A DNA stretch of 64,000 nucleotides from NCBI RefSeq assembly GCF_026798195.1, contig NZ_JAPQEZ010000002.1, positions 261,668 to 325,667 of the forward strand, in the 5' to 3' direction. The translations under genes and the position numbers were made by a program. This DNA is from Lentilactobacillus senioris (GTDB lineage: Bacteria; Bacillota; Bacilli; Lactobacillales; Lactobacillaceae). The notes under the pieces are model-generated. The model searched no databases. It saw nothing but the letters and a program-made list of their open reading frames with translations, and was not told where the DNA came from. Below, piece by piece: positions 1 to 64,000 of this stretch. The first letter of the stretch is position 1, and every line of letters begins with the position of its first letter.

Positions 1-25
1 TTTTTTTCGAGAAATATCAATTTTA

Positions 26-34
26 TGCTATATT
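26..34 (+). promoter_or_regulatory. possible extended -10 promoter of the tRNA
   Basis: TATATT (29-34) is preceded by TG at 26-27, an extended -10 arrangement, about 13 nt before the mature tRNA 5' end. No good -35 box is visible. The T-run at 1-7 is probably the tail of an upstream terminator. Confidence 0.35.
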
Positions 35-47
35 AGATATTGTACTT

Positions 48-121
48 CGGGAAGTAGCTCAGCTTGGTAGAGCACTACGTTCGGGGCGTAGGGGTCGCAA
101 GTTCAAATCTTGTTTTCCCGA
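48..121 (+). tRNA. tRNA-Pro (anticodon CGG)
   Basis: Folds as a full cloverleaf: acceptor CGGGAAG/TTTCCCG region (48-54 with 114-120, one G-U), D stem GCTC/GAGC, anticodon stem CTACG/CGTAG with loop TTCGGGG (anticodon CGG at 82-84), five-nt variable loop and T stem with loop TTCAAAT. C1-G72, discriminator A73 and G37 are typical of bacterial proline tRNA. It reads the CCG codon. The 3' CCA is not encoded, so it must be added by the CCA-adding enzyme. A Rho-independent terminator follows 23 nt downstream, so it is a single-gene unit. Confidence 0.93.
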
Positions 122-143
122 TTTTGATATTAATATATTGGTT

Positions 144-168
144 AAGCAGACTTTAGGTCTGCTTTTTT
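144..168 (+). terminator. Rho-independent terminator after tRNA-Pro
   Basis: Eight-bp stem AAGCAGAC (144-151)/GTCTGCTT (157-164) with a 5-nt loop and a T-run. It separates the tRNA from the ctsR promoter. Confidence 0.85.
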
Positions 169-188
169 CGTCGTTATGATATAAATCA

Positions 189-216
189 TTGCTTTTTTGT
201 CCCAGTTTCGTATAAT
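189..216 (+). promoter_or_regulatory. sigma-A promoter of ctsR-clpC
   Basis: TTGCTT (189-194), 16-nt spacer, TATAAT (211-216). It immediately precedes the CtsR operator, so bound repressor would block initiation. Confidence 0.75.
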
Positions 217-219
217 AAT

Positions 220-236
220 AGTCAATATTAGTCAAA
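220..236 (+). promoter_or_regulatory. CtsR operator
   Basis: Direct heptamer repeat AGTCAAT (220-226), 3-nt spacer, AGTCAAA (230-236). This closely matches the known CtsR box (R-GTCAAA, 3 nt, R-GTCAAA). It overlaps the likely transcription start of ctsR, consistent with autoregulation of the ctsR-clpC operon. Confidence 0.8.
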
Positions 237-252
237 GATTGGTGATGATGAG

Positions 253-717
253 ATGGCGGGGAAAAATATTTCCGACCTGATTGAGCGTTACTTAAAGGAA
301 ATTTTGGCCGAAAACGATCAAATTGAGATCCGTAGATCAGAGATTGCTGGATTGTTCGACGTGGTGCCATCCCAAATTAATTATGTAATTAATACTCGTT
401 TTACCATTCAAAATGGATACATTGTTGAAAGTAAACGAGGCGGTGGTGGCTATATTCGAATTGAAAAGGCTAACCTGTTAGATGACGGGGAAGTTTTGGA
501 TGCTCTGATTAGTGGAATTGGCAATCGATTGTCACAACGTGATGGTCAAACGATTGTTAAAACCCTATACGAAAATGGATTGATTGATCGACGAGAAGCC
601 AACATTATTCTGGCGGTAGTTGATAAAAACGCGTATGATGTCGACAATGATTTAACGGAAGTAATGCGAGCCAATGTATTAGTATCGATATTGAACCATT
701 TACGGTACGAAAAGTAG
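253..717 (+). CDS. ctsR: CtsR, class III heat-shock repressor
   Basis: Transcriptional repressor of clp genes in Firmicutes, binding tandem heptamers and inactivated by heat. The 154-aa length is normal. The N-terminal winged-helix region (about residues 20-75) includes the glycine-rich wing RGGGGYIRI, the known DNA-contacting and heat-sensing element; the C-terminal half is the helical dimerisation domain. The start is ATG 253 behind a modest GGTGATGATGAG ribosome-binding region. It lies 16 nt upstream of clpC, and a CtsR box sits in its own promoter, so it very likely autoregulates. McsA and McsB, which control CtsR in Bacillus, are absent from this operon, as is usual in lactobacilli. Confidence 0.95.
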   Translation: MAGKNISDLIERYLKEILAENDQIEIRRSEIAGLFDVVPSQINYVINTRFTIQNGYIVESKRGGGGYIRIEKANLLDDGEVLDALISGIGNRLSQRDGQTIVKTLYENGLIDRREANIILAVVDKNAYDVDNDLTEVMRANVLVSILNHLRYEK

Positions 718-733
718 AAAGCGAGGCTATCAA

Positions 734-3208
734 TTGAATAATCTTACTCCAAGCGCCAAAAACGTTTTGAATTTTGCCCAAGATGAAGCTAAGTACTACA
801 AGCACCAAGCTATTGGTACTGAACATCTCTTATTAGGGTTATTAATGGAACAAAATGGAATTGCCTACAAGGCTTTAGACCAGTTTGCCATTAGTGCTAC
901 TGACGTGCGCGAAGAAATTGAACGTTTCGCCGGTTATGGTGATTTGACGGGCCTTAACCGAGATGACTATTTACCTTATTCTCCTAAAGCCAAAAATATT
1001 TTAGATTTAGCTAGTGATTTTGCTCAACGCAATGGGGTTCCTAAACTAGGAACGGAACATATTTTATTAGCTTTATTAACTGATGAGACTATCCTGTCCT
1101 CTCGGATTCTAATTAACCTAGGTGTTAACATTACTGATTTACGAAAAGTAACGCTTAGAAAAATGGGTGTGAGCGGCAAGGCATTTGCTACTAGAAATAA
1201 TCAACGACAACAGCAAGCTGATGAAGGTACTCCTACCTTGGATTCGTTAGCTCGTGATTTAACTGAATTAGCTCGGCAAGATAGATTAGATCCTACTATC
1301 GGCAGAGATAAAGAAGTTAAACGAGTAATTCAAATTTTAGCTAGAAGAACCAAAAATAATCCGGTGCTAATTGGTGAACCCGGAGTGGGTAAAACCGCGA
1401 TTGCAGAAGGTTTAGCTCAACTCATCGTTGCAGGTGAGGTCCCTGAAGACATGACTAACAAACGATTAATGATGTTAGATATGGGTTCCTTAGTGGCCGG
1501 CACAAAATACCGAGGCGAATTTGAAGATCGACTAAAGAAAGTAATTGAAGAAATTTATAATGATGGAAACGTAATTCTATTTATTGATGAATTGCATACT
1601 TTGATCGGGGCTGGTGGTGCTGAAGGAGCAATTGATGCTTCTAATATTTTGAAACCAGCACTAGCGCGTGGTGAACTTCAAATGATTGGGGCCACTACGT
1701 TAGATGAATATCAAAAATATATTGAAGCTGACGCTGCCTTGGAACGACGTTTTGCTAAAGTAATGGTGGCAGAACCATCAGTTGAAGACACCAAAGCTAT
1801 CTTGACAGGGTTAAGACCTAAATATGAAAAGCATCATAAAGTGCAAATTACTGATGATGCAATTGAGGCGGCCGTTAACCTATCTAACCGTTACATCAGT
1901 GATCGATTCTTGCCAGATAAGGCTATTGATTTGATGGACGAAGCAGCGGCTAAGGTTCGAATTGATAAAATGGGTAACCAGCAGGCCACTACCGAAAAAC
2001 CAAAATTGACCGAATTGATGGATGCTTTGAGTCAGGCCCTAATTGATCAAGATTATGAATTAGCCACTCAAATTAGAAAACAGGCTGATCAACTTCAAAA
2101 GAAGGCTGAGAGACAAGCTGTACAAACTGATAACAGTCAGGTTAAATTTGTGGCGAAAGAAACTGCAAAAGATGTTGCTGAAGTAGTTGCTGAGTGGACT
2201 GGAATTCCGGTTACTCAATTGACTGCTACACAGGCTCAACGCTTAGTTAACTTAGAAAAAGTACTGCACAAACGGGTAATTGGTCAGGATGAGGCTGTTT
2301 CTGCAGTGTCTAGAGCTATTAGACGTGCTCGTAGCGGCTTGAAAGATCCGAACCGACCAATTGGTTCATTTATGTTCTTAGGACCTACCGGAGTAGGGAA
2401 GACTGAATTGGCTAAAGCGGTGGCTGAAGCGGTCTTTGGTTCTGAAGACGACATGATTCGGGTTGATATGAGTGAATTTATGGAAAAATACTCTACTAGT
2501 CGTTTAATTGGTTCTGCGCCCGGCTACGTAGGTTACGATGAAGGTGGTCAGTTAACCGAAAAAGTTCGACAAAAACCATATTCAGTTGTGTTATTAGATG
2601 AAGTTGAAAAGGCTCATCCAGATGTCTTTAATTTGTTATTACAGGTATTAGATGATGGATTCTTAACTGATTCTAAAGGCCGGCGAGTTGATTTTCGTAA
2701 TACGATCATTATCATGACCTCTAACTTAGGAGCCACTACGTTGCGGGATAAGAAGACGGTTGGTTTTGGTAACGAAACCGCTAAAGCAGACTATGATGCG
2801 ATGAAGTCAACTATTTTAGCTACTTTAAAGCAAAGCTTCCGGCCAGAATTCTTAAACCGGATTGACGAAACAGTAATTTTCCATTCCTTAACCGAAACCG
2901 AAATTCATGAAATTGTTCGTTTGATGCTTAAACCACTTAAAAACCGGGTGGAAGCTCAAGGGGTTACGGTTCGGATAACCAAAACAGCTGTGGATGTGAT
3001 TGCTAAAGAAGGTTACGATCCTGAATTTGGTGCCCGACCTATTAGACGAGCAATTCAGTCTCAAGTGGAAGATCAATTGAGTGAACAATTGTTAACTAAT
3101 GATATTCAACCTGGTGATGTGATTACAATTGGTGGTCGAAATGGTAAAGTGACGATTGCCATCAAGCATAATAATAAAGCTGCTGAAACCACCAAAACTA
3201 CTTCTTAA
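734..3208 (+). CDS. clpC: ClpC AAA+ unfoldase of the Clp protease
   Basis: Hsp100 ATPase that unfolds substrates and feeds them to ClpP; cytoplasmic, general and stress proteolysis. Order: double Clp-N repeat (about 1-145), AAA+ module 1 with Walker A GEPGVGKT (214-221), a short coiled middle domain with UVR-like sequence (about 415-460), AAA+ module 2 with Walker A GPTGVGKT (550-557), and a C-terminal D2-small domain. The 824-aa length is typical of ClpC. The start is TTG 734 behind GCGAGG. It is the second gene of the ctsR operon and should be derepressed by heat through CtsR. A hairpin overlaps its stop codon. Confidence 0.96.
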
Positions 3209-3218
3209 GTGAAGTAGT
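3197..3218 (+). terminator. hairpin over the clpC stop codon
   Basis: Perfect 8-bp stem ACTACTTC/GAAGTAGT with a 6-nt loop containing the clpC stop codon. There is no T-run, so termination is uncertain; it may be a 3'-end stabiliser. The rpoB promoter begins 7 nt later. Confidence 0.4.
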
Positions 3219-3224
3219 AAAGTC

Positions 3225-3253
3225 TTGACGTTAGTTGTTTAAAATGATATATT
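3225..3253 (+). promoter_or_regulatory. sigma-A promoter of rpoB-rpoC
   Basis: TTGACG (3225-3230), 17-nt spacer, TATATT (3248-3253). A strong near-consensus promoter about 190 nt upstream of rpoB. Confidence 0.85.
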
Positions 3254-3259
3254 ATATTC

Positions 3260-3360
3260 TGTATTTATTGTGAATCGAAATGGTCAACGCGATCTATTGT
3301 CCGGGCTGACCTGTATAAAAAACCAAAAGCAAGTTGAGCTTGTTTTTGGATTTTTTTTGC
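3260..3360 (+). ncRNA. rpoB leader with intrinsic terminator (Lacto-rpoB candidate)
   Basis: About 100 nt of leader follow the rpoB promoter. A GGTCA/TGACC pairing (about 3281-3313) precedes a terminator-like hairpin CCAAAAGCAAG/CTTGTTTTTGG (about 3322-3348, one G-U) followed by eight T at 3350-3357. The Lacto-rpoB RNA motif is an established structured element found only upstream of rpoB in lactic acid bacteria; position and size fit, but I could not score it against a covariance model. Most transcripts from the promoter could stop here, making this an attenuator or a short stable RNA. Confidence 0.6.
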
Positions 3361-3447
3361 CATTAAACCGGTAAAACAGGCCTAAAAGACAAATTGTAAT
3401 CAAATTGTAACATTTCGAGCTGACAAGAATTTGGAGAGGTGAAAAAT

Positions 3448-6400
3448 TTGGCAGGACACTTAGTTAAATATGGTAAACACCGTACCCGACGAAGTTATGC
3501 ACGAATTAAAGAAGTCCTTGATCTACCTAATTTGATCGAGATTCAATCTGATTCCTATAATTGGTTTTTAGATGAAGGCTTAAAAGAAACGTTTGAAGGT
3601 ATTATGCCAATTGATGATTTCCAAGGAAAACTTTCCTTAGAATTCGTTGGTTACCAATTGCTTGAACCTAAATATACAGTAGAAGAAGCTCGTGAACACG
3701 AAGCTAACTATTCTGCTCCATTACACATTACGTTGAAGCTTACTAACCATGAAACTGGTGAAATTAAGACTCAAGACGTCTTCTTTGGTGATTTCCCATT
3801 GATGACTGAACAAGGAACTTTCATTATTAACGGTGCCGAACGGGTTATCGTTTCTCAATTAGTTCGTTCACCAGGGGTTTACTACCATGAAGATACCGAC
3901 AAAAATGGTCGGGTATCTTATGGTACTACCATCATTCCTAACCGGGGTGCTTGGTTAGAATTTGAAACTGATGCTAAAAATATTTCTTACGTTCGAATTG
4001 ATCGAACTCGTAAAATTCCATTGACTGAATTAGTTCGGGCATTAGGTTTTGGTAGTGATCAAGAAATTATCGATATCTTGGGCACTAACGACAGCTTGGA
4101 ATTAACTTTAGACAAGGACGTTCATAAAGACACTGATGACTCTCGAGTTGAAGAATCCTTGAAGGACATCTACGAACGTTTGCGGCCAGGTGAACCTAAG
4201 ACTGCCGATTCATCTCGGAGTCTATTGACTGCTCGGTTCTTTGATCCTAAGCGTTACGACATGGCTCCAGTTGGTCGTTACAAGACTAACAAGAAGTTAA
4301 GCCTAAAGACTCGTTTGCTTGGTTTGACTCTTGCAGAAACTCTTGCTGACCCAGAAACTGGGGAAGTTATTTTACAAAAGGGGACTGTAATTGATAAGGA
4401 TGCAATGAAGGTATTGGCTCCATTCTTGGACAACAAAGACTTCAAAGCATACACATTCAACCCTTCTGAAGAAGCAGTTGTTACTGAACCAATGACTGTC
4501 CAAATTATTAAAGTTCAATCTGAAAATGATCCTGAACGGGTAGTGCCAGTTATCGGTAACGATAATATCGACATCGATTACAAGCACATTACTCCTGCTG
4601 ATATTATCGCTTCTATGAATTACTTCTTTAACTTACAAGAAGGCATTGGTAGTGTTGATGATATCGATCACTTGGGTAACCGTCGAATTCGTTCTGTTGG
4701 TGAATTATTGCAAAACCAATTCCGAATTGGTCTTTCAAGAATGGAACGGGTAGTTAGAGAACGGATGTCAATTCAAGACACCGCTACTGTAACTCCACAA
4801 CAATTGATTAACATTCGACCAGTTGTTGCTTCTGTAAAAGAATTCTTTGGTTCATCACAATTGTCTCAATTCATGGACCAAACTAACCCATTGGGCGAAT
4901 TAACTCACAAACGTCGTTTATCTGCCTTAGGACCTGGTGGTTTGACTCGTGACCGGGCCGGATATGAAGTCCGAGACGTTCACTATACCCACTATGGCCG
5001 GATGTGTCCTATCGAAACTCCTGAAGGACCTAACATCGGTTTGATTAACAGTCTTTCCAGTTATGCTCGGGTTAACCGTTATGGTTTCATTGAAACTCCA
5101 TACCGGCGTGTTGATTGGACTACTCATAAAGTTACTGACCGAATCGACTACTTAACTGCCGACGAAGAAGATAACTTTGTTATTGCCCAGGCCAACTCTC
5201 CATTAAACGATGATGGTTCATTCGTTAATGACGTAGTTATGGCCCGTGCTCAATCTAATAACATTGAAACTAGCATTGATAACGTTGACTACATGGACGT
5301 TTCTCCTAAGCAAGTAGTTGCCGTTGCCACTGCATGTATTCCTTTCTTGGAAAACGATGACTCTAACCGGGCTTTGATGGGGGCTAACATGCAACGTCAG
5401 GCTGTTCCATTGCTTGATCCTCATGCTCCATTAATTGGTACTGGTATTGAATATAAAGCTGCGCACGATTCCGGGGTTGCTTTGATTTGTCGTCATGATG
5501 GTACCGTTGAATACGTTGATGCTCGTGAAGTTCGAGTTCGTCGTGATGATGGTGCGTTAGACACTTACAAACTAATGAAATTCCGTCGTTCAAACGGTGG
5601 TAAAAACTACAACCAACGTCCAATCGTTAAGGTTGGCGATCGAGTTGAAAATGACGAAATTTTAGCCGATGGTCCATCAATGGAAGGCGGAGAATTAGCC
5701 TTGGGTCAAAACCCAGTGGTTGCCTTCATGACTTGGCAAGGTTATAACTTCGAAGATGCCATTGGTATTAACGAACGTTTGGTTAGAGACGATGTCTACA
5801 CTTCTATTCATATTGAAGAATATGAATCAGAAACTCGGGACACCAAATTAGGACCTGAAGAAATGACTCGCGAAATTCCTAACGTTGGTGAAGAAGCCCT
5901 TAAGAACTTGGACGAAACCGGAACTATCCGAGTAGGTGCTGAAGTTCATGATGGTGACATCCTAGTAGGTAAGGTAACACCAAAAGGGGTTACTGAATTA
6001 TCTGCAGAAGAACGTCTTCTTCACGCTATCTTTGGTGAAAAATCTCGTGAAGTTCGGGATACTTCCCTTAAGGTTCCTCATGGAGGCGGCGGGATTGTTC
6101 AAGACGTTAAGGTCTTTACCCGTGAAAATGGTGATGAACTTTCTCCAGGGGTTAACAAGATGGTTCGAGTTTACATCGCTCAAAAGCGTAAGCTACAAGT
6201 TGGTGATAAGATGGCCGGTCGTCATGGTAACAAAGGGACCGTTTCCGTTGTTATCCCTCAAGAAGACATGCCATACTTGCCAGATGGAACTCCAATCGAC
6301 ATTATGTTGAGTCCCATGGGTGTGCCTTCTCGTATGAATATCGGACAAGTTTTGGAAATTCATTTGGGAATGGCTGCTCGTAAATTGGGAATTCACATTG

Positions 6401-7053
6401 CTACTCCAGTTTTCGATGGGGCTCAAGATGAAGATATCTGGGCTGCAGTTAAAGAAGCCGGAATGGCTGACGATGGTAAGACCGTTCTTTATGATGGTCG
6501 AACTGGTGAACCATTTGATAAGCGAATTGCCGTTGGGGTTATGCACTACATGAAGTTGGCCCACATGGTTGACGATAAGATCCATGCTCGTTCAATTGGA
6601 CCATACTCATTAGTTACTCAACAACCACTTGGTGGTAAAGCTCAATTTGGTGGCCAGCGTTTTGGTGAAATGGAAGTTTGGGCCCTTGAAGCTTATGGGG
6701 CTGCCTACACCTTGCAAGAAATCTTGACTTACAAGTCAGATGATGTGGTAGGTCGGGTTAAGACTTACGAAGCCATCGTTAAGGGCGAACCAATTCCAAA
6801 GCCTGGTGTGCCTGAATCATTCCGAGTTTTAGTTAAGGAATTACAAGCCCTAGGATTGGATATGAAGGTTCTAGATAACGGTAATAACGAAATTGAATTA
6901 CGTGATCTTGATGAAGATGATGATGACGTAATTAACGTTAACGCTATTAGCGAAGCTGCTGAAAAGAAAGCAGAAGCTGATCAACCGGTACAAACACCAG
7001 CTGATAATAGTGTAAATGAGACGGAATCAACCAATACTAGCAATAACGATTAA
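3448..7053 (+). CDS. rpoB: RNA polymerase beta subunit
   Basis: Catalytic beta subunit of RNA polymerase. The rifampicin-pocket region ([20 protein letters not shown], then [11 protein letters not shown]) is wild-type in appearance, and the conserved [10 protein letters not shown] block is present. I place the start at TTG 3448 ([11 protein letters not shown], the usual lactobacillar N-terminus) because GGAGAGG at 3433-3439 is the Shine-Dalgarno; the in-frame GTG at 3439 overlaps that site and is unlikely. The protein is about 1201 aa and ends in an acidic, Glu/Asp/Asn-rich tail. rpoC follows 18 nt after the stop, so the two are co-transcribed. Confidence 0.97.
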
Positions 7054-7071
7054 CCAAGGGAGGTTGAATTA

Positions 7072-10000
7072 GTGGTCGATGTTAATAAATTTGAGAGCAT
7101 GCAAATTGGTCTTGCATCTCCCGATAAAATTCGTAGTTGGTCATACGGTGAAGTTAAAAAACCAGAAACTATCAACTACCGAACATTAAAACCAGAAAAA
7201 GATGGCCTCTTTGATGAGCGGATCTTTGGTCCTACAAAGGATTGGGAATGTGCCTGTGGTAAGTACAAACGAATTCGATACAAAGGAATCGTTTGTGACC
7301 GTTGTGGGGTTGAAGTTACTCGTTCTAAAGTTCGTCGTGAACGAATGGGTCATATTGAATTAGCTGCTCCAGTAACTCACATCTGGTACTTCAAAGGAAT
7401 CCCAAGTCGAATGGGCTTGGTTCTTGACATGAGCCCTCGGGCCCTTGAAGAAATTATTTACTTTGCTTCCTACGTTGTTACTGATTCCGGTAATACACCA
7501 ATGGAAAACAAGCAATTACTTTCTGAACGTGAATACCGTGATAAGAAACAAGAATATGGTAGCCGATTTGAAGCTCAAATCGGGGCAGAAGCCATTAAGA
7601 CGTTGTTAGACAACGTGGATTCAGAAAAAGAAGTCGTTGAATTAAAAGAAGAACTTAAAAATGCTACTGGTCAAAAACGGACTCGTGCCGTTCGTCGTCT
7701 GGACATTTTGGAAGCCTTCGTTAACTCAGGTAACGAACTTTCTTGGATGGTAATGGATACTATTCCAGTTATTCCACCTGACTTACGACCAATGGTTCAA
7801 CTTGAAGGTGGCCGTTTTGCTACTTCTGATTTGAACGATTTATATCGTCGAGTTATTAACCGTAACAATCGTTTGAAGAGATTATTGGACTTAAATGCTC
7901 CTGGAATTATCGTTCAAAACGAAAAACGGATGCTTCAAGAAGCCGTTGATGCCTTGATTGATAACGGTCGTCGTGGCCGTCCGGTTGCAGGTCCTGGTAA
8001 CCGTCCACTTAAATCTCTTTCACACATGTTGAAGGGGAAGCAAGGTCGTTTCCGGCAAAACTTACTTGGTAAGCGGGTTGACTACTCTGGCCGTTCCGTT
8101 ATCGATGTAGGACCTAACTTGAAGATGAATCAAATGGGCCTTCCTGTGCCAATGGCTATGGAACTCTTCAAACCATTCATCATGAAAGAATTGGTTGCTC
8201 GTGACTTAGCTTCTAACATTAAGAACGCTAAACGTAAGATTGAACGCCAGGATGACGATATCTTCGCTGTTTTAGAAGATGTTATCAAGGAACACCCAGT
8301 ACTACTTAACCGGGCCCCTACCTTGCATAGACTTGGGATTCAAGCTTTCGAACCTGTTTTGGTTAGTGGTAAAGCTATGCGTCTTCATCCATTGGTATGT
8401 GAAGCTTACAATGCCGATTTCGATGGGGATCAAATGGCCATCCACGTTCCGCTTTCTGATGAAGCACAAGCTGAATCACGGTTGCTTATGTTAGCCGCTG
8501 GACACATTTTGGCTCCAAAAGACGGAAAACCAGTTGTGGCTCCTTCTCAAGATATGGTTATTGGTAACTACTACCTGACTATGGAAGAGGCTGGTCGTGA
8601 GGGTGAAGGTATGATCTTTAACTCACCTAAGGAAGCTGACTTGGCCTTTAGAAATGGTTTAGTTCACTGGCATTCACGTGTCGGAATTCGGACTTCTGCT
8701 TTTCCTAAGAAACCATTTACTGAAGAACAAAGCGATAAAATTATGGTAACTTCCGTTGGTAAGATTTTGTTTAACATGATCTTGCCAGAAGTTTTCCCAT
8801 ACTTGAATGAACCAACTAGCACTAACTTAAATGGTTATGTGCCAGATAAGTATTTCTTGGCAGCTGGTGAAAATATTCATGATCATCTTGCTAATGCTGA
8901 ATTGATTTTGCCATTTAAGAAAGGTTTCTTAAGTGACATCATCGCTGAAGTTTACAAGCAATACAAAGTAACCGAAACTTCATTACTCTTGGATAGAATG
9001 AAGGATCTAGGTTACGATGATTCTACTAAGTCTGGTTTGACGGTTGGGATCGCCGATATCACTGAACTTTCTGATAAACCTGAAATCATTTCAGATGCTA
9101 GAAAGAAAGTTGATATGGTTACTAAACAATTCCGTCGTGGATTGATCACTGATCAAGAACGTTATGAACGAGTAATTGGGATCTGGAATGATGCCAAAGA
9201 CGAAATTCAAGAACGATTGATGGAAAGTTTCGAACAACAAAATCCTATTTTTATGATGAGTGATTCTGGTGCTCGTGGGAACATCTCAAACTTTACTCAG
9301 CTTGCTGGTATGCGTGGTTTGATGGCTGCTCCTAACGGTGAAATTATGGAATTGCCTATCACTTCAAACTTCCGTGAAGGTCTTTCAGTGTTGGAAATGT
9401 TTATTTCTACTCATGGGGCTCGTAAAGGTATGACTGATACGGCCTTGAAGACTGCCAACTCTGGTTACTTGACTCGTCGTTTGGTTGATGTGGCTCAAGA
9501 TGTTATTGTTCGTGAAAAAGACTGTGGGACCGATCGTGGATTGACTATCAGTGCAATTACTGAAGGTAACGAAATGATCGAACCATTGTATGATCGAATT
9601 GTTGGCCGTTATGCTTTGAAGACCGTCTTTGATCCTCAAACGGGTGAAGTGATTGTTGCTGCTAATACTATGATCGACGAAGACGATGCTGACAAGATTG
9701 ACGCTGCTGGTGTTGAACAAGTTACTATCCGTTCTGCATTTACTTGTAACACTGTTCACGGTGTTTGTGAGAAATGTTATGGTCGTAACATGGCTACCGG
9801 TGACGAAGTTGAAGTTGGTGAAGCTGTTGGTACCGTTGCCGCTCAATCAATCGGTGAACCTGGTACTCAGTTAACCATGCGTAACTTCCATACTGGTGGG
9901 GTTGCCGGTAACGCCGATATCACCCAAGGGCTTCCCCGGGTTCAAGAAATTTTTGAAGCTAGAAACCCTAAAGGTAAAGCGGAAATCACTGAAGTTACTG

Positions 10001-10722
10001 GTACAGTTGAATCCATCGAAGAAAATCCAGCCGAAAGAACTAAAGAAGTTACCATCAAAGGTGAAGCTGATACTCGGACTTACACTGTTCCGATTGCTGC
10101 TCGGATGAAGGTAGCCGAAGGTGACTTTATTCACCGTGGTTCTGCGTTGAATGATGGTTCTGTTGATCCTAAGGAAATGCTTAAGGTTCGTGACGTTCTT
10201 TCTACTGAAAACTACCTATTGCATGAAGTACAAAAAGTTTACCGTATGCAAGGGGTGGAAGTTTCTGATAAGCATGTGGAAATTATGATTCGCCAAATGC
10301 TTCGGAAAGTTCGAATCATGGATTCTGGAGATACAGATGTACTTCCAGGAACCTTGATGGATATTAACGACTTTAAAGAAAGCAATGCGGATACTGTTGT
10401 TTCTGGTGGAATTCCAGCGACAGCTCGGCCAGTCTTGCTTGGTATTACTAAGGCCGCACTTGAAACTAACAGTTTCTTGTCAGCCGCTTCATTCCAGGAA
10501 ACTACTCGGGTTCTTACTGATGCTGCAATTCGTGGCAAGAACGATCCGTTAGTCGGTTTGAAAGAAAATGTTATCATTGGTAAGTTGATTCCAGCCGGTA
10601 CTGGTATGGGCGACTACCGTGGCATTAAGCCAGAAGAAGTTGGTGGTTCTACTACTGACGGTGTCCTTTCAATCAGTGAATTGGAAGAACGTATGAAGGC
10701 TGAAGCTCAAGAAAATAACTAG
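7072..10722 (+). CDS. rpoC: RNA polymerase beta' subunit
   Basis: Beta' subunit carrying the catalytic Mg2+ aspartates in [10 protein letters not shown] (from about residue 447). The N-terminal zinc-binding element has cysteines from C60 ([20 protein letters not shown]), and a second zinc cluster lies in the [15 protein letters not shown] region. The 1216-aa length is normal for the Lactobacillales, which lack the large insertions of proteobacterial beta'. Start GTG 7072 with AAGGGAGG at 7056-7063. It ends at a strong terminator. Confidence 0.97.
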
Positions 10723-10730
10723 TTTTAACT

Positions 10731-10762
10731 AAAACAGGATGCCAATCGCATCCTGTTTTTTT
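10731..10762 (+). terminator. Rho-independent terminator of rpoBC
   Basis: Twelve-bp stem AAAACAGGATGC (10731-10742)/GCATCCTGTTTT (10748-10759) with loop CAATC and a T-run. It also lies just beyond the stop of the convergent prepilin peptidase gene. Confidence 0.92.
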
Positions 10763-11450
10763 ATGGAATTGTAAAGGTTAATAATTGAGGTGCGAATTGC
10801 GTAGTAAGGGCATATCCACCAAATAAAAAGGGTAAAAAGGCAATTCGATGATGGAAATAAAGGTGAGGCCGTAACAATAGGTAGCTTATTGCTAAGATAC
10901 AGGCTAAAAATAAAACCCAGACAGTAAAAAGAAGACCATTAGTTAACCAAAGTAAAAATAAAATATCGATATCCCCAGTACCAATGAAGGTACTGAAGTG
11001 ATTAATAATAATTACCGTTAAATAAATAGGAAACAACTTTAAATAATTAAAACTCCAGGGAAATATTAATATGATAATTCCTAGCCATGCGAGAAGGGGC
11101 CAACTGGGAATAGTTTGAGTATGGTAATCCCAGGTAACTAAATATGCGAACAAAATTAAGATTAAAGTTTTAGCAATCGAGGGACAATTAGGTAAAACCA
11201 TAATAAAAACTAGCCCCAAAAGTAGTTCAGTTTGTAAAGTTATTTTTGCAATTTTGGTGTGGCAATAACGGCAATGACCCCATAGTCCAATAAAACTGAT
11301 GATGGGGATCAGGTCGTACCAAGCTAAGTGGTGATTGCAACTATCACAATGAGAAGCAGGAAAAATAATGGATTCATGACGTAGTTGTCGTTGAATGACT
11401 AAGTTGAAAAAGGAAGCCCAGCATGCTCCTAAACTAAAATTAATTATCAT
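10761..11450 (-). CDS. comC: type IV prepilin peptidase (ComC-like), A24 family
   Basis: Membrane aspartyl protease that cleaves, and in many relatives methylates, type IV prepilin-like proteins such as the ComG pseudopilins used in DNA uptake. It has the N-terminal domain with two CxxC pairs (C35/C38 and C60/C63) around YDLIPIISF. The two catalytic aspartates are the one in VTWDYHTQTIP and the GxGD motif GTGDID. Several hydrophobic segments span the 229 residues. Its ATG has a GGAGGTG ribosome-binding site on the reverse strand. It is a lone gene inserted antisense between rpoC and rpsL; no pseudopilin genes are in the window, so a competence role is inferred from the family. Confidence 0.85.
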   Translation of the reverse strand: MIINFSLGACWASFFNLVIQRQLRHESIIFPASHCDSCNHHLAWYDLIPIISFIGLWGHCRYCHTKIAKITLQTELLLGLVFIMVLPNCPSIAKTLILILFAYLVTWDYHTQTIPSWPLLAWLGIIILIFPWSFNYLKLFPIYLTVIIINHFSTFIGTGDIDILFLLWLTNGLLFTVWVLFLACILAISYLLLRPHLYFHHRIAFLPFLFGGYALTTQFAPQLLTFTIP

Positions 11451-11502
11451 TTTTTCACCTCCAAACTAAGATACGAAAGTAGCTGAAAAAGTCTTTGAAG
11501 GA

Positions 11503-11531
11503 TTGACATTTTGAGTCAGCAATGATAAATT
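11503..11531 (+). promoter_or_regulatory. promoter of the str operon (rpsL)
   Basis: TTGACA (11503-11508), 17-nt spacer, TAAATT (11526-11531) preceded by TGn (extended -10). It leaves an rpsL leader of about 150 nt. Confidence 0.8.
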
Positions 11532-11602
11532 AATGAAGGTGCTTTTTGCGACAGGTTTCTGAAACGATCAGACATGCTGACTGTTCGGTCAAAAAGTGTG
11601 TG

Positions 11603-11641
11603 CAGGTGCCGATTCTTTTTTACCCAAAAAAGAACCACCTG
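11603..11641 (+). ncRNA. rpsL leader hairpin
   Basis: CAGGTG (11603-11608) pairs with CACCTG (11636-11641), and inside it TTCTTTTTT (11613-11621) pairs with AAAAAAGAA (11626-11634) across an ACCC loop: about 15 bp in one interrupted stem, 43 nt before the rpsL start. There is no T-run after it, so it is not a terminator. It may be a ribosomal-protein binding site or mRNA stabiliser. Confidence 0.5.
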
Positions 11642-11684
11642 GATGTGTGGACTTACAATGGAAAAATGAAAGGAGAACTTTTAG

Positions 11685-12098
11685 ATGCCTACAATTAATC
11701 AATTGGTCCGTAAAGGACGTAAATCAAGAACTACTAAATCAAATGCTCCTGCTTTGAACTACGGTTACAACAGTTACAAGAAAAAGTTAACTGACAACCC
11801 AGCTCCTCAAAAACGAGGCGTTGCTACCCGTGTTGGAACTATGACACCAAAGAAGCCTAACTCTGCTTTGCGGAAATACGCTCGTGTTCGTCTTTCTAAC
11901 TTGATCGAAGTTACTGCTTATATCCCTGGTATTGGCCATAACTTGCAAGAACATAGTGTTGTTTTGATCCGTGGGGGCCGTGTAAAGGATTTACCTGGGG
12001 TTCGTTATCACGTTATCCGTGGTGCTCTTGATACTGCCGGTGTTACTGATCGTCGTCAAAGTCGTTCTAAATACGGTACTAAGAAACCTAAGGACTAA
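11685..12098 (+). CDS. rpsL: 30S ribosomal protein S12 (uS12)
   Basis: Decoding-centre protein of the 30S subunit. It contains the conserved [11 protein letters not shown] loop and the [13 protein letters not shown] loop, both with lysines and no streptomycin-resistance substitution visible at the classical positions. The 137 aa are typical. AAGGAG precedes ATG 11685. First gene of the str operon. Confidence 0.97.
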
Positions 12099-12141
12099 CA
12101 TACAGCTTAATTTAAATATTTAAATATAGGAGGATGACGAT

Positions 12142-12612
12142 ATGCCTAGAAAAGGAAACGTCCAAAAACGGGAAGTACTTCCTGATCCAATTTACAACTC
12201 AAAAATGGTTACCCGCTTGATCAACCACTTAATGCTTGATGGTAAGCGTGGTACTGCTTCAACAATCTTATACGATGCTTTTGACCTTATCAAAGAAGAA
12301 ACTGGTAACGATCCAGTTGAAGTATTTGATGAAGCAATGAAGAACGTTATGCCAGTTCTTGAAGTTAAAGCTCGCCGTGTTGGTGGTTCTAACTATCAAG
12401 TTCCGATCGAAGTTCGTCCAGATCGTCGATCAACTCTTGGTCTTCGTTGGATCGTTCAATACGCTCGTTCACGTGGTGAACACACTATGAACGAACGTCT
12501 TGCACGTGAAATTATGGATGCAGCCAACAACACTGGTGCAGCTGTTAAGAAACGCGAAGATACTCATAAAATGGCTGAAGCCAACCGAGCATTCGCTCAC
12601 TACCGTTGGTAA
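12142..12612 (+). CDS. rpsG: 30S ribosomal protein S7 (uS7)
   Basis: Nucleates assembly of the 30S head and lines the E site. 156 aa, with the N-terminal [16 protein letters not shown] and the C-terminal [10 protein letters not shown] typical of the family. TAGGAGGATG precedes ATG 12142. A hairpin follows and probably modulates read-through into fusA. Confidence 0.97.
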
Positions 12613-12622
12613 TATTTATTTT

Positions 12623-12650
12623 AAAGTCGGCCGTCTAGCCGACTTTATTT
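12623..12650 (+). terminator. rpsG-fusA intercistronic hairpin
   Basis: Nine-bp stem AAAGTCGGC (12623-12631)/GCCGACTTT (12638-12646) followed by a short, broken T-run (ATTTCTG). Probably a partial terminator or processing site, since no separate fusA promoter is evident. Confidence 0.5.
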
Positions 12651-12681
12651 CTGATTTTAAATCGAGAGGAGTAACAATTTA

Positions 12682-14775
12682 ATGGCTAACAAACGAGAAT
12701 TTCCCCTAGAAAAAACTCGTAACATTGGTATCATGGCCCATATCGATGCCGGTAAAACTACTACTACTGAACGTATCTTGTACTATACTGGTAAGATTCA
12801 CAAAATTGGTGAAACCCATGATGGTGCTTCACAAATGGACTGGATGGAACAAGAACAAGAACGTGGTATCACTATCCAATCAGCAGCTACCACTGCTCAA
12901 TGGAAAGGTTACCGGGTTAACATCATCGATACCCCAGGTCACGTGGACTTCACTATGGAAGTTGAACGTTCATTGCGGGTTCTTGATGGTGCCGTAACCG
13001 TTCTTGATGCTCAAGCCGGTGTTGAACCACAAACCGAAACTGTTTGGCGTCAAGCTTCTGAATATAGTGTTCCTCGTATCGTCTTTGCTAACAAGATGGA
13101 TAAGATGGGCGCTAACTTTGACTTCTCAGTTGATTCAATCGGCGAACGTTTGAACGCTAATGCTTTAGCAATTCAAATGCCTATCGGTGCTGAAGATGAC
13201 TTCGAAGGGGTTATCGACTTGGTTGAAATGAAAGCCGATCTTTACGACGAAGACGAACTCGGAACTGAATGGGATACTGTTGATATTCCTGATGAATACA
13301 AAGAAGAAGCCCAAAAACGTCGTGATCAAATGATTGAAAAATTAGCTGATATCGACGAAGACATCATGGAAAAGTACTTGGAAGGTGAAGAAATTTCTGT
13401 TCCAGAAATTAAAGCAGCTATCCGTAAAGGTACTTTATCACTTGAATTATTCCCAGTACTTGCTGGTTCTGCCTTCAAGAACAAGGGTGTTCAAATGATG
13501 TTAGATGCCGTTGTTGACTACTTACCATCACCACTTGATGTTAAGCCATACAACGCTACTGACCCTGAAACTGGTGAAGAAGTTGAACTTAAAGCTGATG
13601 ACAACGCACCATTTGCTGCCTTGGCATTTAAGATCATCACTGATCCATTCGTTGGTCGTTTGACATTTATCCGTGTTTACACTGGTACTTTGGAATCTGG
13701 TTCTTACGTACTTAACTCTACTAAGGACAAGCGTGAACGTATCGGTCGTTTGGTTCAAATGCATTCTAACCAACGTAACGAAATTCCTGAAGTATTTTCT
13801 GGTGATATTGCTGCTGCTATTGGTTTGAAGAACACTACTACTGGTGATTCTTTGACTGATCCAGATCATCCATTACACCTTGAATCAATGGAAATTCCTG
13901 ATCCAGTTATCCAAGTTGCCGTTGAACCAAAATCAAAGGCTGACCGTGATAAGATGGATGTTGCTATTCAAAAGCTTGCTGAAGAAGATCCTTCATTTAG
14001 AGCTGAAACTAACCATGAAACTGGTGAAACTTTAATCGCCGGAATGGGTGAATTACAACTTGATATCATCATCGACCGGATGAAGCGTGAATTTAACGTT
14101 GAAGCCAACATCGGTGCTCCTCAAGTTTCATACCGTGAAGCATTTACTAAGAAGACTTCCGCACAAGGTAAGTTTGTTCGTCAGTCTGGTGGTAAAGGTC
14201 AATACGGTGACGTTTGGATTGAATTTGAACCAAACGAAGAAGGTAAAGGTTTCGAATTCGAAGATGCTATCGTTGGTGGGGTTGTTCCTCGTGAATACAT
14301 CCCTTCAGTTGAACAAGGTTTGAAGGAAGCTATGGAAAACGGTGTTCTTGCCGGTTACCCAATGGTTGACTTGAAAGCTAAGTTATACGATGGTAGTTAC
14401 CATGAAGTCGATTCTAGTGAAGCTGCCTTTAAAGTGGCTGCTTCAATGGCATTGAGAAATGCTGCTAAGACCGCTGATTCTGTTATCTTGGAACCAATTA
14501 TGAAGGTTGATATCAGTGTTCCTGAAGAATACATGGGTGATATCATGGGCCAAGTTACCGCACGTCGTGGCCGTCTTGACGGTATGGAAGATCGTGCCGG
14601 TGCTAAGGTTATCCATTCATTCGTTCCATTGTCAGAAATGTTTGGTTACGCAACTACTCTTCGTTCTGCATCACAAGGCCGTGGTACTTTCACTATGACT
14701 TTTGATCACTACGAAGCAGTGCCTAAGAGCATTCAAAAAGAAATTATTGAAAAAAATGGCGGTAACGCTGGTTAA
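12682..14775 (+). CDS. fusA: elongation factor G
   Basis: Ribosomal translocase GTPase. The G domain starts with [15 protein letters not shown] (G1) followed by DTPGHVDF (G3) and NKMDK (G4), then domains II-V. The 697-aa length matches bacterial EF-G. GAGAGGAG precedes ATG 12682. Last gene of the str operon; unlike in many bacteria, tuf is not next to it here. Confidence 0.98.
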
Positions 14776-14824
14776 TTCATAATTTCAATTAAACTGAGTT
14801 TAGCTTTTGCTTGACTCTAAGTGA

Positions 14825-14867
14825 AATAGGAGTTAAGGTCTTTGAGACCTTAACTCCTATTTTTTTG
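14825..14867 (+). terminator. Rho-independent terminator of the str operon
   Basis: Sixteen-bp perfect stem (14825-14840 with 14846-14861), loop TTTGA, then T-run. Very strong. Confidence 0.95.
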
Positions 14868-14948
14868 TATTTAAAAAAAATCTACAAAGATTACAAATCT
14901 ACGTTATATTACAATTTGAAGAAAAAGAGAAAACTTGCGTGCTAGACC

Positions 14949-14977
14949 TTGCGTCCAGCCTGGGTTTCATGTAGAAT
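14949..14977 (+). promoter_or_regulatory. promoter of the S10-spc operon
   Basis: TTGCGT (14949-14954), 17-nt spacer, TAGAAT (14972-14977). About 155 nt of leader follow before rpsJ. Confidence 0.7.
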
Positions 14978-15044
14978 GATCTAGTACTTGTGTTTAAGGG
15001 GCATTTAGGCTCTAAATAAGTATGTATTAGCTTTGATGTGAAAG

Positions 15045-15120
15045 GTTGCGACACACCCGGATGCTTTGCCATGGGTGCGGCGGTAATTTTCACGGAGTTA
15101 GTCCTATTTTCAAAATAGAC
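15045..15120 (+). ncRNA. S10-operon leader with two hairpins
   Basis: CACCC (15054-15058) pairs with GGGTG (15073-15077) inside a GC-rich block, and CTATTT/AAATAG (about 15104-15118) forms a second stem just before the Shine-Dalgarno GAAGGAGGG. A structured leader is usual for S10 operons under ribosomal-protein feedback. I cannot say which protein would bind. Confidence 0.45.
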
Positions 15121-15135
15121 GAAGGAGGGAACACA

Positions 15136-15444
15136 ATGGCAAAACAAAAAATTCGGATTCGGTTGAAGGCATACGAACATCGTATCTTAGACCAATCAGC
15201 AGACAAGATTGTTGCTACAGCACAACGGACTGGTGCTACTATTTCTGGCCCAATTCCATTGCCAACTGAACGTACAATCTATACTGTTTTAAGTTCACCA
15301 CATAAATACAAGGATGCGCGTGAACAATTTGAAATTTTAACCCACAAGCGGTTAATTGATATTTTGAACCCAACGCCAAAAACTGTTGATTCATTAATGA
15401 AATTGGATCTTCCTAGTGGTGTGGATATCGAAATCAAACTATAA
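15136..15444 (+). CDS. rpsJ: 30S ribosomal protein S10 (uS10)
   Basis: 30S head protein, also the NusB partner in antitermination. Start ATG 15136 with GGAGGGAAC gives the usual [15 protein letters not shown] and 102 aa; the longer in-frame start at 15046 runs through the structured leader and is rejected. First gene of the S10 operon. Confidence 0.97.
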
Positions 15445-15471
15445 AAATACATTTATATCGGAGGTGTACTC

Positions 15472-16107
15472 ATGACCAAAAAAGGAATCTTAGGAAAAAA
15501 GGTTGGTATGACGCAAGTCTTTACTGACAACGGCGAATTAGTTCCAGTTACTGTTATCGAAGTAACTCCTAACGTTGTTATGCAAGTTAAGACTAACGAA
15601 ACTGACGGTTACGAATCTGTTCAACTTGGCTTTGATGACAAGCGTGCAGTATTAAGTAACAAACCGGCAGATGGCCACGCAAAGAAAGCTAACACTAATC
15701 CTAAGCGCTTCATTAAAGAAATCAAAGATGTTGAGCTTAGCGATTACAGTGCAGGTGATGAAGTTAAGGTTGACATCTTTGAACCAGGTGACGTTGTTGA
15801 CGTAACTGGTACTACAAAGGGTCATGGTTACCAAGGTAACATCCATAAAGACGGTCAACGTCGTGGACCTGAAACTCATGGTTCTCGTTATCACCGTCGT
15901 CCAGGTTCACTTGGTGTTATTATTAACCGGGTTGTTCCAGGAATGAAATTACCAGGTCGAATGGGTAACAAGACTGTTACTATTCAAAACTTAGAAGTTG
16001 TTAGCACTGATGTTGAAAACAACGTAATCCTTGTTAAAGGTAACGTTCCAGGTGCTAACAAATCATTTGTTACAATTAAAACTGCCGCTCGCGGCTCAAA
16101 GAAATAG
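15472..16107 (+). CDS. rplC: 50S ribosomal protein L3 (uL3)
   Basis: Early-assembly protein of the 50S subunit whose extension approaches the peptidyl transferase centre. 211 aa, beginning [17 protein letters not shown], with the conserved central loop around [19 protein letters not shown] precedes ATG 15472; rplD follows 17 nt later. Confidence 0.97.
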
Positions 16108-16124
16108 AAAGGAGGAAATGATAA

Positions 16125-16748
16125 ATGACTGATGTAGCATTATACAAACAAGATGGTAGTCAAAACGGCACTATTGCTTTGAATGACGAAATCTTTGGTA
16201 TCGAACCAAACGAACACGTTGTTTTTGATACCATTTTGATGCAACGGGCATCAATGCGTCAAGGTACCCACGCCGTTAAGAACCGTTCTGCTGTTCGTGG
16301 TGGTGGTAAGAAGCCATGGCGTCAAAAGGGAACTGGCCGTGCTCGCCAAGGTTCTATTCGTTCCCCACAATGGCGTGGTGGTGGTGTCGTATTTGGTCCT
16401 ACACCTCGTTCATACGCTTATCATTTACCTCGCAAGGTAACTAGACTTGCAATGAAGTCAGTTCTTTCCGCTAAGGTAGCTGATGACAAGCTTGTTATGA
16501 TTGATTCTCTTGCCTTTGAAGCACCAAAGACTAAAGAATTTGCTAACATGCTAAACACTTTAAATGCTGATACAAAAACTTTGGTAGTCTTGGAAAACGA
16601 CAACGAAAACGCTATTCGTTCAGCTCGTAACCTTGAAAATGTTAAGGTTATCGACGCTAAGGAAGTTAACGTTTTAGATGTTGCTAACTACGACAAGGTC
16701 GTAATGACTAAGACTGCTCTTTCTCAAGTAGAGGAGGTGCTCGCATAA
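16125..16748 (+). CDS. rplD: 50S ribosomal protein L4 (uL4)
   Basis: Its extended loop ([18 protein letters not shown]) lines the exit-tunnel constriction, where macrolide-resistance changes can occur; the sequence looks wild-type. 207 aa. In some bacteria L4 autoregulates the S10 operon. The stop overlaps the rplW start by one base. Confidence 0.97.
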
Positions 16749-17035
16749 TGGAATCACGTGATATTATTTTGCGCCCAGTAGTTACTGAAGAATCAACTTC
16801 TAAGATGGACGACAAGCGTTACACCTTTGACGTGGATTTACGAGCAACTAAAACTCAAGTTAAAAAAGCAATCGAAGACATCTTTGATGTTCAAGTTGTT
16901 AAAGTTAACATCATGAATGTTCGCGGTAAGTTAAAGCGCCAAGGTCGTTACTCTGGTTACACTAAGAAACGTCGTAAGGCAATCGTAACTTTATCTGCTG
17001 ACTCAAATGAAATTCAATTATTCGGTCAAGAATAA
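16748..17035 (+). CDS. rplW: 50S ribosomal protein L23 (uL23)
   Basis: Tunnel-exit protein that docks trigger factor and SRP. 95 aa; ATG 16748 overlaps the rplD stop (TAATG) and GAGGAGG lies inside the rplD end, indicating translational coupling. Confidence 0.97.
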
Positions 17036-17069
17036 TTAATTAATATCTTTTATATAGGAGGGAAACATC

Positions 17070-17909
17070 GTGGCGATTAAAACATATAAGCCAACCAGCA
17101 ACGGTCGACGTAATATGACAAGCCTTGACTACAGTGAAATCACTAAGTCAAAGCCTGAAAAATCATTGCTTGAATCAAAGAACAAGACTGCTGGTCGTAA
17201 CAACTACGGTCATATGACTGTTCGTCATCGTGGCGGCGGTAACAAGAACTTGTACCGTGTCATCGATTTCAAGCGTAACAAAGATAACGTGCCTGCAACT
17301 GTTAAGGCAATCGAATACGATCCAAACCGGACTGCAAATATTGCATTGGTATACTATGAGGATGGTATTAAAGCTTACATTTTGGCTCCTAAGGGCTTAA
17401 AGGTTGGCGATAAGATCGAATCTGGTCCAGATGCTGATATCAAAGTTGGTAACGCATTACCACTTACTAACATTCCTGTTGGTTCAGTTATCCATAACAT
17501 TGAATTGAAACCTGGTAAGGGTGGCCAATTGGCTCGTTCTGCTGGTGCTTCTGCTCAATTACTTGGTCGTGACGGTAAATATGCTTTGGTTCGTTTGACT
17601 TCTGGTGAAGTTCGGATGGTCCTTGCAGTTAACCGTGCCACAATCGGTGCAGTTGGTAACGAAGAACACGAATTAGTTAACGTTGGTAAAGCTGGTCGTA
17701 ACCGTTACAAAGGTCAACGCCCACACGTTCGTGGTTCTGTAATGAACCCTAACGACCATCCACATGGTGGTGGTGAAGGTAAAGCTCCTGTCGGACGTCC
17801 ATCACCATTATCACCATGGGGTAAGAAGACGGTTGGTAAGAAGACTCGTTCTAAGAGAGCTAAGTCTGATAAGTTTATCGTTCGTCGTCGTAAAGGCTCG
17901 AAGATGTAA
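17070..17909 (+). CDS. rplB: 50S ribosomal protein L2 (uL2)
   Basis: Core 50S protein needed for subunit association and peptidyl transferase. 279 aa; the C-terminal segment has the conserved [12 protein letters not shown] motif with the functionally important histidine. Start GTG 17070 with GGAGGG upstream. Confidence 0.97.
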
Positions 17910-17949
17910 TTTAAACTAAACAAAAAGATTTAGTAGAGGAGGTTTCAAC

Positions 17950-18225
17950 ATGGGTCGTAGTTTGAAAAAGGGACCTTTCGCCGATGAGTACTTACTCAAA
18001 AAGGTTGATGCCCAAAAAGATGTAGAAAAGAAAGCTGTCATCAAAACTTGGTCACGTCGTTCAACGATTTTCCCTAGTTTTATCGGCTACACATTCGCTG
18101 TTTATGATGGTCGGAAGCATGTACCAGTTTACGTGCAAGAAGACATGGTAGGCCACAAGTTGGGTGAATTTGTTCCAACTCGTACTTTCCACGGTCATGG
18201 TGGCGACGACAAAAAAACTCGTTAA
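17950..18225 (+). CDS. rpsS: 30S ribosomal protein S19 (uS19)
   Basis: 30S head protein near the A-site finger. 91 aa, beginning [17 protein letters not shown] precedes ATG 17950. Confidence 0.97.
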
Positions 18226-18242
18226 TAGCAAGGAGGATAACA

Positions 18243-18599
18243 ATGGCTGAACAAATCACATCAGCAACGGCAACTGCCAAAACTGTTCGAATTGCAGCAC
18301 GTAAGGTCCGCCTTGTGGTTGACCTAGTTAGAGGTAAAAGTGTTGCTGAAGCCTTAGCAATCTTGAAGTTCACCCCACGTGGTGCATCTCCAGTAGTTGC
18401 TAAAGTTCTTAACTCAGCAGTTGCAAATGCAGAAAACAACTTTGACTTAGATAGTCAAGATCTTTACATTAGTAAAGCAATCGTGAATGAAGGTCCTACT
18501 TTGAAGCGTTTCCGCCCAAGAGCTAAAGGATCTGCATCACCAATCAACAAAAGAACAAGTCACATCACTATCGTTGTGTCTGAAAAAAAGGAGGGATAA
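18243..18599 (+). CDS. rplV: 50S ribosomal protein L22 (uL22)
   Basis: Tunnel protein whose beta-hairpin ([19 protein letters not shown] region) faces L4 at the constriction. 118 aa; AAGGAGG precedes ATG 18243. rpsC follows 3 nt after the stop. Confidence 0.97.
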
Positions 18600-18602
18600 A
18601 GC

Positions 18603-19268
18603 GTGGCTAAGACAATCAATCCTAACGGTTTACGAGTAGGGATTATTCGTGACTGGCAAGCTAAGTGGTATGCTGAAAAAGATTATGCTAACTACTTGCG
18701 TGAAGATTTACAAATTCGTAAATACATCGAAAAGCGTCTTGCAAGTGCTTCAGTTTCAACCATTGAAATCGAACGTGCCGCAAACCGCGTTAACATTTCT
18801 ATCCACACCGCTAAACCAGGTATGGTTATCGGTAAGGGTGGTTCTGAAGTTGAAAACCTACGTAAGGAACTTAACAACCTTACCGGTAAACGTGTTCACA
18901 TCAACATCATCGAAATCAAGAAACCTGATTTGGATGCTAAATTAGTTGGTGAAAGTATTGCTCGTCAATTGGAAGGCCGTGTTGCATTCCGTCGGGCTAT
19001 GCGTCAAGCTATTCAACGGACTATGCGTTCTGGTGCCCTTGGTATCCGTACTCAAGTTGCTGGTCGTTTGAATGGTGCCGACATGGCACGTGTTGAATCT
19101 TATTCAGAAGGAACTGTTCCATTGCATACTTTGCGTGCAGATATTGATTATGCATGGGAACAAGCATTTACTACTTACGGTGCCATTGGTGTCAAAACTT
19201 GGATCTACCGTGGTGAAATCCTTCCAGATAAGCCAAATAGTCAAAAAGCTGAAAAAGGAGGGGAATAA
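18603..19268 (+). CDS. rpsC: 30S ribosomal protein S3 (uS3)
   Basis: mRNA-entry protein with helicase-assisting arginines and a KH domain ([16 protein letters not shown]). 221 aa; GTG start 18603 with AAGGAGG overlapping the end of rplV. Confidence 0.97.
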
Positions 19269-19270
19269 AC

Positions 19271-19705
19271 ATGTTAGTACCAAAGCGTGTTAAGTTCCGT
19301 CGTGAGCACCGTGGCCACATGCGTGGCGAAGCTAAAGGCGGTAAGACGGTAGCATTCGGTGAATTCGGTTTACAAGCTCTTGATTCACATTGGATCTCAA
19401 ACCGTCAAATCGAAGCTGCTCGTATTGCGATGACCCGTCACATGAAGCGTGGTGGGAAAGTTTGGATTAAGATTTTCCCTCACAAGTCATATACTGAAAA
19501 AGGTGTCGGTGTCCGAATGGGTAATGGTAAAGGTACTCCTGCTGGATGGGTAGCTCCTGTAAAACGCCAAAAGGTAATGTTTGAAGTTGCCGGCGTTGAT
19601 GAAGCAACTGCTCGTGAAGCTTTGCGCCTTGCCGCAATGAAACTTCCCGTTCGCACTAAGATCATAAAACGTGAGGAAGTAGGTGGCGAATCAAATGAAG
19701 GCTAA
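19271..19705 (+). CDS. rplP: 50S ribosomal protein L16 (uL16)
   Basis: Organises the A-site tRNA elbow region of the 50S. 144 aa, beginning [22 protein letters not shown] lies at the end of rpsC. Its 3' end overlaps the rpmC start by 11 nt. Confidence 0.97.
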
Positions 19706-19889
19706 AGAAATTAATGAATTAACCACTGCTCAGATGCTTGAAAAAGAGAAAGATTACAAAGACGAATTGTTCAATCTTCGTTTCCAACTAGCCACTGGTC
19801 AATTGGAAAACACTGCTCGTCTTAAGCAAGTTCGTAAGAACATTGCTCGTATCAAGACAGCTCTTCGTCAACAAGAACTAAGCAAATAG
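19695..19889 (+). CDS. rpmC: 50S ribosomal protein L29 (uL29)
   Basis: Small helical protein at the tunnel exit. I choose ATG 19695 ([11 protein letters not shown], 64 aa), the family's usual N-terminus, over in-frame GTG 19683; the ATG lies inside the rplP 3' end, so translation is coupled. [15 protein letters not shown] is a family hallmark. Confidence 0.93.
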
Positions 19890-19911
19890 AATACGATAGG
19901 AGGTATGATTA

Positions 19912-20178
19912 ATGGCTGAAGAACGTAACCAGCGAAAGGTATATCAAGGACGCGTTGTTTCTGATAAGAACAACAAGACCATCACCGTCGTTGTTGAAAC
20001 TTACAAAAACCATCCAACATATGGCAAGCGTGTTAAGTACTCAAAGAAGTACACCGCTCATGATGAAAACAACGAAGCAAAGGTTGGCGATATCGTTCGA
20101 ATCATGGAAACTCGTCCTTTGTCTGCAACAAAGCGTTTCCGTTTGATCGATATTGTTGAAAAAGCAGTTATTATTTAA
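19912..20178 (+). CDS. rpsQ: 30S ribosomal protein S17 (uS17)
   Basis: Primary 16S-binding protein of the 30S body, OB fold. 88 aa; ATAGGAGG precedes ATG 19912. A 55-nt AT-rich gap with a weak A/T hairpin separates it from rplN. Confidence 0.96.
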
Positions 20179-20233
20179 TTTAAAATCATTTTTTATCGTA
20201 TTCTGATTTAAAAAATGAAGGGAGGATAAACCT

Positions 20234-20602
20234 GTGATTCAACAAGAAAGTCGTTTAAAAGTTGCCGACAACTCAGGTGCAAAAGAAATTCTGACTATTA
20301 AGGTTTTAGGTGGCTCTACTAGAAGATATGCCGGTATCGGTGATGTGATTGTTGCTACTGTCAAACAAGCAACACCAGGTGGCGTTGTCAAAAAAGGTGA
20401 CGTTGTCAAGGCAGTTGTTGTTCGGACTAAAGCTGCAACTCGTCGTAATGATGGTTCATATATTCGTTTTGATGAAAATGCTGCTGTTTTAATTCGTGAT
20501 GACAAGAGCCCTCAAGGTACTCGTATTTTTGGCCCGGTTGCTCGTGAATTACGTGATAGCAATTTCATGAAAATTGTATCATTAGCCCCAGAAGTTCTCT
20601 AA
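20234..20602 (+). CDS. rplN: 50S ribosomal protein L14 (uL14)
   Basis: 50S protein at the subunit interface (bridge B8). 122 aa, the invariant family length; [18 protein letters not shown] is classical. GTG start 20234 behind GGGAGG. First gene of the spc block. Confidence 0.97.
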
Positions 20603-20629
20603 ACTACCAAAAATAAGGAGGTGCCCGTA

Positions 20630-20938
20630 ATGTTTGTAAAAACTGGTGACAAAGTTCGTGTCATTGCCGGCAAGGACAAGGGTAAAGAAGGAACAGTAAA
20701 AAAGACTATTGCTTCTAAAGACCGCGTTATCGTTGAAGGCATTAATATGGTTAAGAAACATAACAAGGCTTCTCAATCCAATCCTCAAGGAGGAATTGTT
20801 GATACTGAAGCACCTATCCATGTTTCTAACGTAATGCTCATCGACCCATCAAACAACGAACCAACCCGTGTTGGTTTCCGCGTTGAAGATGGTAAAAAAG
20901 TTCGTTTTTCCAAGAAGTCAGATAAGGCTATCGATTAA
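20630..20938 (+). CDS. rplX: 50S ribosomal protein L24 (uL24)
   Basis: Assembly-initiating protein with a KOW motif ([14 protein letters not shown]). True start ATG 20630 (MFVKTGDKV, 102 aa); the in-frame GTG 20621 is part of the Shine-Dalgarno AAGGAGGTG. Confidence 0.96.
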
Positions 20939-20958
20939 GAAAGGAGGACCACACTTAA

Positions 20959-21501
20959 ATGTCAAGTCGTTTACAAGAAAAATTCAATAGCGAAATTACT
21001 CCACATATGATGGACAAGTTTGGCTACAAGTCAATCATGCAAGCTCCTAAGCTTGATAAAATTGTTTTGAACATGGGTGTTGGTGACGCCGTTACCAACG
21101 CTAAAAACTTGGATGAAGCAGTTGCTGAATTAGCTTTAATCTCAGGTCAAAAGCCTTTGGTTACTAAAGCTAAAAAATCAATTGCCGGATTCAGATTACG
21201 TGAAGGAATGTCAATTGGTGCTAAGGTAACTCTTCGTGGTGACCGGATGTACGACTTCCTTGACAAGTTAATCAATGTTTCTCTTCCTCGAGTTCGTGAT
21301 TTCCACGGTGTTAACTCTCGTTCATTCGATGGTCGTGGTAACTACACTCTAGGTATTCGGGAACAATTGATTTTCCCTGAAATTGATTATGATAATGTTA
21401 ACCGTGTTCGTGGTTTGGACATCGTTATCGTTACTACTGCTAATACCGATGAAGAAGCACATGAGTTGCTTGGTCAATTCGGTATGCCATTCACAAAGTA
21501 A
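20959..21501 (+). CDS. rplE: 50S ribosomal protein L5 (uL5)
   Basis: 5S rRNA-binding protein of the central protuberance. 180 aa, normal length; AAGGAGG precedes ATG 20959. Confidence 0.97.
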
Positions 21502-21517
21502 TCTAGGAGGTTTCACA

Positions 21518-21703
21518 TTGGCTAAAAAATCATTAATTGTAAAAAGTGAACGTCCAGCTAAGTTTTCAACGCAAGCTTACACTCGTTGTGAACGCTGTGG
21601 ACGGCCTCGTGCAGTCTACCAAAAATTCCATCTTTGCCGTATTTGCCTTCGTCAACTTGCCCATGAAGGTCAAATCCCTGGTATGAAGAAAGCTAGTTGG
21701 TAA
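21518..21703 (+). CDS. rpsN: 30S ribosomal protein S14, zinc-binding type (uS14)
   Basis: 61-aa C+ form of S14, with a zinc ribbon made by C24/C27 (CERC) and C40/C43 (CRIC). TTG start 21518 behind TAGGAGG gives MAKKSLIVK. The Firmicute spc operon normally carries this form; a zinc-free paralogue, if any, would lie elsewhere. Confidence 0.95.
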
Positions 21704-21733
21704 AAATAAACATAAAAAGGAGGTTGTTCGCAC

Positions 21734-22132
21734 ATGTCTATGACTGATCCAATCGCAGACTTCTTGACTCGTATTCGTAACGCCAACATGGTTCGTCACG
21801 AAACTGTCGAAGTACCTGCTTCAAAAATCAAAGGCGATATTGCTGAAATTCTTAAGCGCGAAGGTTTTGTTCGCGATGTAGAATACATCGAAGACGATAA
21901 GCAAGGCATTATTCGCGTATTCCTTAAGTATGGTCAAGATAACCAACGTGTTATCACCGGTCTTAAGCGAATTTCAAAACCTGGTTTGCGTTCATACGTC
22001 AAAGCAGATGCTGTTCCTAAGGTTCTTAATGGTTTAGGAATTGCTATTATTTCAACTTCAAACGGAGTTATCACTGATAAAGAAGCTCGCGCTAAAAAAA
22101 TCGGTGGCGAAGTATTAGCTTACGTTTGGTAA
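21734..22132 (+). CDS. rpsH: 30S ribosomal protein S8 (uS8)
   Basis: Binds the 16S central domain; in E. coli it regulates the spc operon. 132 aa; [17 protein letters not shown] is characteristic. AAAGGAGG lies upstream of ATG 21734. Confidence 0.97.
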
Positions 22133-22163
22133 AAATTAAAAAGGAATTGGAGGTGAAATAAAA

Positions 22164-22703
22164 ATGAGTCGTATTGGTTATAAAACAGTTGTTTTACCAG
22201 CTGGTGTAGAAGTAAAACAAGAAGGTAACGTGGTTACTGTTAAAGGTTCTAAAGGTACTTTAAGCCGTGAATTCTCTGACATGGTTAAGATGAATATCGA
22301 AGGCAACAAAGTTAACTTTGAACCAGTAGGAAACTACAATAACAAAGTTCGTGCAATGCATGGTACTTCACGTGCCAACTTCAACAACATGGTTGAAGGG
22401 GTTACTGATGGTTTTAAGAAAACTCTTAAACTTGTCGGTGTTGGTTACCGTGCTCAACTTAAAGGCAGCACTTTGACCCTTAACGTTGGTTACTCAAACC
22501 CAGTTGAAATGACTGTCCCAGAAGACTTGACTGTTGAAGTTCCTGACAACACTACTATCAATATCTCAGGTATTGACAAGCAACACGTCGGAGACTTTGC
22601 TGCTTCAGTTCGTGCCGTTCGTTCACCAGAACCTTACAAAGGTAAAGGTATTCGTTACGAAAATGAACACATTATTCGCAAAGAAGGTAAGACTGGTAAG
22701 TAA
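22164..22703 (+). CDS. rplF: 50S ribosomal protein L6 (uL6)
   Basis: 50S protein beside the sarcin-ricin loop. 179 aa in two related halves, ending with [13 protein letters not shown] typical of the family. TTGGAGGTG precedes ATG 22164. Confidence 0.97.
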
Positions 22704-22737
22704 TTTATCAGCCTAAATAAAATTTGAGGTGACTATT

Positions 22738-23091
22738 TTGATTTCAAAACCAGATAAGAACAAAAATCGGAAACGACGTCACAATCGTGTCCGCAATAAG
22801 ATCTCTGGTACTGCAGAGCGCCCACGCTTGAATGTTTTTCGCTCTAACCAAAACATCTACGCTCAAGTAATTGATGACGTAGCGGGTGTAACGCTTGTTA
22901 GTGCCTCAACATTAGAAGAAGCTGTCAGTGGTACTAAGACTGAACAAGCTGCTAGTGTTGGTAAGTTAGTTGCAGAACGTGCAGCTGCTAAGAACATTAA
23001 AAATGTCGTATTTGATCGTGGTGGATACATTTATCATGGTCGTGTCCAAGCTCTCGCTGAAGCAGCTCGCGAGAACGGATTAGAATTTTAG
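22738..23091 (+). CDS. rplR: 50S ribosomal protein L18 (uL18)
   Basis: 5S rRNA-binding protein. I choose TTG 22738 ([15 protein letters not shown], 117 aa) because GAGGTG at 22726-22731 is the ribosome-binding site; the in-frame GTG 22729 overlaps it. Confidence 0.94.
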
Positions 23092-23111
23092 AGAAGGAGG
23101 AATAACCGCAC

Positions 23112-23615
23112 ATGAAGAAGTTTATTGATCCCGATAAGTTAGAACTTGAAGACAACGTTGTCTCCATTAACCGGATCACTAAAGTTGTTAAGGGTGGACG
23201 TCGTCTTCGTTTCGCTGCTTTAGTCGTTGTCGGTGATAAGCACGGTCATGTTGGCTTTGGTACTGGTAAAGCTCAAGAAGTTCCCGAAGCTATTCGTAAA
23301 GCTATCGAAGCAGCTCGTAAGAACTTGATTGAAGTTCCAATCGTGGGTACTACCATTCCTCATGAAATCATTGGAACTTACGGTGGTGGCCGCATTATGC
23401 TTAAGCCTGCCGAAGAAGGTTCTGGGGTTGCAGCTGGTGGGGCTGTTCGTGCCGTTATGGAACTTGCTGGTATCGATGATGTTACTAGTAAGCGTCTTGG
23501 TTCAAACACTCCTGTCAACGTTATCCGCGCAACTTTTGCCGGTCTTGAAGGCTTGAAGAATGCTGAAGAAGTTTCAGTATTACGTGGCGTTTCAACCGCA
23601 CACTTAGCTGAATAA
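23112..23615 (+). CDS. rpsE: 30S ribosomal protein S5 (uS5)
   Basis: Fidelity-related 30S protein. 167 aa, with the spectinomycin-loop region [18 protein letters not shown] intact. GAAGGAGG precedes ATG 23112. Confidence 0.97.
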
Positions 23616-23628
23616 GGAGGGAATTAAG

Positions 23629-23814
23629 ATGGCTCAATTAAAAATTACTTTAAAACGTAGCGCAGCTCATCGCCTCCCTAAGCAACGTAAAATTGTTAAG
23701 GCACTTGGCTTGGGCCGCATCAACAGCTCAGTTGTTAAACCTGACAACGAAGCTATCCGTGGAGCACTTTTCCACATTGCACACTTAATTGAAGTTGAAG
23801 AAGTTAAAGATTAA
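23629..23814 (+). CDS. rpmD: 50S ribosomal protein L30 (uL30)
   Basis: Small 50S protein, 61 aa, with the family pattern [12 protein letters not shown] and [23 protein letters not shown] precedes ATG 23629. Confidence 0.96.
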
Positions 23815-23837
23815 TTAACAAGGAGGTGCCAATTTTC

Positions 23838-24272
23838 ATGAAGTTAAATGAACTACAAGCTGCAGAAGGTTCACGGTCATCACGCATGCGTAAAGGTCGC
23901 GGACGTTCAGCTGGTAAAGGTAAAACTGCTGGCCGTGGCCAAAAAGGTCAAAAGGCTCGTGGCAAGACTCGTTTAGGCTTTGAAGGTGGGCAAATGCCTT
24001 TGTATCGTCGAATTCCTAAACGTGGTTTTAACAACATCAACCGCAAGGAATATGCAGTTGTTAACGTTTCTAGATTAGAAGCATTTGACAACGGCGCTGA
24101 AGTTACTCCAGAATCATTGATCGCTGCAGGTATCGTTAAGAACGTTAAGAGCGGTATCAAGATTCTTGGTGAAGGCGAACTTTCAAAGAAGTTAACCGTT
24201 AAGGCTAACAAGTTCTCTAAATCTGCACAATCTGCAATTGAAAACGCTGGCGGTTCAATCGAGGTGATTTAA
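23838..24272 (+). CDS. rplO: 50S ribosomal protein L15 (uL15)
   Basis: 50S core protein with a Gly/Arg/Lys-rich N-terminal extension ([20 protein letters not shown]). True start ATG 23838 ([13 protein letters not shown], 144 aa); GTG 23826 lies within the Shine-Dalgarno AAGGAGGTG. The stop overlaps the secY ATG. Confidence 0.96.
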
Positions 24273-25585
24273 TGCTTTCGACCCTGAAAGATGCTTTTAA
24301 AGTCAAAGATATTAGAAATAAGATCCTCTTTACGCTGATGGTTCTTGTGGTCTTTCGACTTGGGGCATACATTACGGTTCCAGGTATTAACGCAAAGGCA
24401 CTCCAGTCAGTGGCATCATCTGGGTTGGTTAGCATTTTGAACACCTTTAGTGGTGGCGGGCTAACTAACTATTCCATCTTTGCCATGGGGGTGTCACCAT
24501 ATATTACCGCGCAAATCATTGTGCAACTTCTCCAAATGGATATTGTTCCACGTTTTGTGGAATGGGGGAAACAAGGGGAAGTTGGTCGAAGAAAATTAAA
24601 TCAAGTCACTCGTTATCTAACGGTGGTGTTGGCATTCTTCCAATCAATTGGGATTACGGCCGGATTTAATACTTTGAGTAGTTTGAATTTAGTTTCTCAT
24701 CCATCGGCAACTACTTACATTACTATCGGTATTATTCTAACTGGTGGTTCAATGTTAACTACTTGGATGGGGGACATGATTACTGATCGAGGAATCGGAA
24801 ATGGTATTTCAATGATTATCTTTGCCGGAATCATTGCTAGAATTCCTGTTGGTCTTCAACAACTATACCAACAATATTTTGTTGGGGTAGCTACTAAGGA
24901 CTTATGGCAACCAATTCTATTCGCAGTTGCTTTAGCAATTGTTATCTTGATCATTGTTACTTGGGTTACCTGGGTACAACAAGCTGAACGTCGAGTACCA
25001 ATTCAATATACTCGGCGGGTAGCGGGTGCTCCTGACAGTAGTTACCTTCCTTTGAAGGTTAACGTTGCCGGAGTTATTCCAGTTATCTTTGCTAGCTCAT
25101 TTATTTCAACTCCACAAACGATTTTAATGGCTTTTGCTAATAACCATTCTGAAGATACTTGGTATCAAGTATTAAATAATGTGTTTAACATGCAAACGCC
25201 AGTTGGCGCAACGCTTTACACTTTATTAATCATTATGTTTACCTATTTCTATGCATTTGTTCAAGTTAACCCAGAAAAACTAGCTGAAAACTTGCAAAAA
25301 CAAGGCAGCTATATTCCTGGTGTTTGGCCTGGACACGAGACTCAATCATATATCTCTCGTTTATTAATGAGATTAAGTACCGTTGGTTCCCTATTCTTAG
25401 GTATCGTGGCCTTAATTCCATTAATTGCTTCAAACGTTTGGAACTTGAGTGAGTCAATCGGATTAGGTGGGACTAGTTTACTTATTGTTGTTGGGGTTGC
25501 TATCGAAACCATCCGGCAAATTCGTGGATTAATGATGAAACGACAATACGTTGGATTCATTCAAGATTCACAGCCGACTGAATAA
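24272..25585 (+). CDS. secY: SecY, translocon channel subunit
   Basis: Pore-forming subunit of the Sec translocon. 437 aa with ten predicted transmembrane segments; conserved [14 protein letters not shown] lies in TM2, and the cytosolic loops include [17 protein letters not shown] 24272 overlaps the rplO stop (TAATG), with GAGGTG upstream in rplO. Confidence 0.97.
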
Positions 25586-25617
25586 TAGTTAATCTCAAAA
25601 TACAGGAGGAAAACGAA

Positions 25618-26274
25618 ATGGCATTAAATTTAATTTTAATGGGTCTCCCTGGTGCAGGAAAAGGGACACAAGCCCAATACATTGTGGATGAATATCATAT
25701 TCCTCACATTTCAACTGGGGATATGTTTAGAGAAGCAATGGCAAATGAAACCGAAATGGGATTAAAAGCGAAGGAATTCATTGATAAGGGTGATTTGGTT
25801 CCTGACGATGTCACTGTTGGGATCGTTAAAGAACGTTTAAGTCAGCCTGACACTGAACCTGGCTTCTTACTAGATGGTTTTCCACGGACTTTGGCTCAAG
25901 CAGATGCATTAGCAGAAATGACTGATGTATTGAACAAGCCATTAAGCGCGGTTATCAACATTGATGTAGATCCTAAAGTTTTGACGGATCGTCTTACTGG
26001 ACGGTTCATTTGTAAGACATGTGGCGCAACTTATCATAAGTTGTACCATATGCCAAAGGTTCCTGATACTTGTGATGTTTGTGGTGGTCATGAGTTCTAT
26101 CAACGTGACGATGACAAACCAGAAGCTGTTAAGAATCGGTTAGACGTCAATATCAAGATGAACACTCCGTTAGTTTCCTACTATGATGAACGTAACTTAC
26201 TTCACACCGTCAATGGGGATCAAGAAATTGATGCTGTTTGGCAAGATGTTGATGCTATTTTACGGTCACTATAG
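25618..26274 (+). CDS. adk: adenylate kinase
   Basis: Converts AMP + ATP to 2 ADP. P-loop GLPGAGKGT at the N-terminus; the long LID carries a four-cysteine zinc site (CKTC and CDVC), the Gram-positive zinc form. 218 aa; ACAGGAGG precedes ATG 25618. Standard position after secY; map is absent here. Confidence 0.97.
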
Positions 26275-26286
26275 CCCTTCATCATT

Positions 26287-26315
26287 TTGAAACTACAGGA
26301 TTGATATGCTAGAAT
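26287..26315 (+). promoter_or_regulatory. internal promoter upstream of infA
   Basis: TTGAAA (26287-26292), 17-nt spacer, TAGAAT (26310-26315) preceded by TGn. It is placed in the 119-nt adk-infA gap and would give infA-rpmJ-rpsM-rpsK-rpoA-rplQ extra, independent transcription. Confidence 0.65.
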
Positions 26316-26393
26316 AACTGTGATAGACTACTCGTTAGCTATTGTGAAGTTTTCTAGAATCAATCTAACTTAGTTAGTTGGAGGTGGATAATA

Positions 26394-26612
26394 ATGGCTA
26401 AGGATAATGTTATTGAAGTTGAAGGTAAGGTGCTTGAAACCTTACCTAATGCCATGTTCCGAGTTGAACTCGAAAATGGACATGAAATTTTAGCACACGT
26501 TTCAGGTAAAATTAGAATGCATTACATTCGAATCTTACCAGGTGACAAAGTTACCGTTGAAATGTCTCCTTATGACCTAAGTAAAGGTCGGATTACTTAT
26601 CGATTTAAGTAA
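26394..26612 (+). CDS. infA: translation initiation factor IF-1
   Basis: OB-fold factor that occupies the A site during initiation. 72 aa, beginning [31 protein letters not shown] precedes ATG 26394. Confidence 0.97.
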
Positions 26613-26646
26613 TTAGTCTTCATCATTTTTTGAGGAGGGTTTAAAA

Positions 26647-26766
26647 ATGAAAGTAAGACCATCTGTAAAACCAATGTGCGAACATTGTAAAGTTATCAAA
26701 CGTAAGGGTCGAGTAATGATTATTTGCTCAGCAAACCCTAAACATAAACAACGTCAAGGTAAATAA
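26647..26766 (+). CDS. rpmJ: 50S ribosomal protein L36 (bL36)
   Basis: 39-aa zinc-ribbon protein, with ligands C11, C14, C27 and H33. Starts [22 protein letters not shown] precedes ATG 26647. Confidence 0.96.
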
Positions 26767-26790
26767 ACGTAACTAGGAGGTGTATGTTAA

Positions 26791-27156
26791 ATGGCTCGTA
26801 TTGCCGGAATCGATTTACCTCGTGATAAACGAATTGTTATTGCATTAACTTATATCTACGGGATTGGTAACACTACTGCCCAAAAGATTCTCACACAAGC
26901 TGACGTTTCTGAAGATGTTCGTGTTCGGGACTTAACTCCTGATCAAGAAGACAAGATTCGTGCAGTCGTTGACAACTACAAAGTCGAAGGTGATCTTCGT
27001 CGTGAAGTAAGCATGAACATCAAGCGTCTTCAAGAAATTGGCTCATACCGTGGTATGCGTCACCGTCGTGGCTTGCCAGTTCGTGGTCAACACACTAAGA
27101 ACAATGCTCGTACTCGTAAGGGTAAAGCAGTTGCCATCGCAGGCAAGAAGAAATAA
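26791..27156 (+). CDS. rpsM: 30S ribosomal protein S13 (uS13)
   Basis: 30S head protein forming intersubunit bridges. 121 aa, beginning [23 protein letters not shown] precedes ATG 26791. Confidence 0.97.
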
Positions 27157-27178
27157 ATAAAGGAGGTTAACTGTTCCC

Positions 27179-27568
27179 ATGGTAAAGAGAAAAACAAATC
27201 GTAAGCGCCGGGTAAAGAAGAACATCGAATCAGGTGTTGCTCATATCCACTCAACGTTTAACAACACGTTGGTTATGATTACCGATGTGCAAGGAAACGC
27301 TATTTCTTGGTCATCAGCTGGTGCCCTTGGATTCCGTGGTAGCCGTAAGTCAACACCTTTTGCTGCCCAAATGGCTGCTGAAGCTGCTGCTAAAGCATCA
27401 ATGGAACATGGCATGAAGACTGTTGAAGTTGCGGTTAAAGGTCCTGGTTCAGGTCGTGAAGCTGCAATTCGTGCACTTCAAGTAACTGGGTTGGAAGTCA
27501 CTGCAATTCGTGATGTTACTCCAGTTCCTCATAATGGATCTCGTCCTCCAAAGCGTCGTCGGGTTTAA
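27179..27568 (+). CDS. rpsK: 30S ribosomal protein S11 (uS11)
   Basis: Platform protein near the E site and the Shine-Dalgarno helix. 129 aa; the end [13 protein letters not shown] is characteristic. AAGGAGG precedes ATG 27179. Confidence 0.97.
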
Positions 27569-27651
27569 TACTGGAAGAAGTGTGCCATTGTTATCCTTCC
27601 GATATGATTTATATATAAACTCGCACGTTTTGAAAGGGGTTAATGATAAGA

Positions 27652-28602
27652 ATGATTGAATTTGAAAAGCCTAACATTCATAAAGTTGAAGAAACCAGTA
27701 ATTTTGGAGAAGTAATTGTTGAACCGCTAGAACGAGGCTATGGTACTACGTTAGGAAACTCCTTACGTAGAACCTTGTTGTCTTCACTTCCAGGTGCTGC
27801 TATTACTAGTATTCAAATTGATGGCGTCCTTCATGAATTTTCAACGATCAAAGGGGTTGTTGAAGATGTGACTCAAATCATTTTGAATGTTAAGAAAATT
27901 TCTTTGAAATTAGATGGACCTGATGAAGAAGAAGAAAATTTGGAAATTGATGTAATTGGCCCTGCCGAAGTTACTGCTGCTGACATTGTTGGTGGAAGTG
28001 ACGTTACTATCTTAAATCCAGATTTACACATTGCTACCGTAGCTGACGGTGCTAGCTTCCATATGAACTTAACTGCTAACAAGGGTCGAGGTTATGTTTC
28101 CGCAATGGAAAACAAGAAGCGTAGCACTGATATGCCTATCGGAGTTCTTCCTGTCGATTCCATTTACACCCCAATTGAACGTGTTAACTATCAAGTTGAA
28201 AGTACACGAGTTGGTCAAAGAGATGATTTTGACAAGCTAACACTTGATGTTTGGAGCAACGGCTCTATTACAGCTAGTGAAGCAATTAGTCTGGCCGCCA
28301 AAATTCTCACTGAACACCTTGAAATGTTTGTTAATCTCACTGACGAAGCTAAAAATGCTGAAATCATGGTTGAGAAGGAAGAAACACACAAGGAAAAAAT
28401 GCTTGAAATGACTATCGAAGAACTCGATCTTTCTGTTCGGTCATATAACTGCTTGAAACGAGCAGGAATTAACACCGTTCAAGAATTAACTGATCGTTCC
28501 GAAGCTGACATGATGAAGGTTCGTAACTTGGGCCGGAAGTCACTTGAAGAAGTTAAGGAAAAATTAGCGGGTCTTGGTTTGTCACTTCGCAAAGAAGACT
28601 AA
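27652..28602 (+). CDS. rpoA: RNA polymerase alpha subunit
   Basis: N-terminal dimerisation domain ([20 protein letters not shown]) and C-terminal domain ([23 protein letters not shown]) that contacts UP elements and activators. About 316 aa from ATG 27652 ([11 protein letters not shown], the family's usual start); the in-frame ATG 27643 is only 3 nt past the Shine-Dalgarno AAAGGGG, which is too close. The 83-nt gap after rpsK holds a GGAAG/CTTCC pairing of unknown role. Confidence 0.96.
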
Positions 28603-28624
28603 AGGATAAGGAGGAGATTCATTC

Positions 28625-29008
28625 ATGAGTTACCGGAAATTACAACGGACCAGTGAACATCGTAAAGCTTTGCTTCGTAACCTTACTACTGACTTGATCG
28701 TTAATGGTCAAATCGTAACTACTGAAGCTAAAGCTAAGGAAGTTCGCTCAACTGCTGATAAGATGATTTCACTTGGCAAGCGCGGGGATCTTCATGCTCG
28801 TCGCCAAGCTGCTGCATTTTTACGTGACGTAGTTGCCGACGTTAACGAAGACGGCGATAACGTAACTGTAACTACTGCATTGCAAAAGGTATTCGGAGAT
28901 CTTGCAACTAAGTATGCTGACCGTAACGGTGGGTACACTCGAATTTACAAGACTATGCCTCGTCGCGGGGACGGTGCCCAAATGGTCATCTTACAATTAG
29001 TTGACTAG
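28625..29008 (+). CDS. rplQ: 50S ribosomal protein L17 (bL17)
   Basis: 50S protein near the tunnel exit. 127 aa, beginning [28 protein letters not shown] precedes ATG 28625. Last gene of the alpha operon. Confidence 0.97.
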
Positions 29009-29178
29009 TTTTAAATAATTAAACAATTTGTTTTCACGAGAATCACTCGGGTTTTCGGTATAGAACGCTATGATGGTGGCTTTGTCCTAGTCTAGTTTGA
29101 ATGTGAGATGAATTTCTCATGCGCCGTTAACCTGTCAGTGATTTTTTTGTACATAAAAAAGGTTAAGGAAGAGCAGCA
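29009..29178 (+). other. rplQ-ecfA1 intergenic leader
   Basis: 170 nt without a gene. CGAG/CTCG (about 29038-29050) and TGAGA/TCTCA hairpins are visible, and a T-run lies at about 29144-29150 without a clear stem before it. I see no convincing promoter or terminator and no recognisable riboswitch, so it is unclear whether ecfA1 is co-transcribed with rplQ. Confidence 0.4.
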
Positions 29179-30012
29179 ATGACAAATATCGTAACGGTTA
29201 GTCACCTTTCATTTGAATATCCAGATGAGCACGTTGTATTTAGCGATCTATCCCTTAACGTCAGACAGGGAGAATGGCTTGCTATTATCGGTCAAAACGG
29301 TAGTGGGAAAAGTACGTTGGCCAAACTAATGGACGGCTTATTGGAACCCAAAGGCGGTCAAATTACGGTCGCTGGATTACCAGTTGATGATGAACATTTA
29401 GGGGCTGTTCGCAACCAAATTGGAATGGTATTTCAAAACCCAGATAACCAATTTGTAGGCGCAACGGTTGAAGAAGATGTAGCTTTCGGACTTGAAAATC
29501 GACAAGTACCCAGAGAACAAATGGGACCGATCATTGAAGATAGTCTTAAGGCTGTTAATATGATGGACTTTAGGGAACGAATTCCAGCTAATTTGTCTGG
29601 GGGCCAAAAACAACGGGTGGCGATTGCCGGAATTATTGCTGTACGTCCACAAATTTTAATCTTAGATGAAGCTACTAGTATGTTAGATCCTCGAGGACGT
29701 AAGGAAATTATTTCTTTAATTCAGACCCTTAAGCAACAAGAGGATTTAACGGTTATTTCCATTACGCATGATATTAATGAAGCCGCGGTGGCTGACCGAA
29801 TCATGTTACTAAATAACGGCCAATTAGTATTAGAAGATACGCCGGCTAAGGTATTAAATGATTCTGAACTACTTAAAAATGATGGACTAGATGTTCCATT
29901 TGCTAGTCAATTAACTGAACAACTCCGACAAGCGGGAGTAGATTTACCTGATCAATATTTAAATGATGAGGAGGTAATCAAATGGCTGGTCAAATTAAAT
30001 TCCAAAATGTAA
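29179..30012 (+). CDS. ecfA1: ECF transporter ATPase EcfA1
   Basis: ATP-binding subunit of the shared energising module of energy-coupling-factor vitamin/micronutrient importers; peripheral on the cytoplasmic membrane. Walker A GQNGSGKST, signature LSGGQKQRVAIAG, Walker B ILILDEATSMLD with the switch histidine in ISITHD. 277 aa. Its 3' end overlaps ecfA2 by 31 nt. The typical lactobacillar order rplQ-ecfA1-ecfA2-ecfT-truA is kept. Confidence 0.95.
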   Translation: MTNIVTVSHLSFEYPDEHVVFSDLSLNVRQGEWLAIIGQNGSGKSTLAKLMDGLLEPKGGQITVAGLPVDDEHLGAVRNQIGMVFQNPDNQFVGATVEEDVAFGLENRQVPREQMGPIIEDSLKAVNMMDFRERIPANLSGGQKQRVAIAGIIAVRPQILILDEATSMLDPRGRKEIISLIQTLKQQEDLTVISITHDINEAAVADRIMLLNNGQLVLEDTPAKVLNDSELLKNDGLDVPFASQLTEQLRQAGVDLPDQYLNDEEVIKWLVKLNSKM

Positions 30013-30851
30013 ATTACGTTTATCACGCTGACTCACCTGATGCGCACCAGGCACTTAATAATATTAATTTAACACTAACGGAAGGTAGTTTTACCGCCAT
30101 TATTGGTCATACCGGTAGTGGTAAATCTACTTTGATTCAACACATTAATGCCTTGATCAAGCCAACTAGTGGGGAAGTCAGCGTAGGTGATTACGTGATT
30201 ACTAATAAAACTACTAACAAAAATCTACGCCCTTTGCGCCAAAAAGTGGGAATGGTATTTCAGTTTCCAGAGAAACAGATTTTTGAAGAAACGGTTATCA
30301 AAGATATTATGTTTGGTCCGCTTAATTATGGAGCAACGGAAGCTGAAGCCAAACAAGCAGCCTTAAATGCAATGAATTTGGTGGGGTTACCTCAACAATA
30401 CCAAGATCAATCACCAATTGATTTGTCAGGTGGACAGATGCGGCGGGTGGCAATTGCCGGGGTACTAGCAATGAATCCGTCCATTCTGATTTTGGATGAA
30501 CCCACCGCGGGATTAGATCCTCGGGGCCATGCCGACATTATGGCATTGGTAGCCCGGTTGCATGATGAAATGGGGATTACCATAATTTTGGTCACCCATC
30601 AAATGGATGACGTGGTGCAATACGCTGAACAGGTAGTGGTAATGAGCCATGGCGAAATTACTAAACAGGGTAGTCCACAAGATATTTTTGCAGATCTAAA
30701 ATGGGTTCGCCAAATGCAGTTAACTCTACCAACCAGTGCGGAATTTGCAGAGCAATTAAAGTTAGCTGGCTTTCCATTAACCAGTCGCCCATTAACTTTA
30801 ACTGATTTAACCAATGCGATTGTAGCGGAATTGGGGGCTAATCATGGATAA
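29982..30851 (+). CDS. ecfA2: ECF transporter ATPase EcfA2
   Basis: Second ATPase, pairing with EcfA1. Walker A GHTGSGKST, signature LSGGQMRRVAIAG, Walker B ILILDEPTAGLD. 289 aa. ATG 29982 follows GAGGAGG, so translation is coupled to ecfA1; it overlaps ecfT by 8 nt. Confidence 0.95.
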   Translation: MAGQIKFQNVNYVYHADSPDAHQALNNINLTLTEGSFTAIIGHTGSGKSTLIQHINALIKPTSGEVSVGDYVITNKTTNKNLRPLRQKVGMVFQFPEKQIFEETVIKDIMFGPLNYGATEAEAKQAALNAMNLVGLPQQYQDQSPIDLSGGQMRRVAIAGVLAMNPSILILDEPTAGLDPRGHADIMALVARLHDEMGITIILVTHQMDDVVQYAEQVVVMSHGEITKQGSPQDIFADLKWVRQMQLTLPTSAEFAEQLKLAGFPLTSRPLTLTDLTNAIVAELGANHG

Positions 30852-31638
30852 TTTTATTTTTGGCCGATATTTGCCCGGTCACTCAGTTATTCACCAAATG
30901 AGTCCGCAATCCAAATTGTTATTGTGTTTTTACTTCGTGGCCATTATCTTCTTAGCTAATAATGTGGCTTCTTATGCCGTATTAGCGGTATTAATTCTAG
31001 CTGCGATTATTTTATCCGGAATCTCAATTGGCTTCTTTCTACGAGGAATTAGACCGTTAATTTGGCTAATTATCTTCACCGTTTTACTGCAAATCTTCTT
31101 TAGTAGCGGTGGCAAAGTCATCTGGCACTGGGGACCTTTTTCGGTAAGTGATCTGAGTTTGATTAATGGTGGCTATATCTTCGTGCGCTTCCTGTTAATC
31201 ATTATGATCTCCACGATTTTAACGTTAACGACTGCGCCATTAGCCATTGCTGATGGGGTCCAAACTATTTTGCGGCCGCTAAAGAAACTGCATTTTCCGG
31301 TGGATACCTTGGCTTTGATGCTGTCGATTGCGTTACGGTTTGTGCCGACATTGATGGATGAAATGACCACCATTATGAATGCTCAGCGGTCTCGGGGAGT
31401 TGATTTTGGTTCTGGGAGTTTAAAACACCGAGTTAAGGTGGCGGTGCCATTGTTAATTCCGCTGTTTACCGGTGCAATTAACCATGCAGAAGAGTTATCC
31501 ACCGCGATGGAAGCGCGGGGCTTTACCGATAGTGAATCGCGAACTAAGTACCGCGTTTATAATTGGCAGTTAAGTGATACAATTGCCTGGCTGATTTTTA
31601 TCGCCGTCGGCATTATTGTTTTCTTGGTTAGAAAGTAG
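30844..31638 (+). CDS. ecfT: ECF transporter transmembrane subunit EcfT
   Basis: Membrane scaffold joining the ATPases to interchangeable S components. 264 aa with several hydrophobic segments; the coupling-helix region shows two Arg-Gly motifs of the family (QRSRGVDFG and MEARGFTD). It can serve any group II S component in the cell, including the one at 42912-43502. Confidence 0.94.
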   Translation: MDNFIFGRYLPGHSVIHQMSPQSKLLLCFYFVAIIFLANNVASYAVLAVLILAAIILSGISIGFFLRGIRPLIWLIIFTVLLQIFFSSGGKVIWHWGPFSVSDLSLINGGYIFVRFLLIIMISTILTLTTAPLAIADGVQTILRPLKKLHFPVDTLALMLSIALRFVPTLMDEMTTIMNAQRSRGVDFGSGSLKHRVKVAVPLLIPLFTGAINHAEELSTAMEARGFTDSESRTKYRVYNWQLSDTIAWLIFIAVGIIVFLVRK

Positions 31639-31647
31639 GGAATAATC

Positions 31648-32442
31648 ATTAGATACAAAATTACGATGGCGTATGACGGCACTAATTTTAGTGGTTTTCA
31701 ACGCCAACCACATGAACGGACGATCGAAGGAGTTTTAACTAAAGTTGTTAATAAAATGGCTAAAGAACCTCAACCAGCGATTGAAGTTTTTGGTTCGGGA
31801 AGAACCGATGCTGGGGTTCATGCGTTAGCTCAAACGGCACACTTCGATTTTCCGATTAACATACCGGCGGAAAACATGTTTAAGGCTTTAAACAGCATGA
31901 TTCCACTTGATATGCAGATTAAAAAAGCAGAAATTGTGGAACCTGATTTTCACGCCCGTTATGATGTTTCTGGTAAACGCTATTTGTACCGTCTTGATTT
32001 AGGACAATTTAAAAATCCGTTTAAACGAAACTATACTGGTCACTGGAAATACCCGGTGGACATGGAGTTATTAAATCAGGCGTTAGAACAATTAGTCGGC
32101 GAGCATGATTTTTCTAGCTTTGTGGCTTCTGGTTCCTCAGCCAAAAGTAATGTCCGGACAATTTATGAAGCTACGGCGCACATGGATGAAGCCAATCAAG
32201 AGCTGCAAATCGAATTCTACGGTAATGGGTTTTTATATAACATGGTTCGTATACTAGTAGGCGTAGCAGTGGAAATTGGTTCTGGCTTTAGACCGGTGGC
32301 AGACGTTCAACGATTATTTGAAGTTAAGGATCGAAATGAAGCTCGACGAACGATGCCTGCTAGTGGATTATACTTAAAACGAGTTTATTATGAGGGTGAT
32401 GATCCTCAACATCCGGTAAAATTGCCGAAATATCAACGTTGA
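31648..32442 (+). CDS. truA: tRNA pseudouridine(38-40) synthase TruA
   Basis: Converts U38-U40 of the tRNA anticodon arm to pseudouridine. The catalytic aspartate lies in [11 protein letters not shown]. The first ATG (31666) would delete the first beta strand and has no ribosome-binding site. Upstream in frame, ATT at 31648 encodes the start of (M)[10 protein letters not shown], the expected N-terminus, and lies 7 nt after AGGG (31637-31640). I therefore infer an ATT start, giving 264 aa. The gene follows ecfT by 9 nt. Confidence 0.85.
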
Positions 32443-32457
32443 TTTTGAGGAAATAAA

Positions 32458-32486
32458 TTGACTTTTGCATTATTAATTTGTATTAT
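32458..32486 (+). promoter_or_regulatory. promoter of rplM-rpsI
   Basis: TTGACT (32458-32463), 17-nt spacer, TATTAT (32481-32486). Confidence 0.85.
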
Positions 32487-32489
32487 TGT

Positions 32490-32570
32490 AGTTGGTATTG
32501 TTTGCCCCACTGATAAGCCCCGGAACCTTATTTTGGTGTCAAACAAACACAGAACATGGAGGAAACAAAC
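32490..32570 (+). ncRNA. rplM leader, L13-leader-like
   Basis: The leader contains TTGTTTG (32498-32504) pairing with CAAACAA (32540-32546) around a GC-rich inner region, directly before the GGAGG. An L13 leader is an established autoregulatory element upstream of rplM in Bacillaceae and relatives; position and general shape fit, but I could not test the consensus. Confidence 0.5.
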
Positions 32571-33014
32571 GTGCGTACAACATATATGGCAAAACCAGGT
32601 GAAGTAGAACGTAAATGGTACGTTATCGATGCAACTGATGTTCCTATGGGACGTTTATCAACAGTTGTCGCTTCAATCTTAAGAGGAAAAAACAAACCAA
32701 CATTCACTCCCAACGTGGATACTGGTGATAACGTTATCGTTATTAATGCTAGCAAGGTAGCCTTGACTGGTCGAAAGGCTAAGAACAAGATTTACTACCG
32801 TCACAGTAAATTTATCGGTGGCTTGAAACAACGGACTGCCGGTGATTTCCGTGATAAGAACCCTGAAAAGTTGATCGAAACTTCAGTTAAAGGCATGCTT
32901 CCTCACGGAACGTTAGGTCGCAAAATTGGTTTGAAGTTGCATGTTTATGCAGGTCCTGACTACGAACAACAAGCACAAAAACCAGAAGTTTTGGACATTA
33001 CTAACTTAATTTAA
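32571..33014 (+). CDS. rplM: 50S ribosomal protein L13 (uL13)
   Basis: Early-assembly 50S protein. GTG start 32571 ([20 protein letters not shown], 147 aa) with GGAGG 10 nt upstream; the ATG at 32556 is part of the ribosome-binding site region and is rejected. Co-transcribed with rpsI, 13 nt downstream. Confidence 0.96.
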
Positions 33015-33027
33015 GGAGGAAACAGCA

Positions 33028-33420
33028 TTGGCTCAAGTACAATATCGCGGCACTGGCCGTCGTAAAGATTCAGTTGCTCGGGTACGTTTAGTTCCCGGTA
33101 CTGGTAAAATTGTTATGAATGACAAGGCAATCGAAGAATACATTCCATTTGCCAACTTACGTGAAGTTGTTATGCAACCATTCAACGTTACTGAAACTCT
33201 TGGCAACTATGATGCCTTGGTTAACGTTAACGGTGGTGGTTTCTCTGGTCAAGCCGGAGCAACTCGTCATGGTATCTCACGGGCACTTCTTGAAGTTGAC
33301 CCAGATTTCCGTGGCCCATTAAAGCGTGCAGGTTTACTTACTCGTGACCCTCGTATGAAGGAACGTAAGAAGCCAGGTCTTAAGAAAGCTCGTAAAGCTT
33401 CACAAGTCTCAAAGCGTTAA
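33028..33420 (+). CDS. rpsI: 30S ribosomal protein S9 (uS9)
   Basis: 30S head protein whose C-terminal tail reaches the P-site tRNA. 130 aa; TTG start 33028 with AAGGAGG. The body is standard ([16 protein letters not shown]), but the last five residues are QVSKR, where nearly all bacteria have QFSKR. The final 48 nt (from 33373) with the following terminator are repeated at 38438-38539, where the tail reads QFSKR. This suggests that an integrating element replaced the original 3' end. Confidence 0.96.
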
Positions 33421-33474
33421 GATTTATCTTTTCGGTTTGCAAAACACTCGCCATTTTGGTGGGTGTTTTTTTGT
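33373..33474 (+). repeat. proximal direct repeat (attL-like), rpsI 3' end plus terminator
   Basis: 102 nt covering the last 16 codons including the stop of rpsI and its terminator. It matches 38438-38539 with only one substitution in the coding part and a few changes in the terminator region. Interpreted as one end of an integrated element. Confidence 0.85.
33441..33472 (+). terminator. Rho-independent terminator of rplM-rpsI
   Basis: AAAACACTCGCCA (33441-33453) pairs with TGGTGGGTGTTTT (33457-33469), two G-U pairs, with a T-run. Confidence 0.92.
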
Positions 33475-33506
33475 AGTTAAATTAACAGTTATTTACTAAA
33501 TTAAAA

Positions 33507-33536
33507 TTGTTTAATCTAGGTAAGTAGATTTATAAT
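33507..33536 (+). promoter_or_regulatory. promoter of the mod-res operon
   Basis: TTGTTT (33507-33512), 18-nt spacer, TATAAT (33531-33536) in very AT-rich sequence. About 70 nt of leader precede mod. Confidence 0.65.
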
Positions 33537-33615
33537 AAATATAAATAAAGTAATATTTTAATTATAATTATTATTATAGATTCTAGCTTATTCAGCAATT
33601 GGAGAGGAAGAAGAC

Positions 33616-35520
33616 ATGTCTAAAATTGAACCAAGATTATTCGATGAATTAAAAAAAGTACTTGTCTCATTTGGGGACAAGTACTTCATTGGCGATGAAT
33701 TAAATCGTTCAAAGGTTTCTGATGATTTACGTGCTTATGATGAAGCTTTACTAGCAAAATTATTTGAAATTGATTTTATTAAAAAGAATTATATTAAAGA
33801 AGTTGCGGGACAAAAACTATTTCAAATTGATCAACTTGAAGAAGCGATTCTTTACGATGATTATTGGGACACAAGCTATACGAAATATGAAAATCGAGTT
33901 GGTTTAACGAGTAATGGAAAGTTTATTGAAGATAATCAAGACGTTGTTTTGGAATTTCCCTTTAAAGATGGCGTCTTAACAGCGAGCATGACCAAGGAAG
34001 ATAATGAAAATGGTTATGATGATGCATTCTTAAATGAAGTCATTGAAAAAGATGAAATTGATCGTTTGTTTGACAAGAAGATATTAAATCATGCTAAGAG
34101 ATATGATGTTGACGGTGAAAAAGATACTGATAATTTTGATGTAGAAAAAGATAATTTAATTATTAAGGGAAATAATTTGATAGCCTTACATACGCTGAAG
34201 AAACTTTACTCAGGTAAGGTTAAATTTATATATCTAGATCCACCATATAATACCGGTGAGGATTCATGGAACTATAATGATTCGTTTTCCCATTCGGCAT
34301 GGCTCACTTTTATGAAGAATCGACTTGAAATAGCAAAGGAATTATTAACTGATGATGGTGTAATCATTATTAATACAGATGAAGTTGAGCAGGCATATTT
34401 GAAGGTGTTATCAGATGCCATTTTTGGGAGAGAAAATTTTGTTGGGGATTTAATTTGGAAAAAAAGAAAAGGTGGTGGTAACGATTCAAGATTTATTGCG
34501 CTTGATCACGATTATTTAGCAGTTTATACAAAAAGCATAAAAACTGTTGGATTAGGTGAAAAATGGAGAGTTTCATATGAAGACGAATACTTAAAAAGAT
34601 ATAAATATTCTGATGACAAAAGTGGTCTTAGATATTATTGGGATACTCTGGCAAGAGATGGATTAAAAAATCCTATCCCTGTTTCTGTTGTTGCACCGGA
34701 TGGAACGGTGGTCAAGCTTAATTCGCAATCATCCCAAGCAACTGTTGAAAAAGAACTAAGAGAAGGTAATATAAAGTTTACCCATACCAATAATGGCTGG
34801 AAATTGCATCATAAGGTTTTTCAGCCGACAGGAAAAGTTCTTCGATCAATATTGAATATTGAAATAGAAGATGTACCCACAAATAAAAATGCCTCGGATG
34901 AAATCAAATTGTTATTTGGGGATGCAACATTTAACACTCCAAAGCCAGAGGGTTTACTTAAAAAATTGATAGAACTTGTTACAAATGAAGGAGATATGGT
35001 TCTTGATTTTTTCATGGGTTCCGCGACTACTCAAGCAGTAGCCATGAAAATGAATCGACGTTTTATCGGTATTGAGCAAATGGATTACATCAATACGGTC
35101 TCAGTTCCTCGCTTACAAAAAGTTATTGCTGGCGAGCAAGGAGGTATTTCGAAAGATGTCAATTGGCAAGGTGGTGGTTCATTCGTCTATGCTAAACTGA
35201 TGCAAAAGAATATGGGATATTTACAAGATTTAATTTCTGCAAAGACAATTGATGAAATGCATGAAATATATAATCGCATGTTATCTGGTGTAGAAGGTTC
35301 ACAAGAAGCAGCGGATATTTCTTTTAAGGCGGATTTAAACAAAATTGAATGGGATCCAACCAAGGTTCGATTTGATGATCAAAAACGTTTATTAATTAAA
35401 TTACTTGATAAAAATGGGCTGTACTATAACTACTCTGAAATCGATGATCAAAATGTTCGCGAGTTTTTATCAGATCGGGATTATCAATTTAATCAAAGCT
35501 TTTATGAAGCAGGTGAGTAA
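33616..35520 (+). CDS. mod: type III restriction-modification methyltransferase (Mod)
   Basis: DNA N6-adenine methyltransferase and specificity subunit of a type III system; it methylates one strand of an asymmetric site and is also needed for cleavage. Motif IV DPPYNTG (D208) precedes motif I DFFMGSATT (D464), the beta-class order of type III Mod proteins. Residues about 290-450 between them form the variable target-recognition region, so the site cannot be read from sequence. 634 aa, close to EcoP15I Mod. The ATG follows GGAGAGGAAG. res starts 2 nt after the stop. The base composition is more AT-rich than its ribosomal neighbours, as expected for acquired DNA. No phase-variable simple repeat is visible in the frame. 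Confidence 0.93.
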   Translation: MSKIEPRLFDELKKVLVSFGDKYFIGDELNRSKVSDDLRAYDEALLAKLFEIDFIKKNYIKEVAGQKLFQIDQLEEAILYDDYWDTSYTKYENRVGLTSNGKFIEDNQDVVLEFPFKDGVLTASMTKEDNENGYDDAFLNEVIEKDEIDRLFDKKILNHAKRYDVDGEKDTDNFDVEKDNLIIKGNNLIALHTLKKLYSGKVKFIYLDPPYNTGEDSWNYNDSFSHSAWLTFMKNRLEIAKELLTDDGVIIINTDEVEQAYLKVLSDAIFGRENFVGDLIWKKRKGGGNDSRFIALDHDYLAVYTKSIKTVGLGEKWRVSYEDEYLKRYKYSDDKSGLRYYWDTLARDGLKNPIPVSVVAPDGTVVKLNSQSSQATVEKELREGNIKFTHTNNGWKLHHKVFQPTGKVLRSILNIEIEDVPTNKNASDEIKLLFGDATFNTPKPEGLLKKLIELVTNEGDMVLDFFMGSATTQAVAMKMNRRFIGIEQMDYINTVSVPRLQKVIAGEQGGISKDVNWQGGGSFVYAKLMQKNMGYLQDLISAKTIDEMHEIYNRMLSGVEGSQEAADISFKADLNKIEWDPTKVRFDDQKRLLIKLLDKNGLYYNYSEIDDQNVREFLSDRDYQFNQSFYEAGE

Positions 35521-35522
35521 TT

Positions 35523-38288
35523 ATGGCGAAGTCTAAAAAGAAAGACATTCAATCATTGAAATTTCCTCTAGTGGAACAGGCTGAACAGGCAGATCTTAAT
35601 TACTTTAGTGGCCTTTTTGGAGATTCATTTTATATTGATAGCAATTTGAAGCATAATTTACGTAAATATCAAAATGATGCTATAAACAATTTTTGGTACA
35701 CCCAAACACAAATCAAACCTAACCCACAACACGTTTTGTTTAATATGGCAACAGGCTCTGGAAAAACAGATTTAATGGCAGCTTTAATCTTGTATTTATA
35801 TCAAGATCAAGGCTACACGAATTTCTTGTTTACCGTGAATACGAATTCGGTATTGATGAAGACGAAAGATAATCTGATTAATGCTGGTAGCGATAAGTAT
35901 CTCTTTAAAGACAAAATTGAGATTGATGGACAATATATTACGATTCAAGAAGTCAATCGCTACCCACGAATCAAACAAGCCAATACAATTTATCTTAAAT
36001 TAGCAACGGTTCAGACAGTTTCGAACGATCTATTTACGGTTAAAGAAAATACTATGGGCTTGAGCGATTACGAACAAGATCCAGTCGTAATCTTAGCCGA
36101 TGAAGCCCATCATTATTCAGCAAGTACCAAATCTGAAAAAGAAGCAGAGCATACCTGGGAATCAGCAATCAATAAAGTTTTAAATGCTAGAAATAATGAA
36201 GACAAAAAGAATTTGTTGCTAGAGTTTACAGCAACAGTCGATTTTGAGAAGACGACTATTTATGATAAATATCGTGATAAGGTTGTTTACCGTTATCCTT
36301 TAAGCCTTTTTATGTATGATGGTTATTCTAAGCAAGTAAAACGGATTGAAACATCAGCTAGCGATGAAGAAAAAATGCTAAATGTTGTGCTGCTTTCTCA
36401 GTTTAGAAAATATCGGGCTCAAATTGAGAATGTCACCAGTACCTTCAAACCAATTATTATGTTTAAGTCGGCTAAAGTTGCTGTTTCTAACACGGCGAAT
36501 GCTAAATTTAATGAAATGATTGCCAAGCTAACAGCCAAAGATTTACTAGCCTTTATTGAACGTCAACAATTGATGGATAGCAATGACAATGCAGTACTCG
36601 AGCTTTCCTATAAATATTATTTAAAGAACAAGGAAGAATTAGGTAAAATTGTTCGCGAAATCAAACATGACTTTGATTCTAAAAATGTATTAAATGCGAA
36701 TGATGCTAGTGGTAATATGCTTGAAAAAGGTCAGTATGAGGCTTTAAATACCTTAGAAAGCCCCAATAATTTTTATCGGGTTGTTTTTGCAGTTGCCAAG
36801 CTCACTGAAGGCTGGGATGTCTTGAACTTATATGATATTGTTCGTATTAGTGAAGGAGCAGAAAAAAAGACAAATCAAACGGCAACTATGGTAGAGGCTC
36901 AACTAATCGGACGTGGTGCACGCTATTATCCCTTTGAAATAGATGGCAAAAAGAGTTACAAGCGCAGATTTGATGATGATCCATCAGATAAACAACTGAT
37001 TTTAGAAACACTTCATTATCACACGATGAATGAACCACAATATTTAAAACAGCTAGTTGAATCATTAAAGCAAATGGATTTGCCAACTGGTAAAGATAGC
37101 AAAAATCCACCTATTGAGGTAAAAGTTAAACCTGAGTTCAAAAGAACCAATGCTTATCGCAATGGAAAGATTTATTATAACGAATCTGTTGACGTTCCTA
37201 GTAGTTACTTTGATAGTATTCAAAAGTATGGTATTGAACATAAGGTTGATCTTCAGCGTAATCTAAACTATGGTTCACGGGAAGTCAATTATTCAGCGTA
37301 TTCAGCAAGCGTTGAGACTAAAACGATTAGTGTTTCTAGATTTGATGATCGCTATGTTAAAAAGGCGATTCAAAAATTAGATTTTTATCAATTTTCAAAT
37401 TTGAAACAGTACATTCCTAATCTTCAATCTATGGATGAGTTTATTTATGGAAGAAACTGGTTGAATGCTAATCATCTAAGATTATTTTTAACAGTACCTG
37501 TTGAATATCGTGAAGCTAATTTGACCGCAGAAGAAATCTTGAAAGTCATCGTTGATCTTCTAAAAGAATATCAAGTTAAAATCCAATCAGGTTATGTTAA
37601 GCAGCGCGGAACTAATAACTTTATCGGTTATCCAATTAAGGAATATCTTAGCGATTATAATAAACGCGTTCCAGAATATGACACTCAGACACAATTTGCT
37701 GAAACGCAAGATATTAAAGTTTATCAAATGAAAGATGACGAATTTTATGTTTATGACAATGCCATTGTAAACCGGCTTGAATATCAATTAATCGAACGAG
37801 TTAAAGCATATATTGAGGATTTAGAAGCTAAGTATGGTAAAGCAGTGTATCTGTTCCGTATGGATGAAACCATGCACAGAGAGTCAGCTAAGAGTGAAAA
37901 ACTGAAGTTACATCAATATCAAGAAAATCCTAAATATGGCATTCATCTGACCGGCTTCCAACCTGACTTTATTTTGTTTCTTGAAGATACAAACGATTAT
38001 TATTTCCAAATCTTTATTGAGCCTAAGGGAATGAGTGGCGAACGATTCGAGAAAGAATTATGGAAAGAAGAGCTTCTGTTATATATGACGAATCATCATG
38101 CTGATATGGAATTTATGGACAATGAAAGCAATATTCAAATTAGTGGTTTAAAATTCTATACTAATGGCGATGGACGTGGCACGATGGAACAGTTAAAAGA
38201 AATCACAAATATCACAGATGATACGGATCAAAAAAAGCAACCAGTAGATATGGTTGCTGAAAATGCTGACGATAATTTTTCTATGTAA
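35523..38288 (+). CDS. res: type III restriction endonuclease (Res)
   Basis: ATP-dependent restriction subunit acting with Mod. The SF2 helicase core shows Walker A MATGSGKT (M75-T82), DEAH box at D193-H196 (ADEAHHYS), a motif III-like TATVDFEKTT and motif VI-like QLIGRGARYYPF. A C-terminal PD-(D/E)XK nuclease is visible as PDF (D815) with E833-P-K835. 921 aa, near the usual 900-970. All key residues are present, so the enzyme looks functional. Translation is coupled to mod. Confidence 0.93.
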   Translation: MAKSKKKDIQSLKFPLVEQAEQADLNYFSGLFGDSFYIDSNLKHNLRKYQNDAINNFWYTQTQIKPNPQHVLFNMATGSGKTDLMAALILYLYQDQGYTNFLFTVNTNSVLMKTKDNLINAGSDKYLFKDKIEIDGQYITIQEVNRYPRIKQANTIYLKLATVQTVSNDLFTVKENTMGLSDYEQDPVVILADEAHHYSASTKSEKEAEHTWESAINKVLNARNNEDKKNLLLEFTATVDFEKTTIYDKYRDKVVYRYPLSLFMYDGYSKQVKRIETSASDEEKMLNVVLLSQFRKYRAQIENVTSTFKPIIMFKSAKVAVSNTANAKFNEMIAKLTAKDLLAFIERQQLMDSNDNAVLELSYKYYLKNKEELGKIVREIKHDFDSKNVLNANDASGNMLEKGQYEALNTLESPNNFYRVVFAVAKLTEGWDVLNLYDIVRISEGAEKKTNQTATMVEAQLIGRGARYYPFEIDGKKSYKRRFDDDPSDKQLILETLHYHTMNEPQYLKQLVESLKQMDLPTGKDSKNPPIEVKVKPEFKRTNAYRNGKIYYNESVDVPSSYFDSIQKYGIEHKVDLQRNLNYGSREVNYSAYSASVETKTISVSRFDDRYVKKAIQKLDFYQFSNLKQYIPNLQSMDEFIYGRNWLNANHLRLFLTVPVEYREANLTAEEILKVIVDLLKEYQVKIQSGYVKQRGTNNFIGYPIKEYLSDYNKRVPEYDTQTQFAETQDIKVYQMKDDEFYVYDNAIVNRLEYQLIERVKAYIEDLEAKYGKAVYLFRMDETMHRESAKSEKLKLHQYQENPKYGIHLTGFQPDFILFLEDTNDYYFQIFIEPKGMSGERFEKELWKEELLLYMTNHHADMEFMDNESNIQISGLKFYTNGDGRGTMEQLKEITNITDDTDQKKQPVDMVAENADDNFSM

Positions 38289-38437
38289 GGAACACTAATG
38301 ACTCGCATTATTTTGATAAAATCCCCACCATTTGAGTCAAAGTTATTCAAATTGAGTGAGATTTATTGAAGGTAATACTTAAGAAAAGCCTTGATATTAA
38401 AGGTTATTCCAACTTAGTGAAAATGGATTCTAATAAA
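38289..38437 (+). other. distal element tail without a recognisable gene
   Basis: 149 nt between the res stop and the distal repeat. It holds only short frames (for example a 23-codon ATG frame from 38298) with no recognisable product. There is no integrase, excisionase or terminator before the repeat. Confidence 0.5.
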
Positions 38438-38539
38438 CCAGGTCTTAAGAAAGCTCGTAAAGCTTCACAATTCTCAAAGCGTTAAGATTTATCTTTTCGG
38501 TTTGTACAAACACTCGCCATTTGGTGGGTGTTTTTTTGT
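38438..38539 (+). repeat. distal direct repeat (attR-like), displaced rpsI 3' end plus terminator
   Basis: 102 nt matching 33373-33474. It encodes [15 protein letters not shown] and stop in the original frame, followed by the rpsI-type terminator. The conserved phenylalanine here suggests that this is the ancestral end of rpsI, pushed about 5.1 kb downstream by the insertion. It is now only a gene fragment. Confidence 0.85.
38509..38537 (+). terminator. terminator in the distal repeat
   Basis: Copy of the rpsI terminator: AACACTCGCCA pairs with TGGTGGGTGTT, then seven T. It now probably terminates mod-res. Confidence 0.85.
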
Positions 38540-38566
38540 GACTTCATTAATGAATGAGCCAATCAG

Positions 38567-38596
38567 TTGACACTTAGTTGCTTTCCCAATTACCAT
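38567..38596 (+). promoter_or_regulatory. possible promoter of the RclA-like gene
   Basis: TTGACA (38567-38572), 18-nt spacer, TACCAT (38591-38596). The -35 is perfect and the -10 poor, so an activator may be required. Confidence 0.4.
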
Positions 38597-38634
38597 GAGT
38601 TTAATCTGAATTCGAATAATGGGAGGAACTGTTT

Positions 38635-39990
38635 ATGATTACTGCACAAAACGTATTTATTGGTTTCGGCAAAGCGGCGAAAACATTAGCCGGGGCGTTA
38701 GCTAATCGTGGTGAATCTGTGATTATGATTGAGGCATCGGATAAAATGTACGGTGGGACTTGTATTAACGTGGCTTGTATCCCTACCAAAACCCTATTAA
38801 CCAGTTCTCAAAATAATCGCTTGGGCGATGCTCAGGAAAATTATCGGAGTGCCATCGTAAATAAAAACGATGTGACCGGTACTTTGCGGAGCAGTAACCT
38901 TCATAAGTTAAGTGACAAAGCAACCGTGACCGTGTTAAATGGCTGGGCAGAGTTTGAAGCGCCTAAGCAACTTAAAGTTACATATCAAAATGGTAAGGTT
39001 GATCAAATTAGTGGCGAGCGAATTTTTATTAATACCGGGAGTACCCCGATTATTCCTGAAATTCCGGGGTTAGTAACTAGTCCATTTATGCAAACAAGTG
39101 AAACCTTGATGGATCAACGCAGACTTCCTAAGCACCTTGCTATTGTTGGCGGTGGCTACATTGGATTAGAATTTGCCTCCATCTACGCTAATTTTGGCTC
39201 TCAAGTGACAATTATTGATGCGGGTAAACAGTTTATGGCACGGGATGAACGAGAACTGGCAACGGCTGTTCAACGTGATATGGCTGCTAAGGGAGTTGAA
39301 TTTGAATTAAATGCCCAAGTCACCCAGGTAATTAATCAAGTAGGAGAGGCCAAAATTGAGTTCGAACAAGACGGTCAACGACGTACGCTAACTGCTGATA
39401 CCATTTTGGTGTCTACTGGGAGAAAAGCTAATATTGCTAAACTGGGTTTAGACAAAGCGGGAATTGCCACTAATCAGCGGGGCATCATTGTGGATGACCA
39501 CTTGCGAACTAATGTGGATAACATTTGGGCAATGGGGGACGTCCGGGGTGGCGCACAATTTACTTACATTTCCTTAGACGATTACCGAATTGTGTTGGAT
39601 CAACTAGTAGGAGATGGCAAACGAACCTTAGCAGAGCAAGAATTAGTTCCCCACGTAGTCTTCTTAAACACTCCGGTGGCAACGATTGGCTTAAATGAAG
39701 AACAGGCTAAGAACCAACAAATCGCATACCAAGTTGGTAAACTAGCTACTACCGCTGTGCCAAAAGCGCACGTATTAGGTAATACAACCGGGTACTTAAA
39801 AGTGTTAGTGGACCCAGCTAACCATGAGATCTTGGGAGCTACGTTATACTGCATTGAAGCCCAAGAATTAATCAACATGATTTCTTTAGCTATGCACCAA
39901 CATTTACCATACGAAGTTTTACGAGATCAAATTTATTCTCATCCTACAATGACGGAAGCCTTTAACGATTTATTTGGGACAATTAAATAA
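38635..39990 (+). CDS. rclA: RclA-like flavin disulfide oxidoreductase
   Basis: Class I pyridine-nucleotide disulfide reductase, FAD- and NAD(P)H-dependent. Unlike lipoamide dehydrogenase, the N-terminus reads IGFGKAAKTLAGALA as in RclA; the redox pair is C43/C48 in YGGTCINVACIPTKTL. The second nucleotide-binding glycine motif is VGGGYIGLEFASI, and the end has HPTMTEAFNDLF. ISLDDYRIVLDQL also matches RclA. RclA relatives protect against hypochlorous or hypothiocyanous acid and can reduce Cu(II), so a role in oxidative/thiol stress is likely but inferred. 451 aa; GGGAGG precedes ATG 38635. Convergent with a rhodanese-CstR operon. Confidence 0.8.
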   Translation: MITAQNVFIGFGKAAKTLAGALANRGESVIMIEASDKMYGGTCINVACIPTKTLLTSSQNNRLGDAQENYRSAIVNKNDVTGTLRSSNLHKLSDKATVTVLNGWAEFEAPKQLKVTYQNGKVDQISGERIFINTGSTPIIPEIPGLVTSPFMQTSETLMDQRRLPKHLAIVGGGYIGLEFASIYANFGSQVTIIDAGKQFMARDERELATAVQRDMAAKGVEFELNAQVTQVINQVGEAKIEFEQDGQRRTLTADTILVSTGRKANIAKLGLDKAGIATNQRGIIVDDHLRTNVDNIWAMGDVRGGAQFTYISLDDYRIVLDQLVGDGKRTLAEQELVPHVVFLNTPVATIGLNEEQAKNQQIAYQVGKLATTAVPKAHVLGNTTGYLKVLVDPANHEILGATLYCIEAQELINMISLAMHQHLPYEVLRDQIYSHPTMTEAFNDLFGTIK

Positions 39991-39991
39991 T

Positions 39992-40038
39992 AAAAAAACT
40001 GCTGAAGCTAATAATAACTAGCTTTGGCAGTTTTTTTT
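39992..40038. terminator. bidirectional terminator between rclA and the cstR operon
   Basis: Interrupted stem AAAAAACTGC...AGCTA / TAGCT...GCAGTTTTTT, with T-runs on both strands, between convergent genes. Confidence 0.85.
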
Positions 40039-40297
40039 ATTTTTTCATAATTAGTTTAATGGCTTCGGCCACTTTTGCTTCTTGAACGGCTGCATCTATT
40101 TCGGGATTTTCGAAGCAGTTTTTTAAATTTTCGGCAACAATTAGGCCCATAATGTGATCAACGCTTGAGCGCACTGCACTTAACTGGGTAATAATTTCGG
40201 CACAATCTTTTTCTTCGACGAGCATTTTTTGAATTCCGCGAAGTTGGCCCTCCGTACGTTTTAAGCGATTTAAGACGGTTTTATCACAAGTTGTCAT
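40037..40297 (-). CDS. cstR: CsoR-family repressor, CstR-type persulfide sensor
   Basis: DUF156/CsoR all-helical repressor, 86 aa from the ATG at 40297 (MTTCDKTVLNRLKR), which overlaps the stop of the preceding rhodanese gene by one base; the longer TTG start is unlikely. It has two cysteines, C32 (EEKDC) and C61 (ENLKNC), but asparagine (N57) where copper-sensing CsoR has its histidine ligand. This Cys-Cys pattern and the segment SSVDHIMGLIVAENLKNC resemble Staphylococcus CstR, which forms a di- or trisulfide with persulfides and derepresses sulfide-detoxification genes. Co-transcription with two rhodaneses supports that role. It most likely represses its own operon through the palindrome at 40958-40979. 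Confidence 0.8.
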   Translation of the reverse strand: MTTCDKTVLNRLKRTEGQLRGIQKMLVEEKDCAEIITQLSAVRSSVDHIMGLIVAENLKNCFENPEIDAAVQEAKVAEAIKLIMKK

Positions 40298-40593
40298 TAC
40301 TCGATCGCCCCGTTCCAAGCCAGCATCCCCCCGGTAACGTTAGTAACGCGATAACCTTGTTGGGTTAAAAATGCGGAAGCATTGGCTGAGCGAGCTCCAG
40401 AACGACAAATTAAGTAGTAAGAGTTAGCTTTATCTAGTTTATGGTAGTCGGCAAGTAACTGGCTAAGGGGCAGATTAATGGCACCTGGAACGTGACCAGC
40501 GTTGAATTCGTAGTCTTCTCTGACATCTACCAGGTTAACCGTGCCAGTTTGCATTTGGGTTGCTAATTCATCTGTGTTGATTGTGTTAAACAT
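40297..40593 (-). CDS. single-domain rhodanese (sulfurtransferase)
   Basis: Rhodanese-homology protein carrying sulfane sulfur on a cysteine persulfide. 98 aa; the active loop is CRSGARS (C63), with VDVREDYEFNAGHVPGAINLP before it. Middle gene of the reverse-strand operon rhodanese-rhodanese-cstR; its stop overlaps the cstR start. A role in persulfide handling is inferred from context. Confidence 0.88.
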   Translation of the reverse strand: MFNTINTDELATQMQTGTVNLVDVREDYEFNAGHVPGAINLPLSQLLADYHKLDKANSYYLICRSGARSANASAFLTQQGYRVTNVTGGMLAWNGAIE

Positions 40594-40621
40594 AGTAATC
40601 TCCTTTTTATGGTAATAAATT

Positions 40622-40936
40622 TTATTTTCCCACGCGTATTTTGCCGGCCCAAGCGTTCATGCCACCGCGTACGTTAATAACCTGATAGCCATTAGTTCGC
40701 AATATTTTAGCAGCTTGTTTACTTCGATGACCAGACTGACAAATTACATATAGGGGTTCGGTTGCTGGGCGATGATATTGAGCAACCTTGGCTAACGGCC
40801 AATTGGTAGCTATTGAAATATGTCCCGAACGGTATTCTGTGGGAGTTCGAACGTCTAATAAATTTGGTCGATCTTTTAAACGATCAGCTAATTCTGCTGT
40901 GGAAATACTGGGAATACGATTAAATAGGGAAAACAT
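40622..40936 (-). CDS. single-domain rhodanese (sulfurtransferase)
   Basis: Second rhodanese-like protein, 104 aa, active loop CQSGHRS (C66), preceded by LLDVRTPTEYRSGHI. An N-terminal hydrophobic patch (MFSLFNRIP) is too short for a signal peptide. First gene of the reverse operon; a reverse-strand GGAGG precedes its ATG. The two rhodaneses are clearly different in sequence, so they are paralogues and not a recent duplication. Confidence 0.88.
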   Translation of the reverse strand: MFSLFNRIPSISTAELADRLKDRPNLLDVRTPTEYRSGHISIATNWPLAKVAQYHRPATEPLYVICQSGHRSKQAAKILRTNGYQVINVRGGMNAWAGKIRVGK

Positions 40937-40957
40937 AGGCAGCCTCCAAGTTTGTTA

Positions 40958-40979
40958 AATATACCTCGTTAGGTATATT
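40958..40979. promoter_or_regulatory. CsoR/CstR-type operator A
   Basis: Perfect palindrome AATATACC (40958-40965), 6-nt spacer, GGTATATT (40972-40979). CsoR/CstR sites are built on TACC/GGTA half sites. It overlaps the -10 box of the rhodanese-cstR promoter. Confidence 0.75.
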
Positions 40980-41004
40980 ATGAAGTTAAAAAGGCATTTG
41001 TCAA
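40975..41004 (-). promoter_or_regulatory. promoter of the rhodanese-cstR operon
   Basis: On the reverse strand TTGACA (41004-40999), 18-nt spacer, TAATAT (40980-40975). The -10 lies inside operator A. Confidence 0.8.
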
Positions 41005-41060
41005 TGTTTTGATTATAATTAACTTTTAATTAGTTCGTTAAAATAGCGATTCATTGTTAA

Positions 41061-41080
41061 ATATACCCGCGGTGGTATTT
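41061..41080. promoter_or_regulatory. CsoR/CstR-type operator B
   Basis: ATATACC (41061-41067), 6-nt spacer, GGTATTT (41074-41080): the same half sites and spacing as operator A but with one arm mismatch. It lies just upstream of the marR -35 box, about 100 nt from operator A. Confidence 0.6.
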
Positions 41081-41091
41081 ATATAATAATA

Positions 41092-41119
41092 TTGCATTTG
41101 CAATAAAAATCAGTATAAT
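41092..41119 (+). promoter_or_regulatory. promoter of the marR-GNAT unit
   Basis: TTGCAT (41092-41097), 16-nt spacer, TATAAT (41114-41119). Confidence 0.65.
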
Positions 41120-41149
41120 AAACTTCAAGAGTTAATGGGAGTGACATGT

Positions 41150-41608
41150 ATGGTAGAAATTTTGCGATCACTAGGCAATATTGCGAGGGCTTTAGATTCA
41201 ATTAGCAACATTGAATTTAAAGCTTATGAACTGACCAAAGGCCAATATCTTTATTTAGTTCGAATTTGTGAACAACCGGGAATTATTTCCGAAGAGTTAT
41301 CCACAATGTTGAAAGTTGATCGGTCAACCGTGGCCCGCGCAATAAAAAAATTAGAAGCTAACGGCCTGGTTGAACGCAGAAGTAGTGTGGACAACAAGAA
41401 AAATAAACGTATCTTTGCTACTGAACGAGGCCTGGCCATTTACCCGGTTATTAAAGCAGAAAATGATTATTCCAATCAAGTTGCGCTAGCGGGCTTAAGT
41501 GAAGTTGAAGCACAGCAGTTAAAACAATTGTTAAGCCGAGTAGAAACTAACGTAAATGGTGACTGGGAGCTAGTTAAAAAGGGTGGCACTAGGGGGTATT
41601 TGAAGTAA
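41150..41608 (+). CDS. MarR-family transcriptional regulator
   Basis: Winged-helix regulator, 152 aa from ATG 41150, chosen because GGGAG at 41137-41141 gives correct spacing; the in-frame ATG 41135 lacks a site. The HTH and recognition helix are around LSTMLKVDRSTVARAIKKLEANGLVERR, and the wing at SSVDNKKNKRIFATERG. It begins a unit with an acetyltransferase and a broken B3/4-domain gene, and is divergent from the rhodanese operon. Its ligand and targets are unknown. Confidence 0.88.
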   Translation: MVEILRSLGNIARALDSISNIEFKAYELTKGQYLYLVRICEQPGIISEELSTMLKVDRSTVARAIKKLEANGLVERRSSVDNKKNKRIFATERGLAIYPVIKAENDYSNQVALAGLSEVEAQQLKQLLSRVETNVNGDWELVKKGGTRGYLK

Positions 41609-41609
41609 T

Positions 41610-42134
41610 ATGCAGATTACAATTGAAGCAGTTCAACCAGCCGAATTAGCTAAGTTGGTAACTGTTAGTCGGCAAACCTTTTGGGATACGTTTGCAATGA
41701 CCAATAATGAAGCTGATATTAAGAGTTACCTGGATGAGCAATTAATAGAACCTAAGTTGTGTCAGGAACTAGCTAACCCTAATTCCGAATTTTATTTTGC
41801 TAAGCAGGGAACAGAAATATTGGGTTATCTAAAACTTAACATAGCAACGGCTCAAACCGAAGCTGATTATCCGCAATCCTTAGAGGTGCAACGGATTTAT
41901 GTGTTGAAAAAATATCAACAATTGGGGATTGGGCAGCAGCTAATGGCGTGGGCAGTAAAAAGAGCAATTCAGTTAAAGAAATCAATGATCTGGCTAGGGG
42001 TGTGGGAACATAATCAACAAGCACAACGCTTTTACACCCGAACTGGTTTTATTCGAACTGCTGAACATACTTTTACAATGGGGAATAGTCAACAAACTGA
42101 TTGGATTATGACGAAAACAATGGAGGAAAAATAA
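41610..42134 (+). CDS. GNAT-family N-acetyltransferase
   Basis: Acetyl-CoA-dependent transferase, 174 aa. Motif A is visible as VQRIYVLKKYQQLGIGQQLM with the Q-x-x-G-x-G pyrophosphate loop, followed by IWLGVWEHNQQAQRFYTRTGF (motif B). The substrate is not predictable. It starts 1 nt after marR and its stop overlaps the next start (TAATG). Confidence 0.88.
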   Translation: MQITIEAVQPAELAKLVTVSRQTFWDTFAMTNNEADIKSYLDEQLIEPKLCQELANPNSEFYFAKQGTEILGYLKLNIATAQTEADYPQSLEVQRIYVLKKYQQLGIGQQLMAWAVKRAIQLKKSMIWLGVWEHNQQAQRFYTRTGFIRTAEHTFTMGNSQQTDWIMTKTMEEK

Positions 42135-42832
42135 TGCAAACTGTAATTGTAGAACAATAATTTTGGGAATTATTTCCAGACGGCCAAATTAACTTACTAG
42201 AACTACGGGGGATTGATAATCATCCTGCGGCTTCTATGGCAGAATTTAACGAGCTGTTGCAAAACGCGGAAAAAGATGCTCAGCAATTTATCACTGCTGA
42301 CGTATTTAGTGAAAACGAAGTGGTGGCTCAGTGGCGTCAAGCTCTTAGACAGTTTAAAACTAAAAAGGGCGCCCGTTCTTCAATTGAAGCGTTGTTAAAA
42401 CGAATCAGTCAAGGACACCAATTTACCAGTATTAATCCGCTAGTGGATTTTTATAATAGTGTTTCGATGAAATACGCTGTTCCAACTGGTGGTGAAGATA
42501 TTGATCAGATTAAGAGCGCTATGCATTTAGGACTAGCTCAAGGTGGAGAAAACTTTTGGCCATTAGGCGCAGAAGAAGATGCGCCGGCGTTACCGGGCGA
42601 AATGATTTACTACGATGATGAAGGAGCGATTTGTCGGAGCTTAAATTGGCGAGAAGCTAAACGAACGATGCTGACTGAACAAACGCAAAATGCGATTTTG
42701 GTGATGGAATCAGTTAATGAGCAGCAGGCTCAGCGAGCCACTGCGGCAATGAATGAACTAGAACAGTTGACCACTAATTACTTTGGGGTGAAAGCTACTC
42801 AGTTAACTTTAAATAAGCCAGAGGAGAATTAA
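42134..42832 (+). pseudogene. B3/4-domain protein, disrupted by an in-frame stop at codon 9
   Basis: ATG 42134 overlaps the GNAT stop and reads MQTVIVEQ, then TAA (42158-42160), and continues in the same frame FWELFPDGQINLLELRGIDNHP and onward to a stop at 42832. The later part is a B3/4 (PheT-type editing-like) stand-alone protein of about 230 residues. A single base change to TAA explains the break; a sequencing error cannot be excluded. Re-initiation at ATG 42236 would give 198 aa lacking the N-terminus. Confidence 0.75.
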
Positions 42833-42873
42833 ACTTAGGAATTTTTGTGGTCAAGACTAAACCTAAAAATGGT

Positions 42874-42886
42874 ATAATGACCCCAT
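42874..42886 (+). promoter_or_regulatory. extended -10 promoter of the ECF S gene
   Basis: TGG followed by TATAAT (around 42880) makes an extended -10; no good -35 lies at the usual distance. I see no riboswitch in the short leader. Confidence 0.5.
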
Positions 42887-42911
42887 TAAACTATCGAGGA
42901 GTATGGGAGTC

Positions 42912-43502
42912 ATGAAGAAAAATAATGCGTATCGGCTTAATATGCTCGCTATGTTTATTGCCATTATTATTTTACAAACATCAGTACCAATTTTAGGGTT
43001 AATTCCAATTGGTCCACTATCCATTACTATTATTCCGGTAACGGTATCATTGGCCGCAATTTTATTAGGAACGACCGATGGAGCCATTATTGGGGGTGTC
43101 TGGGGAGTCATCACCTTTATTCGAGCCTTTGTGTGGCCTACTAGTCCTTTAGCTACGATTGTCTTTGTTAATCCGGTAGTTTCTGTGTTACCCCGGATCA
43201 TGGTGGGGGTAGTTGCTGGTGTTGTTTACCAACAATTAAAAACTCGGTTTAATAATCAAGGAATTGCTATTTCAGTAGCCGCTATTTGTGGTTCTTTGAC
43301 TAATACTCTGTTAGTGTTAGGATTGATTTACCTATTTTATAAAGGTAACGCACCACAGTTATACCAAGTTAACGTTAAAGCATTACTTCCTTATTTATTG
43401 GGAGTAATTGGCACTAACGGTATTCCAGAAGCCATTTTTAGCGGCATTGTAACTCCGTTAATTGGGCGACCATTATTAAAAGTAATTAACAAACATAAAT
43501 AA
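42912..43502 (+). CDS. ECF transporter S component, substrate unknown
   Basis: Integral membrane substrate-binding subunit, about 196 aa from ATG 42912 (GAGGAG at 42896-42901 excludes ATG 42903). Around six hydrophobic segments; the N-terminal NMLAMFIAIIILQ matches the EcfT-contacting helix pattern, and GTTDGAIIGGVWGVITFIRAF and NPVVSVLPRIMVG are features of the group. It presumably uses the EcfA1A2T module at 29.2-31.6 kb. Neither neighbours nor leader name the substrate. Confidence 0.82.
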   Translation: MKKNNAYRLNMLAMFIAIIILQTSVPILGLIPIGPLSITIIPVTVSLAAILLGTTDGAIIGGVWGVITFIRAFVWPTSPLATIVFVNPVVSVLPRIMVGVVAGVVYQQLKTRFNNQGIAISVAAICGSLTNTLLVLGLIYLFYKGNAPQLYQVNVKALLPYLLGVIGTNGIPEAIFSGIVTPLIGRPLLKVINKHK

Positions 43503-43544
43503 AAAAAGTTCTTAATTAATCATTGATTAATTAAGAACTTTTTT
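43502..43544. terminator. strong terminator after the ECF S gene
   Basis: Twenty-base arms (43502-43521 with 43525-43544) with a 3-nt loop and T-runs on both strands; shared with the convergent DUF2187 gene. Confidence 0.93.
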
Positions 43545-43549
43545 GGTTG

Positions 43550-43816
43550 TTATTTGGTATCTTCTTCTTCGTCTTCTGGTTCTGGATCTGGTTGAGGAGC
43601 TGCTTTGATCATTTTGAGTTGCTTATTGTTGATAACTACTTTATTGTGGTATTTATCAATAATTTCTGGATCACTAGATTTAAAGGTAATTAGAAAAGAG
43701 TTATTGTATCCTTTGTCGATAAAACCGGTAAAGTCACTACCTTCAAGTTTGAAGCCAACTTCGTCGCCAACGTGGAATTTAGCTTGATCGGCTGACATTT
43801 CAGTACTTTTTGCCAT
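43550..43816 (-). CDS. DUF2187 family protein
   Basis: 88-aa soluble protein of unknown function. The core HVGDEVGFKLEGSDFTGFIDKGYNNSFLITF resembles a small SH3/KOW-like barrel of the DUF2187 (YkvS) family; the C-terminus is an acidic tail (PDPEPEDEEEDTK). A reverse-strand GGAGATG precedes the ATG. Single-gene unit with its own promoter and a shared terminator. Confidence 0.8.
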   Translation of the reverse strand: MAKSTEMSADQAKFHVGDEVGFKLEGSDFTGFIDKGYNNSFLITFKSSDPEIIDKYHNKVVINNKQLKMIKAAPQPDPEPEDEEEDTK

Positions 43817-43851
43817 TTAATTCATCTCCGTATTTTAAAGTATCAGTGGTT

Positions 43852-43880
43852 AAGTTACTCGAAAAAGAACAGTTTGTCAA
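43852..43880 (-). promoter_or_regulatory. promoter of the DUF2187 gene
   Basis: Reverse strand: TTGACA (43880-43875), 17-nt spacer, TAACTT (43857-43852). Confidence 0.6.
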
Positions 43881-43903
43881 ACAATTTCTTTAGCAAATAT
43901 TAA

Positions 43904-43932
43904 TTGTCATCTGTTCAAATTCCGGATAGAAT
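43904..43932 (+). promoter_or_regulatory. promoter of the glucosaminidase-xpt unit
   Basis: TTGTCA (43904-43909), 17-nt spacer, TAGAAT (43927-43932). Its -35 coincides with a possible upstream TTG start, which argues against that start. Confidence 0.65.
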
Positions 43933-43963
43933 AGTTGTAAACTGTGGAAAGATTGGGGTAGGC

Positions 43964-45177
<1,214 letters not shown>

Positions 45178-45214
45178 AAAATAACAAAGTTTGTAAGTAA
45201 AAGGTTAAAAAAGT

Positions 45215-45243
45215 TTGTCAAATTGGCATAATAACTTTAACAT
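45215..45243 (+). promoter_or_regulatory. promoter of the PurK-like gene
   Basis: TTGTCA (45215-45220), 17-nt spacer, TAACAT (45238-45243). Confidence 0.55.
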
Positions 45244-45258
45244 TAGAGATAACATTAA

Positions 45259-46440
45259 ATGAAAGTAGTGAAGACGGTGGCTGACGAACGGATATTGTAT
45301 CCTGGTGCAACAATTGGGGTTATTGGGGATGACCAAAGTAGTGTTTCTCTAATAGTAACAGCGCAACGGATGGGATTTAAGGTAGCAATGTACAGTCTAG
45401 ATGAGACTAACGAAGCTATGCAAATGGCAGATTATAAATATTTAGGTCCCCTGGCGGACCAAAAAGCACTGCAGCAGTTTGCTGAACGTTGCGACGTGAT
45501 TACCTATAATAGTGACCGAATTGATCCCGAAATTGTACGTTTCTTGTCACGTTACACCGCTTTGCCACAACGTGATCATTTACTAGAAATTATGCAAGAT
45601 CGATTAATCGAACGAAGTTTTTTTGATTCTTTAAATATTAATATGGCACCGTATACCACGGTAGTTAATTTAGAAGATGTTTATCAGGGAATTAATTCTA
45701 TTGGGTACCCAGCTATTTTAAAACCCATTCAACGAGGGTTATTAAATGGCAGACAGTTATTCATTAAATCCGCTAAAGACATCGTAGACGCCTCTGGATT
45801 ACTGGATGCGGGAACTTACGTCTTGGAATCATTTATCGAACATCAACGCGATTATGCGGTGGTAGTGACTAGAGACGGAGTCGGAAACCGCACCGTTTTT
45901 CCGACTACTGAGTTAATTTATAAGGCTGGCCAGGTTACGACGGCCTTTACACCGTCTGAAATTGATCCCTTGGTGGACCAAGAAATTAAACGGATTGCTA
46001 ATGAAATTGCGTTTAATTTAGACTATATTGGAACCTTTGAAATTACCTTCTTTCTGTCAGAAAATGGGACAATTTACGTAAACAAAGTGGCCCCTAATTT
46101 AGGAATGGCTGGCTTGATTTTTCAATATGCAGCTAATACTGATCAGTTTACAGAACATTTGAAAGCTATTTCGGGCCTACCACTTACCAATGTCTTGGAA
46201 AGCTTGCCAACGGTAATGCAAACGATTCGCCGCCGCGATTTTGAACGAATTAAAACTCAATGGGTAATCAAAAACGATTGGCACTTTAGCTTTTATCAAG
46301 ATGCCGGTTCCAACCCGGATACAATTGTAGGAATTATTTTAATTCCTACTGAATCAGTTAGCCAAACTTTAAAACAAATCGAAAGTACCAGCATCTGGGA
46401 CGACATCGATTTTAATAGCAAATATCAAAGTGCGGAATAA
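45259..46440 (+). CDS. PurK-like ATP-grasp protein, diverged
   Basis: 393 aa with the PurK architecture: Rossmann-like N-domain (IGVIGDDQSSVSLIVTAQRMGF), ATP-grasp core and PurK-type C-domain. Signature residues have drifted: the usual GGYDGKGQ loop reads QRGLLNGRQLF, and EVAPRPHNSGH reads NKVAPNLGMAG. It may not be a true 5-(carboxyamino)imidazole ribonucleotide synthase. There are no other de novo purine genes nearby. It has its own promoter and a terminator over its stop. Confidence 0.75.
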   Translation: MKVVKTVADERILYPGATIGVIGDDQSSVSLIVTAQRMGFKVAMYSLDETNEAMQMADYKYLGPLADQKALQQFAERCDVITYNSDRIDPEIVRFLSRYTALPQRDHLLEIMQDRLIERSFFDSLNINMAPYTTVVNLEDVYQGINSIGYPAILKPIQRGLLNGRQLFIKSAKDIVDASGLLDAGTYVLESFIEHQRDYAVVVTRDGVGNRTVFPTTELIYKAGQVTTAFTPSEIDPLVDQEIKRIANEIAFNLDYIGTFEITFFLSENGTIYVNKVAPNLGMAGLIFQYAANTDQFTEHLKAISGLPLTNVLESLPTVMQTIRRRDFERIKTQWVIKNDWHFSFYQDAGSNPDTIVGIILIPTESVSQTLKQIESTSIWDDIDFNSKYQSAE

Positions 46441-46462
46441 GTCGGGAAAACCGACTTTTTTT
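46439..46462 (+). terminator. terminator of the PurK-like gene
   Basis: AAGTCGG (46439-46445)/CCGACTT (46451-46457) with loop GAAAA and a T-run; the stem begins within the stop codon. Confidence 0.88.
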
Positions 46463-46495
46463 ATTGAATACAAACGTCTAATAGGGCCCAATTTT

Positions 46496-46504
46496 TGGTA
46501 TAAT
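46496..46504 (+). promoter_or_regulatory. extended -10 promoter of pcrA-ligA
   Basis: TGn followed by TATAAT (46499-46504); weak -35. Confidence 0.55.
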
Positions 46505-46537
46505 TGACAAGATATTAAGTGAAAGGAAGACAATTAA

Positions 46538-48772
46538 GTGGCGACAGAGGATTTAACAGCAAAACTCAATAAAGAACAAAAAGATGCGGTCATTTCGACC
46601 CAGGGACCAGTGCTAATTATGGCAGGGGCTGGAAGTGGCAAAACGAGGGTTTTAACCCACCGAATTGCTTACTTGATCGAACATGATCACGTTAACCCCT
46701 GGAACATTTTAGCGATTACTTTCACTAACAAAGCAGCCCGCGAAATGCGAGAACGGGTGGATAACTTACTAGGGGGAAATGGCTCTGATGTTTGGGTGTC
46801 AACATTTCACTCACTATGTATGCAAATTCTAAGAAGAAATATTGATCAAATTGGTTATAATCGGGCATTTACCATTGCTGATACTAGCGAACAACGAACA
46901 CTAGTGAAACGAATTTTGACTGATATGAACCTGGACATTAAAAAATATGATCCTCGTTCTATCTTAGGGGCTATTTCCAACGCCAAAAACGACTTGTTAA
47001 CCCCAGCGCAGTATAAGCAAGAATTTACTAGTCCGTTTGAATCAATTGTGGGTGACGTTTACGATCGGTACCAAACGGAATTGAAACGGAATCAAGCGCT
47101 GGACTTCGATGATTTAATCATGATGACAATTCAGCTATTCAATAGCTCTAAAGAAACTCTTGAATTTTACCAAAATAAGTTCCGCTATATCCACGTGGAT
47201 GAATACCAGGATACTAACGAAGCTCAATATAAGTTAGTTAACATGTTGGCCGCCAAATACCGTAATATTTGTGTGGTTGGGGATGCTGACCAGAGTATTT
47301 ATGGGTGGCGAGGAGCCAATATGGAAAACATCATGAACTTTGAAAAAGATTATCCTGACGCTCACGTAACTATGCTGGAACAAAATTATCGTTCCACTAA
47401 AACCATTTTGGATGCAGCTAACGCCGTGATTGCTAACAACGATAATCGTAAAGATAAAAATTTGTGGACTCAAAATGATGACGGTGAGCAAATTTCTTAT
47501 TATCGGGGCCAAACTGAAAATGATGAAGCTCGCTTCGTCGTGGCTAATATTCAAAAAGAAGTTCAAAAACCTCATCGCAATTATGGTAGTGTGGCAATCT
47601 TATACCGGACTAATGCTCAATCACGAGTAATGGAAGAAACTTTGTTGAAGTCTAATATTCCATATACGATGGTTGGTGGGCACAAGTTTTATGATCGAAA
47701 AGAAATTAGGGATGTTTTAGCTTACTTAACTTTAGTGGCTAATCCTAGCGACTCCATGAGTTTTGAACGGGTGATTAACGAACCTAAGCGTGGAGTTGGG
47801 CAAACCAGCGTGGAAAAATTACGGTTATTTGCTAATGATCACCAATGGAGCTTATTAGAAGCAGCGCAAAACGTAGATCTGGCGAATGGATTGTCTACCA
47901 GAGCTAAAAATGAAATTGAACAATTTGCGGGTGTGATTAAACAAGCCAGTGTTAAAGCAGCCAATATGGACATTACTGAAATTACCGAAAACCTATTAGA
48001 AAATAGCGGATACGTGAAAGCTTTGCAAGCTTCTAAGACATTAGAAGCTCAATCTAGAATTGAAAACATCGAAGAATTTATTTCAGTAACGCAAAAGTAT
48101 GATCAAGAACATTCAGATGGTTCTGGAGTGGATAACTTAATTGATTTCTTAAGCGACTTGGCATTGGTATCTGATCAAGATGATGTACAAGAAGAAACTA
48201 GTCAAGTAACATTGATGACCTTACACGCAGCTAAAGGGCTAGAATTCCCAGTTGTTTTCATCATGGGGATGGAAGAGGGCTTGTTCCCACTATCTCGGGC
48301 TAATCAAAACGAAGCAGAAATGCAAGAAGAACGTCGATTAGCTTACGTGGGGATCACTCGCGCCAAAGAAAAGTTGTATATCACCAATGCATTTTCTCGG
48401 ATGCTATATGGTCGACGCCAAAACAACCCAGAATCACGATTTGTTAATGAAATTACCCCAGAATTATTGCATCCTGAAAATCAAGGCCGAACGGAAGGTA
48501 CGGGCCCCAGAACACCATTTGATCGCAGAACGGATCAAGCAGTGGCTTCAATTTACAAACGACCTAGTCAAACCGTAGAAAAGCCTAAAGAAACTGGTGC
48601 AAATAAGAAACAATGGCAAATTGGTGATAAAGTAAGTCATAAAGCCTGGGGAACCGGAACGGTTGTGAAAGTTTCTGGTCAAGGTGAAGACATGGAATTA
48701 GATATTGCTTTTGATCAACAAGGGATTAAGCGTTTATTGGCAGCCTTTGCCCCAATTGTTAAACAAGAGTAG
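46538..48772 (+). CDS. pcrA: ATP-dependent DNA helicase PcrA
   Basis: SF1A 3'-5' helicase for repair and plasmid replication. Walker A is in MAGAGSGKTRVLTHRIAYL, Walker B VDEYQDTNEAQYK, motif IV-VI around LMTLHAAKGLEFPVVF and YVGITRAKEKL. The C-terminus (GDKVSHKAWGTGTVVKVSGQ) is the Tudor-like RNA-polymerase-interaction domain. 744 aa; GTG start 46538 behind AAAGGAAG. First gene of pcrA-ligA-camS. Confidence 0.96.
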   Translation: MATEDLTAKLNKEQKDAVISTQGPVLIMAGAGSGKTRVLTHRIAYLIEHDHVNPWNILAITFTNKAAREMRERVDNLLGGNGSDVWVSTFHSLCMQILRRNIDQIGYNRAFTIADTSEQRTLVKRILTDMNLDIKKYDPRSILGAISNAKNDLLTPAQYKQEFTSPFESIVGDVYDRYQTELKRNQALDFDDLIMMTIQLFNSSKETLEFYQNKFRYIHVDEYQDTNEAQYKLVNMLAAKYRNICVVGDADQSIYGWRGANMENIMNFEKDYPDAHVTMLEQNYRSTKTILDAANAVIANNDNRKDKNLWTQNDDGEQISYYRGQTENDEARFVVANIQKEVQKPHRNYGSVAILYRTNAQSRVMEETLLKSNIPYTMVGGHKFYDRKEIRDVLAYLTLVANPSDSMSFERVINEPKRGVGQTSVEKLRLFANDHQWSLLEAAQNVDLANGLSTRAKNEIEQFAGVIKQASVKAANMDITEITENLLENSGYVKALQASKTLEAQSRIENIEEFISVTQKYDQEHSDGSGVDNLIDFLSDLALVSDQDDVQEETSQVTLMTLHAAKGLEFPVVFIMGMEEGLFPLSRANQNEAEMQEERRLAYVGITRAKEKLYITNAFSRMLYGRRQNNPESRFVNEITPELLHPENQGRTEGTGPRTPFDRRTDQAVASIYKRPSQTVEKPKETGANKKQWQIGDKVSHKAWGTGTVVKVSGQGEDMELDIAFDQQGIKRLLAAFAPIVKQE

Positions 48773-51977
<3,205 letters not shown>

Positions 51978-52001
51978 GCTGTCCCGCTAGTATCATTAGT
52001 G

Positions 52002-52010
52002 TGATAGAAT
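52002..52010 (+). promoter_or_regulatory. extended -10 promoter of gatCAB
   Basis: TGA then TAGAAT (52005-52010), extended -10, weak -35; 42 nt upstream of gatC. Confidence 0.5.
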
Positions 52011-52051
52011 ATTTTTGGTTTATTTTTTACCGGATGAAAAGAGGAATTTAA

Positions 52052-52360
52052 ATGAGTGCTAGAATTTCAGAAGAGCAAGTTCAACACGTTGCCGGGTTAG
52101 CGAAACTCGAAATTAGTGATGAACAATTGCCATATTTCACAGAACAACTTGATCAAATTATGGGTCTTTTTGAAACATTAAGTGAAGTTGATACTACGGG
52201 GGTCGAACCCACTAATAGTATGACTGACCAGTTAAACGTAATGCGTGAAGACATTGCGGATAACTGGAATCAAAAAGAAGAGTTGTTAGCTAACGCGCCA
52301 GAAACCATGGACGGCTATATTAAAGTACCTACGATTTTAGATGAAAGTGAGGATAACTAA
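52052..52360 (+). CDS. gatC: Asp/Glu-tRNA amidotransferase subunit C
   Basis: Small subunit stabilising GatA-GatB. 102 aa, with [16 protein letters not shown] and [16 protein letters not shown] typical. First gene of gatCAB; gatA follows 2 nt later. Confidence 0.95.
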
Positions 52361-52362
52361 TA

Positions 52363-53826
52363 ATGAACTATTTTGATGAATCACTTACATCCATTCACCA
52401 AAAGTTAGTGGCTAAAGAAATGTCTGCCACCGAATTAGCTAAACAAACAATTGCTAATATGAAAGAAACCGATAAAGATGTTCAAGCCTTCATTACCATT
52501 AATGAAGATGAAGCTTTAGCAGCGGCTGAGAAAATTGATGCGGCTGGAGTGGATGAACAAAATATCCTGAGCGGAATTCCAGTTGGGATCAAGGATAACT
52601 TGGTTACTAAGGGAGTTAAAACTACCGCGGCTTCTAAAATGTTAGGTAACTTCAAACCCATTTATACAGCTACAGCGGTGCAAAAATTGACTGATGCTGG
52701 CATGGTAATGGTTGGTAAGACTAACATGGATGAATTTGCCATGGGTGGTTCTACCGAAAACTCAGCTTTTCAAACTACTAAAAATCCTTGGGACTATACT
52801 AAGGTTCCTGGTGGCTCATCTGGTGGTTCTGCAGCAGCAGTTGCTTCTGGACAAGTATTGGGAGCCCTTGGTTCTGATACCGGTGGTTCCATTCGTCAAC
52901 CTGCTTCCTTTAACGGAATCGTAGGGATGAAGCCCACTTATGGCCGAGTTTCTCGTTGGGGCTTGATCGCGTTTGGTTCTAGCTTTGACCAAATTGGTCC
53001 GTTTACTAAGACCGTTGCCGATAACGCTGCGATGTTAACTGCTATTGCCGGACAAGATCAACGTGATTTGACTAGTTCTGATAAGGCTGTGCCTAATTTT
53101 GCTGAAAAATTAGATGCAGGGGTAGCCGGGATGACCATTGGGTTACCAACTGAATATTTAGGCGAAGGAGTCGACGATTCAGTTAAGCAATTAATTTTGG
53201 CTGCCGCTAAAACCTATGAACAATTAGGGGCCAAGGTAGTAGAAGTTTCCCTACCTCACACCCGTTATGGAGTAGCTGCTTACTATATTTTGTCTTCATC
53301 AGAAGCTTCATCTAACTTGCAACGGTTTGATGGTATTCGTTACGGCTTTAGAGCAGATAACACTAAAAACTTGGAAGACATCTACGTCCAAACTAGAAGT
53401 CAAGGGTTTGGTGACGAAGTAAAACGGCGGATTATGTTAGGGACTTACTCATTGTCAGCTGGTTTCTACGATGCCTACTTCAAGAAGGCTGCTCAAGTGC
53501 GGACCTTGATGATTAATGATTACACCGAAGTGTTCAAGAACGTTGATTTGATTTTGGCCCCAACTGCGCCAACTACTGCTTATGCTTTAGGTGCCGAAGT
53601 TAATGATCCAATGACAATGTACATGAACGATGCCATGACGATTCCAGTTAACATGGCCGGTTTACCAGGCCTAAGTATGCCAGTGGGCTTTGCTGACGGG
53701 ATGCCCGTTGGAATGCAGTTAATTGGTCGGCCATTTGATGAAGTGACCGTTTACCAAGCTGCCAATGCTTTTGAACAGGCAACCGATTTTCATAAACAAA
53801 ACCCACAGTTAGGAGGGCAAAATTAA
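52363..53826 (+). CDS. gatA: Asp/Glu-tRNA amidotransferase subunit A
   Basis: Amidase that releases ammonia from glutamine to convert Glu-tRNA(Gln), and where needed Asp-tRNA(Asn), into the amides. The amidase signature is [14 protein letters not shown] and [12 protein letters not shown], with the catalytic Ser-cisSer-Lys triad. 487 aa. It overlaps gatB by one base (TAATG). Confidence 0.97.
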
Positions 53827-55247
53827 TGAACTTTGAAACTACCATTGGACTTGAAGTCCACGTTGAATTAAAGACTAATTCTAAAATTTTTAGCCCTTCA
53901 CCAGTAGAGTTTGGTGATGATCCCAATGCTAATACCAACGTAATTGATTGGGGTTATCCTGGGGTCTTACCAACTACTAATAAAGGGGTAGTCGAATCTG
54001 GAATTAAGGCTGCTTTGGCTTTACATGCTGAAATCGAACCTAATCCGCATTTCGACCGGAAGAACTACTTCTACCCTGATAACCCGAAAGCTTACCAAAT
54101 TACTCAATCCGATACACCATTGGCTCATGATGGGTGGGTGGAAATCACGGTTGATGGTAACACTAAAAAAATCGGGATTGCAGAAATGCATATTGAAGAA
54201 GATGCCGGAAAAAACACCCATGCCACCGGTTACTCGTTGGTTGATTTAAACCGACAAGGAACGCCACTGGTCGAAATTGTTTCTAAACCAGATATTGCTT
54301 CTCCTGATGAAGCCTATGCTTATTTGGAAGAATTACGCCAACAAATTCAATTTACTGGCGTTTCTGACGTTAAGATGGAAGAAGGTTCAATGCGGGTGGA
54401 CGTTAACATTTCCGTTCGTCCAATTGGCCAAAAGGAATACGGGGTTAAAACGGAGTTAAAGAACTTGAACTCCTTTAACTACGTTAAGCGTGGCTTGGCC
54501 TTTGAAGAAAAGCGCCAACAACAAGTCTTAATGTCAGGTGGAGTTGTTAGACCTGAAACTCGTCGTTTTGACGAAGCTACTGGTGAAACTATTTTGATGC
54601 GGGTTAAAGAAGGTGCTGACGATTACCGTTACTTCCCTGAACCTGATCTACCAGCTTTAACGATTTCTGATGAATGGGTTAACGACTTGCAAGCTAACTT
54701 GCCAGAAGCACCTGGTAAACGTCGCGCTCGTTACGTAAATGAACTGGGAATCACCGATTACGATGCAATGGTGCTTACTCAAACCAAAGAAATGTCTGAT
54801 TTTTATGATCAAATGATTAGTTTGGGTGCTGATCCTAAGTTAGCCGCTAACTACTTGCAAGGGGACGTTAACGCCTACTTAAACGATAATCAGGTCGATC
54901 TAAACGATACTAAGATCACGCCAGCTAACTTAGCCGGAATGATTACCTTAATTACTGACGGGACGATTTCTTCTAAGATGGCTAAGAAGGTCTTTAAGGC
55001 CGTTACCAATGGTGAAGAACCTAATGCCTACGTTGAAGCTAATGGTATGGTTCAATTATCAGATCCTGCCCAATTGCAACCAATTATTGATGAAGTTTTG
55101 GCTGCTAATCCACAGTCAATTGAAGACTTCCATAATGGTAAGGATCGGGCTATTGGCTTTTTGGTTGGTCAAATCATGAAGCAAACTCATGGGAAGGCTA
55201 ACCCAACCGTGGTCAATAAGTTATTGGTCGCATCAATGAATAAATAA
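53826..55247 (+). CDS. gatB: Asp/Glu-tRNA amidotransferase subunit B
   Basis: Kinase/transferase subunit that recognises the mischarged tRNA and activates its side chain. It has [14 protein letters not shown] and [18 protein letters not shown] near the N-terminus and a helical tail domain. 473 aa. Last gatCAB gene. Confidence 0.97.
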
Positions 55248-55268
55248 ATGGATAGGAAAGTTTAGCTT

Positions 55269-56267
55269 ATGCAAAAAAGGGCACGTATTATTTACAATCC
55301 CACGGCGGGACGCGAATTAATGAAACAAAAAATGATTGATATTTTGGGAATTTTTGAAGAGGCGGGGTACGAAACTAGTGCTTTTGCAACGACGCCGGAA
55401 AAAAATTCTGCTAAAAATGAAGCTGAGCGTGCAGCCAAAGCCGGATTTGATTTGGTCGTGGCGGCGGGGGGTGACGGAACTATTAACGAAGTAGTTAATG
55501 GGATTGCACCGTTAACCTACCGGCCTAAAATGGCAATTATTCCAGCGGGAACGACTAATGACTATGCCCGTGCCCTGCATATTCCTAGAGAAGATCCAGT
55601 TGAAGCAGCAAAAATCGTATTAAAAGACCAAACCGTCAAAATGGATATTGGCCAAGCAAATGATAACTACTTTATTAATATCGCTGCGGGTGGTAAAATT
55701 GCTGAGTTGACCTATGAAGTGCCGTCAAACTTAAAAACGCTGTTTGGTTATTTAGCCTATCTGGTTAAGGGGGCTGAGTTATTACCTCAGGTCAGACCAG
55801 TAGAAGTAGACATTAAGTACGACGGTGGCGAATACAAGGGCAAAGCGTCCATGTTTTTCCTAGCGCTAACTAATTCGGTCGGTGGTTTGGAGCAAATCGT
55901 GCCGGATGCAGAACTAGATGACGGTAAATTTACGATGATCATCGTAAAAACGGCTAATCTAGTAGAGATGTTGCACTTACTTTCTAAGGTTTTAAACGGC
56001 GGTAAGCACGTAGATGATCCGCGAATCATCTACAAGAAAACCCGTAAAGTAAAAGTTTTACCAATTAACGACCAGATTCAAGTCAATTTAGATGGTGAAT
56101 ATGGTGGGGATGCGCCGATGACCTTTATTGATCATAAACGGCATATTGAAATGTTTGCTAACACGGATAAAATCCCTAATCATGCTATCGGTGAAACCCA
56201 AGAAGAAAAGGAAGCGGAAGCTAAATTTTTAAAGGGCATTGATAAGATTCCGGATCAAACAGAGTAA
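55269..56267 (+). CDS. dagK: diacylglycerol kinase DagK
   Basis: Soluble lipid kinase recycling diacylglycerol to phosphatidic acid at the membrane. GGDGT motif in AAGGDGTINEVVNGI and PAGTTNDYARAL identify the DAGK catalytic domain; DGEYGGDAP is in the C-domain. 332 aa. Follows gatB by 21 nt, the standard lactobacillar order gatCAB-dagK-rlmD. Confidence 0.95.
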   Translation: MQKRARIIYNPTAGRELMKQKMIDILGIFEEAGYETSAFATTPEKNSAKNEAERAAKAGFDLVVAAGGDGTINEVVNGIAPLTYRPKMAIIPAGTTNDYARALHIPREDPVEAAKIVLKDQTVKMDIGQANDNYFINIAAGGKIAELTYEVPSNLKTLFGYLAYLVKGAELLPQVRPVEVDIKYDGGEYKGKASMFFLALTNSVGGLEQIVPDAELDDGKFTMIIVKTANLVEMLHLLSKVLNGGKHVDDPRIIYKKTRKVKVLPINDQIQVNLDGEYGGDAPMTFIDHKRHIEMFANTDKIPNHAIGETQEEKEAEAKFLKGIDKIPDQTE

Positions 56268-56270
56268 CTC

Positions 56271-56305
56271 AAAATTGCGTTTGCGTGATGCAGCGCAATT
56301 TTTAT
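56271..56305 (+). terminator. terminator after dagK
   Basis: AAAATTGCG (56271-56279)/CGCAATTTT (56294-56302) with an inner 3-bp stem and a short T-rich tail. Confidence 0.65.
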
Positions 56306-56332
56306 TTAAGGATTTGAAATTAAGGATAAATA

Positions 56333-57706
56333 ATGAAAAAACAAATACCTGTAACAAAAAACACTGATTATGATGTAACGATTGAAGACCTTAGTTACCA
56401 AGGGTTGGGCGTTGCCAAAATCGATAACTTCCCCATTTTTATTGAAAACACACTTCCTGGTGAAGAGGTTAAAATCAAGGTAATCAAAACCAAAAGTAGT
56501 TTTGCTTTTGGAAAAGTAGTGGCCTTTAAAACTACTAGCCCTAATCGAGTGGAATTAGTGGATAAAGCTTACACCCAAACGGGAATTGCCACTTTGCAAC
56601 ACTTGGCGTACCCAGCTCAATTAGAGTTTAAGCAACACCAAGTAGCGATGGACTTTCAAAAGTTAGGTCTAGATGTGGATGTAGAACCTACCTTGGGAAT
56701 GGATGATCCTACCCATTACCGTAATAAGGCTCAAGTTCCGGTTAGATTAATTAATGGTCGACTAGAAACTGGTTTTTACCGGAAACATTCTCACGATTTA
56801 GTACCAATCGAAGATTTTTACATTCAAGATAAAGAAATCGATAAAGCCATCATCGTAGTCCGGGACTTACTGCGGACCTTCCACGTAGCACCTTATGATG
56901 AAGTGCATCATAAAGGGGTAGTTAGAAATATTATGGTGAGAAGGGGTTATTATTCTCACCAAATGATGATTGTCTTAGTAACTAGAGCGAAAAAGATTCC
57001 GCACGCTGAAGAAATTGTGGCTGGCATTTTAGCCAAGTTACCTGAAGTTAAGAGTGTCATTCAAAACGTTAATAGTGCAAAAACCAATGCATTAATGGGG
57101 CCTGTAAACAATGTGTTAGCAGGGACTAACGTTATTACTGATACTTTGTTGGGACTTAATTTCGCTATTTCAGCTACTTCGTTCTACCAAGTTAATCCAG
57201 TCCAAACAGAAAAACTTTATCAATTGGCCATTGATAAGGCGGAGTTGAAAAAGGACGACGTAGTAGTTGATGCTTATTGTGGGATTGGAACGATTTCACT
57301 AGCGGTGGCCCAACACGTTAAAAAAGTGTACGGGGTCGAAATTGTTGACCAAGCGGTAGAAGATGCTAAGCATAACGCGAAGTTAAACAATATCCGCAAC
57401 GTTGATTTTGTAGCTGCTAAGGCTGAAGAACAGATGGCTAAGTGGCAATCAGATGGCTTGAAACCAGATGTTGTATTCGTGGATCCACCCCGGAAGGGCC
57501 TTGACAGCACGTTGATTGATAGTGTTGCCGAAATGAACCCTAAAAAAGTGGTTTACGTTTCTTGCAACCCAGCTACTTTGGCGCGTGACGTGCAATTGTT
57601 TGCTGAAAAAGGCTATCAAGTGAACCAACCAATCCAACCAGTAGATCAATTTCCACAAACGATTCACGTGGAAAGTGTAACGGTGTTGGAACGAACAACT
57701 GATTAA
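56333..57706 (+). CDS. rlmD: 23S rRNA (uracil-5-)-methyltransferase, RlmD/RlmCD family
   Basis: SAM-dependent m5U methyltransferase. N-terminal TRAM domain (about 10-65), then a central segment and the Rossmann domain with DAYCGIGTISLAVAQ (motif I), DPPRKGLD (motif IV) and the nucleophilic cysteine in VSCNPATLARD. The [4Fe-4S] cysteine cluster usual in TrmA/RlmD is missing: the region reads AYTQTGIATLQHLAYPAQL and the fourth position FYIQ, with no cysteine. 457 aa. Which uridine is modified cannot be told. Confidence 0.88.
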   Translation: MKKQIPVTKNTDYDVTIEDLSYQGLGVAKIDNFPIFIENTLPGEEVKIKVIKTKSSFAFGKVVAFKTTSPNRVELVDKAYTQTGIATLQHLAYPAQLEFKQHQVAMDFQKLGLDVDVEPTLGMDDPTHYRNKAQVPVRLINGRLETGFYRKHSHDLVPIEDFYIQDKEIDKAIIVVRDLLRTFHVAPYDEVHHKGVVRNIMVRRGYYSHQMMIVLVTRAKKIPHAEEIVAGILAKLPEVKSVIQNVNSAKTNALMGPVNNVLAGTNVITDTLLGLNFAISATSFYQVNPVQTEKLYQLAIDKAELKKDDVVVDAYCGIGTISLAVAQHVKKVYGVEIVDQAVEDAKHNAKLNNIRNVDFVAAKAEEQMAKWQSDGLKPDVVFVDPPRKGLDSTLIDSVAEMNPKKVVYVSCNPATLARDVQLFAEKGYQVNQPIQPVDQFPQTIHVESVTVLERTTD

Positions 57707-57724
57707 TTAATAATTAGAGATGAT

Positions 57725-57757
57725 AAAACACTCCTAGGTAACTAGGGGTGTTTTTTA
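57725..57757 (+). terminator. terminator after rlmD
   Basis: AAAACACTCCTAG (57725-57737)/CTAGGGGTGTTTT (57742-57754), loop GTAA, T-run. Confidence 0.9.
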
Positions 57758-57768
57758 AACCGCTCTTT

Positions 57769-57798
57769 TTAGCAATTTTTATGATCCAATGGTACAAT
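57769..57798 (+). promoter_or_regulatory. promoter of the dps gene
   Basis: TTAGCA (57769-57774), 18-nt spacer, TACAAT (57793-57798). No clear PerR box was found. Confidence 0.5.
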
Positions 57799-57855
57799 AA
57801 ACTCGTAACATCTTAAGTATTAGCTCAGATTAATTTAGTGATGGAGGTTATGAAG

Positions 57856-58323
57856 ATGCAATATAAAGAAACTAAAGAAACATTGAATCAATTAGTCGCC
57901 GATCTATCCCAACTAGCTATGGTGGTGCACCAGACTCACTGGTACATGCGGGGAACTAATTTCTTGAAGCTACATCCGTTAATGGATGATTGGATGGCTG
58001 ACTTAAATGACCAGTTAGATGAAATTTCTGAACGTTTAATTACACTTGATGGGTCTCCTTACTCCACGTTAACCGAAATGGCAGAGCATACCAAAATTGC
58101 TGATGAACCAGGAGATTGGCAGAAAACTATTCCAGAACGCCTAACGATTTTAGCTAAAGATTATCGCTACTTAGCCGGAGTATACCAACACGGTATCGAA
58201 GTTAGTGAAGTAGAAAAAGACTACTGCACCCAAGATATTTTCATTGGCTTTAAAACCGCAACCGAAAAACGATTGTGGATGATTCAGGCTGAATTAGATC
58301 AAGCTCCGGAAATTGATAAATAA
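57856..58323 (+). CDS. dps: Dps-family ferritin-like protein
   Basis: Dodecameric mini-ferritin that oxidises and stores iron and protects DNA. Ferroxidase ligands are visible in HQTHWYMRG and HPLMDDWMADLNDQLDEISER (His, His, Asp, Glu pattern). 155 aa from ATG 57856 (8 nt after GGAGG at 57843-57847); earlier in-frame GTG and ATG codons lie on or too near that site. Monocistronic. Confidence 0.92.
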   Translation: MQYKETKETLNQLVADLSQLAMVVHQTHWYMRGTNFLKLHPLMDDWMADLNDQLDEISERLITLDGSPYSTLTEMAEHTKIADEPGDWQKTIPERLTILAKDYRYLAGVYQHGIEVSEVEKDYCTQDIFIGFKTATEKRLWMIQAELDQAPEIDK

Positions 58324-58329
58324 AATAGT

Positions 58330-58366
58330 AACCGCCTTAGTCCAATTTAGGATTAGGGCGGTTTTT
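58330..58366 (+). terminator. terminator of dps
   Basis: AACCGCCTTAGTCC (58330-58343)/GGATTAGGGCGGTT (58350-58363), two G-U pairs, T-run. Confidence 0.9.
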
Positions 58367-58400
58367 AATGAGCAAACAAAAAGATCTGAACAAAATCTCT

Positions 58401-58418
58401 AAAGAAAACGTTTACAAA
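58401..58418. promoter_or_regulatory. cre site (CcpA) overlapping the deo -35
   Basis: AAAGAAAACGTTTACAAA matches the cre consensus WWTGNAARCGNWWWCAWW at all but one defined position (A for T at position 3). It overlaps the deo -35 box, so CcpA would repress the operon when preferred sugars are present. Confidence 0.75.
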
Positions 58419-58439
58419 TGTGCAGAAATCAGGTATGCT
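58411..58439 (+). promoter_or_regulatory. promoter of the deo operon
   Basis: TTTACA (58411-58416), 17-nt spacer, TATGCT (58434-58439), 31 nt before deoC. Confidence 0.75.
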
Positions 58440-58470
58440 TATTTTGTAAAAATGAAAGGGGATACACATT

Positions 58471-59133
58471 ATGAAACTAACAACTGCAGAACTCGCTAAA
58501 TATTTGGATCACACTAATTTAAAACCAGATGCTACTGAAGAAGAAATTATTCAAACTTGTCGCGAAGCCTTAGAATACAACACCGCTTCCGTTTGTGTTA
58601 ATTCATACTGGATGCCATTGGTAACCAAAGAATTGGAAGGCTCAACTGTTAACCCAATTACCGTTGTTGGTTTCCCATTAGGTGCTACTAACACTGCTAC
58701 TAAAGTTTACGAAGCTAATACTTCCATTGATGAAGGTGCCGAAGAAGTTGATATGGTAATCAATATCGGCGAATTACTTACTGGTCATGATGAAAATGTA
58801 ACCGCTGACATCAAAGCCGTAGCCGAAGCAGTTCATGCCAAGGGTAAATTACTAAAAGTAATTTTGGAAACTTCATACTTGAATGAAGACCAAGTTGTTC
58901 GAGCATGTAAAGCATCTGAAGCTGCTGGAGCAGATTACGTTAAAACTTCTACTGGTTTTAGTTCAGAAGGAGCTACCTTGGCTAACGTTAGCTTAATGAG
59001 AACTACCGTTGGTGATCGTTTGGGAGTTAAGGCTTCTGGCGGAATTCACTCACGTAAAGAAGCTATCGACATGATTGAAGCTGGCGCAAGTCGTTTAGGC
59101 GTTAGTGCCACTGTCAAAATTTTAGCTGAATAA
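58471..59133 (+). CDS. deoC: deoxyribose-phosphate aldolase
   Basis: Cleaves 2-deoxyribose-5-phosphate to glyceraldehyde-3-phosphate and acetaldehyde. 220 aa; the Schiff-base lysine is in [14 protein letters not shown]. First gene of deoC-deoB-deoD-regulator; the operon turns nucleosides into central metabolites. Confidence 0.96.
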
Positions 59134-59162
59134 TAATTAACTAACTGTTACGGGAGGCAACT

Positions 59163-60359
59163 ATGAGTGAACAAAAGTATAAACGTATTTTTGAAATTGT
59201 ATTAGATTCAGTGGGAACTGGTGAAGCTCCTGATGCCGCTAATTATGGTGATGAAGGTTCTGATACCTTAGGTCACGTGGGCGAAGCTTATGAAGGTAAG
59301 TTAGAAATTCCTAACCTACAAAAATTAGGTTTAGTTAACCTACGAGACAAGGAAATCATGGGAGTGGCAGCAGTTGAACAACCACTAGGTTATTACGGTA
59401 AGATGAAAGAAATTTCTGCCGGCAAGGATAGTATGGATGGTCACTGGGAAATGATGGGGCTACCAGTAATGAAGCCATTAAGTACCTTTCCTAATGGGTT
59501 TCCAGACTCGATTGTTAAGCAATTAGAAGACTTTTCTGGCCGCAAAGTGATTGGTAATCGTCCTGAATCTGGTACTAAGATCATCGCTGAGTTAGGTGAA
59601 CAACAAATGCAAACTGGTGATCTAATTGTTTATACTTCTGGTGACTCAGTCCTTCAAATTGCCGCTCACGAAGAGATTATTCCATTAGAAGAACTCTATC
59701 GAATTTGTGAGTTTGCCCGTTCGATTGTTAATGGTCCGGAATATACGGTGGGTCGGGTAATCGCTCGTCCATACGTAGGACCAGACAAAGATCATTTTGT
59801 TAGAACCGCTAACCGCCATGACTTTACGTTGAAACCAACTGGTAAAACCGATTTGGACTACTTAGTGGAAAATGGCGTTCATACCGTGGGAATCGGCAAA
59901 ATTAATGATATTTTCTCCGGTCAAGGAATCGAAGAAGGTTACCATAACGAAAGCAATATGGATGGAATGGATCATTTAGACCACGTAATGGCAGAAGACT
60001 TTACCGGCTTTTGCTTCATGAACTTGGTTGATTTTGATGCTATGTATGGCCACCGTAGAAATCCAATTGGTTTTGGCCAAGCCTTAATGGACTTTGACCA
60101 ACGGTTAGCCAAAGTCTTAGCTAACTTAAAGGATGATGATTTACTCTTAATTACTGCCGATCACGGAAATGACCCTGGCTTTAAAGGTAGTGATCATACC
60201 CGTGAAATGGTTCCACTATTAGCTTACTCACCATCCATGACAGAAAGTGGTAGCTTAGGATTACGCTCCACCTTTGCAGACTTCGGGCAAACCGTCTTAG
60301 CTAACTTTAACGTTGCCGGTAACGACGAAGGTCAAAGTTTCTTAGCTGATTTGAAATAG
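59163..60359 (+). CDS. deoB: phosphopentomutase
   Basis: Interconverts (deoxy)ribose-1- and -5-phosphate; alkaline-phosphatase-superfamily fold. Metal-site motifs are [12 protein letters not shown] near the N-terminus and [10 protein letters not shown] with [10 protein letters not shown]. 398 aa; GGGAGG precedes ATG 59163. Confidence 0.96.
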
Positions 60360-60371
60360 GAGGACAAAAAC

Positions 60372-61088
60372 ATGAGTACACACATTGGTGCCAACAGAGG
60401 AGATATTGCTTCAACCGTTTTGATGCCAGGAGACCCATTGCGGGCTAAGTATATTGCAGAAACTTACTTAGACAATCCAGTTTGTTACAGTTCTGTGCGT
60501 AACATGCTTGGCTTTACCGGAACCTATAAGGGTCACAAAATTTCAGTCCAGGGAGCTGGTATGGGAATTCCATCGCTAGCCATTTACACTACTGAAATGA
60601 TCAAGGAATTCGGTGTAGATACCATTTACCGAGTAGGTAGCTGTGGTGGCATGAGTCCGGATGTTAAAATGCGAGACATTATTTTAGGTCAAGCTGGAAC
60701 GACTGATTCATCAATTATCGCTAATACTTTTGGTCCTGGTGTGTACTACTCTCCAATTGCGGACTTCGAATTATTAGATTCAGCTTACCAAACTGCCAAA
60801 GCTAATGATGTAGACGTTAAGGTGGGAAATATTTTTGCAGCTGATCGATTCTATAACGATGAATTAGACATGCAAAAACTTACTGATTACGGAGTATTAG
60901 CTACTGAAATGGAAACAGCAGGGCTATACTTATTAGCAGCTAAATATCATATTCGAGCTTTAACCATTTTAACGGTTAGTGATCATTTACAAACTGGTGA
61001 AAGTTTATCAGCTAAGGATCGAGAAACTTCCTTTGATGAAATGATTCGCTTATCGTTAGATACGGCGATTGCCAATATGCAAGACTAG
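60372..61088 (+). CDS. deoD: purine-nucleoside phosphorylase, DeoD type
   Basis: Phosphorolysis of purine (deoxy)nucleosides to base and pentose-1-phosphate, the substrate of DeoB. 238 aa; MPGDPLRAKYIAE and GAGMGIPSLAIY are DeoD signatures, with the catalytic aspartate in LTVSDHLQTGE. Follows deoB by 12 nt. Confidence 0.96.
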   Translation: MSTHIGANRGDIASTVLMPGDPLRAKYIAETYLDNPVCYSSVRNMLGFTGTYKGHKISVQGAGMGIPSLAIYTTEMIKEFGVDTIYRVGSCGGMSPDVKMRDIILGQAGTTDSSIIANTFGPGVYYSPIADFELLDSAYQTAKANDVDVKVGNIFAADRFYNDELDMQKLTDYGVLATEMETAGLYLLAAKYHIRALTILTVSDHLQTGESLSAKDRETSFDEMIRLSLDTAIANMQD

Positions 61089-61099
61089 GGGAATGCATT

Positions 61100-62047
61100 G
61101 TGAGCGAAAAGTTAGAAACGGATAAGCTGGTCCAAAGTCAAGAAGTAGCGGAATTATATTATCAACAAGATTTAAGCCAGGCTCAGATTGCAAGCCGGTT
61201 AGGTATTTCTCGGCCCACGGTTTCTAGATTATTGCAGTTTGCTAGGGACAGGGGAATCGTTAAAATTGAAATTGTCAATCCACTATTAGACTCAGCTAAC
61301 TTGGCTCAACAACTTTCCCAAAAGTACGGAGCTACTATCAAAGTGGTTCCGGGAAATCCTTTGGAGAATACGTTTCAAAACAGTTACGGTCAGTATGCGG
61401 CAGAGTTTTTAACCACTTTGGTGAAACCGGGTGACATCATTGGAATTGGCTGGGGTAAGACCGTCCATTTACTAGCGGAAAACATTGAAGAACAATCCGT
61501 TAGCGGGGTGCAAGTAGTGCAGTTAAAGGGAAGTGTTAGTTTTTCTAACCAAAAAACTTTTGCTTACGAAAGTGCTAATGAACTGGCGGCAGCTTACCAC
61601 GGTAATCCGGAATTTTTACCTTTGCCAGTAATTTTTGATAATCAGGTTACTAAGGAAATGGTGGAAAAAGACCGCCACATTAACCACATTTTGGAACTGG
61701 GAAGAAAAGCTAACGTAGCTATCTTCACGGTGGGAACTGTTAGGACCGAAGCTTTAATTTTCCAACTGGGATATTTTAATGAATCTGAAAAAAACGAACT
61801 GCAGCAATTAGCTGTAGGTGATGTTTGCTCACGATTCATCGATGCAAATGGTGAAATTGTCAGTACCACGATTAATGAACGAACAATCGGCATTGCCTTA
61901 GACGACCTAAAGCAAAAAGAACACGCAATGCTAGTTGCAACCGGCGTAGCTAAAGCCGCTGGGGTTCACGCTGTCCTTAAAGCAGGATATGCTAATTGTG
62001 CGGTCATTGATCAACTATTAGCCCAAAAATTAGTAAATTTAGATTAA
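61100..62047 (+). CDS. deoR: SorC-family regulator of deoxynucleoside catabolism
   Basis: 315 aa. An N-terminal HTH (LSQAQIASRLGISRPTVSRLL) and a C-terminal SorC sugar-phosphate-binding domain (GIGWGKTVHLLAENI; CSRFIDANGEIV). Bacillus DeoR is also of the SorC type and is released by deoxyribose-5-phosphate. GTG start, 11 nt after deoD, so it is the operon's last gene and probably autoregulatory. It is not related to the E. coli DeoR family. Confidence 0.85.
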   Translation: MSEKLETDKLVQSQEVAELYYQQDLSQAQIASRLGISRPTVSRLLQFARDRGIVKIEIVNPLLDSANLAQQLSQKYGATIKVVPGNPLENTFQNSYGQYAAEFLTTLVKPGDIIGIGWGKTVHLLAENIEEQSVSGVQVVQLKGSVSFSNQKTFAYESANELAAAYHGNPEFLPLPVIFDNQVTKEMVEKDRHINHILELGRKANVAIFTVGTVRTEALIFQLGYFNESEKNELQQLAVGDVCSRFIDANGEIVSTTINERTIGIALDDLKQKEHAMLVATGVAKAAGVHAVLKAGYANCAVIDQLLAQKLVNLD

Positions 62048-62058
62048 TACTGATAAAG

Positions 62059-62084
62059 CTCAATTCAATTTGGATTGAGTTTTT
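62059..62084 (+). terminator. terminator after the SorC-type regulator
   Basis: CTCAATTC (62059-62066)/GGATTGAG (62072-62079), one T-G pair, T-run. Confidence 0.85.
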
Positions 62085-62095
62085 ATTAACGAAAT

Positions 62096-62113
62096 GATGA
62101 AACCGATTACAAA
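62096..62113. promoter_or_regulatory. possible cre site before pdp
   Basis: GATGAAACCGATTACAAA fits the cre consensus with two mismatches (G at position 1, C at the R position). It overlaps the Shine-Dalgarno region of pdp and could act as a roadblock. Confidence 0.45.
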
Positions 62114-62128
62114 AGGAGCGACTATATT

Positions 62129-63430
62129 ATGCGCATGGTAGACGTGATTGATAAGAAACGATCAGGAAAAGAATTAACTCCAGAAGAAATTCAATTCTTT
62201 GTAGACGGAGTAGTTGATGGCTCTATTCCAGATTACCAAACGAGTGCCTTTTTAATGGCCACTTATTTTAACGGAATGACTAAGGAAGAACAGTCTAACC
62301 TAACGATGACGATGATGAAGTCTGGTGATCATTTAGATTTAAGCGATATTGAGGGAGTTAAGGTTGACAAGCATTCTACTGGGGGCGTTGGTGATAAGAC
62401 CAGTATTCCATTAGCTGCCGTAGTTGCTGCTTTGGGCATTCCAGTGCCAATGATTTCTGGTAGAGGTCTGGGTCACACTGGTGGTACCTTAGATAAGTTA
62501 GAAGCCATTCCAGGATATCAGGTAGAAATTAGTGAAGCCGACTTTAAACGGCAGGTAAATGACGAAAAATTAGCAATTATTGGGGCTACTGGTAATATTG
62601 CACCAGCAGATAAGAAGATTTATGCGTTACGAGATGTAACTGATACGGTAGATTCCATTCCGTTGATTGCCAGTTCCATCATGAGTAAGAAGATCGCTTC
62701 TGGTACTGACGCATTGATTATTGATGTCAAAACCGGTGCGGGTGCATTCATGAAGACCTTACCAGAATCAGAAAAATTAGCTCGAGCACTTGTTGATATT
62801 GGTCAAGGAGTAGGAATGCAATGTATGGCAATTATTTCTGATATGAATCAACCACTAGGCAAGGCCATCGGTAACGCCTTAGAAATTGAAGAATCAATTG
62901 AGTTATTGAAAGGTAACGGTCCTGCTGACTTAGTTGAATTAATTACCACTATTGGTGGCTACATGGCCGTGATGGGCCATAAGGCCGAAACGGTAGCTGA
63001 AGGCAAGCAAATGTGTTTAGATGTTATCAACAACGGACAAGCCCTAGAACGCTTTAGAGCAATGGTGGCTGCTCAAGGTGGGGATGCTATCGTAGTTGAT
63101 GCGCCCCAAGCAGTGTTACCACAAGCCAAGTACCAAATTGAACTCCCAGCCAAAACTAGTGGTGTCGTTTCTAAGCTAGAGGCTGATGAAATGGGAATTG
63201 CCAGCATGTTATTAGGTGGCGGTCGCCAAAAAGCTGATGATCAATTAGACTATGCAGTTGGAATTATGTTGAATAAGAAAATTGGTGATCGTGTAGAATC
63301 CGGAGAACCATTATTGACGATTTACAGCAACCGCGAAGACGTAGAGGACATTAAAGAATTGTTGTACAACAATATTGAAATTAGTGCTAGTGCTAAAGCA
63401 CCAGAATTGATCTATGAGACCATCGAATAA
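62129..63430 (+). CDS. pdp: pyrimidine-nucleoside phosphorylase
   Basis: Phosphorolysis of uridine and thymidine. 433 aa; MRMVDVIDKKRSGKELT and the signature SGRGLGHTGGTLDKLEAIPG identify the family, with phosphate-loop KHSTGGVGDKTS. ATG 62129 behind AAAAGGAG. Functionally linked to deoC-deoB-deoD; the terminator between them makes it a separate or read-through unit. Confidence 0.96.
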   Translation: MRMVDVIDKKRSGKELTPEEIQFFVDGVVDGSIPDYQTSAFLMATYFNGMTKEEQSNLTMTMMKSGDHLDLSDIEGVKVDKHSTGGVGDKTSIPLAAVVAALGIPVPMISGRGLGHTGGTLDKLEAIPGYQVEISEADFKRQVNDEKLAIIGATGNIAPADKKIYALRDVTDTVDSIPLIASSIMSKKIASGTDALIIDVKTGAGAFMKTLPESEKLARALVDIGQGVGMQCMAIISDMNQPLGKAIGNALEIEESIELLKGNGPADLVELITTIGGYMAVMGHKAETVAEGKQMCLDVINNGQALERFRAMVAAQGGDAIVVDAPQAVLPQAKYQIELPAKTSGVVSKLEADEMGIASMLLGGGRQKADDQLDYAVGIMLNKKIGDRVESGEPLLTIYSNREDVEDIKELLYNNIEISASAKAPELIYETIE

Positions 63431-63441
63431 CTAATTAGAAT

Positions 63442-63484
63442 AAATACTCCTTAACTAATTAAACAACGGTTAAGGAGTATTTTT
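63442..63484 (+). terminator. terminator after pdp
   Basis: AAATACTCCTTAAC (63442-63455)/GTTAAGGAGTATTT (63469-63483) with a 13-nt loop, then T's. Confidence 0.88.
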
Positions 63485-63501
63485 ACGGCTTTAAAACTAA
63501 C

Positions 63502-63531
63502 AAAAAAAGGAATCCAATGTTTGGATTCCTT
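63502..63531 (-). terminator. terminator of the reverse-strand permease gene
   Basis: AAGGAATCCAA (63507-63517)/TTGGATTCCTT (63521-63531); on the reverse strand the stem is followed by T's (the A-run at 63502-63508). Confidence 0.88.
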
Positions 63532-63553
63532 AATAATGATATTAATTTAGATT

Positions 63554-64000
63554 TTAATGGAAGAACATGTTTAAAATCATAACAATGACGATTCCGACAA
63601 CTGAGATAACAGTTTCCAAAACGGTCCAAATTTGAAGAGTTTGTTTAACTGAAAGGTCAAAGTATTCTTTGAACATCCAGAAACCAGCATCGTTAACGTG
63701 AGAAGCAGCTAATGAACCGGCACCAATTGCTAGTACCATGAGGGCAGGATCAACACCTGATTGAGCCATTAATGGAGCCACAATTCCGGCAGCAGTTAAG
63801 GCAGAAACGGTTGCAGAACCTAAAGCAACACGGAGAACAACGGTAACTAACCAACCAAGAATCAATGGTGAGATTGAAGTGTTAGCGAACATGCTAGCAA
63901 CTTCTTTACCAACACCACCATCAATAAGAACTTGCTTGAAGGCACCACCACCACCAATAACTAAGAGCAACATAGCAATTGATTTAACGGCATTTTCAAG
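63554..64000 (-). CDS. GntP-family gluconate/organic-acid permease, 3' part
   Basis: Partial gene: the reading frame is open to the window edge (codons before the internal ATG at 63973 read LENAVKSIA), so the 5' part lies beyond 64000. The visible 149 residues contain VIGGGGAFKQVLIDGGVG, LRVALGSATVSALTAAGIV and HVNDAGFWMFKEYFDLS, typical of the C-terminal half of GntP transporters. Gluconate is the usual substrate, but related acids are possible. Confidence 0.88.
   Translation of the reverse strand, partial: LENAVKSIAMLLLVIGGGGAFKQVLIDGGVGKEVASMFANTSISPLILGWLVTVVLRVALGSATVSALTAAGIVAPLMAQSGVDPALMVLAIGAGSLAASHVNDAGFWMFKEYFDLSVKQTLQIWTVLETVISVVGIVIVMILNMFFH

Follow-up and report, generated by a model that had tools for sequence, protein, structure and literature searches.

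A predicted CstR-type reactive-sulfur response operon in Lentilactobacillus that retains two rhodaneses and has probably lost its CoA-persulfide reductase

The 64,000-nucleotide stretch of Lentilactobacillus DNA analysed here (the window) appears to carry a self-regulated CstR-type operon for the response to reactive sulfur, from which the CoA-persulfide reductase has been lost, a reading to which we assign a probability of about 0.85. The operon consists of rhd1, rhd2 and cstR, transcribed in that order (Table 1). The open reading frame listed for cstR extends from 40037 to 40318, and the ATG at 40297 is its likely start; the rhd2 stop and this start overlap as TAATG, and 28 bases separate rhd1 from rhd2. 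An initial sequence-only reading, the first-pass annotation, had described two distinct rhodaneses in the operon of the repressor, and this holds up: both products match PF00581 with scores far exceeding its cut-off, share about 43% identity with each other and carry the loops CQSGHRS (rhd1) and CRSGARS (rhd2). The rhd1 product shares 78% identity with its L. kribbianus counterpart and 67% with that of Lapidilactobacillus dextrinicus. All three genes are under purifying selection within the clade, with dN/dS of 0.06 for rhd1 (one pair, the comparison with L. kribbianus, in which synonymous sites are saturated), 0.10-0.14 for rhd2 (three Lentilactobacillus copies) and 0.09-0.11 for cstR, although synonymous sites are close to saturation in several of the pairs.

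Table 1. Features of the cst operon and its surroundings, in window coordinates
Feature	Position	Strand	Evidence
RclA/MerA-like flavoprotein disulfide reductase gene, converging on cstR	38635..39990	+	NCBIfam models, sub-cut-off
Likely terminator between the rclA-like gene and cstR	39992..40037	.	1 found, 1.3 expected in shuffles
cstR, CsoR/RcnR-family repressor, last gene of the operon	40037..40297	-	PF02583, 85.8 bits (cut-off 22.8)
rhd2 (rhdB-like), single-domain rhodanese	40297..40593	-	PF00581, 78.1 bits
rhd1 (rhdA-like), single-domain rhodanese at the head of the operon	40622..40936	-	PF00581, 61.0 bits
Operator 1, perfect AATATACC-N6-GGTATATT	40958..40979	.	palindrome over the operon -10
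Likely operon promoter, TTGACA-N18-TAATAT or TTGACA-N16-CATAAT	40975..41004	-	consensus scan
Operator 2, TATACC-CGCGGT-GGTATT	41062..41079	.	second copy between the divergent promoters, at 102 bp from operator 1
Inverted repeat TTGCATTTGCAA, covering the likely marR -35	41092..41103	.	conserved upstream of marR in Lentilactobacillus
marR, divergent neighbour	41150..41608	+	PF01047, 54.8 bits
GNAT acetyltransferase gene (PaiA-like), adjoining marR	41610..42134	+	NCBIfam PaiA, 176 bits (cut-off 250)

The identity of the regulator rests on its residues and its neighbours. At E≤0.001 it matches a single Pfam family, PF02583 (DUF156), and it is the one protein in the whole genome that matches this family. 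A Cys-Cys pattern lacking the copper-ligand histidine had been proposed from the first reading, and the alignment bears this out: all 93 aligned relatives have the same residues at the positions of Cys32, Asn57 and Cys61 (a set from which four long-branch rows of an earlier tree set, L029, L115, L139 and L197, had been dropped). In alignments with solved chains, the column of Asn57 holds His in the metal-sensor chains 5fmn (InrS), 6ahx and 4adz and Asn in 7mq1. Cys32 and Cys61 share columns with Cys31 and Cys60 of S. aureus CstR.

If the protein were instead a copper sensor (CsoR) or another metal sensor, the rhodaneses would stand in its operon by happenstance. Several points lean that way. 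The genome encodes no second DUF156 protein, so a division of labour between paralogues offers no argument against a copper role; the best NCBIfam match is the copper sensor RicR, at a sub-threshold 51 bits against a cut-off of 175; and the closest solved chains, 7mq1-7mq3 (78 bits), were deposited as 'csoR'. However, 7MQ2, from the same PDB group as 7mq1, appears under the name CstR in the legend to a figure of PMC9774590. The protein does share the PF02583 fold family and the two cysteine positions with the CsoR-family copper sensors, but Asn in place of the ligand His leaves their Cys-His-Cys set incomplete, its operon contains no copper genes, the adjoining genes encode sulfurtransferases and its operator is common to coaP operons. 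We rejected a copper sensor on the Asn57 column and the operon content, and consider a metal sensor of any kind very improbable. Counting against the reactive-sulfur reading itself, PMC10318464 reports that a family member with CstR-like features, TTHA1953, did not lose DNA binding with NaHS.

Upstream of rhd1, the first-pass annotation had placed a perfect palindrome on the -10 of the operon, and we find exactly this arrangement. Operator 1 reads AATATACC-TCGTTA-GGTATATT, with 8-base arms free of mismatches. The predicted -35, TTGACA, lies at 41004-40999, and operator 1 overlaps both candidate -10 hexamers, TAATAT (40980-40975) and CATAAT (40982-40977). The segment TTTGTCAATG, which contains the -35, is identical across three species. 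Sites with at most two mismatches number five in the window against 2.1 expected, a count reached by none of 100 shuffles. Across the genome, TATACC-N6-GGTATA occurs three times at ≤1 mismatch and the reversed pattern seven times, so lone sites at this threshold are unremarkable. The strict core ATACC-N6-GGTAT is more discriminating, with three sites in the 1.8-Mb genome versus none for the reversed pattern, and two of the three are operators 1 and 2, 102 bp apart. We discarded the third strict-core site as a CstR target because it falls inside a 520-aa ORF, and likewise the third site at ≤1 mismatch (C23:344302), which lies inside a 104-aa ORF; no other ORF in the surrounding 2 kb reaches 80 aa.

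The same element recurs at related loci. A CstR-alignment search yielded 519 confirmed relatives; in the best 80 of these, TATACC-N6-GGTATA stands upstream of the cst genes at ≤1 mismatch in 62 and is missing at that threshold from 18, and 68 of the 80 have it when the region is widened to 3.2 kb around cstR. The corresponding count for 89 permuted arms averaged 0.12 loci with a maximum of 2. We used only counts at ≤1 mismatch because one permuted arm hit 38 of the 80 loci at ≤2. The many 2-mismatch matches at rhd1 (TATGCC...GGTATT) lie inside coding sequence and do not count as operators. On an S. xylosus plasmid with annotated cstR, cstA and cstB, AATACC-N6-GGTATA and AATACC-N6-GGTATT stand between divergent cstA and cstR. 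TATACC-N6-GGTATA is thus an operator-like element widely shared among the CstR loci of Bacilli, one that CstR would be expected to bind, and it offers a handle for locating CstR targets in Lactobacillales.

A second copy of the palindrome had been noted before the divergent marR. Its position is as described, but the copy is slightly imperfect, with one mismatch in its 6-base arms and less perfect outer bases, and 12 bp separate it from the likely -35 of marR downstream, which places it off the core promoter of that gene. The location is kept in relatives, at 102 bp with one mismatch in the L. senioris record and at 101 bp with three mismatches in L. kribbianus. Across the three species, 9 of 10 core columns of operator 2 are identical compared with 15 of 73 other spacer columns (Fisher p 3e-5), a count that the underlying alignment may itself favour. 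We conclude that operator 2 is probably functional; its target may be marR or the cst promoter.

One alternative takes operator 2 to place marR, and with it the GNAT gene, under CstR as part of a wider sulfur-linked regulon. The steady spacing and the conservation of the core above the spacer speak for this, as does the distribution of the site: among 18 marR loci of Lentilactobacillus, three carry it, whereas nothing matches at ≤2 mismatches in the remaining 15 (one of these has a match with three), and cst genes were not found in the 3-kb stretch compared for any of the 15. Yet such co-occurrence would be expected anyhow if the site had arrived with the operon. The distance from the core promoter, the three mismatches in L. 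kribbianus and the presence of comparable second sites beside genes other than marR in Lapidilactobacillus (107 bp, two mismatches) and Enterococcus sp. CU9D (102 bp, one mismatch) also count against it. Furthermore, marR has an inverted repeat of its own: TTGC-N4-GCAA is exact upstream of marR in 13 of the 18 Lentilactobacillus loci and one base off in the other five, and the TTGCATTTGCAA-type repeat over the -35 is probably the autoregulatory site of MarR itself. Control of marR by CstR is therefore possible but, in our view, rather doubtful. We regard it as unlikely, too, that operator 2 is a decaying remnant devoid of function. The degraded L. kribbianus copy would fit a remnant, as would the fact that, of 39 colinear relatives with the primary site, 30 lack any further copy at ≤2 mismatches in the 220 bp upstream of it, but the near-identity of the core columns in three species, with the caveat on the alignment given above, argues for a maintained site.

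The operon departs from its relatives in lacking coaP, which is absent from the operon in the window, in L. kribbianus and in the L. senioris record. Among the best 80 of 519 relatives, our script found a gene resembling CoA-disulfide reductase no more than 3.2 kb from cstR in 72, and one of the remaining eight (L086) has such a gene on inspection; in 50 of the 80, the reductase-like gene is accompanied by two rhodaneses. The usual order in this set is rhdA-coaP-rhdB-cstR, seen in Lapidilactobacillus dextrinicus, Lactococcus piscium, Listeria newyorkensis, Alkalibacterium and many Enterococcus, and also on a Secundilactobacillus malefermentans plasmid. Other Enterococcus have rhodanese-reductase genes divergent from cstR. 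The window and L. kribbianus have rhd1-rhd2-cstR and the L. senioris record rhd2-cstR. CstR relatives occur in 11 of 24 Lentilactobacillus genomes, directly beside a CoA-disulfide-reductase/rhodanese gene in six of the 11 and not in the other five.

A published system closely resembles this one. PMC9405070 describes a cst-like operon of E. faecalis that comprises RhdA, RhdB, CstR and a CstR-regulated coaP, and reports thiosulfate sulfurtransferase activity for both RhdA and RhdB. The E. faecalis operon, as presented there, shares the regulator type and the two rhodaneses with ours, and the Enterococcus relatives that we compared (E. faecalis not among them) share the operator and the gene order, with cstR last and the operator at the first gene. 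In contrast, the operon of the window is without coaP, has rhd1 and rhd2 adjacent to each other and lies beside marR and an rclA-like gene. It is a coaP-less variant of the published Enterococcus design, a useful minimal system that will not surprise specialists. The literature that we searched contained no account of such an operon in Lactobacillaceae; a survey of the CstR family may already include these proteins.

The Staphylococcus cst locus (cstR-tauE / cstA-cstB) is a more distant match. It encodes an annotated CstR with 44% identity to ours and has two operators of like design between divergent promoters, but cstA, cstB and tauE are missing from the operon here and the gene order differs. 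The S. aureus cst locus also includes sqr. We rejected an S. aureus-type operon with SQR and persulfide dioxygenase as the closest design on gene content. This bears on the proposal in the first-pass annotation of a response reduced to sulfurtransferases with no sulfide:quinone reductase or persulfide dioxygenase nearby: the gene content agrees, but judged by the Enterococcus-type operons the missing piece is coaP.

Reduced loci exist elsewhere. Like the window, the L. senioris record, L. kribbianus, an Enterococcus casseliflavus plasmid and the second locus of E. viikkiensis pair cstR with a single rhodanese or with two but have no adjoining coaP, although the number of rhodaneses and the neighbouring genes vary. 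On the E. casseliflavus plasmid (NZ_CP141641.1; L206), the rhodanese-cstR pair is accompanied by folE and an SDR gene and bounded by IS1216 copies, and we note it as a mobile reduced cst unit. The content of the Lentilactobacillus operon is probably a lineage-specific reduction. That coaP was lost, as against never present, is suggested by gene content; we rely on this for the ancestry because support in the CstR tree, built on 86 columns, is weak and a single clade of all 12 tested Lentilactobacillus rows was not rejected (p-AU 0.819). Horizontal acquisition by this clade, suggested by a split in the first tree, was dropped when a single Lentilactobacillus clade later scored even better.

Related sulfur functions are encoded elsewhere in the genome. 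It contains five rhodanese-domain proteins, one of which is a 567-aa CoA-disulfide-reductase/rhodanese fusion at C12:36785, distant from the operon. The fusion is about 40% identical to the operon-borne reductases and 78% to the corresponding protein of Lentilactobacillus genome G307, the only other of 24 in which it occurs at high identity; no full-length counterpart was found in the L. senioris and L. kribbianus records, where matches end near residue 441. We considered a CstR site at the fusion gene and rejected it, as only chance-level matches with three mismatches were present. On its two sides the gene has those for an ABC permease and a sulfur-transport protein (PF04143), a LysR gene diverges from them, and the whole group (G000:C12, ~34-39 kb) is a possible sulfur-uptake cluster. 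A CstB query across the genome returned rhodanese domains only, without the metallo-lactamase part of a CstB-type persulfide dioxygenase, and tauE, cstA and sqr were not found among the genes around the operon. PF00753 has no match within the window. PF07992 has 12 in the genome, of which the sole one within the window is the RclA-like protein; an NCBIfam scan of seven of the 12, together with the RclA-like protein, called none of them SQR, in a library whose inclusion of an SQR model is unconfirmed. Another of the five rhodanese-domain proteins of the genome, an ArsR-rhodanese fusion (L012, 975-1619), is encoded beside two thioredoxin-like genes and is a further candidate sulfur or redox sensor.

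These observations suggest a simple regulatory cycle. The CstR tetramer on operator 1 would block the rhd1-rhd2-cstR promoter. For CstR, PMC9774590 presents di-, tri- and tetrasulfide chemistry between Cys31 and Cys60', and by analogy the protein of the window may sense persulfides: persulfides or polysulfides would bridge Cys32 and Cys61 of two protomers with two, three or four sulfurs. Bridged CstR would leave the DNA, allowing the two rhodaneses and more CstR to be made, and the rhodaneses could then pass sulfane sulfur to thiol or other acceptors. Once reduced, CstR would rebind operator 1. Operator 2 would probably act as an auxiliary CstR site, either as a distal operator of the cst promoter or by touching marR.

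The rhodaneses of cst operons lack known cellular partners: PMC9405070 states that neither donors nor acceptors have yet been identified for RhdA and RhdB. CstR paired with two rhodaneses in an operon without the CoA-persulfide reductase makes a simple natural system for studying rhodanese function alone, and the sister species with CstR and a single rhodanese is a second, simpler one. A bolder proposal is that the regulon shed its persulfide reductase, kept the sensor, operator and rhodaneses, and gained control of the MarR-acetyltransferase pair through operator 2. We consider this combination improbable. Were it true, sulfur transfer alone would suffice as an inducible defence when reactive sulfur builds up, and that defence would be coupled to another stress regulator.

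On the diverging side of the operon, the marR ORF is listed from 41135, and the ATG at 41150 agrees with its relatives; a B3/4-domain gene lies on this side as well, with marR and the PaiA-like GNAT gene. Lentilactobacillus marR genes are mostly grouped with GNAT and B3/4-domain genes (marR loci L143-L160). On the converging side, the RclA-like flavoprotein scores 524 bits against the RclA model (cut-off 740) and 481 bits against the model for the HOSCN reductase MerA (cut-off 650). At 38431-40100 of the window, the identity of the rclA-like gene to the L. senioris record is about 98-99% (dS 0.08), compared with about 80-90% for the genes on the far side of the cst operon (dS 0.6-1.0), a pattern as if this stretch had recently been exchanged via homologous recombination. 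A Type III restriction-modification pair, an N6/N4 methylase with PF12564 and a ResIII protein, occupies 33616-38288, between apparent ribosomal-protein genes and rclA. In the L. senioris and L. kribbianus records, rclA directly follows those apparent ribosomal-protein genes.
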